Below are positions 1 through 64,000 of a stretch of 64,000 nucleotides of DNA, in pieces. Both the position numbers and the translations under genes were made by a program. Source of the DNA: an uncultured Pseudomonadota bacterium (GTDB lineage Bacteria; Pseudomonadota; Gammaproteobacteria; Steroidobacterales; Steroidobacteraceae); NCBI GenBank assembly GCA_903858165.1, contig CAIOHZ010000011.1:1-64000 (forward strand). The letters are read 5' to 3'. Every line of letters begins with the position of its first letter. The first letter of the stretch is position 1. The notes under the pieces are model-generated. The model had not been told where the DNA came from and did not search any database. It saw only the letters and a list, made by a program, of their open reading frames with translations.

Positions 1-851
1 GACGCAAGGCGTGAGTGGTAGAGCCAAGGCTCGCCTGGCCACAAGGCATCTTGGAACGGCCCGAAAGCGGCGAGACGGTGGTTAATGAAATCGTGCAGCG
101 CAGCCGCGGCGTCTTCGGGTGTCACGGGCCAGTCGAAGTGCTTGAGATTTCCCACGTGGTCGGGAAACTCGCTTTCCACTAACGCGATCACTTCACGTGT
201 GATGTCATCCGGCGCGAATGGTTGCGGCGCTGGCAGCAGCCCTGGGCCCTGCTTGCCGAAAGCGGCACGGTTCTCGCTGTCGTAGTTCCATTCACCGCCG
301 ATGGGCTGCTCGTCTTCCATGAGCGCGCCGGTACGGCGGCGCATCCAGCGGTAGAAGTACTCCATGCGCAGTTCTTTGCGCGGGGCAGCCCAAGCGGCAA
401 AGTCCGGGAGGGAGCACAGGAAATGGTTGTCCTCGCGGACTTGCAGTGGCGTGTTGCCACAGGCCGCGCGTAGTTGCTGCAGCACACGGAAATCGCCGGG
501 CTGAACCAACACCACGGCTTGCGGCTTCAGCTTCGCCAAGTCTGCGGCTAGTGCGGCACCCAGGGTGTCTGCAGTGTCGGTGGTGGTCTTGGTCTCAGCG
601 GCTGCGGCGACGCTTGGTGCTCGCTTGGGCAGTTCGCGGTAGTGCACCGTATGGCCTAGCGCCCGCTGTGCCTCGCGGAAGTGGCGCATCGCCGCCAGAA
701 ACAGCGCAGTACGAACTTTGCTCGAAGGAACGTGCGTGGATTCCGCGCGTACTTCTGCCATCCATACGGCGTCTTGCGCGGCATCGAAGCCGGAAAACGC
801 CGTGGCGTCAGCATTCAGCTGGTCGCCGAGGATGACGACGAGATGGCGCAT
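1..851 (-). CDS. FeS-BCP / cryptochrome-photolyase-related protein (partial, cut by window edge)
   Basis: The reading frame opens with ATG at 851 and runs off the left edge, so about 283 N-terminal residues are seen. The protein begins MRHLVVILGDQL and contains STHVPSSKVRTALFLAAMRHF, then RMEYFYRWMRRRTG, and GGEWNYDSENR. These segments are typical of the deoxyribodipyrimidine photolyase-related family (FeS-BCP, prokaryotic (6-4) photolyases), which bind FAD, a ribolumazine and a 4Fe-4S cluster. The cluster cysteines and FAD site would lie in the missing C-terminal half, so photolyase activity cannot be checked. It starts 2 bases after the htpX stop and is probably co-transcribed with htpX. 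Confidence 0.85.
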   Translation of the reverse strand, partial: MRHLVVILGDQLNADATAFSGFDAAQDAVWMAEVRAESTHVPSSKVRTALFLAAMRHFREAQRALGHTVHYRELPKRAPSVAAAAETKTTTDTADTLGAALAADLAKLKPQAVVLVQPGDFRVLQQLRAACGNTPLQVREDNHFLCSLPDFAAWAAPRKELRMEYFYRWMRRRTGALMEDEQPIGGEWNYDSENRAAFGKQGPGLLPAPQPFAPDDITREVIALVESEFPDHVGNLKHFDWPVTPEDAAAALHDFINHRLAAFGPFQDALWPGEPWLYHSRLA

Positions 852-853
852 CC

Positions 854-1735
854 TCAGGGCATGGCGCGCAGTGCGGCGATGCGGTCTTCCAGTGGCGGGT
901 GGGTCAGGAACATTGCACGGAGACCGCTGGCCTTGGAAGCCGAGATGCCGAACGCGGCCATCTGTTCTGGCATTTGCGGCGCGCTGGCGCGCTGCAGGGC
1001 CTCCAGAGCACCAATCATGGACTGCCGGTTGGCGAGCTTGGCGCCGCCTTCGTCGGCGCGGAATTCACGGCGGCGCGAGAACCACATGACGATCATGTTG
1101 GCCAGCAAGCCCAAGACGATTTGGGCCACGAAGCTGCCGATGAAAAAGCCGATACCCGGGCCGCCACCGCGGTCGCGGTTGCCGCGAAGCAGGTTGTCGA
1201 TAATGGAGCCGATGATGCGGGAGAACACGAACACGAAGGTGTTCAGCACGCCCATCAGCAAGGTTTGCGTCACCATGTCGCCGTTGGCGACGTGGCTCAC
1301 TTCGTGGCCAAGCACGGCTTCCACCTCGTCGCGACGCATGCGGCGCAGCAAGCCGGTGCTTACCGCCACGAGCGCGTCATTGCGGCGGGCGCCGGTGGCG
1401 AAGGCGTTGGGCTCCGGGGCCTCGAAGATGCCCACTTCGGGCATGCCGATACCGGCCTGCTTCGCTTGGCGTTGCACGGTGCTGACCAGCCAGGCTTCCT
1501 CTTCGGTACGCGGCTTGGTGATGAGCTGCACCCCCATGAACTTCTTCGCCTGCCATTTGGAGATGGCCAGCGAGAAGAAGGCGCCGCCGAAGCCGACGAT
1601 GCCACCGAAGAGAATGAGCGAGGTGAGGTTGAGCCCGTTGGACGTCAGCATGGGGCCAACGCCAAGAATGTTCAGGGTAACGCTGGCGAGCAACATGACA
1701 GCGAAGTTGGTGGCGAGCAGCAGCAGGATGCGCAT
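854..1735 (-). CDS. htpX: Membrane zinc protease HtpX
   Basis: This 293-residue M48 metalloprotease of the inner membrane degrades damaged membrane proteins and overlaps FtsH in function. The zinc site HEVSH is at about residues 144-148, and the third ligand is Glu224 in RREFRAD. Hydrophobic segments lie at about residues 4-25, 38-58, 158-180 and 195-218. Length and order match the family. The ATG at 1735 is chosen because AAGGA lies just upstream and because HtpX proteins begin MRI(L/M)LF-like; a longer frame upstream has no family similarity. A sigma-32-like promoter lies at 1808-1835. Confidence 0.95.
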   Translation of the reverse strand: MRILLLLATNFAVMLLASVTLNILGVGPMLTSNGLNLTSLILFGGIVGFGGAFFSLAISKWQAKKFMGVQLITKPRTEEEAWLVSTVQRQAKQAGIGMPEVGIFEAPEPNAFATGARRNDALVAVSTGLLRRMRRDEVEAVLGHEVSHVANGDMVTQTLLMGVLNTFVFVFSRIIGSIIDNLLRGNRDRGGGPGIGFFIGSFVAQIVLGLLANMIVMWFSRRREFRADEGGAKLANRQSMIGALEALQRASAPQMPEQMAAFGISASKASGLRAMFLTHPPLEDRIAALRAMP

Positions 1736-1807
1736 CGTCTGGTCCTTACCGGTTAAGCGTGTGGGGTATCTGTACGCCGGGCTACTAAAACAGCCCAACG
1801 TTTCATT

Positions 1808-1835
1808 GGATGGGGGCGGCGGCAAAAGGTTCAAG
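1808..1835 (-). promoter_or_regulatory. Sigma-32 (heat-shock) promoter of htpX
   Basis: Read on the minus strand, CTTGAAC (1835-1829) is followed by 13 nt and then CCCCATCC (1815-1808). The RpoH consensus is CTTGAAA, 11-16 nt, CCCCATnT. It would start transcription near 1800, about 65 nt ahead of the htpX ATG. HtpX is heat-shock controlled in several bacteria, which supports the call. Confidence 0.6.
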
Positions 1836-1896
1836 GCGGTGGTCTTGCCAGCCCCGGCAGGTTACCTTAGCCCTTGCAGTTAGGGGGTGTAATCCG

Positions 1897-3612
1897 ATGG
1901 CCCAGTTCATGCCGCGCGCGACGCCGGCCGCCGGTTTTCCGGGGCAGGTGTGGTGGGTTTTGGCCGCTTTGGCGGTGCTCGCCGCGCTAACGCGCTTTCC
2001 GCTCCCCATCGACGAAACCCGCTACCTAACGGTGGCTTGGGAGATGTGGCAGCGGGGTGATTTCCTGGTGCCGCACCTGAACGGCGAAGCCTACAGCCAC
2101 AAGCCGCCCTTGCTGTTCTGGCTGTTTCACGCGGGCTGGAACGTGTTCGGCGTGAATGCTTGGTGGCCACGGCTGGTGCCCGCGCTCGCGGCGGCCTTGT
2201 TGCTGTGGGTCGTGCGGGACTTGGGCCAGCGCCTGTGGCCGTCGCACCCGAAGGTGGCAGCTACAGCGCCCCTGCTGCTGGGCGGCGGTGCGTTCTTTCT
2301 GGCCTTCAGCGGCTTCATCATGTTCGACTTGCTGCTGGCTGCCCTGGTGGCCGTGGCGGCGCGGGCCAGTTGGCGCATGGGCGAAAGCCAGAACCCGTGG
2401 TGGCACGCGCTGGTGGCCGGCTTCTGGACGGGCCTTGCCATTCTCGCTAAGGGCCCGGTAACGCTCGTGTTTCTGGTGCCGCTCTGGCTGCTGGGCCCTT
2501 GGTGGCGTCGTGAGCCGCGTGCCCGCGGCTGGCGCTGGTGGGGCGCCGTCTTGCTGGCTTTTGTGGTGGCGGCGGCGGTGGCGCTCGCCTGGGCCTTGCC
2601 GGCGGCCGCGGCGGGTGGCGAAGTTTATGCACAGGCTATCTTGCTCAAACAGACCAGCCAACGCGTGGTGCAAAGCTTCGCCCACCAGCGCCCCTTCTGG
2701 TACTACGGCCTGTTCCTGCCCTTGCTATGGCTGCCGTGGGTCCTGTGGCCGCGCGCTTGGCAGGCGTTGGCTACCGTGGCGGGGGTACGCGATGCCGCGG
2801 GCCGCTTCCTCTGGGCTTGGCTGCTATTGCCACTGTTCATCCTGAGCCTGGTCAGCGGCAAGCAGCCGCAGTACCTGTTGCCGCTCATGGCACCACTCGC
2901 TTTGCTGCTTTCGCGGGGCTTGGTCCTGCAGGACCCCAGCACCCGTCACGATCGGGCTGGCCTGTTCATCGGGCTGCTGGTCGTGGCGCTGGGTGGCTTG
3001 TTGATAGCGGGGTCGTTGGGGCTCGGCCCGCAAGCCCCGGTGGATGACCTGTTTCGTGCCTGGCACCGAGGTTGGCTGGCCGGGACGCCATGGTGGCCCG
3101 GCGCGCTGGTGGCGCTGTTAGGGCTGGCGGTGCCGGGTGCATTGCGCCGCCCTTGGCCGCGTGCCTTGGCGCAGGTGCAGTTGCTCACGGCGGGCGTGGT
3201 GGCCTTGGTGCTTTACGTCATGCTGCATTCAGCCGCAGGACGCACCTTCGACCTCGCTCCTTTGGCGCAGCGGGTGCGGGTCTTGCAGCAGCAAGACCGC
3301 GTGGTGGCTTTCTGGGGCGACTACCACGGGCAGTTGGGTTTCATTGGCCGGCTTGAGCGACCCTTGCCGGAGTTGATGGGGCAAGAGGCTGGCGCTGCGC
3401 TGCAACGGCTTGGGCGTACTCACCCCGGTGCTTACGTGGTGGTGGAGGGCCGCGGTATGCCACCGGACAACGCCGAAATTTTCGCGTACCGTCGGAAGTG
3501 GTGGGCCTTGGTGCCCATCGGTGTGGCGGTGCAACTGCTCGGCCCCACGGGGGCGGGCCACGGGGCTGGCCACATGGATACAACATCCGCGGAGGCTGAA
3601 CCGGAAGCGTGA
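1897..3612 (+). CDS. ArnT-like GT-C glycosyltransferase (polyprenyl-phosphate sugar donor)
   Basis: This is a 571-residue multi-spanning inner-membrane protein of the ArnT/PMT (GT83/GT39) superfamily, which moves a sugar from an undecaprenyl-phosphate carrier to lipid A or another envelope acceptor. The first periplasmic loop carries PLPIDETRYL, with the catalytic-type Asp39-Glu40, followed by GEAYSHKPPLLFWLF, which is diagnostic for the family. About 11-12 hydrophobic helices follow, then a soluble C-terminal part. The ATG at 1897 has GGGGGTG upstream; the longer frame from 1810 is not supported. No lipid A or arn genes are nearby, so the sugar and acceptor are unknown. Confidence 0.82.
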   Translation: MAQFMPRATPAAGFPGQVWWVLAALAVLAALTRFPLPIDETRYLTVAWEMWQRGDFLVPHLNGEAYSHKPPLLFWLFHAGWNVFGVNAWWPRLVPALAAALLLWVVRDLGQRLWPSHPKVAATAPLLLGGGAFFLAFSGFIMFDLLLAALVAVAARASWRMGESQNPWWHALVAGFWTGLAILAKGPVTLVFLVPLWLLGPWWRREPRARGWRWWGAVLLAFVVAAAVALAWALPAAAAGGEVYAQAILLKQTSQRVVQSFAHQRPFWYYGLFLPLLWLPWVLWPRAWQALATVAGVRDAAGRFLWAWLLLPLFILSLVSGKQPQYLLPLMAPLALLLSRGLVLQDPSTRHDRAGLFIGLLVVALGGLLIAGSLGLGPQAPVDDLFRAWHRGWLAGTPWWPGALVALLGLAVPGALRRPWPRALAQVQLLTAGVVALVLYVMLHSAAGRTFDLAPLAQRVRVLQQQDRVVAFWGDYHGQLGFIGRLERPLPELMGQEAGAALQRLGRTHPGAYVVVEGRGMPPDNAEIFAYRRKWWALVPIGVAVQLLGPTGAGHGAGHMDTTSAEAEPEA

Positions 3613-3649
3613 CGTTCAGCCCGTCGAGTTACCACGACAGGAGGTCGTC

Positions 3650-5035
3650 TTGAAACTGCACTTCTGCGGCGCGGCCGGTGAGGTCACCGGCTCCTGCCAT
3701 CACTTTACGGTGGGCGAAGACCAGTTCCTGCTCGATTGCGGGCTGTTTCAAGGTGGCCGTGGTCTTTACGAGCGCAACCGCACTCCTTGGCCGTTCAGTG
3801 CCAAGGAACTAACGTTCGTAGTGCTTAGCCACGCGCATCTCGACCACAGCGGCTTGCTGCCGCGGTTGGTGCGGGAAGGCTTCAGTGGTCCTATCTACAC
3901 CACGCAGGCTACGTGCGAGCTGTTGGTGGTGATGCTGGCAGATAGCGCCCACCTGCAGCAGGCGGAGGCGGAACGCTCGCAACGCCGTGGCCGGGATTTC
4001 ACCGTGCTTTATACCCCGGCTGAAGTGGACGCCACGCTGCAACAACTGCGCGTGGTGGACTACGGCGAGGAATTCGCGCCAGCCCCCGGTGTGCGTGCGC
4101 GTCTGCAGGATGCAGGGCATATCCTCGGTTCGGCTATCGTCGAACTGTGGTTGCAGGAAGCGGGGCGCGAGGTGAAGGTCGTCGCTTCCGGCGACTTGGG
4201 GCAACCGGGACGCCCCATCTTGCAAGACCCTGCGATGGTGGCCGACGCCGATGTGTTGTTGCTGGAGTCGACCTATGGCGACCGCAACCACCGCACTTTG
4301 GCGGCAACGCTTGATGAACTGGTGCTGGCCTTGCGCAGGGCTTTGCTCGAGAAGCGCGGTAACGTCATCGTGCCGGCGTTTGCGGTGGGCCGTACGCAGG
4401 AACTGCTCTACTGCCTGAACGACTTGGTGGCGGCGGGGAGTTTGCCGCCCTTGCAGGTGTTCCTGGATTCGCCCATGGCGCAGGAAGTAACACGGATTAC
4501 TGCCCGTCACTTCGAGTTGTTCGATGAGGCAGCGCAAGCGGCGGTGGAGCATCGCCCACCGCCTTCGCGGCGACTCAAGGTCACCTTCACGGAAACCGTG
4601 CAGGAGTCCATGGCGATCAACCGCATCAGTTCCGGAGCCGTGATTATTGCCGCCAGTGGCATGTGCGATGGCGGCCGAGTGCGACACCACTTGCGACAAC
4701 ACTTGCCGAACCCACGTACCACGGTGCTTATCACGGGCTTCCAGGCTGCAGGCACGCTGGGGCGGCAGCTGGTAGATGGTGCTCGCGAAGTGAAGATGTT
4801 CGGTGAGACAGTGCCCGTCAACGCTGAGGTGGTGACCTTGGGTGGTTTTTCCGCGCATGCGGACCAGACAGCCTTGCTGGCGTGGGTGGCAGCCTTCAGT
4901 ACGCCGCCTCGCAAGATCTGGTTGGTGCATGGCGAACCCCGTGGCAGCGACGCCTTGGCCGCAGCACTCGCGCAGCGCGGGCTGGACGTGGCGGTGGCAC
5001 GAACCGGTGAGGTGGTGGAGTTGGTTCGCGAATGA
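3650..5035 (+). CDS. Beta-CASP metallo-beta-lactamase RNA-processing nuclease (CPSF/YSH1-like)
   Basis: A 461-residue member of the MBL-fold beta-CASP family (archaeal/bacterial CPSF73-like exo/endonucleases). The metal motif HAHLDH is at residues 61-66, the beta-CASP insert is in the middle, and an RMMBL module (GGFSAHADQ) is near the C-terminus. I choose the TTG at 3650 because AGGAGGT sits 5-6 nt upstream and the protein then begins exactly at the fold (MKLHFCGAAGEVTGS). It follows the glycosyltransferase by 37 nt and overlaps the next gene by 4 bases (ATGA). The actual RNA target cannot be inferred. Confidence 0.88.
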   Translation: MKLHFCGAAGEVTGSCHHFTVGEDQFLLDCGLFQGGRGLYERNRTPWPFSAKELTFVVLSHAHLDHSGLLPRLVREGFSGPIYTTQATCELLVVMLADSAHLQQAEAERSQRRGRDFTVLYTPAEVDATLQQLRVVDYGEEFAPAPGVRARLQDAGHILGSAIVELWLQEAGREVKVVASGDLGQPGRPILQDPAMVADADVLLLESTYGDRNHRTLAATLDELVLALRRALLEKRGNVIVPAFAVGRTQELLYCLNDLVAAGSLPPLQVFLDSPMAQEVTRITARHFELFDEAAQAAVEHRPPPSRRLKVTFTETVQESMAINRISSGAVIIAASGMCDGGRVRHHLRQHLPNPRTTVLITGFQAAGTLGRQLVDGAREVKMFGETVPVNAEVVTLGGFSAHADQTALLAWVAAFSTPPRKIWLVHGEPRGSDALAAALAQRGLDVAVARTGEVVELVRE

Positions 5036-5709
5036 ATACGGCATTTGAAGCCTGGGTGGCGCGTCCTTGGCGCATGTTGGGTGAACTGTTGCGCCCTGAA
5101 TGGGCGTTCCGCCGTCGCAAGGTGGTGGCTACGGTGGTGGTGTTCGGTTCGGCGCGTTTGCCGGCAGGCAGCCACTGGTACGAGCAGGCGCGCGAATTTT
5201 CCATGCGGCTGGCTGCTTGTGAAGACCCCAGTTGTCGCGAATGGGTGGTGATGACCGGTGGTGGGCCGGGCGTGATGGAGGCTGCGAACCGCGGTGCTCA
5301 AGAAGCGGGTGCGCTGACGGTGGGCCTGAATATCCGTTTGCCGCACGAGCAACAGCCGAACCGTTACGTTTCCCCAGGACTCGGCTTTGAATTTCGCTAT
5401 TTCGCGCTGCGCAAGTTCCACTTCATGTTGCGGGCCCGTGCCTTGGTGGCGTTCCCCGGAGGCTTCGGTACCTTCGACGAGTTGTTTGAAGCGCTGACCT
5501 TGGTGCAGACCCGCAAGGTGGAGCGTTTGCCCATCATTCTGGTGGGGCGACAGTTCTGGCAGCGCGCGCTGGATTTCGACTGGTTGGCCGAGCAGGGCGT
5601 CATCTCGCCGGCCGACGCGGCGCTGGTCACCATCGTCGATACCGGTGCCGAAGCCGCTGCCGCAGTGCTCGCCAGCCACCCGCCCGCGCACGGCCACGCC
5701 GGGCCTTGA
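5032..5709 (+). CDS. LOG-family protein (TIGR00730-like, Rossmann-fold nucleotide-binding)
   Basis: This 225-residue protein shows the LOG (lysine-decarboxylase-like) signatures GGGPGVMEAANRGA and PGGFGTFDELFEALT. In characterised members these carry the nucleotide 5'-monophosphate phosphoribohydrolase site used for cytokinin-type activation or for AMP hydrolysis. The Arg and Glu of the PGG-GT--E motif are intact. The start overlaps the stop of the beta-CASP gene (ATGA), so the two are translationally coupled. A substrate cannot be assigned from sequence. Confidence 0.85.
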   Translation: MNTAFEAWVARPWRMLGELLRPEWAFRRRKVVATVVVFGSARLPAGSHWYEQAREFSMRLAACEDPSCREWVVMTGGGPGVMEAANRGAQEAGALTVGLNIRLPHEQQPNRYVSPGLGFEFRYFALRKFHFMLRARALVAFPGGFGTFDELFEALTLVQTRKVERLPIILVGRQFWQRALDFDWLAEQGVISPADAALVTIVDTGAEAAAAVLASHPPAHGHAGP

Positions 5710-5751
5710 AAGTCGGCAGCAAACGCCCCGCAAGGCGCCGGAATCTGTCTC

Positions 5752-5769
5752 AGCGAGCTTGCTCGTGAC
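5752..5769. repeat. REP-like palindromic core
   Basis: The short segment AGCGAGCTTGCTCGTGAC resembles the core of Pseudomonas/Stenotrophomonas-type REP sequences (GAGCNNGCTTGCTCGCGAC). Copies of the same core occur at 21.95 and 29.5 kb. Here it lies between the LOG gene and cbpA, a usual extragenic site. Confidence 0.5.
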
Positions 5770-5811
5770 CCGGTGTGCCACGACGATTGGCGCGTTCGCG
5801 TACGTCAACCC

Positions 5812-5839
5812 CTTGAAATCTTCTCCAGTGGGTACATCC
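5812..5839 (+). promoter_or_regulatory. Possible heat-shock promoter of cbpA
   Basis: CTTGAAA at 5812-5818 is a perfect sigma-32 -35 element. After 13 nt comes GTACATCC, a weak match to CCCCATnT. Transcription would start almost at the cbpA ATG (5847), which also lacks a clear Shine-Dalgarno sequence, so a nearly leaderless message is implied. The -10 part is the weak point. Confidence 0.35.
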
Positions 5840-5846
5840 TGTACGG

Positions 5847-6836
5847 ATGGAATACCGAGACTACTACGCCCTACTTGGGGTGCCGCGTACCGCTGACGCG
5901 GAAGAGATCAAGCGCGCCTACCGTCGCAAGGCGCGCAAGTTTCACCCGGACGTCAGCAAGGAAAAGAACGCCGAGGCGCGCTTCAAGGAAGTGCAGGAGG
6001 CATACGAGGTCCTGAAGGACACCGAGAAGCGGGCGGCCTATGACCAGTTGGGTGCCAATTGGCGGGATGGCCAGCAATTCCGCGCGCCCCCGGGTTTTGA
6101 CTTTGGCGGGCGTGGCGGGCCACAGGGCGGTGCACATGCCAGTGGTGGCTTCAGCGATTTTTTCTCGTCGCTGTTCGGCAGTAACGGTGGCGGTGGCGGT
6201 GGCTTCAGCGGCGGCGAGGACCTTGGCGAATTGTTTGGTAGGCGCGCCGGGCAGGCGCGGCAGGCACGTGCGCGTGGGCGAGACGTCCGTGTCTTGCTGA
6301 CCCTGTCCTTGGACGAAGCCCACGCTGGCGCTTTCCGCGAAATCGACTTCGATCGTCGCCGTGCGGACGGTACGGCCGAGCGGCGCAACTTGCGTGTGAA
6401 GATTCCTGCAGGGGTCTTGCCTAAACAGGTCATCCGGCTGGGTGGTCAGGGTGACGAGGGCGCAGGTGGTCCGTCTGGCGATTTGCTGCTGGAAGTGCAG
6501 CACCATCCGTACCGTCATTACCAATTGGAAGGGCGCGACCTCCATCTCCATGTGCCGCTGGCGCCGTGGGAAGCGGCGCTGGGGGCCACGGTGCAAGTGC
6601 CCACGCTGGGAGGCGCTGTGGACCTGCGTATTCCGGCGGGCAGCAGCGCTGGCCGCAAACTGCGCCTGCGTGGTCGCGGCTTTGCTGGTGAACGCGGTGC
6701 CGCTGAAGGTTGCGGCGACCTTTATGTGGTGGTCGACATCGCCATGCCGCCCCCCAGCGACGATCCCGCAGTGGTTGCGGCTTGGGAAGCGCTACGTGGC
6801 GCAACCGCTTTCAAGCCTCGTGAGGGCTGGGAGTAA
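5847..6836 (+). CDS. cbpA: CbpA-type DnaJ-family co-chaperone
   Basis: A 329-residue class B J-protein that stimulates DnaK ATPase. It has an N-terminal J domain (MEYRDYYALLGV, HPD motif at residues 33-35), then a glycine/phenylalanine-rich linker with a run of glycines at about residues 110-125, then two DnaJ C-terminal beta-domains. It lacks the zinc-finger CxxCxGxG repeats of DnaJ, so CbpA is the better name. No CbpM partner gene follows. The ATG at 5847 is fixed by the J-domain start. Confidence 0.9.
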   Translation: MEYRDYYALLGVPRTADAEEIKRAYRRKARKFHPDVSKEKNAEARFKEVQEAYEVLKDTEKRAAYDQLGANWRDGQQFRAPPGFDFGGRGGPQGGAHASGGFSDFFSSLFGSNGGGGGGFSGGEDLGELFGRRAGQARQARARGRDVRVLLTLSLDEAHAGAFREIDFDRRRADGTAERRNLRVKIPAGVLPKQVIRLGGQGDEGAGGPSGDLLLEVQHHPYRHYQLEGRDLHLHVPLAPWEAALGATVQVPTLGGAVDLRIPAGSSAGRKLRLRGRGFAGERGAAEGCGDLYVVVDIAMPPPSDDPAVVAAWEALRGATAFKPREGWE

Positions 6837-6848
6837 GCAGCGCGGGCT

Positions 6849-7895
6849 TCAGCCCAGCACGCCGCCGAGCCAGTGCCCGATACCGAAGGTAATAGCACCG
6901 GCACCTGCACCGATAGCCAGCATGCGCAAGCCGCCGATGAACGCATTGCGGCCCGTGAACAGCGACAACACCATGCCGACACCAAACAGCGCCACGCCAC
7001 TGAGCCCGGCGGCGTAGACGGCTGCTTGATTCACAGCATGGCCGAGCAGGAATGGCAGCAAGGGTAGCGCCGCGCCCAGCGAGAACGCCAGAAAACTGAA
7101 TAGCGCGGCACTCCACGGTGAGCCGAGGTCATCGGGGTTCAGGCCCAATTCTTCGCGGGCCAGCGCATCGAGCGCGTGTTCGGGGTTCTTGACCAATTCA
7201 TAGGTCATCTCGCGGGCACGGGCCAGGTCCATGCCGCGGGCGGCGTAGATAAGCGCCAGTTCTTCCGCCTCTTCCTCGGGGTATTCCTCGAGTTCTTCGC
7301 GCTCCAAGCCAATCTGGTATTCGAACATCTCGCGCTGCGAACGCACGGAGATGTATTCGCCGGCCGCCATGGATAAGGCACCGGCCAGCAACCCGGCGAC
7401 GCCGGCAGTCAGCGCCGCACCGCTGGTCGCGCCAGCGCCAGCCACGCCCATCAACAAGCTGGCGTTCGACACGAGCCCATCGTTCACACCGAAGACGGCA
7501 GCGCGCAGGTTGCCGCCACCCATACTCTTGTGGCGCGCACCGACTTCCGACACGGAGGTGGGCATGGCATGGCCCGGGGTGGGCGCGCCGCCGCCGTAGA
7601 CGGAAAGGCCACGCAGCTTCATGGCGATGAGCGCCGTCTTCATGCGGCGCGGGCCAAGGCGCCGCAGCAGCACGGCCACCAGGCGTGCACGCGCGCTGGG
7701 TTGGAAGGCGGCGATGAACGCGGGCGTCAGCCCGCCGTTGCGTTCCCAAGTGACCGCTTGTTCTTCAGCGGAAGCACCCAGCGAAACGAACAGGGAGCGT
7801 TTGGCCAAGTCTGGCTCGCAGTCCGCCAAAATGCGGTAAAGCCAAGCGGACTGACGTTCATGGAACCAGCTTTCAGCAGCATTTTCGATCGACAT
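6849..7895 (-). CDS. Ferritin-like domain / VIT1-CCC1 family iron-manganese transporter
   Basis: A 348-residue protein combining an N-terminal ferritin-like helical region (about residues 1-100, with WFHERQSAWLYR and a later EEQA) with a C-terminal VIT1/CCC1 membrane domain of about five helices (GVNDGLVSNASLLMGVAGA, then AGEYISVRSQREMFEYQI, both family signatures). Relatives such as MbfA export Fe or Mn from the cytoplasm. The acidic segment at about residues 208-225, rich in Glu, is the expected cytoplasmic metal-binding hairpin. The ATG at 7895 is preferred (GGAG 7 nt upstream) over a GTG 18 nt earlier. Confidence 0.85.
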   Translation of the reverse strand: MSIENAAESWFHERQSAWLYRILADCEPDLAKRSLFVSLGASAEEQAVTWERNGGLTPAFIAAFQPSARARLVAVLLRRLGPRRMKTALIAMKLRGLSVYGGGAPTPGHAMPTSVSEVGARHKSMGGGNLRAAVFGVNDGLVSNASLLMGVAGAGATSGAALTAGVAGLLAGALSMAAGEYISVRSQREMFEYQIGLEREELEEYPEEEAEELALIYAARGMDLARAREMTYELVKNPEHALDALAREELGLNPDDLGSPWSAALFSFLAFSLGAALPLLPFLLGHAVNQAAVYAAGLSGVALFGVGMVLSLFTGRNAFIGGLRMLAIGAGAGAITFGIGHWLGGVLG

Positions 7896-7985
7896 GGCAA
7901 GACTCCGCGGCACGACTTGGCAGCACGGCTCCGCTTAACGACTCGGTAGTACGAATCGGCAGTACGAACTGGGCAACCGTACCCT

Positions 7986-8426
7986 TCAGGCACTCCGGGG
8001 GAGGCCGCTGCCAAGGATACGCTGTACATGGCGAATGAGGGCAAGCTCCGCTTGCGGCAGGTCGACAATGTCGATGGCACCTGCGCGGAGGGCTTCCACG
8101 GCGGTCGCCACGTCACCTTGCTCATCGAGGCAGATGGCGTCTGCTTCGCCACGCAGTCGCAACTGCCGGAGGAGTGTTCCAAGGGGCAGGTCGGATGCCG
8201 CCGACGCCAGTACGAGCAACTGCGTCTGCGCGCCGTCTACGTCGTTTAGGAGGGCCTGCCCGGAAGGGAAGACGCGCCCGAGTACGGCATATGGCTCCAT
8301 CCACGCTAGGAAATCGCCGGCAAGCCGCCCGTTGGTGGTGATGAGGCTGATGACAGGATAGAGCAGACTGGCCAAGCGGTTAACCCGCTGCCGGGCAAAA
8401 TGGAAAGAAAACGGCAGCCTGCACAA
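7986..8426 (-). CDS. Degenerate single-domain receiver (FixT-like pseudo-response regulator)
   Basis: About 146 residues from a TTG at 8426; the start is uncertain and a later TTG is possible. No database-type motif is obvious, but the chain aligns by eye with the receiver domain of the neighbouring FixJ: PVISLITTNGRLAGDFLAWM with TTVFVVDDDEAVRTSLKLLL, and GDVATAVEALRAGAIDIVDL with GDVPMAVEAMQHGAVDFIQK. All phosphorylation residues are changed: the acidic DDD is TTN (30-32), the acceptor Asp is Ala74, and the Thr and Lys positions are also lost. There is no DNA-binding domain. It follows fixJ by 61 nt. A FixT-like feedback role on FixL is inferred; there are too few cysteines for the Fe-S cluster of Caulobacter FixT. 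Confidence 0.7.
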   Translation of the reverse strand: MCRLPFSFHFARQRVNRLASLLYPVISLITTNGRLAGDFLAWMEPYAVLGRVFPSGQALLNDVDGAQTQLLVLASAASDLPLGTLLRQLRLRGEADAICLDEQGDVATAVEALRAGAIDIVDLPQAELALIRHVQRILGSGLPRSA

Positions 8427-8487
8427 TGTCCCACTACCACTGCCACCCCGCTATAACGGGTTTTACGGATGCTTTATGGACCGCCGT

Positions 8488-9111
8488 TCAGTTCGGGGCG
8501 ACCTCACCTGCGGCGATGATCATACGGACCAAGTGAGCCAGCGAGGACGCCCTCATTTTTTCCATCACCCGTGCGCGATGGATTTCCACCGTTCGTTGGC
8601 TGACGTCGAGGTCGCCCGCGATGACCTTATTGGCCTTGCCGGCGGTAACAAGATCCAGGACTTCCTTCTCGCGCGGAGTGAGGTCGGCGATGCGGGCGCG
8701 GATGTTGTCGCGCTCACGCAGACCGGCGCGGTTGTCGCGGTCTTTCTCTAGCGCCTGATTGATACGGTCCAGCAGGTCCTGGTCGCGGAAGGGCTTCTGG
8801 ATGAAGTCTACGGCGCCATGCTGCATGGCCTCTACGGCCATGGGCACATCACCGTGCCCGGTGATGAACACCACGGGAATCATGGCGTGCAGCGCATTCA
8901 GACGTTCTTGCAGTTCCAAACCGCTCATGGCGGGCATACGAATGTCCAGCACCAGGCAGCCCGGGCGCTCGGCATCGAAGCGGTCGAGGAATTCTTGTGC
9001 TGAAACACAGGTTTCCACGGGCAAGCCCACGGACCGCAGCAGCAACTTCAGCGACGTACGCACTGCCTCGTCGTCGTCAACCACGAATACGGTAGTAGTT
9101 TTTTCTTTCAT
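8488..9111 (-). CDS. fixJ: FixJ-family two-component response regulator
   Basis: A 207-residue regulator with an N-terminal receiver (acidic pocket DDD at 12-14, acceptor Asp56, Thr84, Lys106) and a C-terminal LuxR/NarL-type helix-turn-helix (LTPREKEVLDLVTAGKANK, then SQRTVEIHR). It should be phosphorylated by the adjacent FixL and activate low-oxygen genes, such as the cbb3 genes upstream in the same unit. The second of two in-frame ATGs (9111) is chosen because GGAG lies 9 nt before it, whereas it abuts the first ATG. Confidence 0.9.
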   Translation of the reverse strand: MKEKTTTVFVVDDDEAVRTSLKLLLRSVGLPVETCVSAQEFLDRFDAERPGCLVLDIRMPAMSGLELQERLNALHAMIPVVFITGHGDVPMAVEAMQHGAVDFIQKPFRDQDLLDRINQALEKDRDNRAGLRERDNIRARIADLTPREKEVLDLVTAGKANKVIAGDLDVSQRTVEIHRARVMEKMRASSLAHLVRMIIAAGEVAPN

Positions 9112-9129
9112 GGCGGACATCTCCGGTCG

Positions 9130-10269
9130 TCAGTGGCTTTCGACGCCCGGCAACACGCCGAGTGGTGGTAGCGTGAAAAAAAACGTGCAACCGCCACCTG
9201 GCGTACTGCGGTAAGCGAGACGCCCGTTATGGGCGCGGATGATGGAGCTGCTGATGACCAGACCAAGGCCAGTGCCACCGGGTTTGGTGGTGAAGAAGGG
9301 ATGGAACAGCCGTTCGGCTGCCTCGGTGGAGAGGCCATGGCCGTGATCGGCGACTGCTACTTCCACCATGCCGTCGCCGTCCAAGTTGGCGCTGAGAATC
9401 ACTTCGCGGTGGGCACTGGGAACGTCGACAGAGGCATCGATGGCGTTGCGCACCAGGTTGATGAGCACCTGTTGTAGTTGCACGGGGTCGGCGGTGATCG
9501 GTGGTAGTGAGTCTGCCACTCGTAAGCGCAGTTGCACGTTGTTGCTGCGCGCATCCGCCTCCAGCAACAGGCGCGAGTCTTCCACCACTCGCCTACAGTC
9601 CGCTCGTTCATGGCGGACTTCGCGGTTCTTCACGAATGCGCGCAGCCGACGAATGACTTCGCCTGCCCGCAGGGCCTGTGCAGTGATTTGGTCAAGGGCC
9701 TCACTGAGGTCTTCGCGTTCGATACCTTCCGGGCGCGAGAGCATGCGGGTAGCCGCTTGCGAGAAGGTGGCAATGGCGGTCAATGGCTGGTTGATTTCGT
9801 GGGCGAGGCCGGCGGCCATTTCGCCCATGGTGGACAGGCGTGCGAAGTGATTGAGCCGCGCCTCGGACTGGCGCGCGGCCTCTTCCGCCTGCCTGCGCAG
9901 GGTGATGTCGTGTAGGAAGCCGACAAAGCGACGCGGACTACTTTGTTGCACCTCACCGACGGCGAGCATGGCCGGGAATACCGAGCCGTCGCGGCGGCGG
10001 GCAGGAACCTCGCGACCGATGCCGATGATTTTAGCTTCGCCAGTGTTCAAGAAGCGCTTGATGTAGCCGTCGTGGCCGGCGCGATCAGCGCCTTCCATGA
10101 GCACAGAGACATTCTTGCCAAGCACTTCGTCCGCCTGCCAGCCGAACAGACGTTCGGCCGAGCGATTGAAGGTTTCGATGATGCCGTTCTCATCGATGAG
10201 AATGACGGCCTCCACAGCAGCATCGAGTACTGCTTGGAGGTCCAGTCGGGCACGAAGACCTGCGGGCAT
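9130..10269 (-). CDS. fixL: FixL-like soluble PAS sensor histidine kinase (probable haem oxygen sensor)
   Basis: A 379-residue kinase without membrane segments: one PAS domain (about 10-125), a HisKA region with H-box GLAHEINQPLTAI (His157), and an HATPase domain (NLVRNAIDA; GTGLGLVIS). The PAS domain carries the FixL pattern. His66 in GHDGYI sits where the proximal haem histidine (His200 of Bradyrhizobium FixL) is found. Twenty residues on, Arg86 in IIGIGR matches Arg220, which senses bound oxygen, and Ile81 matches Ile215. The His214 position is Lys80. Haem binding is therefore likely but unproven. It precedes fixJ by 18 nt. Confidence 0.87.
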   Translation of the reverse strand: MPAGLRARLDLQAVLDAAVEAVILIDENGIIETFNRSAERLFGWQADEVLGKNVSVLMEGADRAGHDGYIKRFLNTGEAKIIGIGREVPARRRDGSVFPAMLAVGEVQQSSPRRFVGFLHDITLRRQAEEAARQSEARLNHFARLSTMGEMAAGLAHEINQPLTAIATFSQAATRMLSRPEGIEREDLSEALDQITAQALRAGEVIRRLRAFVKNREVRHERADCRRVVEDSRLLLEADARSNNVQLRLRVADSLPPITADPVQLQQVLINLVRNAIDASVDVPSAHREVILSANLDGDGMVEVAVADHGHGLSTEAAERLFHPFFTTKPGGTGLGLVISSSIIRAHNGRLAYRSTPGGGCTFFFTLPPLGVLPGVESH

Positions 10270-10296
10270 CCTGGCTAGCCCTGCAACTGCGGACGG

Positions 10297-10650
10297 CTAG
10301 TAGTCGTTCCGGCTACTGCCGGAACCGTCATCGTCATCTGCTGGGTCATCGTCATCCTCGTCGTCGTCATCCCAGTCATCGTCCTCGTCGTCCTCATCAT
10401 CCTCGTCGTCTTCCTCCTCGTCGTCCCACTCGTCTTCTTCATCGTAATCGCTGGGGACTGCGGGGGCAGCCGACAACTCGAGGTCCAACTCGTACCAGGA
10501 ATCGAGATCGATCTCCTCGGCCTCGTCGTCGTCTTCGTAGTGGAGCGTGATGATGCCCTCGTCCTCGTCGACGCGAACGACGCGGAACAAGGTGTCCTCG
10601 TCCAGGTTGTCATACCACTGGCCGGCTTTCGGCTCGTACTCCCTACCCAC
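10297..10650 (-). CDS. DUF6763-like small protein with a polyacidic tail
   Basis: About 117 residues. The first 55 form a small beta domain (GQWYDNLDEDTLFRVVRVDE, DEAEEIDLDSWYEL) resembling the DUF6763 family of gammaproteobacteria, function unknown. The last 55 or so residues are nearly all Asp and Glu, ending GSGSSRNDY. I choose the GTG at 10650 because GAGG lies 8 nt upstream and the upstream gene ends at 10661; a longer frame to 10716 would overlap that gene. The polyacidic tail is odd and may bind cations or mimic nucleic acid. Confidence 0.65.
   Translation of the reverse strand: MGREYEPKAGQWYDNLDEDTLFRVVRVDEDEGIITLHYEDDDEAEEIDLDSWYELDLELSAAPAVPSDYDEEDEWDDEEEDDEDDEDDEDDDWDDDDEDDDDPADDDDGSGSSRNDY
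10321..10440. repeat. Trinucleotide-rich tract coding the polyacidic tail
   Basis: The plus strand is a run of TCN, TCG and TCC triplets (GAN/GAY codons on the coding strand) that encodes consecutive Asp and Glu. Such simple tracts can change length by slippage in steps that keep the reading frame. Confidence 0.6.
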
Positions 10651-10660
10651 GGCTTCGACC

Positions 10661-11482
10661 TCATGCTGCTGCGCGAACGGCGCGTACCGATAGTGTAAGG
10701 CTCCCGCCGCCATCACGGAAGCCGGAAAGTGCGGCGGTGGGGTGTTGGTGCGGCATGGCCGGGTCGTCGCCGTGATGGCGCTGGTGGGGCGCGAACAGGA
10801 AAGCCGCCTGTGCGACAGCGAGCAGGACCAGCGCCATCGCTAGCGCCCAGCGCGCCCAAGTGTTAGCGCGGTTGGGTACCGTCCGGGCGGCCAGCCCCGT
10901 GAGTCGGCCCAGGGCGCCCGCTCCGAGCAGGGCCGGCCAAGTACCCAGTGCAAAGGCAGCCAGCAGGACTGCACCGTGCCACGCGGCGCCGGTGGTAGCC
11001 GCGAGCGCCGCCATGGAAAGCACCAGGCCGCAGGGAATGAAGGCCCACACCATGCCAAGTGCATAGCTGCGCCAAGGCTCCCGCCAGTTTCCGGCACGGC
11101 GCGCTAGCGGTTGCAGCCATTGCCAGAAGTACCCACCTAGCCGCTCCAGCCCCAGAAGGTCGCGGCGGAACGCCAGACGAGTAGCAAGACTGAGGAGCGC
11201 TAGCGCTGCCATGAGGCTGGCGAGGAGGCGCAGGACGTTGCTGGCAGGCGAGGTTAATCCGGCACCTAGACTTGAACTTAGACCAGCACCGAGGCCACCC
11301 GCTAACGCGCCCAAGAGCGTGTAGGCCAAACTGCGCCCGCATTGCAGGCGCCACAGGCCCGGGGTGGCTGCGGGCATCAGGGCGGTTTGCAGTCCGCCGC
11401 ACATGCCAAGGCAGTGCCCACCAGCGGCGAGGCCGGTCAGCATGGCTCCTGTCAGTTGCGTATAGAGCGCGGCTTCAATCAT
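10661..11482 (-). CDS. TauE/SafE-like membrane protein of the cbb3 assembly cluster
   Basis: A 273-residue membrane protein of the sulfite-exporter TauE/SafE / UreH-like (DsbD-transmembrane-like) group that is often found after ccoS. It has about six hydrophobic helices and the conserved N-terminal GGHCLGMCGGLQTAL and central WAFIPCGLVLS, whose cysteines suggest copper or thiol handling. A role in delivering copper or reductant for cbb3 assembly is inferred from position. The start overlaps the ccoS stop (ATGA). A His-rich stretch near residue 232 (HQRHHGDD) could bind metal. Confidence 0.8.
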   Translation of the reverse strand: MIEAALYTQLTGAMLTGLAAGGHCLGMCGGLQTALMPAATPGLWRLQCGRSLAYTLLGALAGGLGAGLSSSLGAGLTSPASNVLRLLASLMAALALLSLATRLAFRRDLLGLERLGGYFWQWLQPLARRAGNWREPWRSYALGMVWAFIPCGLVLSMAALAATTGAAWHGAVLLAAFALGTWPALLGAGALGRLTGLAARTVPNRANTWARWALAMALVLLAVAQAAFLFAPHQRHHGDDPAMPHQHPTAALSGFRDGGGSLTLSVRAVRAAA

Positions 11483-11682
11483 GGTGCCGGGTCTTCAGTG
11501 GCAGGTGCTGGCGCAGGAGTGGAGTTCGGTGCAGTCGTAGGCGGCTGGTCTTCTTCCAGCACGGACCAGCCGGGGGATTCGAGGTCTTCAAACTGCCCGG
11601 CGCCCACTGCCCAGAAGAATGCCCACACGGCCACTGCCACCAGCAACAGGCTGAGCGGCACGATCCACAGCAGGCTGTCCAT
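11479..11682 (-). CDS. ccoS: CcoS, cbb3 oxidase maturation protein
   Basis: A 67-residue single-span protein (MDSLLWIVPLSLLLVAVAVW, then FFWAVGAGQFEDLESPGW), the standard CcoS signature. CcoS is needed for haem b and copper insertion into CcoN. The C-terminus is Pro/Ala/Thr-rich. The ATG at 11682 has GAGG 6 nt upstream. Its first 95 bases overlap the end of ccoI in another frame, an unusually long overlap. Confidence 0.92.
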   Translation of the reverse strand: MDSLLWIVPLSLLLVAVAVWAFFWAVGAGQFEDLESPGWSVLEEDQPPTTAPNSTPAPAPATEDPAP

Positions 11683-14122
11683 CGGGTACCTCGGTGAAGG
11701 AAATGGGTTGGCCAATACGCAGGGCGTTGAGTACCACGCCTAGCGAACTGGCGGACATGCCGATGGCCGCCAGCCAGGGGGGCACCAGGCCCATGGCGGC
11801 AGCCGGCACGGCAAGGAGATTGTAGGCGGCCGACCAGCGCAGATTTTGCTGCATCAGGGCCATGCCACGGTGTGCAGTGACCCAGGCTGTCCATAGCCCG
11901 CGCGGACCGTCACCGCCGAGAATCAGGTCGGCTTGTGCTCGGGCCAGAGCGGTCCCTTCCTGAAGTGCCAGCGATACATCGGCGACGGCCAGCACCGGCG
12001 CGTCGTTCAAGCCATCGCCCACCATGGCTACTCGGCACCCACGCGCTTGGAGCGCTTGCACATAAGCCACTTTATCTGCCGGCCGTGCCTCAGCCTGCCA
12101 GTCGCTGAGGCGTAGTGCTGCCGCTACGGCGGCAACCGCCGCAGTTTGGTCGCCGCTCACCAGATGAATGCGCAGGCCTGCGGTGCGCAAGCGGGCCAGT
12201 AACTGGTTGACGCCCGGGCGTAGTTCATCGCGTACGGTGAATGCTGCCAGCCAGCCGTATTCACTGCCGAGGAAGAGATTGTTTTCGGCAGCAACGCTGG
12301 GAATGGGACCTGCGAGCCCGGCGACGAACGATGCCCGGCCGATACGCAGGCGCTGACCTTCCACGATCCCTTCGAGCCCTTCGCCGGTCACTTGCACCCG
12401 TTGCTGCGCCGAAGGCACTGGGCCGCGCGGCGGAAAAGCGCGCGCCAGTGGATGGGCAGCACCGGCTTCGAGCGCGGCGGCAAGCTGCAACGCGGCAGCC
12501 GGAGTAGGCGAAATTGCAGTAGTGGGTGGCCCTGAGATGCCACCTTTGCCAGCGGGTAGCAGCGTGACATCGGTGACCATCGGGTGCCCGGCGGTGAGCG
12601 TACCGGTCTTGTCGAAGACCACGTCCGTGGCTCCGGCCAAGCGTTCGAGGGCGTCGGGGTTTACTACCAACACGCCCTGACGCGCCAAGCGCCGCAGTGC
12701 TGCAGTGAGAACTGTCGGGACCGCCAGCGACAGGGCGCAAGGGCAGGCAACTACCAGCACGGCGATGACGGTAGGGATGAGACGCGAAGGGTCCAGCCAA
12801 GCCCAGACCAGCGCCACTACCGCTGCAAGAACCAACAAAGCACCGAGGAAGCGACTGGCGAGACGGTCGGCGCGATTGGCCATGGCGGGGCGCCCGGCTT
12901 GTGCGCGGTCGATGAGGCGCACCACGGCCGACAAAGTGGTGCCATCGCCTACCGCGGTAACGCGGCATTCCACGGCTTCACCGGCGTTCAAGCTGCCGGC
13001 GAGTACCGCGCTCCCCACGGGTTTGGCGACGGGCGCGGCTTCGCCAGTGACGAGTGATTCGTCCGCGCGGGTGGCAGCACTGGTGACGATGGCATCCGCG
13101 GGGAACGTCTCGCCACCGGGAACGATGATCAGGTCGTCGGGTTGCAGCGTTTCGGCGGGCACCAGTTCCACGCCATCTGCGGTGCGCTTGCGCGCAGCTG
13201 CGGGCAACAGGCGCAACAGCGCCTCTGTGGTGCTGCCGGCGGCGTGTCTGACGCTCATTTCGGCGAAGCGTGCCACCAGCAGGAGGAAGACGAACATGAC
13301 CACCGAGTCGAACCAGACCTCGCTGGCGCCAGTGAGCGCCTGCCAGGCACTGCCGAAAAAAGCCACGAGAATGGCTAGTGATACGGTGACATCCATGCCG
13401 ATCTCGCCAGCCCGTAGCGAGCGTAAGGCACCGTGCAGGAACGGGCTGCCGGCATAGAACGCCACTGGCACCGTGATGAGCAGGCTGACTAGCTGAAAGA
13501 AACGCCGCGTCACGGTATCCATGCCATCGAATGCGCCGGCATAAAGTGCCAGCGCGAACATCATCACTTGCATCATGCCGAAGCCGGCAACCGCTAACCG
13601 ACGCAGCAAGGTGGCGCGTTCACGACGCGCCAGATTGTACGTATCGGTATTACCCAGCACGTGCGGACGAAAACCGACAGCGTCGATGGCGCGCAAGACA
13701 GTTGCTAGCCCGACGACTGCGGGGTTGAAACGAACTAGGACTCGGGCCGTGGCCGGGTTCGCCGAGGCCGTAAAAATACCCGGTAATTGTCCGAGGCGTT
13801 TTTCCACCAACCAAGTGCAGGCCGCGCAGGAAACGCCCTCGAGTAGCAGGTGGGCCGTGGCGGTGCCATCAGCTGCGGATTGCGTCCAGCGAGCCTGAAC
13901 GGCAGGAGCTTCGTAATGGCTGTAAGGGTCCGTGCGTGCGATGGCGGCACGAGCCGCGGGCGCAGAACGGAAACGGTAGTAGTCGGCAAGGCCCGCGTCG
14001 CGAATGGCTTCGGCCGCGGCCGCACAGCCGGCGCAGCACACCTCTTCGCGGCGTTCCGCGAAGGCTACGCGAAAATGGCTACCCATCGGAACAGGCTCGC
14101 CGCAGTGGAAGCAATCAGCCAC
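11588..14122 (-). CDS. ccoI: CcoI/FixI copper-transporting P1B-type ATPase
   Basis: An 844-residue P-type ATPase that supplies copper for the cbb3 oxidase. An N-terminal cysteine cluster (CFHCGEPVP, CCAGCAAAAEAI) precedes a heavy-metal-associated domain with CAAC. The transmembrane CPC motif (VACPCALSLAVP), the phosphorylation site DKTGT and the hinge GDGLNDAPVLA are all intact. The GTG at 14122 is chosen because it overlaps the fixH stop by 8 bases and because the protein then starts at the Cys cluster. The C-terminal 30 residues, overlapping ccoS, look unconserved. Confidence 0.92.
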   Translation of the reverse strand: MADCFHCGEPVPMGSHFRVAFAERREEVCCAGCAAAAEAIRDAGLADYYRFRSAPAARAAIARTDPYSHYEAPAVQARWTQSAADGTATAHLLLEGVSCAACTWLVEKRLGQLPGIFTASANPATARVLVRFNPAVVGLATVLRAIDAVGFRPHVLGNTDTYNLARRERATLLRRLAVAGFGMMQVMMFALALYAGAFDGMDTVTRRFFQLVSLLITVPVAFYAGSPFLHGALRSLRAGEIGMDVTVSLAILVAFFGSAWQALTGASEVWFDSVVMFVFLLLVARFAEMSVRHAAGSTTEALLRLLPAAARKRTADGVELVPAETLQPDDLIIVPGGETFPADAIVTSAATRADESLVTGEAAPVAKPVGSAVLAGSLNAGEAVECRVTAVGDGTTLSAVVRLIDRAQAGRPAMANRADRLASRFLGALLVLAAVVALVWAWLDPSRLIPTVIAVLVVACPCALSLAVPTVLTAALRRLARQGVLVVNPDALERLAGATDVVFDKTGTLTAGHPMVTDVTLLPAGKGGISGPPTTAISPTPAAALQLAAALEAGAAHPLARAFPPRGPVPSAQQRVQVTGEGLEGIVEGQRLRIGRASFVAGLAGPIPSVAAENNLFLGSEYGWLAAFTVRDELRPGVNQLLARLRTAGLRIHLVSGDQTAAVAAVAAALRLSDWQAEARPADKVAYVQALQARGCRVAMVGDGLNDAPVLAVADVSLALQEGTALARAQADLILGGDGPRGLWTAWVTAHRGMALMQQNLRWSAAYNLLAVPAAAMGLVPPWLAAIGMSASSLGVVLNALRIGQPISFTEVPDGQPAVDRAAQPVAGGSGRVGILLGSGRRAV

Positions 14123-14282
14123 GCGCGACCGGTTCCACACGCTCGACGGGCGTATCGGCACCGTGCGTGGCGACCCATACGGTCCACACACCTGCGCAGA
14201 GCGCCAAGAAGGGGAAGAGGATCACCAGCCACACCATGGCTTCACGGTACCAAGGGCGGGAGGCGGTGGTTGTAGTGTTCAT
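14115..14282 (-). CDS. fixH: Short FixH/CcoH-like protein
   Basis: A 55-residue protein, MNTTTTASRPWYREAMVWLV and onward, lying between ccoG and ccoI where fixH/ccoH is normally found. The PWYRE-(x)-WVWLVI start of FixH and its single membrane helix (about residues 16-38) are clear. Only about 15 periplasmic residues follow, whereas FixH is usually near 150 residues. The ATG at 14282 lies 18 nt after the ccoG stop; GGAA is upstream. Either a minimal CcoH, which in other bacteria binds the oxidase by its membrane helix, or a shortened remnant. Confidence 0.8.
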   Translation of the reverse strand: MNTTTTASRPWYREAMVWLVILFPFLALCAGVWTVWVATHGADTPVERVEPVARG

Positions 14283-14300
14283 GTGGGGTTCCAAGCTCCT

Positions 14301-15692
14301 TTACGGGGCGATGAAGCGAGACTTTTCGGTAACGGTACTCTGGTTGCCTTCCGTCTGTTGCAGCATGAACTGCACCGGACGTGAACCATGGGCACTGCTG
14401 CCGGGTGCGCGCAGGCGTACTGGAATGGAAGTGACCTCGCCGGGACCCACTGCCAATTTCGCGCCCGCGGTGTCGACCGTGAGTTGATCGAGCCCGGCGA
14501 CGGTCAGTGTGTAGTGGTGGGCTTCGCTGTCTTTGTTCATGACGCGCAGTTCGTAGGCATTTTCGAACCACTGTTCACCATTGGCATCCTGCACTTCGCG
14601 GTAAAGCGCGCTGCGGTCACGCAGGACATCCATGGCCAAGGGCTTGCGTAGGCTTAGCGAAACCACGAACGCGACGCAGAGCAAGGCGAGTAGGGTGCCG
14701 TAGACGATGACTCTGGGCCGCAGCAGTTGGGTGGCCTTGCCGTCGAGGGCGTGTTGGGTGGTGAAACGAATGAGCCCGCGTGGGCTCTGCATCTGGTCCA
14801 TCACGCTGTCGCAGGCGTCGACGCATGCAGCGCAAGAAATGCATTCGTATTGCAGGCCTTGACGGATATCGATACCAGTCGGACAAACCTGCACGCAGGC
14901 TTTGCAGTCGATACAGTCGCCCTGCCCGCGGCTGCGTGCGTCTAGGCCGCGTGGACGGCTGCCGCGCGGCTCGCCACGGTGCGCGTCGTAGGTAATGACC
15001 AAAGTATCCTTGTCGAACATCGCACTCTGGAAGCGCGCATAAGGACACATGTATTTGCAGACCTGCTCGCGCAGGTAACCAGCGTTGCCATAAGTGGCAA
15101 AGCCGTAGAACAAACTCCAGAAGGTTTCCCAGGGACCTAGCTGGAAAGCCAAGGCGCTAGGCAGTAGCGTGCGGATGGGCGTGAAGAAGCCGACGAATGT
15201 AAAGCCTGTCCACAGCGCGAAGGTGATCCACGCCAACTGCTTGCCACCCTTGCGTAGGAGTTTTTGCAGGGACCATGGCGCTCGGTCGAGTTTTAGTCGC
15301 CGTGCGCGGTCGCCTTCAATAGCACGCTCCATCCACAGGAATACTTCGGTCCAGACGGTTTGCGGGCAGGCGAAGCCACACCACAGGCGCCCAGCCAAAG
15401 CGGTGCTGAAGAAGAGCGTCAAGCCGGCGATGACCAGTAGCAGGGTAAGAAAGATGAAGTCCTGCGGCCACATCACCAACCCGAACAAGTGGAATTGACG
15501 AGCGGGCAGGTCGAACAGAATGGCCTGCCGACCGTTCCAGTTCATCCACGGGAGCAGGTAGTAAAGGCCAAGCAAGGCGAACACAGCGATGGTGCGCAGG
15601 CGCGTAAAGCGCCCCTGCACTTCGCGGGGATAAATCTTGCGGTGCTTGGCGTAGTAGCTATCGGCGGGGGCTGCTTCGTTGGCGCGGGTCAT
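14301..15692 (-). CDS. ccoG: CcoG/FixG polyferredoxin, cbb3 oxidase accessory protein
   Basis: A 463-residue membrane ferredoxin with about five helices and a C-terminal immunoglobulin-like domain. Two 4Fe-4S clusters are encoded by CIDCKACVQVCPTGIDIR and CISCAACVDACDSVMD; a further NapH-type CGFACPQTVWTE motif is in the membrane part. CcoG reduces Cu(II) to Cu(I) for cbb3 assembly in Rhodobacter. Its ATG overlaps the stop of the small membrane gene (ATGA). Confidence 0.95.
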   Translation of the reverse strand: MTRANEAAPADSYYAKHRKIYPREVQGRFTRLRTIAVFALLGLYYLLPWMNWNGRQAILFDLPARQFHLFGLVMWPQDFIFLTLLLVIAGLTLFFSTALAGRLWCGFACPQTVWTEVFLWMERAIEGDRARRLKLDRAPWSLQKLLRKGGKQLAWITFALWTGFTFVGFFTPIRTLLPSALAFQLGPWETFWSLFYGFATYGNAGYLREQVCKYMCPYARFQSAMFDKDTLVITYDAHRGEPRGSRPRGLDARSRGQGDCIDCKACVQVCPTGIDIRQGLQYECISCAACVDACDSVMDQMQSPRGLIRFTTQHALDGKATQLLRPRVIVYGTLLALLCVAFVVSLSLRKPLAMDVLRDRSALYREVQDANGEQWFENAYELRVMNKDSEAHHYTLTVAGLDQLTVDTAGAKLAVGPGEVTSIPVRLRAPGSSAHGSRPVQFMLQQTEGNQSTVTEKSRFIAP

Positions 15693-16030
15693 TTTGGCTC
15701 GTCAGGCGGGCTGCGCAGCGTGCAGGCAAGGTACAGCGTGATGCCGCTGGCGCTGGCGGTAATGCCCCAGAAAAAGAAGAACCCCAGCCCGTAGCCGGCC
15801 AGACGGCCGCTCAGCAGGGGGGAGGGAAGGGCGCAGGCCGCCAGGGCCAAGGGGTCTACCCAAGCGAACATGAACATGGTGGCCATGCCTGCCGTCAGGA
15901 ATGACGGCCAGAGAACCATGGCGAGATTGCGACCCGCTGGAGGCCACGTCGCGGGTGTGGCCTCCGGCAGTTCGTCGTCCACGGCGTCCGTTTCAGTGGG
16001 CTTGGGTGCCTGCGGTGTCGGTTGGTTCAT
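15689..16030 (-). CDS. Two-helix membrane protein of the cco operon, function unknown
   Basis: A 113-residue protein with a hydrophilic N-terminus rich in Pro, Thr and Glu and two hydrophobic helices (about 40-70 and 80-103). Small proteins of this kind lie between ccoP and ccoG in several gammaproteobacteria. No function is known to me. The ATG at 16030 (GAGGGGG upstream) lies 38 bases inside ccoP, and the stop overlaps the ccoG start. Confidence 0.72.
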   Translation of the reverse strand: MNQPTPQAPKPTETDAVDDELPEATPATWPPAGRNLAMVLWPSFLTAGMATMFMFAWVDPLALAACALPSPLLSGRLAGYGLGFFFFWGITASASGITLYLACTLRSPPDEPK

Positions 16031-16985
16031 GCGCGTCCCCCTCGGGCGAATCATTCGCTTCGTGTTCTTCCCTTTCCTCATCCGTGGCACCGGAGAGGTT
16101 CAAGACGTACGCGGTCAGCAATTTGACGCGAGTGGCACCGAGTATGTCGGCGTGTGCTGGCATCTGGTTATTACGGCCTTTGGCTACGGTTTCGCGAATG
16201 GTTTCGATGTTGCCGGCGTAAAGCCAGATGTTGTCGGTGAGGTTCGGGGCGCCGAGGGCGATGTTGCCGCGCCCATCGGCACCATGGCACGCCACGCATA
16301 CGGTGGCGAACTGCTCTGCACCAGCTTTGGCCTGGCGTTGCATCTGTGCATCACCGGGGTGCCCGGAGAGCGCCAGCACGTAACTGGATACCTGCTCTAC
16401 GCCTTCAGGGCCGATGATTCCTTCCCAGGCCGGCATGACAGCCACGCGGCCTTGGGTGATGGTCGTGGTGATAGTGGCCGGGTCGCTGCCATGCAGCCAG
16501 TCGCCATCGGTGAGGTTGGGAAAACCTTTGCTGCCATGCGCGTCCGTGCCATGGCAGGCTGCGCAGTGGTTGGCGAACAAATTGCGAGCGGTGCGCATGG
16601 CGTTATCGTCATGGCGCAGTGTGTCTAAATTCATGTGGTCGTATTTAGCCAGTTGTACGTCGCTTTGCTTGCGTGCCGTGGCGACATCGGCAGCCCAAGC
16701 GTTCTCCTGCGTCCAGCCGAGGCGCCCCGCAAAGTTGCCAAGACCGGGGTAAAAGACCAGATACCCGAGGCCGAAGATGACGGAGGCATAGAAGCCCCAC
16801 AGCCACCAGCGCGGCAAGGGGTTGTTGTATTCGCTGAGGTCGCCGTCCCAAGTGTGCCCGGTAGTCTCCTCGGCAGGGCCTTGGTGGCCAGGGCGCTTGC
16901 GCGAGGTGGCCCATAGCAGCCACAACGCGCCAGCGATATTGATGGCCGTCAAGACGACTACCCAGTAGTTCCAGAAACGGTTCAT
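15993..16985 (-). CDS. ccoP: CcoP, di-haem cytochrome c subunit of cbb3 oxidase
   Basis: A 330-residue subunit with an N-terminal pair of helices (about 5-26 and 60-80) and two cytochrome c domains. The haem sites are CAACH (141-145) and CVACH (230-234); NPLPRWW between the helices is typical. It carries electrons from the bc1 complex to CcoO. The tail after residue 300 is acidic. The ATG overlaps the ccoQ stop (ATGA). Confidence 0.96.
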   Translation of the reverse strand: MNRFWNYWVVVLTAINIAGALWLLWATSRKRPGHQGPAEETTGHTWDGDLSEYNNPLPRWWLWGFYASVIFGLGYLVFYPGLGNFAGRLGWTQENAWAADVATARKQSDVQLAKYDHMNLDTLRHDDNAMRTARNLFANHCAACHGTDAHGSKGFPNLTDGDWLHGSDPATITTTITQGRVAVMPAWEGIIGPEGVEQVSSYVLALSGHPGDAQMQRQAKAGAEQFATVCVACHGADGRGNIALGAPNLTDNIWLYAGNIETIRETVAKGRNNQMPAHADILGATRVKLLTAYVLNLSGATDEEREEHEANDSPEGDAHEPTDTAGTQAH

Positions 16986-17143
16986 GGTTGTGTCTCCTGC
17001 GGCGTCTTGATGTCTTCTTCGAGTGGCAGCCGTGAAAGTGCCTCGAACTCGCTGTCCCGGTGGCGGCTATAGGCCCAAACGACTGTGCCGATGAAGGCGA
17101 GCATGGCCAGCAGAGTGCTGATGCCTGATAACAATCCGTTCAT
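16982..17143 (-). CDS. ccoQ: CcoQ, small subunit of cbb3 oxidase
   Basis: A 53-residue single-span protein (MNGLLSGISTLLAMLAFIGT, then VVWAYSRHRDSEFEALSRLP) placed exactly between ccoO and ccoP. The helix followed by AYSxxRxxxFExxARLPLEED-type sequence is the usual CcoQ pattern. It stabilises the interaction of CcoP with the core. It starts 3 bases after the ccoO stop and ends overlapping ccoP. Confidence 0.93.
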   Translation of the reverse strand: MNGLLSGISTLLAMLAFIGTVVWAYSRHRDSEFEALSRLPLEEDIKTPQETQP

Positions 17144-17146
17144 TGA

Positions 17147-17758
17147 TCAGCGATCCCAAGTCTGGGAGGCAGTACCGAGACCCTGCAGGTAAGCAATCAG
17201 CGCATCCTGCTCGGTTTTGCCAGCTACCTCTGCGGGGGCGGCTGCAATCTGCGCAGCGGTATAGGGAACACCCACCCTTTGCAGTGCCTGCATGGAGGCG
17301 GCGATGTCCGCGCCATCTAGCATGTTTTCGGTCAGCCACGGGTAGCCGGGCATGTTCGACTCCGGCACTACATCGCGAGCGTTGTTGAGATGGATGCGGT
17401 GCCATTCGTCCGAATACCGGCCGCCAACGCGGGCGAGATCGGGGCCGGTACGCTTCGAGCCGAACTGGAAGGGGTGGTCATAGACCGATTCACCAGCCAC
17501 GGAGTAGTGGCCATAGCGCTCCGTCTCTGCCCGTAGCGGCCGAATCATCTGCGAGTGGCAGTTGTAGCAACCCTCACGGCGATAGACATCTCGGCCTGCG
17601 ACTTCCAAAGCGTTGCCGGGATGAACACCCGGTGCCGGTTGGGTGACGATGCCTTCCGCATAGAGCGGCACAATCTCGACCAGACCGCCGATGCTAATGA
17701 CGATGGCCACTAGCACGCCCATCAGGCCGATTCGACGTTCAATCAGGTCATGGTTCAT
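17147..17758 (-). CDS. ccoO: CcoO, mono-haem cytochrome c subunit of cbb3 oxidase
   Basis: A 203-residue membrane-anchored cytochrome c. An N-terminal helix (about 12-32) precedes the haem motif CYNCH in [15 protein letters not shown], and SNMPGYPWL near residue 140 supplies the axial Met. The ATG at 17758 (AGGA 9 nt upstream) gives the family length; the longer frame is rejected. It follows ccoN by 25 nt. Confidence 0.96.
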
Positions 17759-17783
17759 GTTCGTGTTCCTTGTCCTGTGGGGT

Positions 17784-19208
17784 TCAGTGCGCAGCAGGGG
17801 CGAGAACGGGGATGTCCGGCCCATGTTTGACGCTACTGACCGTTTTCCACACGTTCCAGGCCATCAGCAGCATGCCGCAGAACACCATGAAGCCACCCAG
17901 TACGCGGACCGCGTAATAAGGGTAGGTAGCCTTCAGCGCTTCCACGAAGGTGTAGGTCAGCGTGCCGTCGGTATTCACGGCGCGCCACATCAGGCCTTGC
18001 ATCAGGCCAGCAATCCACATAGCCGCCACATACAGCACGATGCCGATGGTGGTCGTCCAGAAGTGAATGTCGATAGCCTTGATGCTGTACATGCGGTCGA
18101 GACCGTAGAGACGCGGAATGAGCGCGTAGAGCGACCCGACGGAGATCATGGCGACCCAGCCCAATGCGCCGGAATGCACGTGGCCAATGGTCCAATCCGT
18201 GTAGTGCGAAAGCGCGTTGACGCTCTTGATTGACATCATCGGACCCTCGAATGTCGACATGCCGTAGAACGACAGCGAAACCACGAGGAACTTCAGGATG
18301 GGGTCCGTGCGGAGCTTATGCCACGCACCCGAGAGCGTCATGACGCCATTGATCATGCCGCCCCAGCTGGGGGCGATGAGCATGATGCTGAAGACCATGC
18401 CTAGCGATTGCACCCAGTCGGGCAGCGAGGTGTAGATGAGATGGTGAGGGCCTGCCCACATGTATAGCGAGATGAGCGACCAGAAGTGCACCACCGACAA
18501 GCGATAGCTGAACACTGGGCGCCCGGCCTGCTTCGGGATGAAGTAGTACATCATCCCGAGGAAGCCGGCCGTGAGGAAGAAGCCCACGGCGTTGTGCCCG
18601 TACCACCATTGGACCATGGCATCCACCACGCCTGGATAGACACTGTACGAGCGGAACAGGGTAGCCGGCATGGCGGCACTGTTCACGAGATGCAGCACAG
18701 CAATGGTGAGTATGTAGGCCGCGAAGAACCAGTTGGCTACGTAGATGTGCTGCACGCGGCGCTTGGCGAGAGTGCCAAAGAAGACAATGGCGTAGGACAC
18801 CCACACGATAGTGATCAGGATGTCGATGGGCCATTCCAGTTCGGCGTATTCCTTGCCGCTGGTCATACCGAGCGGTAGCGTGATGGCTGCCGACAGGATA
18901 ATGGCTTGCCAGCCCCAGAACGTGAAACCAGCTAGTTTGTCTGCAAACAAGCGCACGTGGCAGGTACGCTGGACGATGTAGTAACTAGTGGCGAAGAGCG
19001 CCGAACCGCCGAACGCGAAAATGACGGCATTGGTGTGTAGCGGCCGCAGTCTCGAATAGGTTAGCCAGGGGATGTCGAAGTTCAGCGCAGGCCACATCAA
19101 TTGGGCGGCGATGACGACCCCAACCAGCATACCGACGATGCCCCAGACTACAGTCATCAGGGCGAACTGTCTGACCACGCGGTCGTTGTAGTGTTCGGTT
19201 TGCTGCAT
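17784..19208 (-). CDS. ccoN: CcoN, catalytic subunit of cbb3 cytochrome c oxidase
   Basis: A 474-residue haem-copper oxidase subunit with about 12 helices, holding haem b, haem b3 and CuB. Diagnostic segments include [32 protein letters not shown] and [19 protein letters not shown]. The length equals that of Pseudomonas CcoN when started from the ATG at 19208, with GAGG upstream; the frame continues a further 89 codons without similarity. First gene of the long minus-strand operon reaching to fixJ. I could not find a convincing FNR/FixK box (TTGAT-N4-ATCAA) in 19209-19430. Confidence 0.97.
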
Positions 19209-19430
19209 GGTTCCAGCCTCGTTTTTATTGGTGACTGCAACGATGTGCAGGTATAGGGCGCATGTTAGGGATAGCCCCCATTCCGATGAATAGGTACAAC
19301 CCGCCGGCAGCCTGCGGTTTGCCCTGAATCCCCTTGGAAAAACATGCGAAAATGGCTCCCTTCGAGAGTTGTATGGGACCGTTGGCGAGCGCTGCGCGCT
19401 TCCCAACCCAGCCGGAAAAGAGTCGCGAAG

Positions 19431-20597
19431 ATGAAACCTGCTGAATTCAAGGCTCGCGCCAAGCGTTTGCTCCAATCCCGCCGTCTGGTGGTCAAGGTCG
19501 GGTCAGCGCTGTTGGTGGATAGCCGTAATGGCCGCATCAACCGGCAATGGCTGGAGGCGCTTGCTGACGACCTGCTGGCCGCACGTGAGCGTGGCGCGCA
19601 GGTCATCGTGGTGTCCTCTGGGGCAATCGCGCTCGGGCGTCGGCAGTTGGGCCTGCCGTCTGGAAAGCTGCGCCTCGAAGAAAGCCAAGCGGCGGCTGCC
19701 GTTGGCCAGATTCGCCTCGCACATGCCTGGAAGGAAGTGCTGGAAAGCCGTGGTCTTCAGGTGGCGCAGTTGCTGCTCACTTTGGACGACACCGAGCAAC
19801 GCCGGCGTTACTTGAACGCCAGGCGCACGCTGGATACGTTGCTGTCGGTGGGTGCTATCCCGGTCATCAACGAGAACGATACGGTGGCCACCGCCGAGAT
19901 TCGTTATGGTGACAACGACCGTCTCGCCGCCCGAGTGGCGCAGATGGCGAGTGCGGACTGCCTCATGCTCCTGTCGGATATCGATGGCTTGTATACAGCC
20001 GACCCGGGTAAAGACCCTACGGCTACTTTCATCCCTGAGGTCCGGGAGATCACCGCGGAAATCGAGGCCATGGCCACCGGCCCCATTTCCGATATCGGTT
20101 CAGGCGGCATGGCCACCAAGGTGGCGGCTGCCCGTATTGCGGTAGAGGCCGGCTGCGCCATGTGCGTGGCCAGTGGTCACGTGGAAAACCCGCTGCAGGC
20201 GGTCGTTTCCGGGGCGCGCTCTACGTGGTTCCTGCCCACCACTACGCCGCGCGCGGCACGCAAGCAGTGGATTGCCGGCGCCTTGCAACCTGCCGGCAAG
20301 GTGGCGGTGGATGCCGGTGCGGCAGCGGCTTTGGCACGGGGCAAGAGCCTGCTGCCGGCGGGCGTACTGGCGGTGGCTGGGCGCTTCGAACGCGGCGACG
20401 CCGTGAGTATTTTGGACCCCGAAGGTCGCGAGATTGCGCGTGGCTTGGCGGCTTACTCGGCCGCTGACGCACTGCGCATTCGCGGGCGCAAGAGCGCCGA
20501 TATTGAAAGCCTCGTCGGCTTCCGCGGCCGCGAAGAGTTGGTGCACCGTGACGATCTGGTCATGCTGGTGCCTGCGGCGCGCGGCAAGGGGACTTGA
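19431..20597 (+). CDS. proB: Glutamate 5-kinase
   Basis: A 388-residue enzyme phosphorylating glutamate in the first step of proline synthesis. The amino-acid-kinase domain ([11 protein letters not shown] at about 20; [43 protein letters not shown]) is followed by a C-terminal PUA domain (about 285-375). The ATG at 19431 follows GGAAAAGAG. It is directly followed by proA with a 2-base gap. Confidence 0.96.
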
Positions 20598-20599
20598 AC

Positions 20600-21898
20600 A
20601 TGGCAGGTAATGATTTGCCGACTGTGTCCATGGCTGCCTCTGCCGCTACGGCCTTGGTAGCCGAGATGGGGGCTGCGGCTCGTGCTGCTTTGCCCGCTTT
20701 GGCTGCGGCCTCCATGGCACAGAAGAATGTCGCTTTGCTGGCCGCGGCCGCCGCGATGCGCGCTGGTGCCGCGGAGATTTTGGCCGCGAATGAACGGGAC
20801 TTGGTGGCTGCGCATGCGGCAGGCCTGTCGCCCGCCATGCTGGACCGCTTGGCCTTGGATGCGAAGCGTCTCGAAGGCATTGCGCAAGGCCTAGAGCAGG
20901 TAGCTGCTTTGCCGGACCCGGTCGGTGCCATCATCGGCGAATGGACCCGGCCCAATGGGCTCCATTTCCAGCGCGTTCGCGTGCCGCTAGGCGTCATAGC
21001 CATCATTTACGAAAGCCGCCCCAATGTGACGGTGGATGCCGGTGCCCTGTGCCTGAAGAGCGGCAATGCGGCCATCCTGCGTGGTGGTAGTGAAAGCCTG
21101 AATTCATCAACGGCACTGCATGCTTGTTTGGTGCAGGGGCTGGCCGCGGCGGGCTTGCCGGTGGCGGCGGTGCAGCTAGTTCCCACGCGCGATCGCGCCG
21201 TGGTGGGTGCCCTGCTGGCGGCGCGTGGCGTCATCGACGTCGTCGTGCCGCGCGGCGGCAAGGGCTTGGTGGCTCGCGTTCAGCAGGAAGCTCGTGTGCC
21301 TGTCATTGGGCACCTCGATGGCATCTGCCATGTATACGTTCATGCAGCGGCGGAGCCCGCCATGGCCCGCGAAGTGGTGCTGAACGCGAAACTGCGGCGC
21401 ACGGGCGTTTGCGGTTCTGCCGAAACGTTGTTGATGGATGCGGCGTGGCCGGCAGCCCAGCGCACCGCATTGCTACAGGCTTTGCTGGACGCCGGTTGCG
21501 AGGTGCGTGGCGATGCCATCTGCCAGCAGGCGGATGCGCGGATAGTAGCGGCGAAGCCCGAAGACTTTGGCTACGAGTTCCTCGCGCCTGTCATGGCCGC
21601 GCGCGTGGTCGAGGGCTTGGAAGAAGCCGTGCGCCACATCCGCGAAAAGGGTTCGGGGCACACCGAAAGCATCATTACCGCAGACGCGGCGGCCGCTGAG
21701 CGGTTTCTGGCGCTGGTGGATAGCGCCATCGTGTTGCACAACGCCTCCACACAGTTTGCCGATGGTGGCGAGTTCGGCTTCGGCGCGGAGATAGGTATCT
21801 CCACCGACCGGTTCCATGCACGCGGCCCGGTGGGCGTGGAACAACTGACCAGTTACAAGTACGTGGTACGCGGCAGCGGGCAAACCCGGCCGGTGTGA
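20600..21898 (+). CDS. proA: Glutamate-5-semialdehyde dehydrogenase
   Basis: A 432-residue NADPH-dependent gamma-glutamyl-phosphate reductase, the second step of proline synthesis. Signatures include [35 protein letters not shown] with the catalytic Cys, and [20 protein letters not shown]. It has a short Ala-rich N-terminal extension. I prefer the ATG at 20600 (GGGGAC upstream); a TTG 6 bases earlier is possible. In E. coli the two enzymes form a complex, and here they are an operon. Confidence 0.96.
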
Positions 21899-21908
21899 AG
21901 CGTCGGGA

Positions 21909-21963
21909 GGGAGGTGCCTCCCACCAGCAAGCCCCTGATTGTAGGAGGGCGCTAGCTCGCGAC
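21909..21963. repeat. REP-like inverted repeats between convergent genes
   Basis: GGGAGGTGCCTCCC (21909-21922) is a small hairpin. It is followed by GTAGGAGGGCGCTAGCTCGCGAC (in two parts, 21941-21950 and 21951-21963), a REP-like core. It lies between the stops of proA and the moaE fusion and could also act as a two-way transcription end. No T-run is present. Confidence 0.55.
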
Positions 21964-21966
21964 TCT

Positions 21967-23637
21967 TTAGTGCGGCGCGCCGCCACTGAGCGAATACGCT
22001 GCGGCATGCCCAGCCTCGCGACAGGCCTCTGCCACGCTACGGCTGCGAATGCCGCGCATGCATACAAACAGCCAGCCATTCTCGGCAGCCGGTAACTGCT
22101 GCAAGTCTTGTAGCAAGGCCGCCATGGGCAAGTGGTGATGCGCGACGCTCAGCGGATTGGCTGCTGCTTCTGCGGCATCACGGACATCCACCACGCACAG
22201 GCCACGCGCGAGTCCTGCGGCCAAGCTTGGCAATTCCAATGGCGCGTCGGTAGCAACCGTTTGCTTCAGAGCATGCTCCGGACAATCCGTAGCGCGCGGC
22301 GCGCGGAGGAAGCGCGTCTGACCGGCGAGCAGGTCGACCGTCAGCACGCCTTCGCGAGGGGCTTCCAGATCCAACAGCAAACGCAGGACCTCGAAGGCTT
22401 GCCAAGTACCTATGAGGCCTGGTACCGGGCCTAGTACGCCGGCTTCGGCGCAATTACCGACCACGCCATCGCGCGGCGCTTGCGGCCAGACACAACGCAG
22501 GCAACTACTACCGGGGCGTACCACCTGCACTTGGCCTTCGTACTGGTGCACGCTCGCCAGCACGGCCGGTACGCCATGGCGCACGGCCGCATCGTTGACG
22601 GCGAACTTCACGGACAAGCGATCCGTGCAGTCGACCACCACGTCGTGACGCGGCACCAGCGCGTCAAGCAAGGCGACATCTGCGGCTTCCACATGCGTGT
22701 GCAGCCCGATGGAAGGGTTTAAGGCGCGCAGGCGTGCAGCCAGCAACAGCACTTTGGCCTGGCCGCAATCTGCCGCTGCATAGGCAATCTGCCGGTGCAG
22801 GTTGGTGGCCTCGAGAATGTCCGGGTCCACCAAGGTCAGCGAGCCGATACCGGCACCGGCCAGATAAGTAGCGACCGGTACGCCGAGACCGCCGCAGCCG
22901 ATGACCAACACCTTCGCAGCGCCAAGCTTCGCTTGGCCTGCAGCGCCCACTTCCGGTAGCGCCATCTGGCGGGCGTAGTCGGGCAGGCGTGAGGCTATGG
23001 CGGGCTGCGGCGCCGTCGTCTGCGGCGCATGAGCATGGTGGTGGCCGTCGTCGTGAGTATGGCTATGACCATGGCGATGGTCATGCTCATGCGTATGACC
23101 ATGGCTAGCGTTGGCTGCCGTACTGGTCGCGTTGCTCTGTGCCGGCCCTGCCGCCGCCGCGCAACGTTCACAGTTCACCCAACCACTATCGCCGTCCTCG
23201 TAAAACTCTTGTTTCCATACAGGAACGCGGTGTTTCACTTCATCGATAATGTAGCGGCAAGCGGCGAAGGCTTCGCCACGATGCGCAGCACTGACGCCCA
23301 CCCACACCGCAAGCCCACCAATCTCCAGTAAGCCGGTGCGGTGGAGGCAACTGGCCGACTTCAGACCAAAACGCTGGCGCGCTTCTTCGAGGATGCGGCG
23401 GCCCTCGCGGTTCGCCAGCATGGGGTAGGCCTCGTAGGCCAGGCGTACCACGCGCCGTCCTTCGTTCGTTTCGCGTACCCAGCCTTCGAATGCCACATAG
23501 CCGCCGGCGCCGGGGTCGCTCAGAGTTGCTTGCTCGGCAGGTACATCGATGGGCTCATCGCTGACGCGGAAGCTGAACGCGCCGCCTGCGTCCGGCGAGG
23601 TTTCAGCCTGGTGGGTGGCGAGGGAAGAGCTGCTCAT
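21967..23637 (-). CDS. MoaE - His-rich linker - MoeB/ThiF - rhodanese fusion protein
   Basis: A 556-residue four-part protein. Residues about 20-155 are MoaE, the large molybdopterin synthase subunit (FEGWVR, HRTG, KHRVPVWKQEFYEDG with the catalytic-type lysines). About 173-202 is a linker with some 15 histidines. About 210-440 is MoeB/ThiF, the adenylyltransferase that activates MoaD (ATP loop VIGCGGLG; zinc ligands CLRC and CPEH, so the fourth ligand is His, not Cys). About 450-556 is a rhodanese domain with active-site Cys in FVCMRGIRSRS. It thus joins sulfur transfer, MoaD activation and synthase in one chain. The ATG at 23637 has GGAGG 8 nt upstream. Confidence 0.9.
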   Translation of the reverse strand: MSSSSLATHQAETSPDAGGAFSFRVSDEPIDVPAEQATLSDPGAGGYVAFEGWVRETNEGRRVVRLAYEAYPMLANREGRRILEEARQRFGLKSASCLHRTGLLEIGGLAVWVGVSAAHRGEAFAACRYIIDEVKHRVPVWKQEFYEDGDSGWVNCERCAAAAGPAQSNATSTAANASHGHTHEHDHRHGHSHTHDDGHHHAHAPQTTAPQPAIASRLPDYARQMALPEVGAAGQAKLGAAKVLVIGCGGLGVPVATYLAGAGIGSLTLVDPDILEATNLHRQIAYAAADCGQAKVLLLAARLRALNPSIGLHTHVEAADVALLDALVPRHDVVVDCTDRLSVKFAVNDAAVRHGVPAVLASVHQYEGQVQVVRPGSSCLRCVWPQAPRDGVVGNCAEAGVLGPVPGLIGTWQAFEVLRLLLDLEAPREGVLTVDLLAGQTRFLRAPRATDCPEHALKQTVATDAPLELPSLAAGLARGLCVVDVRDAAEAAANPLSVAHHHLPMAALLQDLQQLPAAENGWLFVCMRGIRSRSVAEACREAGHAAAYSLSGGAPH

Positions 23638-23641
23638 CCGT

Positions 23642-23887
23642 TCAGCCTCCAGCCACGGGCGGGATGAACACGATGTGGTCGCCGTCGCACAGTGGCGCAT
23701 GCCAGTCAGCGAATTCATCGTTCACCGCCACGCGCAGGAAATTGGCTTCGAGCGTGAAGCCGTGGCGTGCCCGAACTTCCGCATACAACTCGTCGGGCGT
23801 GATGGCGCTGGTGGTTACACGCTCTTCACGGCAACGCGCTTGTTCACGCAGCACGGCGAAGTACTGCAGGGTGTAAGTCTGGCTCAT
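23642..23887 (-). CDS. moaD: MoaD, molybdopterin synthase sulfur carrier
   Basis: An 81-residue ubiquitin-like protein ending in the required Gly-Gly (FIPPVAGG), which is adenylated by MoeB and then thiocarboxylated. It lies next to its partner fusion (4-base gap), and its ATG overlaps the mobA stop. Confidence 0.94.
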   Translation of the reverse strand: MSQTYTLQYFAVLREQARCREERVTTSAITPDELYAEVRARHGFTLEANFLRVAVNDEFADWHAPLCDGDHIVFIPPVAGG

Positions 23888-24555
23888 GCGGTTTCCTGGG
23901 AGGTGTTCCCGGGCTGGGGCAACGCGGCGAGTTCTGCCGGCGTATTGATGTTCGTGGAGACGCTCGCCAGCGCTGGCAGAAAGTGCGCGCCGTTACGCAG
24001 CAGGAACTTGCGAGGGCACAGGTTGCCACCGGCCACATGCTCACGCAGCATGGCTGCAGCTTGGGGTTCCCAGATGGCGCACAAGGGTTCCGGCAGCCCG
24101 TCGTAGGCGCTGGTATAGGCGGTGGCTACGCTGTCTGCATGGCGCCCAGCGAGTAACCCGGCGATGGCAGCATCGTCCAGCATTGGCAGGTCGCAGGCCA
24201 CGACCAGCCAGGCATGGTCGGGCTTGGCGGCGCAAGCGCCGAGTATGCCGGCAATGGGGCCGCTAAGTTCAGCGGCCGAAAAAGCGGGTGCGTCCACTAC
24301 CTGCGCGAAGCGTGCACGCAAAGGGTCTTGCTGCTGGCTCTCGCGTACCGACACGAACACCTGCGGCAGGTGCCGCGAAAGCAAAGCCATGGTGCGTTCG
24401 AGTTGGCTGGTGCCTGCCAATTCCAATGCCGCTTTGTCCCGCCCCATGCGGCGGCTTTCGCCACCAGCGAGCACGAGGCCGGCCACGGGTGCGGCGGCCG
24501 ACCACACCGGCGGTTTGCCTGCGTCGTTGGCGACAGTGTTGGGTTCAGTCGGCAT
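23884..24555 (-). CDS. mobA: Molybdenum cofactor guanylyltransferase MobA
   Basis: A 223-residue nucleotidyltransferase that links GMP to molybdopterin to form the bis-MGD cofactor. The GTP motif LAGGESRRMGRDKAAL and VACDLPML, TNINTPAEL are intact. The ATG at 24555 overlaps the end of moaC by 11 bases. Its presence implies a DMSO-reductase-family enzyme (nitrate reductase, formate dehydrogenase or similar) elsewhere in the genome. Confidence 0.92.
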   Translation of the reverse strand: MPTEPNTVANDAGKPPVWSAAAPVAGLVLAGGESRRMGRDKAALELAGTSQLERTMALLSRHLPQVFVSVRESQQQDPLRARFAQVVDAPAFSAAELSGPIAGILGACAAKPDHAWLVVACDLPMLDDAAIAGLLAGRHADSVATAYTSAYDGLPEPLCAIWEPQAAAMLREHVAGGNLCPRKFLLRNGAHFLPALASVSTNINTPAELAALPQPGNTSQETA

Positions 24556-25024
24556 GGTAATCCGCTTTGCCGCCCGTCTTCTCGAGCAAGCGCACGGCTT
24601 CAATACGCAGGCCATGCGTCAGCGCCTTGCACATGTCGTAGATGGTCAGCGCCGCCACGGTGGCGCCGGTGAGGGCTTCCATTTCCACGCCAGTGCGGTG
24701 GTGCGACCCCGCCTCGCAACGCACGACAGCCGTATCGCCTTCCATCGTGATGGCGACCTTACAGCGCTCGAGTTGCAGCGCATGGCAGAACGGAATGAGA
24801 TGGTGCGTCTGCTTGGCGGCCTGCGTGCCGGCGATAATGGCGGTGTGAAACACCGGGCCCTTTGCCGTGGAAAACCCTTGCTCACGGAGCGCCGCTGCAG
24901 CCGCTGGTGGGAATACTACGCATGCTTCGGCCATGGCAAGACGCCAGCTCACGGCCTTGCCATGGACATCTACCATCGCTGGCGCGCCAGCTTCATCGAC
25001 ATGGGTGAGTGTGGGTTCGTTCAT
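24545..25024 (-). CDS. moaC: Cyclic pyranopterin monophosphate synthase MoaC
   Basis: A 159-residue enzyme completing cPMP formation after MoaA. Signatures are MVDVHGKAVSWRLA, GPVFHTAIIAGTQAAKQTHHLIPFCH and EMEALTGATVAALTIYDMCK, including the catalytic Asp and Lys. The ATG at 25024 has GAGG 9 nt upstream. Confidence 0.95.
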   Translation of the reverse strand: MNEPTLTHVDEAGAPAMVDVHGKAVSWRLAMAEACVVFPPAAAAALREQGFSTAKGPVFHTAIIAGTQAAKQTHHLIPFCHALQLERCKVAITMEGDTAVVRCEAGSHHRTGVEMEALTGATVAALTIYDMCKALTHGLRIEAVRLLEKTGGKADYHAD

Positions 25025-25035
25025 GGGTAATTGCC

Positions 25036-26061
25036 TCAACCACCGATGTGGTGCATTTCAACCTTGCGCGGGTCTGCCGCCGTTTCAGTGGACGGTTGAC
25101 CACGTAGTTCGCTGTAGCGGTCTTCGCGGGCTTGCCAACGGCCGGTGATGAGTGCGACCAAGTCTTCATCAGACGCACCGGCCCGCAGGGGCGCACGAAG
25201 GTCGATGCCTTGCGTAGCGAACAGGCAGGTATAGAGCACACCCGCCGAAGACATGCGTGCACGCGTGCAGCTGCCGCAGAATGGCTGCGAGACTGAAGAG
25301 ATGAAACCGACTTCGCCTTGGCCGTCGACGAAAGCATGGCGCTCCGCTACTTCGCCGCGATGGCTGGGCTGCAGCGATTGCAGCGGCCAGCGTTCGTGGA
25401 TACGGGCGTGAAGTTCTGCGGTAGGCACCAGCTTGCTGCGGTCCCAGCGATGGCGTTCGCCCACATCCATGTATTCGATGAAGCGTACCGTCACGCCGGT
25501 GCCGCGGAAGCGCTCGACGAGGTCCAGCACGCCGGCTTCGTTCACGCCACGCTGGACCACGCAGTTCAGCTTTACGGGTGAAAGGCCGGCGAGCAGCGCG
25601 GCTTCGATACCCTCTAGTACCTGCGGCAACCCATCGAAGCCGCCAGATAACTGGCGGAACACGGCTTGGTCGATGCTATCGAGACTGACAGTCACCCGAC
25701 GCAGGCCCGCTGCCTGCAGTGCCGCCGCATGCTGCTTCAGCAACACGCCGTTGGTAGTGAGTGCGATGTCTTCTATGCCCGGTATCAATGAGAGATCGCC
25801 GATCAGGTCCGCGAGGCCCGCGCGCAGCAAGGGCTCGCCACCGGTGATACGCAGTTTGCGGACGCCGAGCCCGGCGAATAAACGCGCGAGACGTAGTGTC
25901 TCGGGGGAAGACAGGCGCTCTTGGCTTGACAGAAAACGGTAGCCATCGCCGAACGCTTCTTTCGGCATGCAGTAAGGGCAGCGGAAGTTGCAGCGGTCCA
26001 TGACCGACAGGCGCAAGTCCTGCAGGGGACGGTGAAATTGGTCGGTGACGGTAGTACGCAT
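25036..26061 (-). CDS. moaA: GTP 3',8-cyclase MoaA
   Basis: A 341-residue radical SAM enzyme. The N-terminal SAM cluster motif CNFRCPYC is at about residues 25-32. The C-terminal second 4Fe-4S site is FCGSCTRARMSSAG with a further Cys in YTCLF. The chain ends in the conserved Gly-Gly (MHHIGG). The ATG at 26061 is preferred over a TTG one codon earlier. Gap to moaC is 11 nt. Confidence 0.96.
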   Translation of the reverse strand: MRTTVTDQFHRPLQDLRLSVMDRCNFRCPYCMPKEAFGDGYRFLSSQERLSSPETLRLARLFAGLGVRKLRITGGEPLLRAGLADLIGDLSLIPGIEDIALTTNGVLLKQHAAALQAAGLRRVTVSLDSIDQAVFRQLSGGFDGLPQVLEGIEAALLAGLSPVKLNCVVQRGVNEAGVLDLVERFRGTGVTVRFIEYMDVGERHRWDRSKLVPTAELHARIHERWPLQSLQPSHRGEVAERHAFVDGQGEVGFISSVSQPFCGSCTRARMSSAGVLYTCLFATQGIDLRAPLRAGASDEDLVALITGRWQAREDRYSELRGQPSTETAADPRKVEMHHIGG

Positions 26062-26071
26062 CAAGTTGTCT

Positions 26072-27337
26072 TCACGAAAGTTCAGGCCAGGTACTGTTAG
26101 GCCAGGCGCTATCGGGCCATGGCCAATAAGGCACGACGGTGCCGGCGGGTAGTGGGCCTTCCATGCCTGGGAGTTCCACGAGGCCTGTGGTGCCCGCCAG
26201 AGTCAGGAAGTCGCCGGAGTTCGCCGGCGGGCGCGGGGTAGCCAGCAGTTGCCCCATGGCGCTGACGCCAAGCCGGACGGGCAGCAAGCGAGTCACCTTC
26301 AAGGTCTTTGCGGGCGCAGCCAGTTGCACGGGCAGGCCTCGCTGGCGAGCGGTGGAACCTTCGAGGTGTGCCAACACCGGCAATACATAGCGGATGGCGC
26401 AGACGAAGGTGCTGACCGGGTTGCCGGGAAGGCCGAACACGGCTTGGCCTGCGCTGCCGCGGCCGAACCAGAGCGGCTGGCCTGGGCGCTGCGCTATGCG
26501 GTGGAGCACTTGCTCGACGCCGAGTGCGCGCAAGGCCGCTGGCACATGGTCGAACTGGCCCATGGAGACGCCGCCCGAAAGCACGAGCACGTCGTGGGTG
26601 GCGAGCAACTCGCCCAGCGCGGCCTGCAATAGCGGAAGATCGTCGGGCAGATGATGGTCGGAAAGCTGCGGGTGCCCGGCAGCGCGCAACGCAGTAGCCA
26701 CGGCGTGGGCATTAGAGCGACGCACTTGCCAGGGGGCAATAAGCGCGCCCGCTTCGACGAGTTCGTCGCCCGTGGAGATGATGGCGATGCGCGGTTGCCG
26801 GCGCACTTCGAGCGTTGCAGCGCCGGCCCCGGTAGCGATGGCAATGTCCACGGCACCGAGCCGCTGTCCGGTTGCCAGCACGCTGGCGCCAGCCAGACAG
26901 TCGCTGCCGCGCGGGTGGATGTTCTGACCGGCCTGGGCGCTGCTGGCGGCGGCTTCACTCACCACCAGTTGGTCGCCTGCGCGCGTCAGTTCTTCGACCG
27001 GAATAACGCAGTCGGCACCTGCAGGCACCATCGCGCCGGTCATGGCCTCGATGGCGTCAGTGTCGGCGGTAAGCGGTGGCACGGCGTGGCCGGCAGCGGC
27101 CATACCCGCAATGCGAAAGCTACGCTGGCCTTGGCCAAGCGCGGCAGCACGGACAGCCATGCCATCCATCATCACGCGGTCAAAGGGAGGCTGATCCCGT
27201 TCGGCGAAAACGGGCGACACAAGCAAACGCCCAGCAGCGGTCGCTGCTGGGACGTTCTCGCGAGTCTCGGAAAGGCCCAGCGCCGCCAGCATTGCGGCCA
27301 GGGCCGCTTCCGGTGCCGGCGGCGGGGTGGGCCTCAT
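26072..27337 (-). CDS. moeA: Molybdopterin molybdotransferase MoeA
   Basis: A 421-residue enzyme inserting molybdate into adenylated molybdopterin. It has the MoeA N-terminal domain (FDRVMMDGMAVRA), the central MPT-binding domain (STGDELVEAG, SGGVSMGQFDHVP, GLPGNPVSTFV) and a C-terminal beta domain. It is the second gene of the seven-gene operon, 4 nt after the secreted-protein gene and 10 nt before moaA. Confidence 0.94.
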   Translation of the reverse strand: MRPTPPPAPEAALAAMLAALGLSETRENVPAATAAGRLLVSPVFAERDQPPFDRVMMDGMAVRAAALGQGQRSFRIAGMAAAGHAVPPLTADTDAIEAMTGAMVPAGADCVIPVEELTRAGDQLVVSEAAASSAQAGQNIHPRGSDCLAGASVLATGQRLGAVDIAIATGAGAATLEVRRQPRIAIISTGDELVEAGALIAPWQVRRSNAHAVATALRAAGHPQLSDHHLPDDLPLLQAALGELLATHDVLVLSGGVSMGQFDHVPAALRALGVEQVLHRIAQRPGQPLWFGRGSAGQAVFGLPGNPVSTFVCAIRYVLPVLAHLEGSTARQRGLPVQLAAPAKTLKVTRLLPVRLGVSAMGQLLATPRPPANSGDFLTLAGTTGLVELPGMEGPLPAGTVVPYWPWPDSAWPNSTWPELS

Positions 27338-27341
27338 CGGC

Positions 27342-27731
27342 TCACTTGGCGGGGGCGGCCGCCGCAGCTTTGGCCTTATAGGCCTTCACCTGCTCGTTGA
27401 AACGAGCGGCGAGCGCGGTCAGTTCGTCGACGGCGGCGTCGTGCTTGGCATTCGCCATCGACTGCAGATTCTTCTTCTGCTCGTCTTTGAGCGAGGAGTC
27501 CGCCAACTGCGCTTGCAGTTCGGTGTCGAGGCAGCCGTTGTAGGCCTCCACGTCCTGGTTGAACTTCGAGACGGCGGCCTTGCCGGCCATCATCTCGTCC
27601 TTGGAAGCGGTGGCGCCGTCCGGCAGGGCGCTGGGCGCTGCAGGGTATGGGCAGGCCGCCTGAGCGAGCGGGGCAGCAAGAAGCAGGACGCCGAAGACCG
27701 GCAGAGCGAGACGAGTAATAGGACGGAACAT
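27342..27731 (-). CDS. Small secreted helical protein, function unknown
   Basis: A 129-residue protein with a clear Sec signal peptide (MFRPITRLALPVFGVLLLAA, cleavage near AQA-AC). The mature part is mostly helical and charged and has two cysteines (ACPYPAAPS; NGCLD) that may form a disulfide. The C-terminus is Lys/Ala-rich. Similar short periplasmic proteins occur in proteobacteria, but I know no function. It heads the molybdenum-cofactor operon; a link to molybdenum is not shown. Confidence 0.65.
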   Translation of the reverse strand: MFRPITRLALPVFGVLLLAAPLAQAACPYPAAPSALPDGATASKDEMMAGKAAVSKFNQDVEAYNGCLDTELQAQLADSSLKDEQKKNLQSMANAKHDAAVDELTALAARFNEQVKAYKAKAAAAAPAK

Positions 27732-27832
27732 GGGTATGGTTCTCCGCAGTGGGCCCCCGGGGCCCGGACCCCCCGATGATACCCTTAAGCTCTAGCCTGC
27801 GTGGTGGTGGGCGTGCTGCCGGAGTGGAAAAT

Positions 27833-28750
27833 TTGATAAGCGACGAAGAAGGGCTCTACCCGTTGTCGGAGCCCGGCCAGTTCACCCCTAGCCAAGCGTG
27901 GCCGCTGGCGCCAGGCCTGCAGCGACTCGTCGTACCCAACGCCGGCCCCATGACCGGCCCGGGTACGAACACGTACCTGCTGGGCGAGCGCGAGGTCTGG
28001 GTCATTGATCCGGGCCCGGCCGTGCCTGTGCATGGTGAAGCGCTGCTCGCGGCCATTGCTGGCCGCCCGGTGCGCGGCATTGTCGTGACACATACCCACG
28101 GCGACCATTCGCCGCTGGCGGCGTGGCTGCATGAACGCACGGGTGCGCCGCGCATCGGAAGGCTGGCACGGCATGCTGCTTACCAAGACGCGACGTTCGT
28201 TCCGGAGGTCATGCCGGAAGACGGCTACGTACTGGAAACGGATGTCGGCGAAGTGCAATTGCTGGCCACGCCGGGGCATGCCTCCAACCATATTTGTCCT
28301 TGGTGGCCGGCGGCCGGCATGCTGTTCACTGGCGACCATGTGCTGCAAGGAGTCACCCCCGTCATCTTGCCGCCGGATGGTGACATGGGCGAGTACTTAG
28401 CTTCGCTCGGACGGCTGCAAACCTTGCCGTTGCGCGCTATTGCGCCAGGGCATGGGAGTCTGATCATGGACCCGCATGCCAACCTCGCAGCGCTGGTGGC
28501 CCATCGCTTGAAGCGCGAAGCGAAGGTGCTCGCGGCGCTCGGCGCAGTCGCTGCCCAAGGCGCAGTACCGGTGGAAGATTTGTTGCCGGTGGCCTATGAC
28601 GATGTGCCGGTGGCGATGCATGGCTGGGCACGGTATTCGTTGCTGGCGCATTTGTTGAAACTGGTGAATGAGGAGCGCGCCCTTTGCGTGGGAACAGCGC
28701 CTGTGGGTCATGAGCCGGATCATCGCCGCTTTGGAATACCGGGGCCGTGA
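27833..28750 (+). CDS. MBL-fold hydrolase (LACTB2-like)
   Basis: About 305 residues of the metallo-beta-lactamase superfamily, with THTHGDHSPLAAWL (metal motif), TPGHASNH, FTGDHVLQG and GHG, plus a C-terminal winged-helix-like domain as in LACTB2. I favour the TTG at 27833 because GGAG lies 8 nt upstream; an in-frame ATG at 27776 is possible but has poor spacing and a low-complexity leader. It ends overlapping the ABC ATPase start (GTGA). The substrate is unknown. Confidence 0.82.
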   Translation: MISDEEGLYPLSEPGQFTPSQAWPLAPGLQRLVVPNAGPMTGPGTNTYLLGEREVWVIDPGPAVPVHGEALLAAIAGRPVRGIVVTHTHGDHSPLAAWLHERTGAPRIGRLARHAAYQDATFVPEVMPEDGYVLETDVGEVQLLATPGHASNHICPWWPAAGMLFTGDHVLQGVTPVILPPDGDMGEYLASLGRLQTLPLRAIAPGHGSLIMDPHANLAALVAHRLKREAKVLAALGAVAAQGAVPVEDLLPVAYDDVPVAMHGWARYSLLAHLLKLVNEERALCVGTAPVGHEPDHRRFGIPGP

Positions 28751-30300
28751 GTGAGGCGGTCAGTCGGCAGCCAGCTGCCTGCTATGGTGCGTTGGGTGTC
28801 CGCTTCGATGGCGTTCACTTAACGCTGGGTGAAAACCACATCCTGCGCCGGGTGCGCTGGGAGATCCGTCCCGGCGAACGCTGGGTGCTGGCTGGCGGTA
28901 ATGGGGTAGGTAAGACGCAGCTCTGCAAGCTGATGGCAGGCGAACGCTGGCCTACGCCGGTAGGCAAGCGTCGCGGCGCCGGAGACGGACTGAGCTGGCT
29001 TGACGCTAGCGGCAACGAGGTGGATGCCGTCGATGTGCTGCCCCGCGTGCTGCATGTCTCCGGCGAGCACCAAGATCGTTACGCCCGGCGCGACTGGAAT
29101 TTGCGCCTGCGCGAAGTGATTGGCACCGGCTTCGACCGTACGGATATTCCGCTGCGGAAATTGACGCGCGCGGAATCGGCGGAGGTGACGCAGGCCGTGG
29201 CCTTGTTCGCCTTGAAGAAGCTGGAGCGGCGCGGGTTTTTGGAGCTTTCCTACGGCGAGCGTCGTCGCGTCTTGCTGGCACGGGCGTGGGTGGCGAAGCC
29301 GGCGCTGCTGTTGCTCGACGAACCGTTCAATGGCCTCGATGGCGCCCACCGCCGCGCAGTGCAGGCGGCGCTGCGCGTCTTGCTGAAGTGGCGTTGCACG
29401 GTGGTCCTGACTACGCACCGCGATGAAGAGATGCCGGCGGGCTTCACGCGCCGTGCGCGCGTGGAGCGGGGGCGGGTGATAGTGGGGCCTGTAGGAGGCC
29501 GCTTGCTGCCGACCGTCGCGAGCAAGCTCACTCCTACAGTAAGAGTCGCGAGCAAGCTCGCTCCCATAAGCAAGCTCGTTACCTCACACAAGTTAGCGCC
29601 TGTATTGATTGAACTGCGCAACGTGGATATTTACCGCGAATGGCGGCCGGTGCTGCGCGGCTTGGACTGGACTATTCGCCGCGGCGAGCACTGGGTAGTG
29701 AAGGGCGCCACGGGCAGTGGCAAGTCGACGCTGCTGCAGATGCTGCATGGCTCGCGTTGGCCGGCACTGGGCGGCGAGGTGCGCCGCGCCCGGTTCCCGC
29801 AAGGCACGGCCATCGAACTGTGGAAGCGGCGCTGCGGCTACGTGTCGCCTGAATTGCAGACGCTGGCGGTGGACGACGCTATGGGCGCCGGGAGCCTGCT
29901 GGACTTGGTCATTGGCGGATGGTGCGGCAGCCTCGGGTTGGACTGGAAGCCTTCAGCAAGCGAAAAGCGCCGCGCTCTGGAAGCGCTCGACCGGTTTGGC
30001 TTGGTGCCTTTGGCTGAGCGCTATCCGCGGGAAGTGTCGTATGGGCAACTGCGGCTGGCGCTGTTGGCGCGAGCGCTGGTTCGCAACCCGGAACTCTTGC
30101 TGCTGGACGAGCCCTTCACCGGGCTGGACCGCGCTGCGCGTGCACGAATGCTGGAAGAGATGGAGCGACGTGCTGCTGCCGGCACCACGCTGGTGGTGGC
30201 AGTGCACCACACCACGGATATTCCCTCCGTGGTGCAGCGCGAACTGGTACTGCGCGGTGGCCAGGCGCATGTTGGTTCACCTGCCCTGGCACACCGCTAG
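28747..30300 (+). CDS. Double-domain ABC ATPase, ModF-like
   Basis: A 517-residue soluble protein with two ATP-binding cassettes: domain 1 has Walker A GGNGVGKTQL, signature LSYGERRRVLLARAW and Walker B LLLLDEPFNGLDG; domain 2 has GATGSGKSTLL, VSYGQLRLALLARAL and LLLLDEPFTGLDR. Both catalytic Glu residues are present. There is no membrane domain, which fits ModF of molybdate transport and the nearby molybdenum genes, but that name is inference. The linker (about residues 249-278) is encoded by REP-like DNA and repeats the peptide VASKL(T/A)P. Confidence 0.85.
   Translation: MSEAVSRQPAACYGALGVRFDGVHLTLGENHILRRVRWEIRPGERWVLAGGNGVGKTQLCKLMAGERWPTPVGKRRGAGDGLSWLDASGNEVDAVDVLPRVLHVSGEHQDRYARRDWNLRLREVIGTGFDRTDIPLRKLTRAESAEVTQAVALFALKKLERRGFLELSYGERRRVLLARAWVAKPALLLLDEPFNGLDGAHRRAVQAALRVLLKWRCTVVLTTHRDEEMPAGFTRRARVERGRVIVGPVGGRLLPTVASKLTPTVRVASKLAPISKLVTSHKLAPVLIELRNVDIYREWRPVLRGLDWTIRRGEHWVVKGATGSGKSTLLQMLHGSRWPALGGEVRRARFPQGTAIELWKRRCGYVSPELQTLAVDDAMGAGSLLDLVIGGWCGSLGLDWKPSASEKRRALEALDRFGLVPLAERYPREVSYGQLRLALLARALVRNPELLLLDEPFTGLDRAARARMLEEMERRAAAGTTLVVAVHHTTDIPSVVQRELVLRGGQAHVGSPALAHR
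29489..29580. repeat. REP-like repeats inside the ABC ATPase gene
   Basis: CTGTAGGAG (29489-29497) pairs with CTCCTACAG (29531-29539). Two copies of GTCGCGAGCAAGCTC(A/G)CTCC begin at 29515 and 29545, exactly 30 bases apart, and a third partial copy AGCAAGCTCGTT ends at 29580. REP elements are normally extragenic; here the array stays in frame and codes the interdomain linker. Confidence 0.75.
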
Positions 30301-30315
30301 CAGCACCGCTGCCGC

Positions 30316-31671
30316 TTACTTCTCGCCGTTCAAGTAACGGTCGAGTTCGCGGTGGTAGTGGCGTAGGCGGCCTTCCTGCACGGACCAAAGCGGACCACGG
30401 AAGCCACGCGACTTCGAGCCGTTCTGCACATTGGCCACCAGTTCCACGTCCTGGTTCAGCACTTCACCCAGGTCGCAGAGGTTGCCTGCCGTATAGCGCT
30501 TCGCCGCTGGGCGGGTAGCGCCGGTCACGTCTGTGTCCTTTGGCAGACCCATCCAACCGGGCACGAAGTAGTTCGGGTCATCCACGTGGCGGAACATGAT
30601 CATGTTGTCGTAGTAGTAGCGCTCGGGGTCCGTCGCATGCGGGACGAAGCGCATGATAAACACGCCTTCCGGATGCATGCCAATCTGCACGTTCGGGAAG
30701 AAGCCGGTAGCCCAGCTATCCGTCAACTGGCCGTCGGTGAACTTGTCGTAGTGCGTCATACCGAGGCGTGCAGCACGCGCGCGCTTGGCTTGTTGCACGG
30801 CGACGCGCACGCCATCCGCGTCACCGGTGTAGCTGGCCGGGTCCATGCCCGCTTCCATCATCATGTACTGCAAGCCGGGGTTCACGGAGGCGTCTTCCAT
30901 GCGATGGCTCTTCGTGCAGATGGGCACGATCATGCGCGTGAAGCCGTTCGGGTAGCTGTCAATCTGCGAGAAGTCTTCCATCACGCCCTGCGTCTGCGGG
31001 TGGATATGGGGAAGGTGGTAGGTCTCGTAGAAGGCATCGACACCGGTCTTCCAGTTCGCCAGCCACTCAGTATTGACGTGGTGGACTACGTTCATCTGCT
31101 CGATTTCGTAGTTCTCGATGTAACCCGGGGGCAGGCCAATCCACTCCTTGAGGGGCGGTGCCTTGCCGTCCATATTCACGAAGATGAGGCCGCCGATGGT
31201 GTCGCAACGCAGTTCGGTCAGGCCGGGGCGATGCGCGATGAGACTCGGATGGAAGGTCTGTTCATCGGTGATGCACTTCAGCTTGCCGTCCTTGCCGAAC
31301 TGCCAGCCGTGATAGGCACAGGTGAACTTGTCGACCGAGCCTTGCGAGTTCAGGGCAATCTGGTTCGCACGGTGCGGGCAGACGTTGTAGAACGCCTTGA
31401 TGCTGTTATCGTCCTGGCGTACTACCAAGAAGCTTTCGTGGCCGTGTTCATGGACCAAATAGTCGCCTGGCTCCTTGATGTCTGGCGTGACGCCGACGAG
31501 GATCCAGACGCGAGGCCACAGATGCGTCCACTCCTTCTGCATGAACTCCTTGGAGTAGTAGCGTGCAGGGTCAACGACATCCAGTCCGTCATCCGCGGGA
31601 GGCAGTTTTGCATCCAAGGCGCCTTCTGGCGCGGCGGGGTTCAGCACGATGGGATTGCGGTAGTCGTACAT
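30316..31671 (-). CDS. Rieske oxygenase, catalytic (alpha-type) subunit 1
   Basis: A 451-residue ring-hydroxylating-type oxygenase. The Rieske [2Fe-2S] ligands are Cys98, His100, Cys118 and His121; the mononuclear iron site is Asp212 with His219 and His224 in NWKTGVDAFYETYHLPHIHP. All ligands are intact. The ATG at 31671 has GGAGG 6 nt upstream. Last gene of the operon starting at 36291. No beta subunit or reductase gene is adjacent. Substrate unknown; the family includes enzymes acting on aromatics and on alicyclic ring systems. Confidence 0.9.
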   Translation of the reverse strand: MYDYRNPIVLNPAAPEGALDAKLPPADDGLDVVDPARYYSKEFMQKEWTHLWPRVWILVGVTPDIKEPGDYLVHEHGHESFLVVRQDDNSIKAFYNVCPHRANQIALNSQGSVDKFTCAYHGWQFGKDGKLKCITDEQTFHPSLIAHRPGLTELRCDTIGGLIFVNMDGKAPPLKEWIGLPPGYIENYEIEQMNVVHHVNTEWLANWKTGVDAFYETYHLPHIHPQTQGVMEDFSQIDSYPNGFTRMIVPICTKSHRMEDASVNPGLQYMMMEAGMDPASYTGDADGVRVAVQQAKRARAARLGMTHYDKFTDGQLTDSWATGFFPNVQIGMHPEGVFIMRFVPHATDPERYYYDNMIMFRHVDDPNYFVPGWMGLPKDTDVTGATRPAAKRYTAGNLCDLGEVLNQDVELVANVQNGSKSRGFRGPLWSVQEGRLRHYHRELDRYLNGEK

Positions 31672-31681
31672 GGCAGCCTCC

Positions 31682-32248
31682 CTAGGCGACAACGTCTGGA
31701 TTGAAAGGACAAGTGGGTTCGCGTTCGACCAATTCGAGCACGAAGCTGAGCTTGGCCATGCCGGAAATGACCGCCATGACCACGCCGAGTTCAAGAATTT
31801 CGGGTTCGCTGAAGTGCGCGCGCAGGCGCGCCAGCAGTTCGGGCGTCATATGCCCTTGGTGGTTGGTCATCTTCACTTGGTCGGCATAGGCAATGACCGC
31901 CTTCTCGGCTTCAGTGAACGGGCCTGCCTCGTAGGCATCCATGGCATCTACTTGCGCCTGCGTGATGCCGGCAGCCAGTGCGCCCGGCACATTTTGCTTG
32001 TTGCAGGTACGGCAACCGTGCTCCAGCGACAGCTTTAACCGTACGAGTTGCTTGTAGCGCTGCTCCACACGGCCGCCGAAGAACAGCGGCATGTAGAACT
32101 GACCCATCACGAACTGCAGCAGTTCCGGGGCTTGTGCGAACACTTCCACGAAGGTGGCGTCGCCCGTAAGCCCTTGCATGGTGTCGTAAGCGCCACGCCA
32201 GTCGCCGAGCTGGTCGGGTGGCACGCGCGTCAGTAGTGTGTTGATCAT
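31682..32248 (-). CDS. Carboxymuconolactone decarboxylase/AhpD-like protein
   Basis: A 188-residue helical protein of the CMD/AhpD fold. LEHGCRTCNKQN carries the redox CxxC typical of AhpD-like members rather than true decarboxylases, so an alkylhydroperoxidase or other thiol role is likely. Two ATGs lie at 32251 and 32248; the second is better spaced from GAGGGGGG. It sits 10 nt upstream of the Rieske gene, where it may limit oxidative damage (inference). Confidence 0.8.
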   Translation of the reverse strand: MINTLLTRVPPDQLGDWRGAYDTMQGLTGDATFVEVFAQAPELLQFVMGQFYMPLFFGGRVEQRYKQLVRLKLSLEHGCRTCNKQNVPGALAAGITQAQVDAMDAYEAGPFTEAEKAVIAYADQVKMTNHQGHMTPELLARLRAHFSEPEILELGVVMAVISGMAKLSFVLELVEREPTCPFNPDVVA

Positions 32249-32295
32249 CATCCCCCCTCGACAGTAATCCAGTGGCCAATGCCACTGGCCGTGGT

Positions 32296-33507
32296 TTAAA
32301 CGTCCATCAGGCCGAAGATGCCAATGGCGGCAACATTGCGGTTCGGTATGCCACCCAGATTGTGCGTCAAGCCGAGCGCCGGCGCCTTGCCTTGTGGCGA
32401 ATGCTGCCGCGCCCCGGCGCGCCCGAGCAACTGCAGGTACATCTCGTAAGCCATGCGCAGGCCCGAGGCACCCACTGGGTGGCCGAAGCACTTCAAGCCG
32501 CCATCGATCTGGCAGGGCTTGGCACCACTGCGGTCGTAGCGGCCATCCAAAATATCGTAAACCGCGCGGCCTTCGGCCGAAAAGCCGAGATCTTCCATCA
32601 GCACCAGTTCGGTGATGGAGAAGCAGTCATGCACTTCGAACAGGTCGATGGCTTCGGCGCCAGCGATACCGGCTTCTGCATAGGCGCGTGCGGCGGCGAG
32701 GCGCGTGGTGGGCGTATGCGCTCCATCCCAGCTGCCATGGGAAAGCTCGACGCCGTTGGACGGCGCGAGCTGCAGCGACTTCACCGTGACCGCTTCGGTT
32801 CGGCCAAGGCTGCGCGCAATTTCCGGCGTGGTGACGATGGCACAGGCCGCACCATCGCTGACGCCGCAGCAGTCGAAGGTGCCGAGCGGGTAGGCGATCA
32901 TGGGGGCACCCAGTGCCTGCTCGATGGTAATGCGGTTGCGCAGATGCGCTTTCGGGTTCAGCGCCGCGTTCTCGTGGCTCTTCCACGACACATGCGCCAT
33001 GGCGCGCTTCACGTCCTGCATGGACAGCCCATGCTTGGCGGCGTAAGCAGCGCCCAGTTGCGCGAAGGCCCCCGGCGGCGTGAAGCCTGGCTGCCAGAGA
33101 TCTTCGAAGGTGCCTTTGGCGCGTTCCGGCAGGCCGCCGAAACCCGTGTCCTTCAGTTTTTCCACGCCCATGGCCAAGGCAATGTCCACGGCTCCCGAGG
33201 CCACCGCATACACGGCACCACGCAGCGCTTCTGTACCCGTGGCACAGAGGTTCTCGACGCGGGTGACCGGCACGTTCGGCAGTCGCAGTGCCATGGACAG
33301 CGGCAGGCCCGACTTCGAGGTGGACTGTTCCTGGTAGAACACACCGAGCCATGCCGCTTCGATACGGTCACGTTCGATGCCGGCGTCGGCCGATGCCTCC
33401 TGAAAGGCTTCGATCATCAGGTCGTCAGGGCCACAATCCCAGCGTTCCCCGAAGCGTGAGCAGCCCATGCCGACAATGGCGACTTGGTCACGGATACCAC
33501 GTGCCAT
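32296..33507 (-). CDS. SCP2-type thiolase
   Basis: A 403-residue thiolase of the SCP2/lipid-transfer group, for CoA-thioester carbon-carbon cleavage. The nucleophile Cys88 is in NLCATGTEAL. The other motifs are EVHDCFSITEL (with the His) and CFGHPVGASG (with the second Cys/His), as in SCP2 thiolase. It follows the HMG-CoA-synthase-like/DUF35 gene by 3 bases, and such thiolases commonly need a DUF35 partner. Confidence 0.88.
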   Translation of the reverse strand: MARGIRDQVAIVGMGCSRFGERWDCGPDDLMIEAFQEASADAGIERDRIEAAWLGVFYQEQSTSKSGLPLSMALRLPNVPVTRVENLCATGTEALRGAVYAVASGAVDIALAMGVEKLKDTGFGGLPERAKGTFEDLWQPGFTPPGAFAQLGAAYAAKHGLSMQDVKRAMAHVSWKSHENAALNPKAHLRNRITIEQALGAPMIAYPLGTFDCCGVSDGAACAIVTTPEIARSLGRTEAVTVKSLQLAPSNGVELSHGSWDGAHTPTTRLAAARAYAEAGIAGAEAIDLFEVHDCFSITELVLMEDLGFSAEGRAVYDILDGRYDRSGAKPCQIDGGLKCFGHPVGASGLRMAYEMYLQLLGRAGARQHSPQGKAPALGLTHNLGGIPNRNVAAIGIFGLMDV

Positions 33508-33510
33508 GGG

Positions 33511-35001
33511 TCAGTTCCCTTCGCCGTGCGCGTGTACGGACACGGGAACGGCTTTCCAGAAGTAGCGGTGGAAGCCACGCAAGGCGTCGCGGTCCTTCAG
33601 GCGGAACACGAAGCGCACGGGTTGGCCGACCATGGTTTCGCCGGGCGCGGCATCGGTGAATTCGATGAAGGCGTTACCGCCGGCGGCGAAGGTGACGTTG
33701 CCGTACACCAGGGGTGGTGCCGGTGTGAACGCCAGCCAGTCCTCGGTGAAGGTCTTTACCTTCGCCGGGCAATCGGCGAGCGGAAATTCTTCCTGCGTGT
33801 CGAAAGCGCGGCAGTCGGGGTTTACGCAGGCGCGCGTCAGCGGATATTGCACGGTGCTGCAATCGCGGCACTTGCCACCGATGAGTGCCGTGACTGTGCG
33901 GCGCTTGCGCCAGGCCACGCTCTGCGCCGTGCGGTTGTCACGCTCGCCACGCATGCCCAGTTCCATCTCGAGCAGGCCTTGGTGGGCCAAGTACCGCGTG
34001 TAGCTGGGTTCTTGCCGGCCAGCGGCCAGCGCTGCGCTGAAGTTACTGGCGGCGGTGCCAGCGAGCGCGCCCGCGCGGAACACCAGCGCATCGATACCTT
34101 GCCCGAAGCCGATGAGCAACAGCAACGCGCCCGGTGTTGCCTTCTCCAATGCGGCGGCGAGTAACACCAAGGGCTGCGCCGTGCCCGTGTCGCCGACGGT
34201 CTTGCCGAGCGTATCGACGAAAATACCTTCGCGCAGCCCGAGTTGCGCCGCCAGCTTCTTCTGAGCCGCGGCTGGCGCGTTGACTACGCAGTGGTCGATG
34301 GCGCTGGCAGCAATACCCGCGGCAGACAAAGCTGGCACCACGGCACCGGGCAGCAGCTTGCCCCAGGCTTCGTCACGTACCCAGCGTTCTTCCAGCGTGT
34401 AGTCGAAGTCTTCGCCGTCGCTACGATGATGGTCGACAAAGTCCGCGGTGACGGCTGCGCCACCGAGGTATTCCGCCAGCACGGCGGTGCCGTCTGGTGC
34501 ACGGCCTAAGCGGAAGGCGGCGGCGCCATGACCGAACTGGCTTTCCTGGGGGCTGGCGGGCTTGGCGTTGCGTGCGTCGCTCGCTACCACGACCGTTTCT
34601 GGGCAGGCTGGGTCGGCGAGTGCCTGCAGGGCGGCGAGCAAGGCTGAAGTGCCCGCGCGCAGCGAGCCGCCGTGGTCGCGGGCTTGCAGTGCGCCTTCAC
34701 GGCCCAGCGCTGCGGCCACGAGGCCCGCGTTGCTGCGGTCGGCGAAGGGGAAGGTGGTAGAAGCGAAAGCGAGTACGCCGAACTGGCGATGGCTTCCGGC
34801 AACGCCCTCTGCCGCTACGTCTGCCGTACAGGCACGGACGGCTTCCACCGCCAGCGTCAGGCTGTCTTCGTCCCAAGCGGCATAACTGCGTTCGCCGCCT
34901 TTGGGCAGGTTCGGGTTGAACCAGGCATGGCCCGCGGCAATGCTGCTGCGGGGCAGGCGTGCTCGCGGCAGGTAGACACCGGCAGAGAGCAGCGCGCGCA
35001 T
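33511..35001 (-). CDS. HMG-CoA synthase-like thiolase-fold protein fused to a DUF35 (zinc-ribbon/OB) domain
   Basis: A 496-residue fusion. Residues 1 to about 345 have the HMG-CoA synthase/KAS III fold. The catalytic cysteine expected before AGT is Leu114 (GGSLRAGTSALLAAL), and the usual His and Asn motifs are not evident. Residues about 365-490 are a DUF35 domain with a four-Cys zinc ribbon (KCRDC, ACVNPDC) and an OB fold. In archaea HMG-CoA synthase, DUF35 and thiolase form a complex, and DUF35 partners serve Ltp2 and BbsAB. Here it is next to a thiolase, so a scaffolding, aldolase-like or CoA-handling role is inferred. Confidence 0.83.
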   Translation of the reverse strand: MRALLSAGVYLPRARLPRSSIAAGHAWFNPNLPKGGERSYAAWDEDSLTLAVEAVRACTADVAAEGVAGSHRQFGVLAFASTTFPFADRSNAGLVAAALGREGALQARDHGGSLRAGTSALLAALQALADPACPETVVVASDARNAKPASPQESQFGHGAAAFRLGRAPDGTAVLAEYLGGAAVTADFVDHHRSDGEDFDYTLEERWVRDEAWGKLLPGAVVPALSAAGIAASAIDHCVVNAPAAAQKKLAAQLGLREGIFVDTLGKTVGDTGTAQPLVLLAAALEKATPGALLLLIGFGQGIDALVFRAGALAGTAASNFSAALAAGRQEPSYTRYLAHQGLLEMELGMRGERDNRTAQSVAWRKRRTVTALIGGKCRDCSTVQYPLTRACVNPDCRAFDTQEEFPLADCPAKVKTFTEDWLAFTPAPPLVYGNVTFAAGGNAFIEFTDAAPGETMVGQPVRFVFRLKDRDALRGFHRYFWKAVPVSVHAHGEGN

Positions 35002-35004
35002 GGC

Positions 35005-36291
35005 TTAGGGAGTCGCCGGTTCGGCCGCCGCTGCGGCGGGCGGTGGTGATACCGGCACCGCCGAGACGAACGGCGCCAGCACTTGCTGCACGCGCAAGTG
35101 CTCTGGCACACGGTCGATGCCGATGCGGCGGTCCAGTTCTTCGTGCCAGTGGTAGATGCGACGCTCCTGGTAGTTCAGCGTCAGCCCACGGAAGCCCGGC
35201 GATTCCACCGACTGCTGGATGAATTCCGCGAACTGCGTATCTTCGTAGAGGATACGCTCGAAATTCGCGATGCGGGTTTCCCACAGTGGGGAGAGCGGTT
35301 CGCCGTTGTCGCCCGGCGCGAACCACACCACTTCAATTTCCATCTCGCGCGGACCGCAGGGCCAGAACAGGATGAACGGGATGCCGCTATCCGCCACCGG
35401 CGTGACGAGGTTCGGGTACGACATGAACGACGGGTTGTTCTTCGCGATGACCTCGGACACGCCCGGCACCTTAGGCATGCCGCGGGTGCCGGGGTCTTCC
35501 CAGTCCGGCCGGCGGTTCGGCGTGAACATGAACGAATTGCCACCGGCCCACAGCTGAATGGTAGTGCCGCGGTGGTCCAGAAAGCGGTCCACCGTGTGCT
35601 GGTGGATGGACTTCAGGTGGTACACCTCGAGGAAGGCGTCGAGCAACACCTTCACGTTGCACTTTACGTGATAGCTCTTCTTGTGCACGAAGCGCGTTTG
35701 TTCCGGCGCCAGCTCCGCGAAGAATCCCGGGATGTGCCCAAGATTTTCGGCGAGCGTTGGTGCGTTGGCGTCTTCGTTCACGAAAATCCAGTTACCGAAC
35801 CGTTCGCAGCGCACTGGTGCCAGCGAATGGCAGTTCAGGTCGAGGCCCACGAAGTCGCGCTTGTCGCGCAGGTTCACTAGGCGGCCATCGAGGCCATAGG
35901 TCCAGCCGTGGTATTGGCAGACCAGCCCTTCCACCTTGCCGCCGGGCGTTTGTACCAAAGGGGCGCCGCGGTGCGCGCAGGTGTTGTAGAAAGCGCGTAC
36001 CACGCCGTCCTTGCCATGAATGATGAGCACCGGCGAACCGAGGCGCGTGAACAGCAGGAAATGGCCAGGTTCGGGAATTTCGTCGAGGTGGCAGGCGTAA
36101 ACCCAAGAGCGCTTCCACATGGCCGACATCTCGAGTTCGAGAAAGGTCGGGTCCGTATAGCGGCCGGCCGGGATGACCGGCAGTTGCGGGAAGCCCTCCG
36201 GTGGCCCCGTGCGGCCGAATTCGTACTGCATCCCGGCGCGCAGCAGGTCCATGACCTCTTCGCGGGACGGGCTATGAGTGGGCGTGGACAC
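35005..36291 (-). CDS. Rieske oxygenase, catalytic subunit 2
   Basis: A 428-residue oxygenase. Rieske ligands are Cys105, His107, Cys125, His128; the iron site is Asp218, His225 and His230. The iron motif is VKVLLDAFLEVYHLKSIH, without the usual NWK. A Pro/Ala-rich tail closes the chain. GTG at 36291 is selected because GGAGG lies 7 nt upstream; the much longer upstream frame crosses the promoter. First gene of the operon Rieske - HMGS/DUF35 - thiolase - AhpD - Rieske, driven by the promoter at 36347-36391. Confidence 0.9.
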   Translation of the reverse strand: MSTPTHSPSREEVMDLLRAGMQYEFGRTGPPEGFPQLPVIPAGRYTDPTFLELEMSAMWKRSWVYACHLDEIPEPGHFLLFTRLGSPVLIIHGKDGVVRAFYNTCAHRGAPLVQTPGGKVEGLVCQYHGWTYGLDGRLVNLRDKRDFVGLDLNCHSLAPVRCERFGNWIFVNEDANAPTLAENLGHIPGFFAELAPEQTRFVHKKSYHVKCNVKVLLDAFLEVYHLKSIHQHTVDRFLDHRGTTIQLWAGGNSFMFTPNRRPDWEDPGTRGMPKVPGVSEVIAKNNPSFMSYPNLVTPVADSGIPFILFWPCGPREMEIEVVWFAPGDNGEPLSPLWETRIANFERILYEDTQFAEFIQQSVESPGFRGLTLNYQERRIYHWHEELDRRIGIDRVPEHLRVQQVLAPFVSAVPVSPPPAAAAAEPATP

Positions 36292-36346
36292 GGGTAGACC
36301 TCCGACAAGAAAACGCCAGCCAACCCGAGGGCTGCCAACCCAACCG

Positions 36347-36391
36347 AGTATAGGCGATGCCCTCTTATGAAAGAAACAAGCCTGACTGTTT
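36347..36391 (-). promoter_or_regulatory. Shared 18-bp operator and promoter, site A
   Basis: AAACAAGCCTGACTGTTT (36374-36391) is one of three near-identical elements (with 42653 and 52774). On the minus strand a TATACT -10 lies at 36352-36347, exactly 21 nt beyond it, with a weak TTCTTT at the -35 place touching the element. On the plus strand TACTAT (36412-36417), 20 nt away, could serve the glutathione transferase genes. The element centre falls near -42, suiting a class II activator or a repressor. Confidence 0.75.
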
Positions 36392-36434
36392 TTTTTCCCG
36401 TCTGCGGTATGTACTATCAGGGCTGGCCCAGGGG

Positions 36435-36488
36435 TGGCCAAGACTTGGCCAAGCGTTGGCCAAGCGTTGGACCAAACGTTGGACAAGG
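36435..36488. repeat. 11-bp tandem repeats, TTGGCCAAGCG type
   Basis: About five consecutive units, from GTGGCCAAGA through CTTGGCCAAGC, GTTGGCCAAGC, GTTGGACCAAAC and GTTGGACAAGG, lie just before the first glutathione transferase gene. The core TTGGCCAA is itself a palindrome. One unit per helical turn suggests a multi-site operator, or an mRNA leader structure. Confidence 0.65.
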
Positions 36489-36502
36489 GTCCGGGGGGAA
36501 CC

Positions 36503-37432
36503 ATGCCTGAACTGATCCTGCACCATTTCGATCCATCGCCGTTCGCCGAGAAAATTCGGCTGGTGTTCGGGCTGAAAGGCCTAGCGTGGCAATCGGTTGA
36601 TATTCCCATGGTGCCGCCCAAGCCAGACCTGACGGCATTGACGGGCGGCTACCGGCGCACGCCGGTGTTGCAAGTGGGTGCGGACATCTATTGCGATACG
36701 CGCCTGATTGCTTTGGAACTGGAACGTCGGTTCCCCACGCCCACCCTGTTCCCGGGCGCAACCCGGGGTTTGGCGCTAGCGCTGGCGAGTTGGGCGGACC
36801 GCAGTTTCTTCGACCCGGGTGCTGCTTTGGCTATGGGCACGAACCTAGGGCTGTTGCCGGAGCCACTGCTCGCGGACCGCAAGGCCTTCTTTAACTTCAT
36901 GGACTTCTCGCGCCTAGGCGAAGACGTGCCCCACATGTATACGCAGTTGCGTAGCCAACTCGATACGCTCGAGCAGGCCTTGGCAGCGGGGACGGATTTT
37001 CTTGGTGGCAGCGCGCCGGGTTGGGCGGATATCGGCGCCTGCTTCCCCGTCTGGATGGTGCGCGGCAATTTGGCCAATGCGGCGGACATGCTTGCGCCTT
37101 TCCCGTTGGTGCGCGCATTTGCTGACCGCATGCTGGCCTTGGGGCAGGGTCGGCGCAGCGAGCTTGCGGCAACCGATGCGCTCGCCGTCGCGCGCGCAGC
37201 CACGGCGCTGCCGGGGGCTGGCGTTACGCTGCGCGACGAGGTGGCCACTGCACTGAATTTGCAGGCCGGCGATACGGTTCAGGTAACGCCGGACGACTAT
37301 GGCAAGACGCCAGTGACCGGCAAACTGTACAGCTACACACTGCATGAAGTAGCCGTGCAGCGCACGGATGAACGCGCTGGTACCGTAGTGGTGCATTTCC
37401 CGCGCGCGCAGTACCGCGTGGAGCGCGCATGA
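36503..37432 (+). CDS. Glutathione S-transferase family protein with C-terminal beta extension (1)
   Basis: A 309-residue protein. The N-terminal thioredoxin-like domain (HHFDPSPFAEKIRLVFGLKG; cis-Pro54 in RRTPVLQ; DTRLIALELE) and the helical domain (about 90-215) are GST-like. An additional 80 residues (about 225-309) end in VTPDDYGKTPVTGKLYSYT and VVVHFPRAQYRVERA, a beta-rich module also present in the third gene here. RBS GGGGGG stands before the ATG at 36503. It overlaps the next gene by 4 bases. Role unknown; it may use glutathione in catabolism or detoxification. Confidence 0.82.
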   Translation: MPELILHHFDPSPFAEKIRLVFGLKGLAWQSVDIPMVPPKPDLTALTGGYRRTPVLQVGADIYCDTRLIALELERRFPTPTLFPGATRGLALALASWADRSFFDPGAALAMGTNLGLLPEPLLADRKAFFNFMDFSRLGEDVPHMYTQLRSQLDTLEQALAAGTDFLGGSAPGWADIGACFPVWMVRGNLANAADMLAPFPLVRAFADRMLALGQGRRSELAATDALAVARAATALPGAGVTLRDEVATALNLQAGDTVQVTPDDYGKTPVTGKLYSYTLHEVAVQRTDERAGTVVVHFPRAQYRVERA

Positions 37433-38157
37433 TCGAGTTGCTGTTCTATCCATCGCCCAATGGGCAGAAAGTGGCCATTGCGCTGGAAGAGATGGATCTT
37501 CCCTGGAAGCTGACTTATGTCGATATCACGCGCGGCATGCAGTTCACGCCCGAATTTTTGGCCGTTAGCCCGAACAATAGAATTCCCGCCATTATCGATC
37601 ACGATATTCCGGGTGGGCCGCTGCCCTTGTTCGAGTCCGGCGCCATCTTGCTGTACTTGGCAGAGCGCAGTGGCCGGTTTCTGCCACATGACCCCATGCG
37701 ACGCCACAACACATTGCAGTGGCTGTTCTGGCAGATGGCTGGGCTCGGCCCCATGGCGGGGCAGGCGCATCATTTTCGCCAGTTCGCCAAGGAAAAAGTG
37801 CCTTATGGCATTCAGCGCTACACCGACGAGGTGAATCGTTTGTACGGTGTGCTGAACCACCAGTTAAAGGACAGGGAATTCATCGCTGACGATTACTCCA
37901 TCGCCGATATGGCTTCCTGGCCTTGGGTAGTGCACCACGCTTGGCAAGGGCAGTCGCTGGACGATTTCCCGAATGTGAAGCGCTGGTATGACGCGATTGG
38001 CGAGCGCCCTGCCGTGCAGCGCGCCATGCTGCATGGTCGCGTGCGGCATTCCGATGCCATTGGCGATACCCACCTTTATGGCCAGACCGCTGCGAAGATG
38101 GATGAGCTCCGCCAGCGTAGCGATGCGAACAACGAACCCCATGCTGGAGAGAAATAA
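37429..38157 (+). CDS. Glutathione S-transferase / YfcG-like disulfide reductase
   Basis: A 242-residue GST with Nu-class (YfcG/YghU) features: FYPSPNGQKVAIALEE, NNRIPAIIDHD with the cis-Pro, and ESGAILLYLAERSG for the glutathione gamma-glutamyl site. The C-terminal domain has YSIADMASWPWV. Start overlaps gene 1 (ATGA) and the stop overlaps gene 3 by one base, so the three are one transcript. It lacks the extension of its neighbours. Confidence 0.9.
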   Translation: MIELLFYPSPNGQKVAIALEEMDLPWKLTYVDITRGMQFTPEFLAVSPNNRIPAIIDHDIPGGPLPLFESGAILLYLAERSGRFLPHDPMRRHNTLQWLFWQMAGLGPMAGQAHHFRQFAKEKVPYGIQRYTDEVNRLYGVLNHQLKDREFIADDYSIADMASWPWVVHHAWQGQSLDDFPNVKRWYDAIGERPAVQRAMLHGRVRHSDAIGDTHLYGQTAAKMDELRQRSDANNEPHAGEK

Positions 38158-39092
38158 TGGAAAACGCACCCACTGCCACCAGCCTCATCTTGCATCAATA
38201 CGATGCCTCGCCGTTCTCGCAGAAGGCCCTCATGATGCTTGGCATCAAGGACGCTGCTTACCATTCGGTAGAGATGCCCATGATGCCGCCGAAGGACGCC
38301 GTGATGGCGTTGACGGGTGGTTATCGCGGCACGCCAGTGCTGCAAGTGGGCAGCGATGTGTATGTCGATTCGCAACTCATTGCCCGCGAACTCGACCGTT
38401 TGTTGCCGGAGCCATCGTTGGTGCCCGTGGTGCATGGCGCCATGGAGCGGATGATGGTGCGTTGGGCCGACGCATTTTTCCGCAACGGCCTCGGCGTTGT
38501 GCTTGGCGTGGCCTTGCCGTTTTGGCCAGAGGAATTCCGCAAAGACCGCGAACAGCTCTTTCCGGATATCGACTTCAACGCAGCCGCTGAGAACCTCGCG
38601 CAGGCACGCACCCAGTACCGCGCACATGCCTCGCTGCTGGAAGAACAGTTGCAAGACGGCAGGCCGTTCCTGATGGGCGGCCGGGCAGGGCTGGCGGACG
38701 TACAGGCTTGGCCCTTTACTTGGATGTTGCGGCAGAATCTGCCCGACCAAGCGGCTGCTTTGCTGGCGGGCTTTCCGGCGTTGCACGCCTGGGAAGCACG
38801 TTGCGCAGCCATTGGGCACGGGAAGCGCACGGAGTTACCCCCAGCCGACGCGCTTGCTGTGGCGCTGGCTTCCGCGCCGCTGACGGCAGAGCAAGTGGAC
38901 CCCGCCGATGTGCAGGGGCTACAAGCGGGGCAAACGGTAGCCGTTACGCCGGACGATACCCGTCGCGGTGAGGTGGTGGGGCAGGTGGTAGTGGCAACGC
39001 CAACGCGCATTGCCTTGCGCCGGGAACACCCCGCCGTGGGCGAGGTGGTGGTGCACTTCCCGCGGCTGGGTTATCGCATTACGACGGTTTGA
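38157..39092 (+). CDS. Glutathione S-transferase family protein with C-terminal beta extension (2)
   Basis: A 311-residue paralogue of the first gene: HQYDASPFSQKALMMLGIKD, ALTGGYRGTPVLQVGSDVYV, SQLIARELDR. It has the same C-terminal module (GQTVAVTPDDTRRGEVVGQV, VVVHFPRLGYRITTV). The pair probably arose by duplication around the middle gene. No function is known to me. Confidence 0.82.
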   Translation: MENAPTATSLILHQYDASPFSQKALMMLGIKDAAYHSVEMPMMPPKDAVMALTGGYRGTPVLQVGSDVYVDSQLIARELDRLLPEPSLVPVVHGAMERMMVRWADAFFRNGLGVVLGVALPFWPEEFRKDREQLFPDIDFNAAAENLAQARTQYRAHASLLEEQLQDGRPFLMGGRAGLADVQAWPFTWMLRQNLPDQAAALLAGFPALHAWEARCAAIGHGKRTELPPADALAVALASAPLTAEQVDPADVQGLQAGQTVAVTPDDTRRGEVVGQVVVATPTRIALRREHPAVGEVVVHFPRLGYRITTV

Positions 39093-39151
39093 TACTCGCG
39101 TTCTGCACGCGTGATGTGGGTCTGATGGTCTCGAGTCTCGTCGATGTTCTT

Positions 39152-40381
39152 TCAGACCACTTGGGCAGTTCGCAGCGCCGCGATGGCGGCGTTGTCGTAG
39201 CCCAGTTCCGCCAACACGCTGTTCGTGTCGGCGCCGAGAGTGGGGGGCGAGGTGCGAATTCCCACGGGCGAGTGCGAGAACTTCAGGGGAATGTCTGCGA
39301 CCGGAGCAGGGCGCGGCAAGCCGGGGTAGTCCACGGCACGCAGGAACCCCATCGCAGCCACCTGCGGGTCGTCCAACGCTTGCTGCGGGGTATAGACGGG
39401 CCCACCGGGCAAGCCGATGGCTTCGAGTTGCAGCACGGCCTCGGCGGTAGTGCGCGCTGCGCACCATTGGCGCGTGCGTTCCAGAATGGGGTCGGCGTGG
39501 TCCGCGCGGGACTGGTCCGACTGGAACAACGGGTCTTCCGTCCAGCGGGCCGGGTCGTCGCCGTCCTTGGCCATCAGCTTGGCCCAGCGTTTGAACAAAC
39601 CGTTGCCGACGGTGTGCATGAGCACATGGCCGTCGCTGGTGGCGAAAACATCGGAGGGGGCCGAGGTCTGCACGCGGTTGCCGGTGCCCATGCGGTTGAT
39701 GCCGGTGACGCCTTGCTCGACGAGGTGCGAGTTGAACACCGCGAGAGCCGTGGACAGCAGCGCCGCCTGCACGTGCTGGCCACGCCCCGTCTGCCGCTTT
39801 TCCAGCAGCGCCGCCAAGGCGCCGAAAGCGGAGAGCGATGCGGTGGTGTAGTCGACGTACGGGGCCGCACCCTTCACCGGGTTGCCCGGCGTGCCCGTGA
39901 TGTACATGGAGCCACTCATGGCCTGCCCCACGCCATCGAAGCCGCCACGCGTGGCGTAAGGGCCACCATCTCCGAAGGCACTTTGCGTCACCAGAATGAT
40001 GTCCGGCTTCACCGTACAGAGCGTGGCGTAATCGAGGCCGAACTGCCGCAGGGCCGCCGCAGGCAGGTTCGCCACGACGATGTCTGCCGTGGCCACCAGG
40101 CGGTGTACTATCTCGCGGCCTTGCGGAGTGGTCGGGTCGAGCGTGAGCGAGCGCTTGTTGGGGCTGCATTGCAGAAACACGGCGCCTTCACCCTGCGAGG
40201 TGACGGGGGCGATATAACGGTCTTCACCGCCTTCGCGGCGTTCCACGCGAATGACTTCGGCGCCCAAGTAGCCCAGCAAAGTGGCGCAGTAGGGGCCGGC
40301 CACATAGCGGCCAAAATCCAGTACTCGCACGCCAGCGAGAATGCCTTGCGGCGCGCCTTCTATCATTACATTCACCGTCAT
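39152..40381 (-). CDS. CaiB/BaiF family CoA transferase
   Basis: A 409-residue class III CoA transferase, which moves CoA between carboxylic acids. VRVLDFGRYVAGPYCATLLGYLGAEVIRVE at the start is the family hallmark, and the catalytic Asp is in PYVDYTTASLSA. The ATG at 40381 (GAGG 5 nt upstream) is preferred over 40366; the frame further upstream is antisense to the acyl-CoA dehydrogenase. It diverges from that gene with 88 nt between them. It likely activates an acid intermediate. Confidence 0.9.
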   Translation of the reverse strand: MTVNVMIEGAPQGILAGVRVLDFGRYVAGPYCATLLGYLGAEVIRVERREGGEDRYIAPVTSQGEGAVFLQCSPNKRSLTLDPTTPQGREIVHRLVATADIVVANLPAAALRQFGLDYATLCTVKPDIILVTQSAFGDGGPYATRGGFDGVGQAMSGSMYITGTPGNPVKGAAPYVDYTTASLSAFGALAALLEKRQTGRGQHVQAALLSTALAVFNSHLVEQGVTGINRMGTGNRVQTSAPSDVFATSDGHVLMHTVGNGLFKRWAKLMAKDGDDPARWTEDPLFQSDQSRADHADPILERTRQWCAARTTAEAVLQLEAIGLPGGPVYTPQQALDDPQVAAMGFLRAVDYPGLPRPAPVADIPLKFSHSPVGIRTSPPTLGADTNSVLAELGYDNAAIAALRTAQVV

Positions 40382-40469
40382 CTTTGCCTCGCCGGGCAGC
40401 GCCACTGCTGCCGTGTGCGCAGATGATGGCACAATCAGGTTCGCGACCATTAACGACGAGGACGAGTTC

Positions 40470-41630
40470 ATGAACTTCCAGTTGACTGACGAGCAGAAGG
40501 CCCTCCAGGAAGCAGCGCGCAAGTACGCCCGGGAGCGGTTGCCGGCGTTGGCGAAAGAGATCGAGGAAACCGGCGAACCGCCGTCACATGAACTCATCCA
40601 TGAATATGGGTCGATGGGTTTTCTGGGCATCAACATCCCCGAGCAGTACGGCGGACTGGGCCTTGGTAACCTCGAGGCGCTGCTGGTCATCGAGGAATTC
40701 GCGAAGGTGTCTGGCGCGGTGGCCTTCCCGGTGTTTGAGAGCTGCGTGGGCCCCGTGCGCGCCATCGAGCGTTTCGCCGGTGAAAAGCTGAAACAGCGCG
40801 TGGTGCCGGCCGTGTGCCGTGGCGAAAAAGTGGTGGCGGTATCCATGTCCGAACCGGCCGCTGGTTCGGCGCTAACGGACCTAACCACGCGTGGCGTTAT
40901 CACTGGCGACAAGGTGGTGCTGAACGGCACCAAGCGCTGGTGTTCGGGCGGTGGTCATGCGGATGGTTACGTCGTGTATTGCCGTTTGTCCGATACGCCT
41001 GGCCCGAAGGGTATTGGCGCGGTGTATGTGGAGAAGGAAAATCCTGGCATGCGGTTTGGCAAGCCTGAACACCTCATGGGGTTCCGTGGTGTTCCTTCCT
41101 GCGACCTGTATTTCGATAATTGTGAAATTTCTATAGACGACATCGTCGTTCCGGCCGGTGGCTTCAAGCAGTTGATGGAGGCCTTCGACCTCGAGCGCTG
41201 CGGTAACGCCACCATGGCGCTGGGGCAGGCGAGCGGTGCGCTGGAAGACGTACTGCCGTACGTGCAAGAGCGCATCCAGTTCGGCAAGCCGCTCGTCGAT
41301 TTCCAAGCGGTGCAAATCAAGTTGGCAGAGATGCAGATTCGCGTCGACGCTGCGCGCTTGCTCATCCATCGCGCTGCGGTGAATTCGCAGGCCGGGTTGC
41401 CCAGCATCCTCGAGTCGTCTGTGGCCAAGTGCTTCGCCAACGAGATTGCGCGCGAAGTCTGCGGCCATGCGGTGCAACTGATGGGCGGCTACGGCTATTC
41501 CCGTGAATACCCCATGGAGCGTCGTCTGCGCGATGCCTGGGGCTGGGGAATTGCTGGTGGGGCCGTGGATATTCAGAAGGTGAACATCGCCAGCGCCATG
41601 GTCGGTCGTCGCTTCGACCAGCGGCGTTGA
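40470..41630 (+). CDS. Acyl-CoA dehydrogenase
   Basis: A 386-residue FAD enzyme of acyl-CoA alpha,beta-desaturation (MNFQLTDEQKALQEAARKYA; AVSMSEPAAGSALTDLTT; ERIQFGKPLVDFQAVQIKLAEM; QLMGGYGYSREYPMERRLRDAW). At the usual catalytic YEG(T) position the sequence is GIAGGAVDIQ, so the base must be placed elsewhere or the reaction differs. The ATG at 40470 follows GAGGACGAG. Followed by a VOC gene after 37 nt. Confidence 0.9.
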   Translation: MNFQLTDEQKALQEAARKYARERLPALAKEIEETGEPPSHELIHEYGSMGFLGINIPEQYGGLGLGNLEALLVIEEFAKVSGAVAFPVFESCVGPVRAIERFAGEKLKQRVVPAVCRGEKVVAVSMSEPAAGSALTDLTTRGVITGDKVVLNGTKRWCSGGGHADGYVVYCRLSDTPGPKGIGAVYVEKENPGMRFGKPEHLMGFRGVPSCDLYFDNCEISIDDIVVPAGGFKQLMEAFDLERCGNATMALGQASGALEDVLPYVQERIQFGKPLVDFQAVQIKLAEMQIRVDAARLLIHRAAVNSQAGLPSILESSVAKCFANEIAREVCGHAVQLMGGYGYSREYPMERRLRDAWGWGIAGGAVDIQKVNIASAMVGRRFDQRR

Positions 41631-41667
41631 GCCCCATGGCTGCCAGCGCTTGTCAGCAGGCGGCTCC

Positions 41668-42234
41668 ATGAGTCGCTTGCTTGGGCCCATCATGCAGAAC
41701 GGCTACGTGGTGCGCGATTGGCGCGCTGCGGCCGAATGGTGGAGCGATGTGATGGGCGTCGGCCCATTCTTCGTTATGGAACATTTGCAGTTCGGCCAAT
41801 GCCACTTCCGGGGCAAGCCACTGCAGTTGGACATGAGCGTGGCCATTGCCTACAGCGGCGAACACCAGATAGAACTGGTGCAGCAACACTGCGCGACCCC
41901 CAGTATCTATACGGAGTTTCTCGCTAAAGCGCCGGAAGGCCTGCAGCATGTAGGGGTGCTAGTGGACGACTTGGAAGCCACGTTGACGCAGTTGGGCTGG
42001 CACCCCCATGTGGTGCAGGGCGGCGAAACCGTAGTGGGGCAGCGCTTTGCCTATTGCGACCTGCGTGGCGTGGGCGGGCCGAACTTCGCGGCTGGCTTTA
42101 GCGGCCACGAAGGCGCCATGATTGAACTGATCGAGGCTTCGGCACAGGCTCGCAGCGCCTTCGAGTACATGAAACAGACGGCACGCGCGTGGACGGGCGA
42201 ACGCCCGGTGCGTATCCCGAAGAAAAAAGACTAG
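41668..42234 (+). CDS. VOC (glyoxalase) family protein
   Basis: A 188-residue protein with two beta-alpha-beta-beta-beta modules (NGYVVRDWRAAAEWWSDVMG; LQHVGVLVDDLEATLTQLGW; GHEGAMIELIE). The His and Glu in HVGV and MIELIE fit a metal site as in methylmalonyl-CoA epimerase relatives. Basic tail PVRIPKKKD. ATG at 41668 with AGGCGG upstream. It probably acts on a CoA-linked or extradiol product of the pathway. Confidence 0.78.
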   Translation: MSRLLGPIMQNGYVVRDWRAAAEWWSDVMGVGPFFVMEHLQFGQCHFRGKPLQLDMSVAIAYSGEHQIELVQQHCATPSIYTEFLAKAPEGLQHVGVLVDDLEATLTQLGWHPHVVQGGETVVGQRFAYCDLRGVGGPNFAAGFSGHEGAMIELIEASAQARSAFEYMKQTARAWTGERPVRIPKKKD

Positions 42235-42244
42235 GCGGGAAAAC

Positions 42245-42622
42245 TCAAGTGGTCGGCGGCGCAACCAAGACGCGCTCGCCTTCTACCTTCACCTGCCAGC
42301 AGGCCAAGGGCTTGCTGGCAGGGGCGCCCAATACCGCGCCCGTGCGGCAGTCGAACGAGGCACCGTGCAGGGGGCAAATGAGCCGCACGCCGCGCAAGCG
42401 GCCCTCATCCATCTTCACGAACCCGTGCGTGCAGATATTGTCCAGCGCGTGCCAGCCGCCTTCCTTGGTGTGGCATACCACCACGTCTCGGCCACCCACC
42501 ACGAAGCCGCGCATGCTTCCAGCGGTGAAGTCCGTGGCGGCCGCCACTTCGTGCCACGGGGCGTCTACCGCGGTGATGGGTTCGGGGCTGCCAGTGCCTG
42601 ATGCATTGTCTTGGTTGCTCAT
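42245..42622 (-). CDS. Rieske-type [2Fe-2S] ferredoxin
   Basis: A 125-residue soluble Rieske protein. Ligands Cys64, His66, Cys83 and His86 are in ICTHGF and CPLHGASFD; no catalytic iron domain follows, so it is an electron carrier. It can feed the Rieske oxygenases of the island. ATG at 42622 chosen; it converges with the VOC gene and diverges from the ABM genes across the 42.65 kb operator. Confidence 0.9.
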   Translation of the reverse strand: MSNQDNASGTGSPEPITAVDAPWHEVAAATDFTAGSMRGFVVGGRDVVVCHTKEGGWHALDNICTHGFVKMDEGRLRGVRLICPLHGASFDCRTGAVLGAPASKPLACWQVKVEGERVLVAPPTT

Positions 42623-42652
42623 GCGCAAAGCCTAGCAGCGCCGCTTAAAAAG

Positions 42653-42697
42653 AAACAGGCTTGACTGTTTCTTTCTGCCCATGGGGTGGGCTAACAT
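42653..42697 (+). promoter_or_regulatory. Shared 18-bp operator and promoter, site B
   Basis: AAACAGGCTTGACTGTTT (42653-42670) matches sites A and C. TAACAT (42692-42697) lies 21 nt after it on the plus strand, with TTCTTT (42669-42674) 17 nt before that -10. It should drive the ABM genes at 42748 and 43129. Toward the Rieske ferredoxin the best -10-like hexamer, TAGGCT, is at 18 nt, a poorer fit. Confidence 0.75.
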
Positions 42698-42747
42698 CAG
42701 CCTCACGGTTGGCACCACGCCGACCCAAGAAAATTTCCGGAGGGGGC

Positions 42748-43044
42748 ATGTCCGAACGCATCACGTTTCTGTCGCGTATGACAGTAAAGGCCGGTTTCGA
42801 AGAACAGTTCGAGCGCGCCACCATGGCCCTGCAGGTGGCCACGAAGGCGAACGAAAAGGACGCCATCTACTACGAGTTCTTCAAGCTGCGCGAAGAGCGC
42901 CGCTACGCCGTGCTGGAAAGCTTCCCCAATGAGGCGGCCGAGCACGCCCACTTGGAAACGCCGTGGTTCAAGGACGCGGTGTCGAGCATTATCGAGTGCC
43001 TTGATGGCACCTACGTGCGCGAGTACCTCGACGAATACCAGTAA
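42748..43044 (+). CDS. ABM-fold (YgiN-like) monooxygenase-type protein 1
   Basis: A 98-residue antibiotic-biosynthesis-monooxygenase fold protein (ITFLSRMTVKAGFEEQFERA; YYEFFKLREERRYAVLESFP; HLETPWFKDAVSSI). Members act on quinols or aromatic substrates without cofactors, or serve as small accessory proteins. Strong RBS GGAGGGGG precedes the ATG at 42748. Its placement under a promoter of the Rieske regulon suggests a role in the same pathway. Confidence 0.8.
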   Translation: MSERITFLSRMTVKAGFEEQFERATMALQVATKANEKDAIYYEFFKLREERRYAVLESFPNEAAEHAHLETPWFKDAVSSIIECLDGTYVREYLDEYQ

Positions 43045-43107
43045 CGCCAGCTCTGCTGGCGCCAAACACGTACGCTACTGATACTGCGCTGCCGTTAGCG
43101 GCAGCGC
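43045..43107. other. Two hairpins between the ABM genes
   Basis: CGCCAGC-TCT-GCTGGCG (43045-43061) and GCGCTGCC-GTTAGC-GGCAGCGC (43086-43107) can fold in the message between the two genes. There is no T-run, so they look like mRNA-stabilising or processing structures rather than terminators. Confidence 0.6.
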
Positions 43108-43128
43108 CAAGCCTAGAGGAAGACCTCC

Positions 43129-43419
43129 ATGACCACGTTTATTGCCACGTTGAAAGTGAAGCCGGGCCACGAGGCTGAATTCGAGCGCCTACAGACGGAA
43201 CTGTCGCAGCTCTCGCATGCCGAAGAGCCGGATATGTGTGTCTACGACGTGCTTCGTCACAAGGAGAAGGCGGGCACCTACATCGTGTATGCGCGCTTCA
43301 AGGACGACGCAGCGTTCCAGTTACACATGCAGGCGCCCTCCCACGACCGGCTGGTGCCGCCTATCCTCGCGGCACTTTCCGAAGACATGGACTTGCAGTT
43401 CTTCGACTACGTCGCCTGA
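43129..43419 (+). CDS. ABM-fold (YgiN-like) monooxygenase-type protein 2
   Basis: A 96-residue relative of the preceding protein (FIATLKVKPGHEAEFERLQT; VYDVLRHKEKAGTYIVYARF; HMQAPSHDRL). The His in LHMQAPSHDRL is at the position of the substrate pocket of YgiN relatives. AGAGGAAG precedes the ATG. Transcribed with gene 1 across two hairpins. Confidence 0.8.
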   Translation: MTTFIATLKVKPGHEAEFERLQTELSQLSHAEEPDMCVYDVLRHKEKAGTYIVYARFKDDAAFQLHMQAPSHDRLVPPILAALSEDMDLQFFDYVA

Positions 43420-43426
43420 CTCGCGC

Positions 43427-44326
43427 CTACAGCGTCAGGCTGGCCTGGTAGACGATGCGTGCGGTGCCACTGACGCGCACGCGGCGCGGGTGACCGCTCT
43501 CGCCTTCGATCTCCACATCCACCTCGCCCGCGCGGCCTAGCGATTCGCCTTGGCGTCCGCGGAACGAGGCGCGCCCTACGCGCACTGGCAGCAAGCCGTG
43601 CGCCACCAGGTAGGCGCCCAACATGCCGTGTGCATTGCCGCTGACCGGGTCTTCCGGCATGCCGAAGTGTGGGCAGAACAAGCGCGAGGCCGTGGTGCCC
43701 GGGCCATGCGCATCCCGCACGAAGGCGAAGTAGGCATCAGCACCGAGGTGCGCGCTCAGGCGCTTCAGCGCCTCGGGGTCCGGCGACAGGGCAGCCAGCG
43801 CCTCGGGCTCGCGCAAGCCAATCATCAAGCGCGTGGTGGTGCGTCGCGCGATGGCGAGTGGGCATTTCGCATCTAGTGCCACGCTGCTGAGGCCCATGGC
43901 GTCCAGCAGCATGGACCGCTCCTTGTCACCCAACGGCGCTAGCAGCTGCGGTGCCGAGTAGGCGACGCTGACGCTGGGCAATTCGCCACCAGTCACTTCC
44001 ACCTCGTAGAGGCCGGTGGTGGACTTCTGGCGCACTATGCCGACGGTGCCCTGGCCGGCGGCCAAGCGCGCGATATGGGCCGCGACCGTGGCGTGGCCAA
44101 CGAAACCAGTTTCGTTATGCGGGTTGAAAAAACGGATACGCAGGTCGTGGTCGCTGCCATCCCCGGGCAGTACGAAGGCAGTGTCGGTGTTGTTCAGTTC
44201 GCGGGCAAGCGACTGCATTTCGGCATCGGTGAGGACCTCGGCGCCGAGGACAACGCCTGCCGGATTGCCGGCGAACAGCGTTTGGGTGAACGCGTCTACC
44301 TGGAAAATAGTGACCTGACGTGACAT
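43427..44326 (-). CDS. PhzF-family isomerase/epimerase-like protein
   Basis: A 299-residue PhzF fold protein (VDAFTQTLFAGNPAGVVLGA; GFVGHATVAAHIARL; FGMPEDPVSGNAHGMLGAY). The catalytic Glu of PhzF, in the SET-FV motif, is Asp here (NNTDTAFVLP). The ATG at 44326 starts at the fold; the longer frame has no similarity. It converges with the ABM genes and is 88 nt from the PQQ gene. Reaction unknown. Confidence 0.88.
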   Translation of the reverse strand: MSRQVTIFQVDAFTQTLFAGNPAGVVLGAEVLTDAEMQSLARELNNTDTAFVLPGDGSDHDLRIRFFNPHNETGFVGHATVAAHIARLAAGQGTVGIVRQKSTTGLYEVEVTGGELPSVSVAYSAPQLLAPLGDKERSMLLDAMGLSSVALDAKCPLAIARRTTTRLMIGLREPEALAALSPDPEALKRLSAHLGADAYFAFVRDAHGPGTTASRLFCPHFGMPEDPVSGNAHGMLGAYLVAHGLLPVRVGRASFRGRQGESLGRAGEVDVEIEGESGHPRRVRVSGTARIVYQASLTL

Positions 44327-44414
44327 TGCGGAGGGGGTTCCTGTTGGGGCGAAGGGGTCTTGAGCAAGAGTGTAGCCCAACCCCGTCACCCCATCACCCA
44401 CTCCGCGATGGGTC

Positions 44415-46340
44415 TTATTCCGGTGCGTAAACCAGCAATACGTTGCCCGGAAGGTGGAAATACAACCCATAACCGGAATTCACCAGCAGATGCCCCTGTT
44501 GGACCACTGGTCCGGAGCCGCCCCCCATGGAACCGCCCATACCCGCTACACCATTGACGGTGGCGAACGGCTGACGGGTTTCTGTCTCCCAGAGAACCTT
44601 TCCGGTCGCCTGCTCGTAGGCTCTCAAACGGCCATCCATATGGCCGGCGATGACAGCACCCGGGATGGCTGTGACGGCCGCCGAAATGCCAGGTTCGCAG
44701 TACTGGAGGCCATGGCAGCGGTCATCCGCTAGCGTCGACCAAAGCACTTCGCCCGTCGTTGCGTTCAAGGCATGCATGCCAGCGCGCGGCGGTCCCTTGT
44801 TTTTGTTGGTACCTTCCGCTTCTTCGCCGGTCATGTCCGAAATGGGAACGTAGAGCGTGTTGCCATCCAGCGCCATGCCGAAATGAACGCCACCTTGAAT
44901 TCCGCCACGGCCGACTTTGCGGTGCCACACGAAGCTGCCGTCCTCAGGGCGCACGGCGTAAACATCACCACTCTTCTGTCCGGCGAGTAGCACGTCGGTG
45001 CCGTCTGGCAGGGTGGTGAGGATGGAAGCTGCACCAAAATCTACGTCCGGACCTTCTTCCTTCGGACAGTTGGCGTTTTGCAGCATGCAGCCAACGTTCC
45101 AGGCATCGCCACTGGTCTTTTGGCGGGCCCAAAGCACCTTGCCGTCAGTCAGACGGAAAGCGAGCAGCGCATCGCTGCGGTCGTCTGCGGGGCTGGAATA
45201 GTTCTCGCCAGTACCCGCGTAAAGCACACCACGCTTGGTATCCAGTACAGGGGTATTCCAGATGGGCGCTCCCGAAGGCCCGAGGATTGCCGTGCCTACA
45301 CTGGTGGTGCCGGTCTGGCTGGGCGCTGCAGGGATGGTGTACGACTGCCAAATGGTGGCGCCGGTCTTGGCATCTAGCGCATGAATACTGCCGCGGAAGG
45401 TGCAGCAGGCGTATTTCGGGTCGCCGGCACTGGACACTTCCAGCGAACTGACGGGAACGTACAGCCGACCGTCATAAAGCACCGGGGCTGCGGTAACGGT
45501 GGCGTTCGGGTGGTCATCCACCTTGGTCTTCCAAACCAGTTCGCCGGTCAGTGCATCCACGGCATAGACACGCGCCATGAGGTCGCCGAAATACAGTAGC
45601 GGACGTGCCGGTGCCGGCGTACCGGCTACCCAACCATCCATCTGGATGGCGGTACGTACTTCAGCGGAGGCGCGGAAAGTCCAACGGGTGCAGCCGGTAG
45701 CAAAATCCAGCGCATGGACCGTACCGTCTTGGCTGCCCACATAGACCGCACCTAGCGCCACCAAGGGCTGTGAACGCGCCCGCTGGGCCTTGGGGTAGCC
45801 GAAAGCCCACTTCAGCTTCAGCTTAGGCAAGTCGGCGGCGGCCAGTCCCCCTATCTCTGCGGGTACGAAGCGACGGTTTTGGCGGTCCATGCCCCAGCCG
45901 GCTTTGGCGGGCGGGCTGTTCAAATCGAACTTTGCTGCAGGGCCGCTGCAGCGCTGCGCTTCCGGCTTGGCTTGACTGTCGGCAAGCGACTGCCCACCGA
46001 GATACTCGGCTACCGCCACGCGTGCGGCGGCGCTCAAGCCGGTGGCCTGTTGCTGCATGATGCCCGTGGACAAAGCATCGTGAATGGCATCGGTAGCCAT
46101 CATTTGCAGAAACATCTTGTGCGGCGCTTTGGGCACACCGCCCTCGTGGCACTGGGCACAGCGCTCGAGGTACACCTGCTCGCCAGTTGGCGGAGTCGCT
46201 GCAGCATCGGCAGCAACCGCTAGCGCTGGGAAGAAACAAGACGCGGTCAGTGAAAGGCAGAGGAAGAGCTTGGCACGCCAAGCGCTGACCGTGTTCGATG
46301 TGACCGAAGACCGAGGACTCCGGTGGTGACTATCGTTCAT
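44415..46340 (-). CDS. Cytochrome c-fused PQQ-dependent dehydrogenase (polyvinyl-alcohol-dehydrogenase-like)
   Basis: A 641-residue periplasmic quinoprotein. A signal peptide (about 20-44, after a hydrophilic lead) is followed by a cytochrome c domain with CAQCH (61-65), then an eight-bladed PQQ beta-propeller with repeats such as GSQDGTVHALDFATG and GHMDGRLRAYEQATG. Vicinal Cys-Cys (KYACCTFRG) recalls the PQQ-site disulfide. The domain order matches polyvinyl-alcohol dehydrogenase. It could oxidise pathway alcohols directly to cytochrome c. RBS GGGAG precedes the ATG at 46340. Confidence 0.88.
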   Translation of the reverse strand: MNDSHHRSPRSSVTSNTVSAWRAKLFLCLSLTASCFFPALAVAADAAATPPTGEQVYLERCAQCHEGGVPKAPHKMFLQMMATDAIHDALSTGIMQQQATGLSAAARVAVAEYLGGQSLADSQAKPEAQRCSGPAAKFDLNSPPAKAGWGMDRQNRRFVPAEIGGLAAADLPKLKLKWAFGYPKAQRARSQPLVALGAVYVGSQDGTVHALDFATGCTRWTFRASAEVRTAIQMDGWVAGTPAPARPLLYFGDLMARVYAVDALTGELVWKTKVDDHPNATVTAAPVLYDGRLYVPVSSLEVSSAGDPKYACCTFRGSIHALDAKTGATIWQSYTIPAAPSQTGTTSVGTAILGPSGAPIWNTPVLDTKRGVLYAGTGENYSSPADDRSDALLAFRLTDGKVLWARQKTSGDAWNVGCMLQNANCPKEEGPDVDFGAASILTTLPDGTDVLLAGQKSGDVYAVRPEDGSFVWHRKVGRGGIQGGVHFGMALDGNTLYVPISDMTGEEAEGTNKNKGPPRAGMHALNATTGEVLWSTLADDRCHGLQYCEPGISAAVTAIPGAVIAGHMDGRLRAYEQATGKVLWETETRQPFATVNGVAGMGGSMGGGSGPVVQQGHLLVNSGYGLYFHLPGNVLLVYAPE

Positions 46341-46422
46341 GCTGCTCCCTCTGGGCCGAGCCCGTTCGGCCGGTTTGTTACTTCTCTTGAAGCCTCTTGA
46401 GCTTTTGGCCTAGCCACGCGGT

Positions 46423-47658
46423 TCAGAGCGTGGCGGGGTTCTCCAGACAGTCGCGCAGGTCCGCGAGGAAGGCCGCACCTACTGCACCGTCCACCACGCG
46501 GTGGTCGCAAGACAGAGTGAGGGTGGCTACCTTGGCGACCACGGCCGCGCCGTTGCGGGCGATGACGCGTTCGCGGGCAGCACCCACGGCGAGAATAGCC
46601 ACTTGCGGCGGGTTGATGATGGCGTCGAACTGGTCGATGCCATACATGCCGAGGTTGGACACCGTGAATGTACCGCCGGTGATTTCTTCACGTACCAGCT
46701 TGCCATTGCGGGCACGCTGCGCGAGATCGGCAACACCGCTGGCCACTTCTGCCGCGGTCTTGTTCGCCACATCGCGCAGCACCGGAGTCGACAGGCCGCC
46801 GTCGATGGAGACAGCCACGCAAATATCTGCGCGAGCAAACTTCACCACTTCTTCGCCGGCGAAGTGCGCGTTCAGTTGCGGGTGCTTGCCGAGTGTGAGC
46901 GCCACGCCGCGTAGCAGCAGATCGTTGACGGACACCTTCTGGCCAGCAGCCACGAGTTCGGCACGGCGCGCGAACAGCCCAGTGAAATCCACATCGGCCG
47001 CAAGGCGGTAGTGCGGGATGGTCTGCTTGCTCTCGCTCAGGCGTCGCGCAATGGTCAAGCGCATCGACGTCATTTTTTCGCGGGTGGACGGGTTGGTGCT
47101 GCCGTCGTCTGCCGGAGCGGGTTTGCTGGCAACTTCCGCAACGACTACGCCACTGGCCTGAGCCGCGTGATAAGCCTCCACGTCTTCCTTCGATACGCGA
47201 CCATTGCGGCCCGTACCGACGACCTTGGAGATGTCCACGCCAAGCCGTTCTGCCACGCGGCGTGCAATAGGACTGACGCGGGCCTCGCCGCTGCTCTCTT
47301 CGGGTACAGCGGCGGTAGCCGTTGCGGCAGGAGCAGCGTCGCCCATGGGTTCGAACGAGGTGTTGGCGCCTTTGAAGTTGGCGATGAACTGGTCGAGTTC
47401 TTCCTCGCTCACCGCGGCATCGGCCATCAAGCCGATGAGCGCACCCACCGCGAGGGTGTCACCCACTTGGCCGATGATGCGGCGGAGTGTTCCGGCAACA
47501 GGTGTCTCTACCGTGTTGACGATTTTTTCGGTTTCCACATCGAGCAGGGGTTCGGTTTTACCGAGCACTTGGCCTGCCGTGGCATGCCAGCCGTTGATCG
47601 TCCCTTCCTGCATTTCGATGCCCCACTTGGGCATCGTTATGGCGTTGATTTTGCTCAT
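46423..47658 (-). CDS. Dihydrolipoamide acyltransferase (E2) of a 2-oxo-acid/acetoin-type dehydrogenase
   Basis: A 411-residue E2: N-terminal lipoyl domain with DVETEKIVNTVE (lipoyl Lys about 44), peripheral-subunit-binding domain (VSPIARRVAERLGVDISKVV, about 128-165) and C-terminal catalytic domain with DHRVVDGAVGAAFL. Last gene of the operon from 52679; 12 nt after E1beta. No E3 (lipoamide dehydrogenase) is in the window. Specificity (pyruvate, acetoin, branched-chain) is not decided by sequence. Confidence 0.9.
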   Translation of the reverse strand: MSKINAITMPKWGIEMQEGTINGWHATAGQVLGKTEPLLDVETEKIVNTVETPVAGTLRRIIGQVGDTLAVGALIGLMADAAVSEEELDQFIANFKGANTSFEPMGDAAPAATATAAVPEESSGEARVSPIARRVAERLGVDISKVVGTGRNGRVSKEDVEAYHAAQASGVVVAEVASKPAPADDGSTNPSTREKMTSMRLTIARRLSESKQTIPHYRLAADVDFTGLFARRAELVAAGQKVSVNDLLLRGVALTLGKHPQLNAHFAGEEVVKFARADICVAVSIDGGLSTPVLRDVANKTAAEVASGVADLAQRARNGKLVREEITGGTFTVSNLGMYGIDQFDAIINPPQVAILAVGAARERVIARNGAAVVAKVATLTLSCDHRVVDGAVGAAFLADLRDCLENPATL

Positions 47659-47670
47659 TAGCTTTCTACC

Positions 47671-48681
47671 TCAGTCTTTCATCACGGCGCGGATGGCTGC
47701 CTCGATACGGGTGGGGCTGGGCACGTAGGCACGTTCCAGTTCACGCGCGAAAGGCACGGGTGTGTGGGGGGCGGTTACCAGTTGCACCGGCGCCTTCAGG
47801 CTGTGGAAGCCGCGCGCGGCTACCATGCCGGCGATATCGCTGGCGACGCTGCAACGCGGGTTGCTTTCATCCACCACCACTAGACGTCCGGTGTTCTCGA
47901 CACTTTCGAGAATAGTGTCTTCGTCCATCGGGGAAGTGGTGCGCGGATCGATGAGGTCGCAGGTGATGCCGTCCTTCGCCAGCGCATCGATGGCCTTCTC
48001 GGCGAAGGGCACCATGCGGGCAAGGGCTACCACCGTGACATGCTCGCCTTCACGGACCAGCGAGGCCTCGCCGAAGGGAATGGTATAAGCGCCATCGGGT
48101 ACTTCGCCCTTGCGGGGATAGAGCGCCTTGTGCTCGAAGAACAATACCGGGTCGTTGCCGCGCAGTGCGGTAATCATCAGGCCCTTGGCGTCGTAGGCGT
48201 TCGAAGGAATAACGACCTTCAAACCCGGCACGCTGGTGAGCATGGAATACATGGTCTGCGAATGCTGTGCACCCATGTTCATGCCGGCACCCATGGCCAA
48301 GCGGATGACCGCCGGGCAGTTGGTCTTGCCGCCAAACATGTAACGGAACTTCGCCAGTTGGTTGAAGATCTGGTCCAAGCTGACGCCAACGAAGTCGGCG
48401 AACATCAGTTCCGCAACGGGACGCAGGCCCGCGAGCGCTGCACCGCCAGCCGCGCCGATGATGGCGCTTTCGGAAATGGGCGTATCGATGACCCGGTGGT
48501 CGCCGAAGCGAGGCAACAAGCCCTTCGTGACACCGAAGATACCGCCGGAGGCTTCGCGTTCGCCGCTGGTGCCGCCGGCACCGCCGGACACGTCCTCACC
48601 GAGCACGATGATGGAAGGGTCCCGGGCCATTTCGAGATGCAGCGCGTCGTTAATGGCGTCGCGCATGGATTTGATGGGCAT
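47671..48681 (-). CDS. E1 beta subunit, 2-oxo-acid/acetoin-type dehydrogenase
   Basis: A 336-residue transketolase-like subunit (MRDAINDALHLEMARDPSII, GEDVSGG, GAAGGAALAGLRPVAELMFADF, HSQTMYSMLTSVPGLKVVIP, DPRTTSPMDEDTI). It pairs with the E1alpha gene 9 nt upstream. Similar to acoB/pdhB. Confidence 0.93.
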   Translation of the reverse strand: MPIKSMRDAINDALHLEMARDPSIIVLGEDVSGGAGGTSGEREASGGIFGVTKGLLPRFGDHRVIDTPISESAIIGAAGGAALAGLRPVAELMFADFVGVSLDQIFNQLAKFRYMFGGKTNCPAVIRLAMGAGMNMGAQHSQTMYSMLTSVPGLKVVIPSNAYDAKGLMITALRGNDPVLFFEHKALYPRKGEVPDGAYTIPFGEASLVREGEHVTVVALARMVPFAEKAIDALAKDGITCDLIDPRTTSPMDEDTILESVENTGRLVVVDESNPRCSVASDIAGMVAARGFHSLKAPVQLVTAPHTPVPFARELERAYVPSPTRIEAAIRAVMKD

Positions 48682-48690
48682 GGGGGGTCC

Positions 48691-49692
48691 TCAGTATTCG
48701 GCGTAGACGTCGGCGTACAGCTCTGCTTCGGCCGGCGGCAACGAGGCCCTGGCTTCGGCGACTGCACGGTCGATGAGGGCAAGTACTTCGCTGTCGATGG
48801 CGTCGAGTTCGCCAGCTTCCAGCCAGCCCTCGGCGGTGACGCGTGCCCGGAAAATCTTCAGACAGTCCAGGCTTTCGCGCAGGCGCTTGGTCTCGTCCTT
48901 GGCGCGATAGAGCTGAGGGTCGCCTTCGAAGTGGCCAAAGAAGCGCGTGATGCGGGCTTCGATGGCAGCCGGGCCTTCGCCGGCGCGGGCGCGGCTAACC
49001 ATGCGCCCCATCGTCTCGAAGACCGCGAAGAAGTCGCTACCATCACATACTTCGGCCGGCATGCCGAAGCCACGGCAACGGCCAGCAATGTCGCGGCTGC
49101 CGACGGAATAGTCGGCCCCGGTGTGTTCGCCGTAGCCGTTGTTCTCCCACACAAACAGCGCGGGAACCTTGAGCACCACGGCGAGGTTCATGGCCTCGAA
49201 GACGGTGCCCTGATTGCTGCTGCCGTCACCACCGAAGGCGATGGAGACTGTGCCATCGCCGCGGTTGCGGCAGGCGATGGCTGCGCCCACGGCGAGCGGC
49301 TGGCCGCCGCCCACGATACCGTTGGCGCCGAGCATGCCTTTGTCGAAGTCCGCAATGTGCATGGACCCGCCCTTGCCCTTGCACAGACCGTCATGACGGC
49401 CATAGATTTCTTTCATCATGCCCACCACGTCGCAGCCCTTGGCGATGCAATGGCCGTGGCCGCGGTGGGTACTGACGATGTAGTCCGCGTCGCTCAACAG
49501 TTCGCAAACACCCACTGCCACGGCTTCCTGGCCAGAGTAGAGGTGTGTGAAGCCGGGAATCTCGCCCGTCTGGATTTCGACGTGTAGTCGTTCCTCGAAC
49601 TCGCGAATGGTCTTCATCTGCCGGTAGGCACGCAACAACTGCTCGTGCGTCAGTGGCGCGAGTGTCGTGGGATGGATGGGCGGGGTGGCCAA
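48691..49692 (-). CDS. E1 alpha subunit, 2-oxo-acid/acetoin-type dehydrogenase
   Basis: A 333-residue thiamine-diphosphate subunit. The TPP motif is GDGSSNQGTVFEAMNLA, and STHRGHGHCIAKG plus GKGGSMHIADFDKGMLGANG are typical of acetoin/pyruvate E1alpha. Start is the TTG at 49692, supported by GAGGAG 7 nt upstream. Similar to acoA/pdhA. Confidence 0.93.
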   Translation of the reverse strand: MATPPIHPTTLAPLTHEQLLRAYRQMKTIREFEERLHVEIQTGEIPGFTHLYSGQEAVAVGVCELLSDADYIVSTHRGHGHCIAKGCDVVGMMKEIYGRHDGLCKGKGGSMHIADFDKGMLGANGIVGGGQPLAVGAAIACRNRGDGTVSIAFGGDGSSNQGTVFEAMNLAVVLKVPALFVWENNGYGEHTGADYSVGSRDIAGRCRGFGMPAEVCDGSDFFAVFETMGRMVSRARAGEGPAAIEARITRFFGHFEGDPQLYRAKDETKRLRESLDCLKIFRARVTAEGWLEAGELDAIDSEVLALIDRAVAEARASLPPAEAELYADVYAEY

Positions 49693-49716
49693 GGGAATCT
49701 CCTCTGGATGACCGGG

Positions 49717-51108
49717 CTACGGGGTCGCCGGGGCGGGTGGCGGGTTGCCACGGCCCTGACGGCCCTCGAGATAATCGTCGATGACTTTGTGGTGGTGGCG
49801 GATACGCAGTTCCTGCTCACCAATCCACAGGCCGTCGAAGCCTGCGGAATGCATGCCGGCCTGCACACCCGGTAGGTTCGCAGCATCCTGGTCGAGCACG
49901 AGCCCGATGGACTTGTCGCCATGGCGGAACTGCAGATGGCGCGGCCGCTCCGGCCATTCCTTGCCGTCCGGCACCAGATCGAGCACCCAGATGTCGTAAA
50001 GCATCTTGTTCGGGTCCGTGGCATGCGGACGCTGCCGGAACAGCATCACATCGTCCGCATGCGTGTTTAGTTGCACGTTCGGGAAGATGGTGTAGTGGTA
50101 ATCGTCCGTCAGCTGGTCGTCATTCAGCTTCGAGTAGTCCTTGCCCTGCTCAGCCCCATGCTTGCGCTTGAACTTCTGCACATCGCGACGAATCTGGCTG
50201 ATGGGGTTGTCGTAGTCCGCCGGGTCCATGCCCGCGCCCTTCATGATGGTCTTGATGGGTTCGGGAATGGTGTTGGGTGTGCGGATGCGCGGCGACAACG
50301 TACCGAACGGAATGAGGTAGCGATTGTGCCGCTCGTAGCAGTCCACCTGCACGTCGAGGTCATGCAAGTACCACATGAGCTGCGGGTGGATGCCCTGCAC
50401 ATGGTAAGTCTCGTTGAAGGCGTCCACGGACGTCTTCCAGTTGCAGTCCCACTCGACGGTCACCTCTTTCACTAGCGCCATCTTGTGGATGTTGTACGCC
50501 TGCAGGTGTTCACCGATGGGTTCGAGGAACTGTTCGAGTGGCTCTACATCGGGGTTCAGACTGAAGAATACGAACCCATTCCAAGTGGCACACGGCAATT
50601 CGCGCAGGCCGCGGCAATTCGGGGCGCCTTGCGGGTAGGTGTCGAGGTCGGGAATGCGCTTGAAGCGACCGTCAATCTCGTATTCCCAGTGGTGGTATTG
50701 GCACTTGAATGAGTCGGCACTGGAGTGGCCTTCCGGACGCAGACGGTTACCGCGATGCAGGCACACGTTGTAGAACGCGCGCACGCCGCCGTCTTGTTGG
50801 CGGACGATGAGCACGGACTCCTTGCCGATTTCCGTGCAGATGTAGTCGCCGGCTTCCTGCAGGTCTTGCAAGAGCCCGCCGAGCAGCCACACTTTGGACC
50901 ACATGTGGTCCCACTCACGCTGCATGAAATCGCTCGAGGTATAGCGTTCCTTGGGAATGAGCACCGGGGCGATGCCCGGGTCCGGTGCCTTGGCATTTAC
51001 CGCGCTTTGCTCGCCGGAGACGCGCGCTACCTTCTTGTAAGTAGGTGTGCGTGAAGCCGCAGCCAGTGCTTCACGGTCCAGCGGGATGTTCGGCGGGATG
51101 ATGCTCAT
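49717..51108 (-). CDS. Rieske oxygenase, catalytic subunit 3
   Basis: A 463-residue oxygenase. Rieske ligands Cys116, His118, Cys136, His139 (CLHRGN; CQYHHW); iron site Asp229, His236, His241 in NWKTSVDAFNETYHVQGIHP. It is closer in layout to subunit 1 than to 2. It lies between ThuA and the dehydrogenase genes, spaced 23-24 nt on each side. No beta subunit nearby. Confidence 0.9.
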   Translation of the reverse strand: MSIIPPNIPLDREALAAASRTPTYKKVARVSGEQSAVNAKAPDPGIAPVLIPKERYTSSDFMQREWDHMWSKVWLLGGLLQDLQEAGDYICTEIGKESVLIVRQQDGGVRAFYNVCLHRGNRLRPEGHSSADSFKCQYHHWEYEIDGRFKRIPDLDTYPQGAPNCRGLRELPCATWNGFVFFSLNPDVEPLEQFLEPIGEHLQAYNIHKMALVKEVTVEWDCNWKTSVDAFNETYHVQGIHPQLMWYLHDLDVQVDCYERHNRYLIPFGTLSPRIRTPNTIPEPIKTIMKGAGMDPADYDNPISQIRRDVQKFKRKHGAEQGKDYSKLNDDQLTDDYHYTIFPNVQLNTHADDVMLFRQRPHATDPNKMLYDIWVLDLVPDGKEWPERPRHLQFRHGDKSIGLVLDQDAANLPGVQAGMHSAGFDGLWIGEQELRIRHHHKVIDDYLEGRQGRGNPPPAPATP

Positions 51109-51131
51109 GGAGTTCTGTCCTGGGTTCCCGG

Positions 51132-51905
51132 TCAGCGCTCAGCCGGGGCTTCAAGCGGCAGGCCGGCAGCCCAGCGCAGGCTGCGGCGCAACAGACGATG
51201 GAAAGCGGGTACCTTCCAGCTGCCGCGCTCTTCCTGCGGATAGCTGTCCATCAGCGGGCGCATGTCGTGCCGACCACGGCTGTGGCCTAGGGTGAAGTAC
51301 AGCACTTCGCCGGCCTCGACCTGCTTCAAGTACATGACGGGGCGCGGCTCGTTGTCCGTCCAGTCACCGTCCGCGAACAAGCGGCTGGTGCCGCTCCACT
51401 GCGTATGCAGCAATACTTGCAGCGGGCCATGGAGCGCGCTCAGGTAAAGCTCGTCATCGGCCATGAACGGCTCAATATCGGCTACCAGTGGGTGAGTGGG
51501 ATCGGTGACTTCCACGCGGTACGGTTTGATGGCTGGATGCGCGAGGAACTGGCTGCCGAGCGTTTCCATAAACACCGGCGCAGTCCGCGGCGCTACCCAG
51601 CGCTTGCCTTCCAGTTGCAGCAGCGAGTTGGTGCCGTGCAGCGCCAGCCAACGCTTGCCACCAGCCACGAAGTTGCGCAGGCGTTCAGCGCCCGCGTCAT
51701 CCGGTGCCATATCAACGGTATAAGTGACCAGGAAGTCGGCTTGCTCGAGGCCTTCGAGGTCGCGGTAGTCCTCGCGCACGCGCACACGGATATGGGGATG
51801 CTCTGCGAACAGGCGCAGCAGTTCCAGACGGGCATGGTCGATGTCGTGGTAGCGGCCGCCGCAAACCAGCCAGGCATCGACAGTGCGCGGGGCAGGGGTT
51901 CCCAT
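51132..51905 (-). CDS. ThuA-domain protein
   Basis: A 257-residue class I glutamine-amidotransferase-like fold of the ThuA group (VCGGRYHDIDHARLELLRLF; ALHGTNSLL; DELYLSALHG; VLYFTLGHSRGRHD). ThuA proteins act in sugar or sugar-like 3-keto metabolism in rhizobia, but the reaction is not settled. Its place between an SDR and a Rieske oxygenase is unusual. Confidence 0.85.
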   Translation of the reverse strand: MGTPAPRTVDAWLVCGGRYHDIDHARLELLRLFAEHPHIRVRVREDYRDLEGLEQADFLVTYTVDMAPDDAGAERLRNFVAGGKRWLALHGTNSLLQLEGKRWVAPRTAPVFMETLGSQFLAHPAIKPYRVEVTDPTHPLVADIEPFMADDELYLSALHGPLQVLLHTQWSGTSRLFADGDWTDNEPRPVMYLKQVEAGEVLYFTLGHSRGRHDMRPLMDSYPQEERGSWKVPAFHRLLRRSLRWAAGLPLEAPAER

Positions 51906-51917
51906 GAGTGGCCGCTC

Positions 51918-52679
51918 TTAGAAGCGGATGCCCTTGGTGTAGCCGTTGTCAGCCACCACGTTGGCCCCGGTGATGATGCTGGCCGCCGGGCTGGCCAGAA
52001 ACGCCACCGTACGTGCAATTTCCTCGGGGCTGCCGAAGCGGCGGTTAGGCATGGCCTTTTCCGTGGCTTCGTAGAACTTCGGGTTGGTGCCCTTGATCAT
52101 TTCCCAAGCGCCGCCTTCGAAGTAGATGGGGCCCGGGCACACGGTGTTGACGCGCACGTTATGGCGGCCCACGAACTGCGAGAGGTTCTTCGCGTAGTTG
52201 ATGAGACCGGCCTTCATGGCGTTGTAGGCCATGGGGCCGCCGAAGGTCTCGAGAGCGTTCGTGGAACTGATGATGACGACCGAGCCGGAGCCGCTGGCCT
52301 TCAACCGTTCCATGAGGGTTTCGCAACCGCGTACGGTGTGGAGTACGTCCACTTCGAACGAACGCCACCAGTTCTTTTCCGAATCCATGCCGGCACCGGC
52401 AGAAACGTTCGGGATGAAGATGTCGCAGCCACCGAGGGCCTCGGCCGTCGCTTCGAGCCAGGCCTTGTAGGCGTCGGCGTCGCGCACGTTGACGCTGCCG
52501 CCCACCACGTTCACATCGCGCTGCTTCAACGCGATGGTGGCTTCGGCCACGTCGTCCTCGTTGCGGGCGCAGAAGCCGATGTCGGCGCCTTCGGCCGCCA
52601 GCAGTTCGACGATGGCTCGACCAATGCCCTTGGTAGCACCGGTAACGATGGCCTTCTTTCCGCGCAATCCGAGATCCAT
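51918..52679 (-). CDS. Short-chain dehydrogenase/reductase 1
   Basis: A 253-residue classical SDR: TGATKGIGRA cofactor loop at about 14, NVSAGAG in place of NNAG, catalytic Ser in IISSTNA, YNAMK for the Tyr-Lys pair. NAD(P)-dependent alcohol or ketone oxidoreductase. GGAG lies 8 nt before the ATG. First gene of the second Rieske operon, downstream of operator C. Confidence 0.92.
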   Translation of the reverse strand: MDLGLRGKKAIVTGATKGIGRAIVELLAAEGADIGFCARNEDDVAEATIALKQRDVNVVGGSVNVRDADAYKAWLEATAEALGGCDIFIPNVSAGAGMDSEKNWWRSFEVDVLHTVRGCETLMERLKASGSGSVVIISSTNALETFGGPMAYNAMKAGLINYAKNLSQFVGRHNVRVNTVCPGPIYFEGGAWEMIKGTNPKFYEATEKAMPNRRFGSPEEIARTVAFLASPAASIITGANVVADNGYTKGIRF

Positions 52680-52746
52680 GGCGAACTCCCCGCGGCCCTG
52701 GTCGGGCCCGCAAAAACTGGTGAATATCCGGTTTAACCGACCTGAG

Positions 52747-52791
52747 AGTATAGCCGTTCGCGGATTGCAGAAGAAACAGTCATGACTGTTT
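52747..52791 (-). promoter_or_regulatory. Shared 18-bp operator and promoter, site C
   Basis: AAACAGTCATGACTGTTT (52774-52791) is a perfect palindrome and the best copy of the element. On the minus strand TATACT (52752-52747) lies 21 nt beyond it, with TTCTTC at the -35 place. It should drive the SDR - ThuA - Rieske - E1alpha - E1beta - E2 operon. Confidence 0.8.
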
Positions 52792-52932
52792 TTTTCTTGT
52801 CAGGGTGCCCATGGATTGCGTGGCGGGCGGCAACACCGCAAACTGCGCGCCTTCAGTAGGTTTACGGTGCGCCACCGGCACGCCGTTTGGCAACATTCCG
52901 CGGCCCCTGTGGCCCGGCAACAGGGGAAGACG

Positions 52933-53247
52933 ATGGCTGGGATTGTGGTGGTCGACCGGGACGGCGTGGAACACGAAGTCGAGGCGAAGGAGGGCGTTTC
53001 GCTGATGGAAACCCTAAGGGACCTGGACTATGGCAGCCCGGCCATCTGCGGCGGCATGTGCTCTTGCGCCACTTGCCACGTCTACGTGGACGAGGCCTCC
53101 CTCTCGCGTCTGGCGCCCATTCAGGGCGACGAGAAAGAGCTGCTGGTGGAACTCACCGGCTACAAGCCGAGCTCGCGCCTGTCTTGCCAAGTGCAGTTCG
53201 ACGCCAGCCTAGCTGGCATCCGCGTTACCATCGCGCCCGACGAGTAA
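52933..53247 (+). CDS. Adrenodoxin-type [2Fe-2S] ferredoxin
   Basis: A 104-residue ferredoxin with Cys39, Cys45, Cys48 and Cys85 in the C-x5-C-x2-C pattern (CGGMCSCATCHVYVDE; LSCQ) of ISC/adrenodoxin-like ferredoxins that feed P450s and Rieske oxygenases. ATG at 52933 has GGGGAA upstream. The reductase is not in the window. Confidence 0.92.
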   Translation: MAGIVVVDRDGVEHEVEAKEGVSLMETLRDLDYGSPAICGGMCSCATCHVYVDEASLSRLAPIQGDEKELLVELTGYKPSSRLSCQVQFDASLAGIRVTIAPDE

Positions 53248-53271
53248 GCCTGAGCCAGCAGCAAACTGCCC

Positions 53272-53308
53272 CCCACCAGCAAAACTGGTGGGAGCCAGCT
53301 GCCCCGCG
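53272..53308. repeat. Hairpin with REP-like flank between convergent genes
   Basis: CCCACCAG (53272-53279) and CTGGTGGG (53285-53292) form a perfect 8-bp stem with loop CAAAA. GAGCCAGCTGCCCCGCGAC follows. It lies between the ferredoxin and SDR stops and may be a REP-like element or a terminator without a T-run. Confidence 0.5.
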
Positions 53309-53315
53309 ACAGCGC

Positions 53316-54074
53316 TTACTGAATGGTCAGGGCGTTGTCGATCAACTGTTCCGTGCCGTTGATGAACCGCGATTCATCCGAAGCCAGGAACACCACCAAG
53401 TTCGCCACGTCCTCCGGCACGCCGAGGCCCCATGGCGATTCGGTGAAGGCCTCCTTCGTCAGCCCGAGTTGCTCGTTGGCGCTCGCCACCATTGCGGTGT
53501 CGATGGCACCCGGATGCACGCTGTTGCAGCGGATGTTCATCTTGTTCATCTGGCAGTGAATGGCAATCGACTTCGTCATGCCGGCAACGGCGCCCTTGGC
53601 GGCGCTGTAAGCGAAGAACACCGGGTAGCCGAGATAAGAAGCCACTGACGACATGTTGATGATGGAGCCGCCGCCGGATTCCCGCATGGCCGGAATGGCC
53701 GTCTTGCACCCGAGGAACACGCCCTCGCTCATCACGCCGTTGGCAAAGCGGAACTGCTCGAGAGTAGTGGTTTCCGGAGTGGCCACCACCACGACGCCGG
53801 CGTTGTTCACCAGCACGTTCAACTTGCCGAACGTCTTCACCGTGGTCGCCACGACGATGGCCCACTGCGCCTCATCGCGCACATCATGCTTCATGGAAGC
53901 TGCAGAGCCTTCGCGGGTGGCATTCAGGGCGGCAGCCACGGCTGCGGCCCCCGCCTCATTGATGTCCGTGACCATGACCTGGGCGCCTTCGCGCACCAAG
54001 GCCTCGCAGTCGGCTTTGCCGAGCCCGGAAGCCGCGCCTGTCACGATTGCTACTTTGCCTATCAAACGGCCCAT
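53316..54074 (-). CDS. Short-chain dehydrogenase/reductase 2
   Basis: A 252-residue classical SDR (VTGAASGLGKADCEAL; NNAGVVVV; INMSSVASYLGYPVFFAYSAAKGAV; tail INGTEQLIDNALTIQ). All cofactor and catalytic residues (Ser-Tyr-Lys) are present. RBS GAGGGGG precedes the ATG at 54074. It diverges from the TetR gene across 143 nt, so TetR may control it. Confidence 0.92.
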   Translation of the reverse strand: MGRLIGKVAIVTGAASGLGKADCEALVREGAQVMVTDINEAGAAAVAAALNATREGSAASMKHDVRDEAQWAIVVATTVKTFGKLNVLVNNAGVVVVATPETTTLEQFRFANGVMSEGVFLGCKTAIPAMRESGGGSIINMSSVASYLGYPVFFAYSAAKGAVAGMTKSIAIHCQMNKMNIRCNSVHPGAIDTAMVASANEQLGLTKEAFTESPWGLGVPEDVANLVVFLASDESRFINGTEQLIDNALTIQ

Positions 54075-54217
54075 GTCGCCCCCTCGCTTTAACGGTACTG
54101 GATTGGTCGGTCAGGGGTAGCTGTAACGGCCACCCGGGGGCGACGCTATCAGTCAGCGCTGCTTGTTTCAATCAACTTTGACTTTTTTCGACAGCCGCCG
54201 CATCCTGCTTTCCAATC

Positions 54218-54865
54218 ATGGCCAGCAAGTCTCCGCTTTCCGCAGTGCCTACCGCTTCCGCCGCCGACCCGATCGGCTGGCAAGCCCAGAAGAGCGCTGC
54301 CACTCGCAACCTCATCATCGAGGCGGCCATCAAGTGCTTCGTGGAACTGGGCTACGCCCAGACCACCACCACGGCCATCGCGGACAAAGCGGGCTTGTCG
54401 CGCGGGGCCATGCTGCACCACTTTCCTTCGAAGCTCGACATCGTGCGCGCTGCTGTGGACTATCTCCACGCCAAGCGTCTGCGGGCCTTCCGCAAAGCCA
54501 TGTCGCGTGGGTTGCCTGAACACGGCGACCATGTCCGGCAGGGCGTGGAGGCGATGTGGGGGCATGTGCGGCACCCGATGTTCGTGGCGTTCTTCGAACT
54601 CAGTGTCGCTTCGCGCACCGAGCCGGATCTCGCTGAAATTCTGCGTCCGGCACAGGAGTCCTTCGACGAAGCCTGGTCGCACACCGCGCGCGAATTGTTC
54701 CCCGAGTGGGAAGGACGCGAAGAGGCTTTCAACGTGGCGCTGGACTTGTGCCGCTACCTCATGGAAGGCATGGCCATTGCTTACCTCACCCATAAGGAAA
54801 GCGAGCGCGACCATCGCCTGATGGCCTATCTCGAGAAGCAGTTCCACCAACTGCTTGGCAAGTAA
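54218..54865 (+). CDS. TetR/AcrR-family transcriptional regulator
   Basis: A 215-residue regulator. Helix-turn-helix at about 30-75 (RNLIIEAAIKCFVELGYAQT; IADKAGLSRGAMLHHFPSK) and a ligand domain with aromatic and Glu residues. No clear Shine-Dalgarno sequence precedes the ATG at 54218. It is a candidate for binding the 18-bp element, but its own upstream region has only fragments of it. It is followed by the enoyl-CoA hydratase gene after 18 nt. Confidence 0.9.
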   Translation: MASKSPLSAVPTASAADPIGWQAQKSAATRNLIIEAAIKCFVELGYAQTTTTAIADKAGLSRGAMLHHFPSKLDIVRAAVDYLHAKRLRAFRKAMSRGLPEHGDHVRQGVEAMWGHVRHPMFVAFFELSVASRTEPDLAEILRPAQESFDEAWSHTARELFPEWEGREEAFNVALDLCRYLMEGMAIAYLTHKESERDHRLMAYLEKQFHQLLGK

Positions 54866-54883
54866 CCCACTGGAGTTTCCATA

Positions 54884-55660
54884 ATGAGCACCGTGACCCT
54901 CACGGTGGCGGATGCCGTCGCCACCCTGACGCTGAACCGCCCCGATGTCGCCAACACCATGGACCAGGCTTTCGGCCGTGATTTTCACGCCGCTGCCGTC
55001 CAAGTGGCCACAGACCCTGCCATTCGCGCTGTCATTCTGACGGGCGCGGGCAAGGCCTTCTGCTTCGGTGGGGACCTGCGCGGCATGATGGCCGGCAGCG
55101 ACAACGTGGAGCACTACCTGCGTGAACTGACCTCGAACCTGCATGCAGGCTTGAGCGCGCTGGCGCGGATGGACGCCCCGCTCATCGCTGCCGTGAACGG
55201 TACGGCGGCCGGTGCCGGCGTGGGCCTCGTGCTCGCCGCGGACCTTGCCATTGCGGCGCAGTCGGCCAAGGTGTCGCTGGCCTACACGGGTGTCGGCCTG
55301 ACGCCTGATGGCGCTACGTCGTTCCTGCTGCCACGGGCGGTGGGCCACAAGCGGGCCATGGAACTGCTGCTGACCAACCGCACCTTGAGCGCGGAAGAGT
55401 GTCTGCAGTGGGGCCTCGTGAACCAAGTGGTGGCCGATGAAGAACTGCTGGCAACCGTGGGTAAGTTGGCGGCGCGTTTGGCGGCGGGTCCGACGCAGGC
55501 CTTCGGCGCCACCAAGCGCCTGCTGCTGGCCTCGGCGGGCGGCTTCGAGACGCAGTTGGCGCTGGAAAGCCAGACCATCGCTACGCGTGGTGCTTCGGCC
55601 GAAGGCAAGGAAGGCATCACCGCCTTTCTCGAGAAGCGCAAGGCCTCCTACCCGCGTTAA
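54884..55660 (+). CDS. Enoyl-CoA hydratase/isomerase
   Basis: A 258-residue crotonase ([55 protein letters not shown]). At the two catalytic Glu positions, around the 110-115 and 130-140 regions, there is Ala/Gly or Tyr ([16 protein letters not shown]), so hydratase activity may give way to isomerase or another crotonase reaction. GGAG precedes the ATG by 8 nt. Its stop codon overlaps that of gpmA on the other strand (TTAA). Confidence 0.88.
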
Positions 55661-56415
55661 ACGGACTGCTTCGCGCTCGCTTGCGCCGCTACGGCGGCTG
55701 CCGCGGCGGCAATCTTGGCGGGGTCGCCCAAGAACGCGCGGCTGCGCGGCTTCAGGTTTTCATCAAGGTCGTACACCAACGGCACAGCCGTGGGGATGTT
55801 GAACTCGATGATTGCTTCGTCGGTCATGCCATCGAGCATCTTCACTAGCGCGCGCAGGCTGTTGCCGTGCGCCACTACTAGCACGTTGCGTCCCGCGCGG
55901 AGTTCTGCCGCGATGTGCTCCGCGAAATACGGCTCTACGCGCGCCAGGGTGTCCTTCAGCGATTCGGTAGCCGGTAGCAACGCAGGGGCTACCCCTGCGT
56001 AGCGGCGGTCGTGCATCGGGTGGCGCTCGTCGCTAGTGGCCAGCGGTGGCGGCGGGATGTCATAGCTGCGCCGCCAAATCTTCACTTGTGCCTCGCCATG
56101 CTGTGCGACGGTCTGCGCTTTGTTCAGACCCTGCAGCGCGCCGTAATGGCGCTCGTTCAGTTCCCAAGCGCGAATGACGGGGATCCACATTAGGTCCATC
56201 TCGTCCAGCACACCCCAAAGGGTACGGATGGCGCGTTTCAGCACCGAGGTGTAAGCCACGTCGAAGGTGATGCCGGCCGCTTGCAGCAAGCGACCCGCTT
56301 CCCGGGCCTCTGCGCGGCCTTGTTCGGTCAGGTCGACGTCCGTCCAACCCGTGAACAGGTTTTCCAGGTTCCAGGTGCTCTGCCCATGTCGGGCTAAAAC
56401 CAATTTGCCGCTCAA
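55657..56415 (-). CDS. gpmA: 2,3-bisphosphoglycerate-dependent phosphoglycerate mutase
   Basis: A 252-residue glycolytic/gluconeogenic enzyme with [10 protein letters not shown] (phospho-His10), [15 protein letters not shown] and [14 protein letters not shown]. Start is the TTG at 56415, with AGGAG 8 nt upstream. The C-terminus is Ala-rich. Confidence 0.95.
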
Positions 56416-56449
56416 CGCCGCTTCTCCTGCCGGAATTCGTGACGGCGTT

Positions 56450-59400
56450 TTATACCACGCGGCGTACCGCCTGTAGGGCTACGCTGAGGGTGGCGAAATC
56501 CGCGGCGCCTACTGTTTGCATCTCCGCTAGGGTTTGTTGCAATCCGGCAAGGCCTGCGGCATGGCGGGCTTGCCAAGCGCTGAGACGTTGCTCGGCCGTC
56601 TTGCCGGGCAGTGTCAGAGCCGCCGCCGTGAAGGCCGATTGAAAGGCATAGAGTTCGTCGCGCAAACTGCTGCGCGCCAGTGCGGGCCAGCGCCCGACCA
56701 CCTGCAAAGCTTCCACCTGGTCCTGCAGCCAACCGAGTCCGCTACTGCTGCCCACTTGGAGGTAGAGGGTCGTGGCCTCGGTAGTGGTGCCGCCGGTCAA
56801 TGTTGCTACCTGGAGAGCGGGCAAGGTCAATTCCAGCAGCGCGACGCGGGTGGCCAGCGGCGTTGGCACGCCAGCGGTCGCATAACGCGCTACACGCGCT
56901 GCTTGGCGCTCTGCCATGGCCTGCGGCAGGGCATGGGGCGCCGCCTGCCAGAAGGCGTTCAGGCCCGGTTGTAGCGCTGCTACCGCCGCCGCAATGCCGC
57001 CGTGGTGCCGGCGCTGTGTGATGACCCAGTGCGTGGCATGGCGCAGTTGTCGTGTTACCGCCAGCAGCAAGTCCGTCTGCACGGCAGTGGGAACCCGTCC
57101 GTCCAGCGCCTCGATGGCGGGCCATACCTTCGCCAATTCCAGTGCTTCGTGGGCGATGGCCCAGGCGCGTGCTACTTGCGGCACGGTGGCAGCAGTTTCA
57201 CCGGCCAGACGCATAGCGAACGTGGGGCCGGAACGGTTGACCAGCAGGTTGGTCACGGCGGTGGCGATAATCTCGCGTCGCAGTGGGTGTTCCTTGGCCA
57301 GTTCGCCAAAGCGACCGCGCAGCGGCCGCGGGAAGTAGCGGTCCAACTCGCCGGCCAGCCACGGATCTTCCGGGATGTCGGAAGCTAGCAGTTGCTGGTT
57401 AAGCCAGATCTTCGCGTACGACAGCACCACGGACAGTTCCGGTCGCGTCAGGCCTTGGCCGCCGCGCAGGCGTTCCTGCAGTGCTTCGTCGCTAGGCAAG
57501 AACTCAATGCGGCGGTCGAGGTCGCCGCTGCGTTCCAATGCGCGGAGGAACTCCGCCTGCTCAGTACCGCGCGAACGGGACTCCGTGGCCAACAAGGTCA
57601 GTGCCTGTCCTTGCAGGCTGTTGTTGCGCAGCACCAGGACGGCGACTTCATCGGTCATGCGGGCGAGTAGGGCGTTACGGGCACTTGCGCGCAGTTGCTG
57701 GCGTTCGATCGCCATGCCGAGCAGTACCTTCGTATTCACTTCCACGTCGCTGCAGTTCACCCCGGCGGAGTTATCAATGAAGTCCGTGTTCAACCGTCCA
57801 CCCTGCAGCGCGTATTCCACACGGCCGAGCTGCGTCATGCCGAGGTTGCCGCCTTCGCCCACCACGCGGGCGCGTAACTCGTGCCCGTCTACGCGGACGC
57901 CGTCGTTGCTACGGTCACCCACCTCAAGCTGACTCTCGCTCGCAGCCTTCACGTAAGTGCCGATACCGCCGTTCCACAGCAGGTCTACCGGCAGCCGCAG
58001 GATGGCGCGAATGACCTCGTTGGGAGCCACGCTCGCTGGCAAGCCGAGCAGTGTTTGCGCTTGCGGGGAAAGTCCCAGCGCCTTGGCGCTGCGCAGATGG
58101 ATGCCACCACCCGCGCCGAGTGCTTTGCGGTCGTAGTCGTCCCAACTGGAGCGTGGTAACGCGAAGAGACGCGCACGTTCACGATAGCCACGCGCGGCAT
58201 CGGCAAGCGGGTCAAGAAAAATATGCTGATGGTTGAACGCAGCCACCAAGCGGAGTTGCGGCGATTGCAGCATGCCGTTGCCGAAAACGTCACCGGCCAT
58301 GTCGCCGATGCCCGCGCAGGTGAATGGCATCGTCTGGGTGTCGTGCCCCAGTTCACGAAAATGGCGCTTGACGCTTTCCCACGCACCGCGCGCGGTAATG
58401 GCCATCTTCTTGTGGTCATAGCCGACGCTGCCACCTGAAGCAAAGGCGTCGCCCAGCCAGTGTCCGTATTCCAGCGAGATGGCATTGGCGATGTCGGAGA
58501 ACGTAGCGGTGCCCTTGTCTGCAGCCACCACGAGATAGGAGTCGTCGCCATCGCGGCGTACTACCTGAGGTGGTGGCACGACCTTGCCTTGCACGCGGTT
58601 GTCGGTCAGGTCCAGCAACCCACGGATGAAGGTTTGGTAGCAAGCGATGCCTTCGCGCTGCATACCCTCGCGGTCGGTGGGCAATTGCTTGCAATAGAAG
58701 CCACCTTTGGCGCCGACCGGCACGATGACCGTGTTCTTCACGTGCTGCGCCTTCATCAGGCCGAGGACTTCCGTGCGGAAATCCTCGCGGCGGTCCGACC
58801 AGCGCAGGCCACCACGCGCTACCAGACCCTTGCGCAGGTGCACGCCTTCCATGCGAGGTGAATAGACGAAGATTTCGAACTGCGGCTTTGGCAACGGCAG
58901 GTCTGGCAGGTTGGCTGCATCAAGCTTGAATGAGAGCCATGCCTTGGGTTGGTCGTCGCTGTTGCGTTGGTGATAGTTGGTGCGCAAGGTATGCAGTATT
59001 ACGTCACGGAAGCCGCGCAGAATGCGGTCTTCGTCCAAGCGGGTCACGGCTGCCAGATGAGCGTCAATGGTGGCCTGTGCTTTGGCTGCATCGTGCTCGC
59101 GGACCATGGGCGGCAATGCCGGGTCGAACTGTGCTTTGAACAGTGCGATGAAGGCTGTCGCCAGCGGTGCATGCTGTTCGAGGATCTGCTCCATGTAGGT
59201 CTGCGAGAAGGGCAGGCCAGTCTGCAGCAGCCATTTCGCATAGGCACGCAGCACGACGATTTCGCGCCAGTGCAGGCTGGCGCGCAGCACCAAGCGGTTA
59301 AAACCATCAGTCTCCGCGCGGCCTTGGGCCATCGCCGTCAGCGCCACGAGGAGCCGGGGAGCATCGGTTCCGAGCGAGAGCACGCCACCCTGCCGCGGCT

Positions 59401-61255
59401 GCAGTTCAAAGTCCTGCACCCAGCACGGGCTATCCAGTTGACGCAGACCATAGGGGCGTTCGCTCAGCAGTTTCAACCCCAGCGATTCGAACAGCGGCAG
59501 CATGTCGGCGACGGGTACCGGCTTGCCGCTGCGGAACAGCTTGAGGCGCAACAATCCCGGTGAATCCGTGGGCAATTGATAGGGCCGCCAATGCCATTGG
59601 TTTGGCGAGGCGATAGCAGCTTCAAGAGCGGCGATATCCTCCACAGCGTTTGCCGCCGTGCTGTCTTCCTGATAGGCGAGCGGAAACGCACTGCCATAAC
59701 GTGCGGCCAAACCCAGCGCCACGGCTTCTGGGTGGTGCTGCAGCAGCGCTGCGCGCAACCGGTCTGCCCAGGTCCGCAGGGCTTCGCTAATGCGTTGTTC
59801 CACTTCGGCGACGGATGGCGTCGACTGAGCAGCATCCACAGTGCGAATACGCAGATGAAGCCGGGCGAGTGTGCTTTCCCCTAACTGCACCTGGGTTTCG
59901 ATGTCGGTGCCGCCATAGGCCGCCAGCACGATCAGTTCGATGTATTCGCGGGCCTGCGTGTTGTAGCGGTCGCGCGGGACATACAACAGGCATGACCAGA
60001 ATCGACCGAAGGGGTCGCGGCGCGGGAACAACCGCACTTGTCGGCGCTCGTAGAGGTTGACCGTGCCGCGAACGGTGTCTACCACTTCGGCCACGGAGGA
60101 CTGGAACAATTCGTCGCGAGGGTAGGTTTCCAGCACGTGCTGTACGGCTTTGGCGTCGTGGCCGTGTCTATGCACACCAAGCTCAGTCATGACGCGTGCG
60201 ACTTTGTGTCGCAGCAGCGGAATTTCGCGGGTCGGTTCGCGATAGATGCCCGCAGTCCATAGGCCGAGGAAACGATGCTCGCCTACCACCATGCCACGGC
60301 TATCGAATTCTTTGGCGCCCACATAGTCGAGGTAGGTAGCGCGGTGGACGGTAGCGAGGCGGTTGGCTTTGGTCACAAACAGTGGTTCGGCGGACCGCGC
60401 CAGCATGCGCTGTGCGCCGGTGAGGACCAGACCCGCGTCATCGCCGCCAGTGCGATTGCCGGTGCGATTGCCGGTGCGATTGCCGGTGCGTTCCCGCAAT
60501 ACTCCTAATCCGGTCTCGGTGTCTGCTGCCAAGCGGTCCACGTTGCGACCGCGTTCCAGTCGCTGGTAGCGGTAACCCAGAAAAGTGAAGCGGTCTTCTG
60601 CCATCCAGCCCAGTAGTGCGCGGGCTTCGTTAACGTCCTCGGTCAGGCCCGCGGGGTGCTGTTTCCCCAGCGTGGCGGCGAGTTTGGCTGCTACCTCGCG
60701 CATGGGCTGCCAATCTTTCACGGCGGCAGTGACATCCTCCAGCGTTTGCCGTAGCCGGCGTTCCAGTTGGGCCAAACGCAGTGGGTCCAGTTCGCGGTCG
60801 ACTTCGTAGAGTTGCCAGGATTCCGCCTCTCCGCCTGCCGTAGGTTCGCCGGTAACGCTGAGCAAGCGACCGCGGCGGTCGCGACGGACAGTCAGGACGG
60901 GATGCACCAGCAGGTGCAAGGTACCGGCATCGCGCAGCACGATGGCCAGCGAGTCCACCAGAAACGGCATGTCGTCCATGACTAGCGAAATGCGGGTGTG
61001 CTTGCTGCCATCGCGCGGGTCGTCGGCGGGCGGGTTCCAGACCCGGAGCAGAATCTCGCCGGGTTGGCGTCGCCGGCCGGCTGCCAAGTGTTGCAGGGCA
61101 AGACTGGCGCGAGCGGCGGGTGGTGCAGCGGCGAGGTCGGCTTCGTCGACACCGCGCAGGTAGTCACGCAGGAAGGCTTTGTCTACCGGTGTGTGCGCAA
61201 AACGCGCGATACGCTGCAGCAGGGCAAGGCGGGAGGCGGGAAGGGTACCCAGCAC
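56450..61255 (-). CDS. NAD-specific glutamate dehydrogenase, large (GDH-180) type
   Basis: A 1601-residue enzyme deaminating glutamate to 2-oxoglutarate. N-terminal ACT-like regulatory domains (about 50-500) precede the catalytic domain with [13 protein letters not shown] (catalytic Lys about 850), [31 protein letters not shown] and a long C-terminal domain. Start is the GTG at 61255, with AAGGAG 6 nt upstream. A 12-bp tandem repeat near residue 260 codes (R-T-G-N)n. Confidence 0.95.
60450..60492. repeat. 12-bp tandem repeat within the glutamate dehydrogenase gene
   Basis: GTGCGATTGCCG occurs three times in a row (60450-60485) with a partial fourth copy. It is in frame and codes Arg-Thr-Gly-Asn repeats. 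Copy number changes would keep the frame, so length may vary among strains. Confidence 0.8.
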
Positions 61256-61343
61256 GATATGCTCCTTTTTGGTGCAACCATTCTAGTCCCGGCAGCAACC
61301 CGCAGGGGAGTCGGGGCAAGGATTACGGGAAACCCTTATCCGT

Positions 61344-62468
61344 TCAAGACTGGTGCGGACGCGCCAGATAGTCGTGCGATTGCATCTCGATGAGCCGGCT
61401 AGCGGTACGTTGGAATTCGAAGGCCAGACGTTCGCCCGTGTAGAGCGCCGTGGGTGGTGCGGCCGCGGACACCACCAGTTTCACGCCGCGGTCGTAGAAC
61501 TCGTCCACGAGGCTTATCAGTCGCCGCGCAGCGTTGTCTTGCTCGGCGGAAAGCACGGGGACATCCTGCAGTAACACTGTGCCGTAATGACAGGCCAGTT
61601 CGATGTAGTCCGCTTGGCCGCGCGGCCCTTCGCACAGGGCGGCAAAGGTGAACCAAATGACGTCGCCAGCTTCCCTTACGCAGGGCACGCTGCGCCCCGC
61701 GAGTTCCACGTCGGCGGTAGCGTTAGTCATGCTGCCTTCGGTTCCTGCCAGCAACTGGAAGCGCGTTGCCAGCGCCGCGGGCGTGGCTGCCGCGGCACTG
61801 TCTAGGTAAAGCGGTGCACGTTGCAGTTCGCGCAGACGATAGTCTTGGCCACCATCCACGGCGAGGACTTCGCAATGCTGCTCCAGCAGGGCGATGGCCG
61901 GCAGGAAGCGGGCACGCTGGAGACCGTCGCGGTAGAGCCCCGAGGGTGGCACATTGGAGGTGAAGACCAGCGTGGTGCCGGCGTTGACCAGTGCGCCGAA
62001 CAAACCGCCGAGTAACATGGCATCGGCGATGTCGTTGACATGGAGTTCATCGAAACACAGTACCCGGGCTTCGCGAGCCAAGTCCTCGGCTACCTGCTGC
62101 AAAGGGTCTGATATCTCGCCGAGCGCACGTAGTCGGGCATGCACTTCTTGCATGAACCGATTGAAGTGGACACGGCGCCCCTGCAGCGGCGGCAAGGCCG
62201 CATGGAACAGGTCCATCAGGAATGTTTTACCGCGACCTACGCCACCGTGGAGGTAGAGACCGGGGATGGCTGCAGGCCGCGGCGGTGCACCAAAGCCAAG
62301 GCGCGTGAACGGCGTCTGCCACCATGGCGTAGCAGTCTGCGCGTTTGCTGCCGCCGCACGCAGTTGCGCCAGCAGCGCATCGAAACGCTCAACTGCCTGC
62401 ACTTGCGCCGCATCAGACACATGTCCCGATGCGGCTAGAGCAGCGTGATAGCGCGCGGCGACTGACAT
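61344..62468 (-). CDS. zapE: ZapE/AFG1-like cell-division ATPase
   Basis: A 374-residue AAA-like ATPase that associates with the Z-ring. Walker A GGVGRGKTFLMDLF is at about residue 74, Walker B LCFDELHVNDIADAMLL at about 136, then TSNVPPSGLYRDGLQRARFLP and the C-terminal HYGTVLLQDVPVLSAEQDNA, all typical. The Walker B region reads ELHV where EFFV is common. ETF-QO lies just upstream, 9 nt away, on the same strand. Confidence 0.93.
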   Translation of the reverse strand: MSVAARYHAALAASGHVSDAAQVQAVERFDALLAQLRAAAANAQTATPWWQTPFTRLGFGAPPRPAAIPGLYLHGGVGRGKTFLMDLFHAALPPLQGRRVHFNRFMQEVHARLRALGEISDPLQQVAEDLAREARVLCFDELHVNDIADAMLLGGLFGALVNAGTTLVFTSNVPPSGLYRDGLQRARFLPAIALLEQHCEVLAVDGGQDYRLRELQRAPLYLDSAAAATPAALATRFQLLAGTEGSMTNATADVELAGRSVPCVREAGDVIWFTFAALCEGPRGQADYIELACHYGTVLLQDVPVLSAEQDNAARRLISLVDEFYDRGVKLVVSAAAPPTALYTGERLAFEFQRTASRLIEMQSHDYLARPHQS

Positions 62469-62477
62469 CGCCTGCGC

Positions 62478-64000
62478 TTACATCGCCTGGTAGTTGGGAC
62501 CGGAACCACCTTCTGGTGTCACCCACGTAATTTGCGCGTAGGGGTCCTTGATGTCGCAGGCCTTGCAGTGCACGCAGTTGGCAGCGTTAATCTGCAAGCG
62601 CTTGCCACCAGCGCCATCGTCCACCATCTCGTACACACCGGCCGGACAGAAGTTCTGGCACGGGTTGCCGTATTCCTTTGCGCAGGTGGTAGCGCACAAC
62701 GTGGTGTCCGTCACGCGCAGATGAACCGGTTGGTCCTCTTCGTGTTGGTTGCCCGCATTGAATACGGCGGCTAGGCGGTCACGCGGAGCCAGCGTGCGGT
62801 CGCGCCAGCCACGGTCAAGTTCTGCCACTTCATCCAGCTTCTTCATGGCCAAGTGGTTGGTCTTGTTCTTCAGTGTCCACGGCGTGCGGCCACCCAGTAC
62901 CGTCTCGATGCCGGCATTGATGAGGCCCCACCACAAGCCCTTCTTGAAGCCGGGCTTGAAGTTGCGGACGGCCTTCAGTTCCTGACCGCCCGGCGAGACG
63001 CGCCAAGCGTCGTCGAAGCCTTTGGTGGTGCCATTGGTTACCCAGTATTCGGCGGCGAGAACGCCGGAACGGATGGCTTGGTGAACGCCCTTCACACGCG
63101 GCACGTTAAGGGTTCCCGCGGCGCAACCGATCAGTAACGCACCCGGCATGTCCATCTTCGGCTGCGACTGCCAGCCGCCAGCGTTGATAGTGCGCGCGCC
63201 GTATTGCACCAGTTCGCCACCTTCAAGCAGCGGCGCCACAGTGGGGTGCGCCTTGAACTGCTGGAAGGCCTCGAAAGGCTTCAGGCGCGGGTCGCTGTAG
63301 TCGAGGCCGACCACATAGCCCACGTACACGCGGTCATCGTTCAAGTGATAGATGAAGCTGCCGCCGTAGGTGCCGTTGTCCAGCGGGTAGCCGAAGGCGT
63401 GCTGGATGAGGCCCGGCTCGCCGCGGCCCGGCGGCAGTTGCCACAATTCCTTGAAGCCGAGGCCGAAAGTGGGGGGGTTGCGGCCCTCGTCCAGCTTAAA
63501 GCGTTCGATGAGGGTCTTGGTGACGTGGCCACGGCTGCCTTCGGCGAATACCGTGAGGCGCGCGTGAATGTCCGCGCCCGGCGTGAAGTTCGGACCTTGC
63601 TCACCAGCCTTGGTAATGCCCATGTCGCCGATGCGAACGCCCTTCACGGCGCCGGCGTCGTCGTAGATGGCTTCTGCAGCGGCGAAGCCCGGGAACACGT
63701 CCACGCCCAGCGCTTCGGCCTGGGCGGCAATCCATGGTGTGAGTTGGCCAAGCGAGAGGATGAAGTTGCCTTCGTTGTGCAGCAGCGGCGGAATGTACGG
63801 CAGGTTCCAGGCCTTGTCGCGGCTGAGCAGCTTGAATTCGTCACGCTTGGCGGGGACGCAGGTATGCGGCATGTTGTCGCGCCAAGCCGGCAGCAAGGCA
63901 TCGAGCGGGCCCGGGTCCATGACGCAGCCCGACAAGGCATGGGCGCCGACGCTAGATGCTTTTTCCAGCACGCAGACATTCAGGTTGGCATCGAGCTGCT
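62478..64000 (-). CDS. Electron transfer flavoprotein-ubiquinone oxidoreductase (partial, N-terminus outside window)
   Basis: About 507 C-terminal residues are seen; the frame is open to the right edge (QLDANLNVCVLEKASSVGAH). ETF-QO passes electrons from ETF, reduced by acyl-CoA dehydrogenases, to ubiquinone. Seen are CVMDPGPLDALLPAW, GCAAGTLNVPRVKG and the C-terminal 4Fe-4S part (CATTCAKEYGNPCQNFCPAG; CVHCKACDIKDP). Roughly 40 residues with the FAD loop are missing. It suits a genome rich in acyl-CoA dehydrogenases. Confidence 0.96.
   Translation of the reverse strand, partial: QLDANLNVCVLEKASSVGAHALSGCVMDPGPLDALLPAWRDNMPHTCVPAKRDEFKLLSRDKAWNLPYIPPLLHNEGNFILSLGQLTPWIAAQAEALGVDVFPGFAAAEAIYDDAGAVKGVRIGDMGITKAGEQGPNFTPGADIHARLTVFAEGSRGHVTKTLIERFKLDEGRNPPTFGLGFKELWQLPPGRGEPGLIQHAFGYPLDNGTYGGSFIYHLNDDRVYVGYVVGLDYSDPRLKPFEAFQQFKAHPTVAPLLEGGELVQYGARTINAGGWQSQPKMDMPGALLIGCAAGTLNVPRVKGVHQAIRSGVLAAEYWVTNGTTKGFDDAWRVSPGGQELKAVRNFKPGFKKGLWWGLINAGIETVLGGRTPWTLKNKTNHLAMKKLDEVAELDRGWRDRTLAPRDRLAAVFNAGNQHEEDQPVHLRVTDTTLCATTCAKEYGNPCQNFCPAGVYEMVDDGAGGKRLQINAANCVHCKACDIKDPYAQITWVTPEGGSGPNYQAM

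Follow-up and report, generated by a model that had tools for sequence, protein, structure and literature searches.

This study describes a single-domain pseudo-receiver, here called DR, which is encoded as the third gene after fixL and fixJ and belongs to a clade of 59 related proteins standing beside a well-studied sensor pair; across the clade the phosphorylation pocket is lost by degrees while one face stays the same. We tentatively propose, from sequence comparison, that this order-wide clade, fixed third in clusters of haem-type FixL and FixJ and keeping the dimer face of FixJ, tunes FixJ through mixed receiver dimers. It was known already that a pseudo-receiver may be attached to a two-component system, and that FixT occupies the same slot; what is new is the DR clade itself, how widely it occurs, its series of erosion steps and the face that it keeps, and searches of open-access PMC papers brought up nothing similar to this family. 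A 2025 review describes the mode of action of pseudo-receivers as a mystery (PMC12632262), and with the present family the question of what a dead receiver does narrows to a few binding tests on specified residues.

Locus and neighbouring genes

The window, by which we mean the whole analysed stretch of 64,000 nucleotides from an uncultured bacterium of the Steroidobacteraceae (Steroidobacterales), carries the following features.

9130-10269, minus strand: fixL, a PAS-HisKA-HATPase kinase, from domain profiles
8488-9120, minus strand: fixJ, a response regulator whose pocket is intact and whose output domain is of LuxR type (NF006900, 256 bits against a cut-off of 255)
7986-8426, minus strand: DR, the single-domain pseudo-receiver, third gene after fixL-fixJ; open reading frame of 146 aa counted from TTG
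8331-8339, minus strand: codons of T30-T31-N32 in DR, where the alignment places the Asp-Asp-Asp acidic pocket of FixJ
8205-8207, minus strand: codon of Ala74 in DR, in the column of the phospho-acceptor Asp, by alignment
8061-8111, minus strand: alpha4-beta5 of DR, residues V106-D122, from the AlphaFold2 model, the alignment and the residue list of PMC7815116
8058-8060, minus strand: codon of Leu123 in DR, in the column of the conserved Lys, by alignment
6849-7913, minus strand: VIT-family gene, PF01988 over residues 136-347, plus a further N-terminal region

On the minus strand the order is fixL, 9 bases, fixJ, 61 bases, DR, 72 bases and the VIT-family gene, which lies on the same strand after DR and may offer an iron-transport link to the oxygen sensor. 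By alignment, the window FixL retains the His and Arg that S. meliloti FixL has in the columns which we take to be those of the haem residues, an assignment checked against that protein only. Just upstream of fixL, a DUF6763 protein with a long Asp/Glu-rich tail was noticed (window 10297-10716), and a DUF6763 match also lies upstream of fixL in several related loci. Window 6800-10900 yielded no sigma-70-like promoter and 7 terminator-like sites against 3.2 expected; on the minus strand, none of these separates fixJ from DR. The FNR box has a single exact match in the window, inside the open reading frame at 15993-16985, and the Pfam Crp helix-turn-helix model has one match in the window genome at E 0.001 (C40:28400-28495), possibly a FixK/FNR counterpart.

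Sequence and predicted fold of DR

The first possible start of DR is TTG, no ATG being present, and its first residues are of low confidence in the model. The pocket reads T30-T31-N32, with Ala74 in the acceptor column, Asp101 in the Thr column and Leu123 in the Lys column. The alignment thereby agrees with the first-pass annotation, which had described a receiver-like chain beside fixL-fixJ that aligns with FixJ but has no acidic pocket, acceptor Asp, Thr or Lys, and the profile scan agrees with it that an output domain is missing. No Pfam family was detected in DR up to E 1, and its best family signal is NCBIfam FixJ (E 5.6e-8, residues 38-138). The structure prediction proposed at that stage also came out in favour of a receiver fold, as AlphaFold2 with an 18-row alignment gave such a fold at pLDDT 82.1 and pTM 0.78, Foldseek with this model placed the FixJ structures 5xt2, 1d5w and 1dbw within the best 50 matches, and VIA-align returned receivers at Z about 15. 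Two cysteines are present, at residues 2 and 99, and form no cluster. A pseudo-receiver (PsR) is a receiver fold without at least one of the residues DD, D, T/S and K (as cited in PMC12548384), and DR is one, since all five are gone while the fold is kept; it is not a FixJ, since it has neither a phospho-acceptor Asp nor a LuxR-type output domain.

Distribution of third-slot receivers

A single receiver after fixJ was observed at 46 of the 83 family loci examined, in ten genera, a proportion that is not a frequency, as loci were chosen strongest-FixJ first and then by hand across genera. These 83 comprise 80 fixJ regions from 79 genomes and the loci of the three nearest congeners (window included); 200 genomes of the family were drawn, 162 had FixJ at E 1e-60 or better, and 82 supplied loci. 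In the order-level search, 44 of 97 genomes matched and the best 30 loci were taken with about 1.5 kb on each side; of the 26 order-level loci L127-L152, 22 are from outside the family, and a third receiver was found at 13 of these 22, in five further families. Outside the order, none of 6 loci from 5 genomes has a third-slot receiver. Where erosion had carried a third gene beyond the reach of the receiver profile, it was scored as absent. The counts leave out a Caulobacter plasmid receiver and, at L093 and L096, the second of the two receivers. A view of DR as a lineage-specific oddity is not borne out, as the clade spans six families of the order.

FixL is also present at all 46 family loci with DR, and 41 of the 42 DR-linked FixLs reaching the site have His and Arg at the haem columns, with Gln in one and four cut short; an earlier strict regex had recovered these residues in 25 of the 46, and the alignment was used instead. 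Haem sensing goes together with DR.

In DR-bearing genera, DR was not found after fixJ at 6 loci of genus g23 and at 2 of genus g4, where a contig end truncates one of the two loci. At L047, L049, L051, L057 and L058 (g23) and at L066 (g4), a VIT or CbpA-like gene stands directly next. In the 900 bases after fixJ at DR-less loci, matches were short or overlapped the next gene. The exception is L069, which was scored absent although 14 matching residues at the end of its contig suggest a truncated DR. The six named loci of g23 and g4 are natural absences that could serve as comparisons.

Other arrangements were also noticed. L093 and L096 (genus g11) carry two receivers after fixJ, the first a dead member of the DR clade and the second with an intact pocket and outside the clade. 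On plasmid p1 of Caulobacter sp. FWC26 (L037:2239-4874), a FixL/FixJ-like pair is followed by a single intact-pocket receiver beside copper-resistance genes, and this receiver could still be phosphorylatable. A tblastn search of plasmids with DR returned 19 weak partial matches, mostly to FixJ or other receivers. L009 and L010 are near-identical clusters in records titled Janthinobacterium lividum and Candidatus Planktophila lacus, titles that contradict each other and cannot both be right.

Graded erosion of the pocket and origin of the clade

None of the 59 DR has an unbroken acidic pair, which is intact in 98 of 98 aligned FixJ receivers; its second Asp is lost in 58 of the 59, and the sole keeper is without the first. 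The remaining positions are lost by degrees, the acceptor column holding Asp in 26 members, Glu in 17 and other residues in 16 (Asp gone in 33), the Thr column being Thr or Ser in 18 of 59, and the Lys being kept in 41 and lost in 18, against 98 of 98 FixJ receivers that keep both acceptor and Lys. The Lys is lost in the window genus, in genera g10 and g11, in one g14 genome, in families f2, f16 and f10, and in three of four f4 members, and the window genus stands at the eroded end of the series. Glu at the acceptor column was noticed in most g23 and g24 members; because an Asp-to-Glu change at the acceptor site activates NtrC (reference in PMC4395418), some of these members may, by analogy, be locked on.

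With FastTree, all 59 third-slot receivers fall in one clade with none of the 98 FixJ inside (support 0.994). The clade holds when 28 other receivers of the window genome are added, though with only moderate support, 0.845 with and 0.681 without the active-site columns, and IQ-TREE under a site-mixture model, with 44 of the 59 members and active-site columns removed, recovered it at SH-aLRT 93, not starred, in a run that warned of few columns. The Caulobacter plasmid receiver lies outside the clade, as does S. meliloti FixT, a single row on a very long branch. On our reading, DR arose a single time within this order, out of a FixJ-like receiver, and has since been retained alongside haem-type FixL and FixJ.

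Conserved and lost surfaces

The dimer face of FixJ is alpha4-beta5 (PMC4395418, PMC7815116), and our use of this face rests on FixJ itself rather than on the NarL/FixJ family generally, for which the face is given as alpha1-alpha5, not alpha4-beta5 (PMC12632262). The residues of S. meliloti FixJ reported as critical for dimerisation are V87, P88, V91, M94, K95, D100 and E103 (PMC7815116). Alpha4 alone among the elements varies far less in DR than it does in other receivers (entropy 1.42 against 2.72 bits), beta5 shows little difference at 1.34 against 1.59 bits, and DR is the more variable at beta1, the acidic pair and the acceptor loop; setting an orthologous clade against 28 paralogues favours low DR entropy everywhere, so only the pattern over elements counts. 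With similarity groups of our own choice, the seven FixJ dimer residues are kept in kind at a mean of 5.88 of 7 in DR, 5.5 in the 18 Lys-less members, 5.1 in the window's own FixJ clade and 2.07 in the 28 other receivers. The window DR reads V A V L R D D at these positions, six of them in kind (V106, V110, L113, R114, D119 and D122), and the P88 position is kept in only 14 of 59 members. Mean entropy over the seven columns in DR is 1.00 against 2.04 for all columns, a value as low in 26 of 20000 random sets, and the DR-minus-other difference there was reached by 0 of 20000.

Two of the dimer positions differ from FixJ in charge, DR having R in 50 of 59 and E or D in 54 of 59 where its own FixJ has Q in 50 of 59 and Q in 59 of 59. 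R or K at 100 together with E or D at 108 occurs in 45 of 59 DR, as against none of their 59 own FixJ and a single one of the 28 other receivers; rhizobial FixJ also carries the charged pair.

On the kinase-facing side, the four alpha1 columns that we take to set kinase specificity, placed by way of the Asp pair of RR468 (whose residues the 4jav title lists), are variable in DR (2.70 bits), with L27 of this set kept in 42 of 59. Identity of alpha1 to the window FixJ is 0.16 in Lys-less DR, 0.19 in other receivers and 0.00 (0/14) in the window DR. Compared with their own FixJ, the 41 Lys-keeping DR are identical at 0.35 in alpha1, 0.41 in the K-P loop, 0.55 in alpha4 and 0.81 in beta5, and the Lys-less members at 0.14, 0.14, 0.47 and 0.45, respectively. 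Four rhizobial FixTs, in which alpha4-beta5 is truncated, give 0.38, 0.50, 0.05 and 0.00 in the same order. Alpha4-beta5 thus separates all DR from FixT, and alpha1 separates the eroded members only. Because alpha1 of the eroded members, window DR included, is at the level of unrelated receivers, the case for their docking to FixL through alpha1 is weakened, though docking to FixL may persist, above all in the 41 other members.

Maintenance of the gene

DR orthologues were found in 4 of 4 genomes of the window genus, with the frame open in each. Among three close congeners, dN/dS is 0.17-0.18 for DR, 0.045-0.064 for FixJ, 0.12-0.15 for FixL and 0.03-0.05 for the VIT gene, which makes DR the fastest-evolving of the four; the more distant genus pair L001-L039 gave 0.43 for DR at dS 1.49, near saturation, and was set aside. 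DR is under purifying selection, and a pseudogene was rejected on this dN/dS together with the open frames in the congeners.

Possible function and alternatives

Judging from the kept face and the shared gene slot, DR probably acts by gripping a partner rather than by being switched on. It would work without phosphorylation, through its alpha4-beta5 face, and would most likely pair with the FixJ receiver; mixed dimers are suggested because a dead receiver keeps the dimer face beside a regulator that dimerises through that same face. Dimerisation through alpha4-beta5, with FixJ foremost or with DR itself, is in our estimate a serious candidate that falls somewhat short of probable. Mixed DR-FixJ dimers would hold one DNA-binding domain and so damp FixJ, or DR might bias which FixJ dimers form; a DR homodimer acting elsewhere would be the less likely form. 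The charged pair could complement FixJ, R114 facing a FixJ Asp and a FixJ Gln facing the DR Asp/Glu. If fixL, fixJ and DR share a transcript, DR would rise with FixJ and set the gain of the oxygen response. Were this true, the gene slot that holds an antikinase in rhizobia would here hold a protein regulating at the level of the response-regulator dimer.

The first-pass annotation had raised a possible FixT-like feedback arm. As an antikinase of this kind, DR would bind the FixL transmitter in the place of FixJ, take no phosphate and inhibit autophosphorylation. A non-phosphorylatable single receiver in the slot of fixT is indeed what was found, FixL accompanies DR at every family locus, and FixT and Osp are precedents, each inhibiting its kinase unphosphorylated and with no acidic pair (PMC7078487, PMC9430884); in the 41 less eroded members, moreover, alpha1 is nearly as FixJ-like as that of FixT, the K-P loop is FixJ-like too, and L27 is mostly kept. 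Against this, the FixT profile has no match in DR, FixT falls outside the clade (on its long branch), the columns that would face the kinase belong to the variable part of DR, the window DR shares no alpha1 residue with FixJ, and the best-kept face of DR is absent from FixT. We regard such an antikinase as rather unlikely, and we favour dimerisation with FixJ (or with itself) over FixL inhibition.

The charged residues bear on a further alternative, as R plus E/D in DR against Q/Q in FixJ may insulate DR from FixJ and hence give homodimers. DR would then form R-E pairs across alpha4-beta5 and serve a partner outside FixLJ, for example the VIT-family iron gene, with FixLJ controlling its amount only. 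The 45 members with the charged pair fit such self-pairing and insulation, and at 22 of the 46 family loci the first gene recognised next to DR is of the VIT family; but a divergent CbpA-like gene has that place in 20 of 46, fixJ lies upstream in all (partly by design in a fixJ-based survey), and no candidate partner was found. We hold this explanation to be improbable. Still more so is a decaying relic, a third receiver losing its function with the window genus on its way out. The graded pocket loss, the missing DR at the g23 and g4 loci and a dN/dS above that of FixJ would agree with decay, but each of the three close pairs within the window genus has a dN/dS far below 1, the frame is open in each of the four congeners, and alpha4-beta5 is selectively retained in the most eroded members.

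Comparison with known systems

Like FixT of S. meliloti and C. crescentus, DR is a single FixLJ-linked receiver without output domain that has lost the acidic pair, and it shares the slot of Sinorhizobium FixT (fixL-fixJ-fixT-fixK), as S. meliloti fixT, named here by matching annotated records, is located in pSymA between fixJ and fixK. It differs in keeping alpha4-beta5, which is truncated in the four rhizobial FixTs, in not grouping with the single, long-branched FixT row of the trees, in having no 4-Cys motif and in giving no profile match: NF051882 is absent among the 8 NCBIfam families of DR up to E 1, has three weak matches elsewhere in the window genome with none above cut-off and none at DR, and exceeds its cut-off in 1 of 14 control genomes, S. 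meliloti FixT itself scoring 27.9 bits against a cut-off of 150. For four of the five other receivers scanned (L037, L022, L011 and L018), the profile comparison covers at most 25 families each. The contrast that had been drawn from cysteines, by which DR would not be FixT for want of them, was rejected. The 4-Cys Fe-S motif is described for Caulobacter FixT only (PMC7078487), and S. meliloti FixT, with two Cys, still inhibits FixL, so few cysteines do not set DR apart from FixT. The comparison suggests that dead receivers came to occupy the position after fixJ on two occasions, each time keeping a different surface.

Osp of Rhodobacter sphaeroides, an inhibitor of CckA, is likened to DR by description, being a single receiver without acidic pair or Lys; unlike DR, it keeps Asp51 and acts on the hybrid kinase of another pathway (PMC9430884). 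CmrT of Clostridioides difficile (with CmrR/CmrS) and WhiI of Streptomyces (with BldM) are, like DR in the proposed reading, pseudo-receivers able to pair with a response regulator. CmrT stands in one operon with its two-component system, and WhiI/BldM and CmrT/CmrR are described as regulator heterodimers (PMC12632262, PMC12548384); unlike DR, both CmrT and WhiI carry DNA-binding domains. The FixJ receiver itself gives the best profile match of DR and shares its dimer-face residues, whereas DR is without the phosphorylation pocket and the LuxR-type output of FixJ and has R and E/D for Q and Q at two dimer positions.
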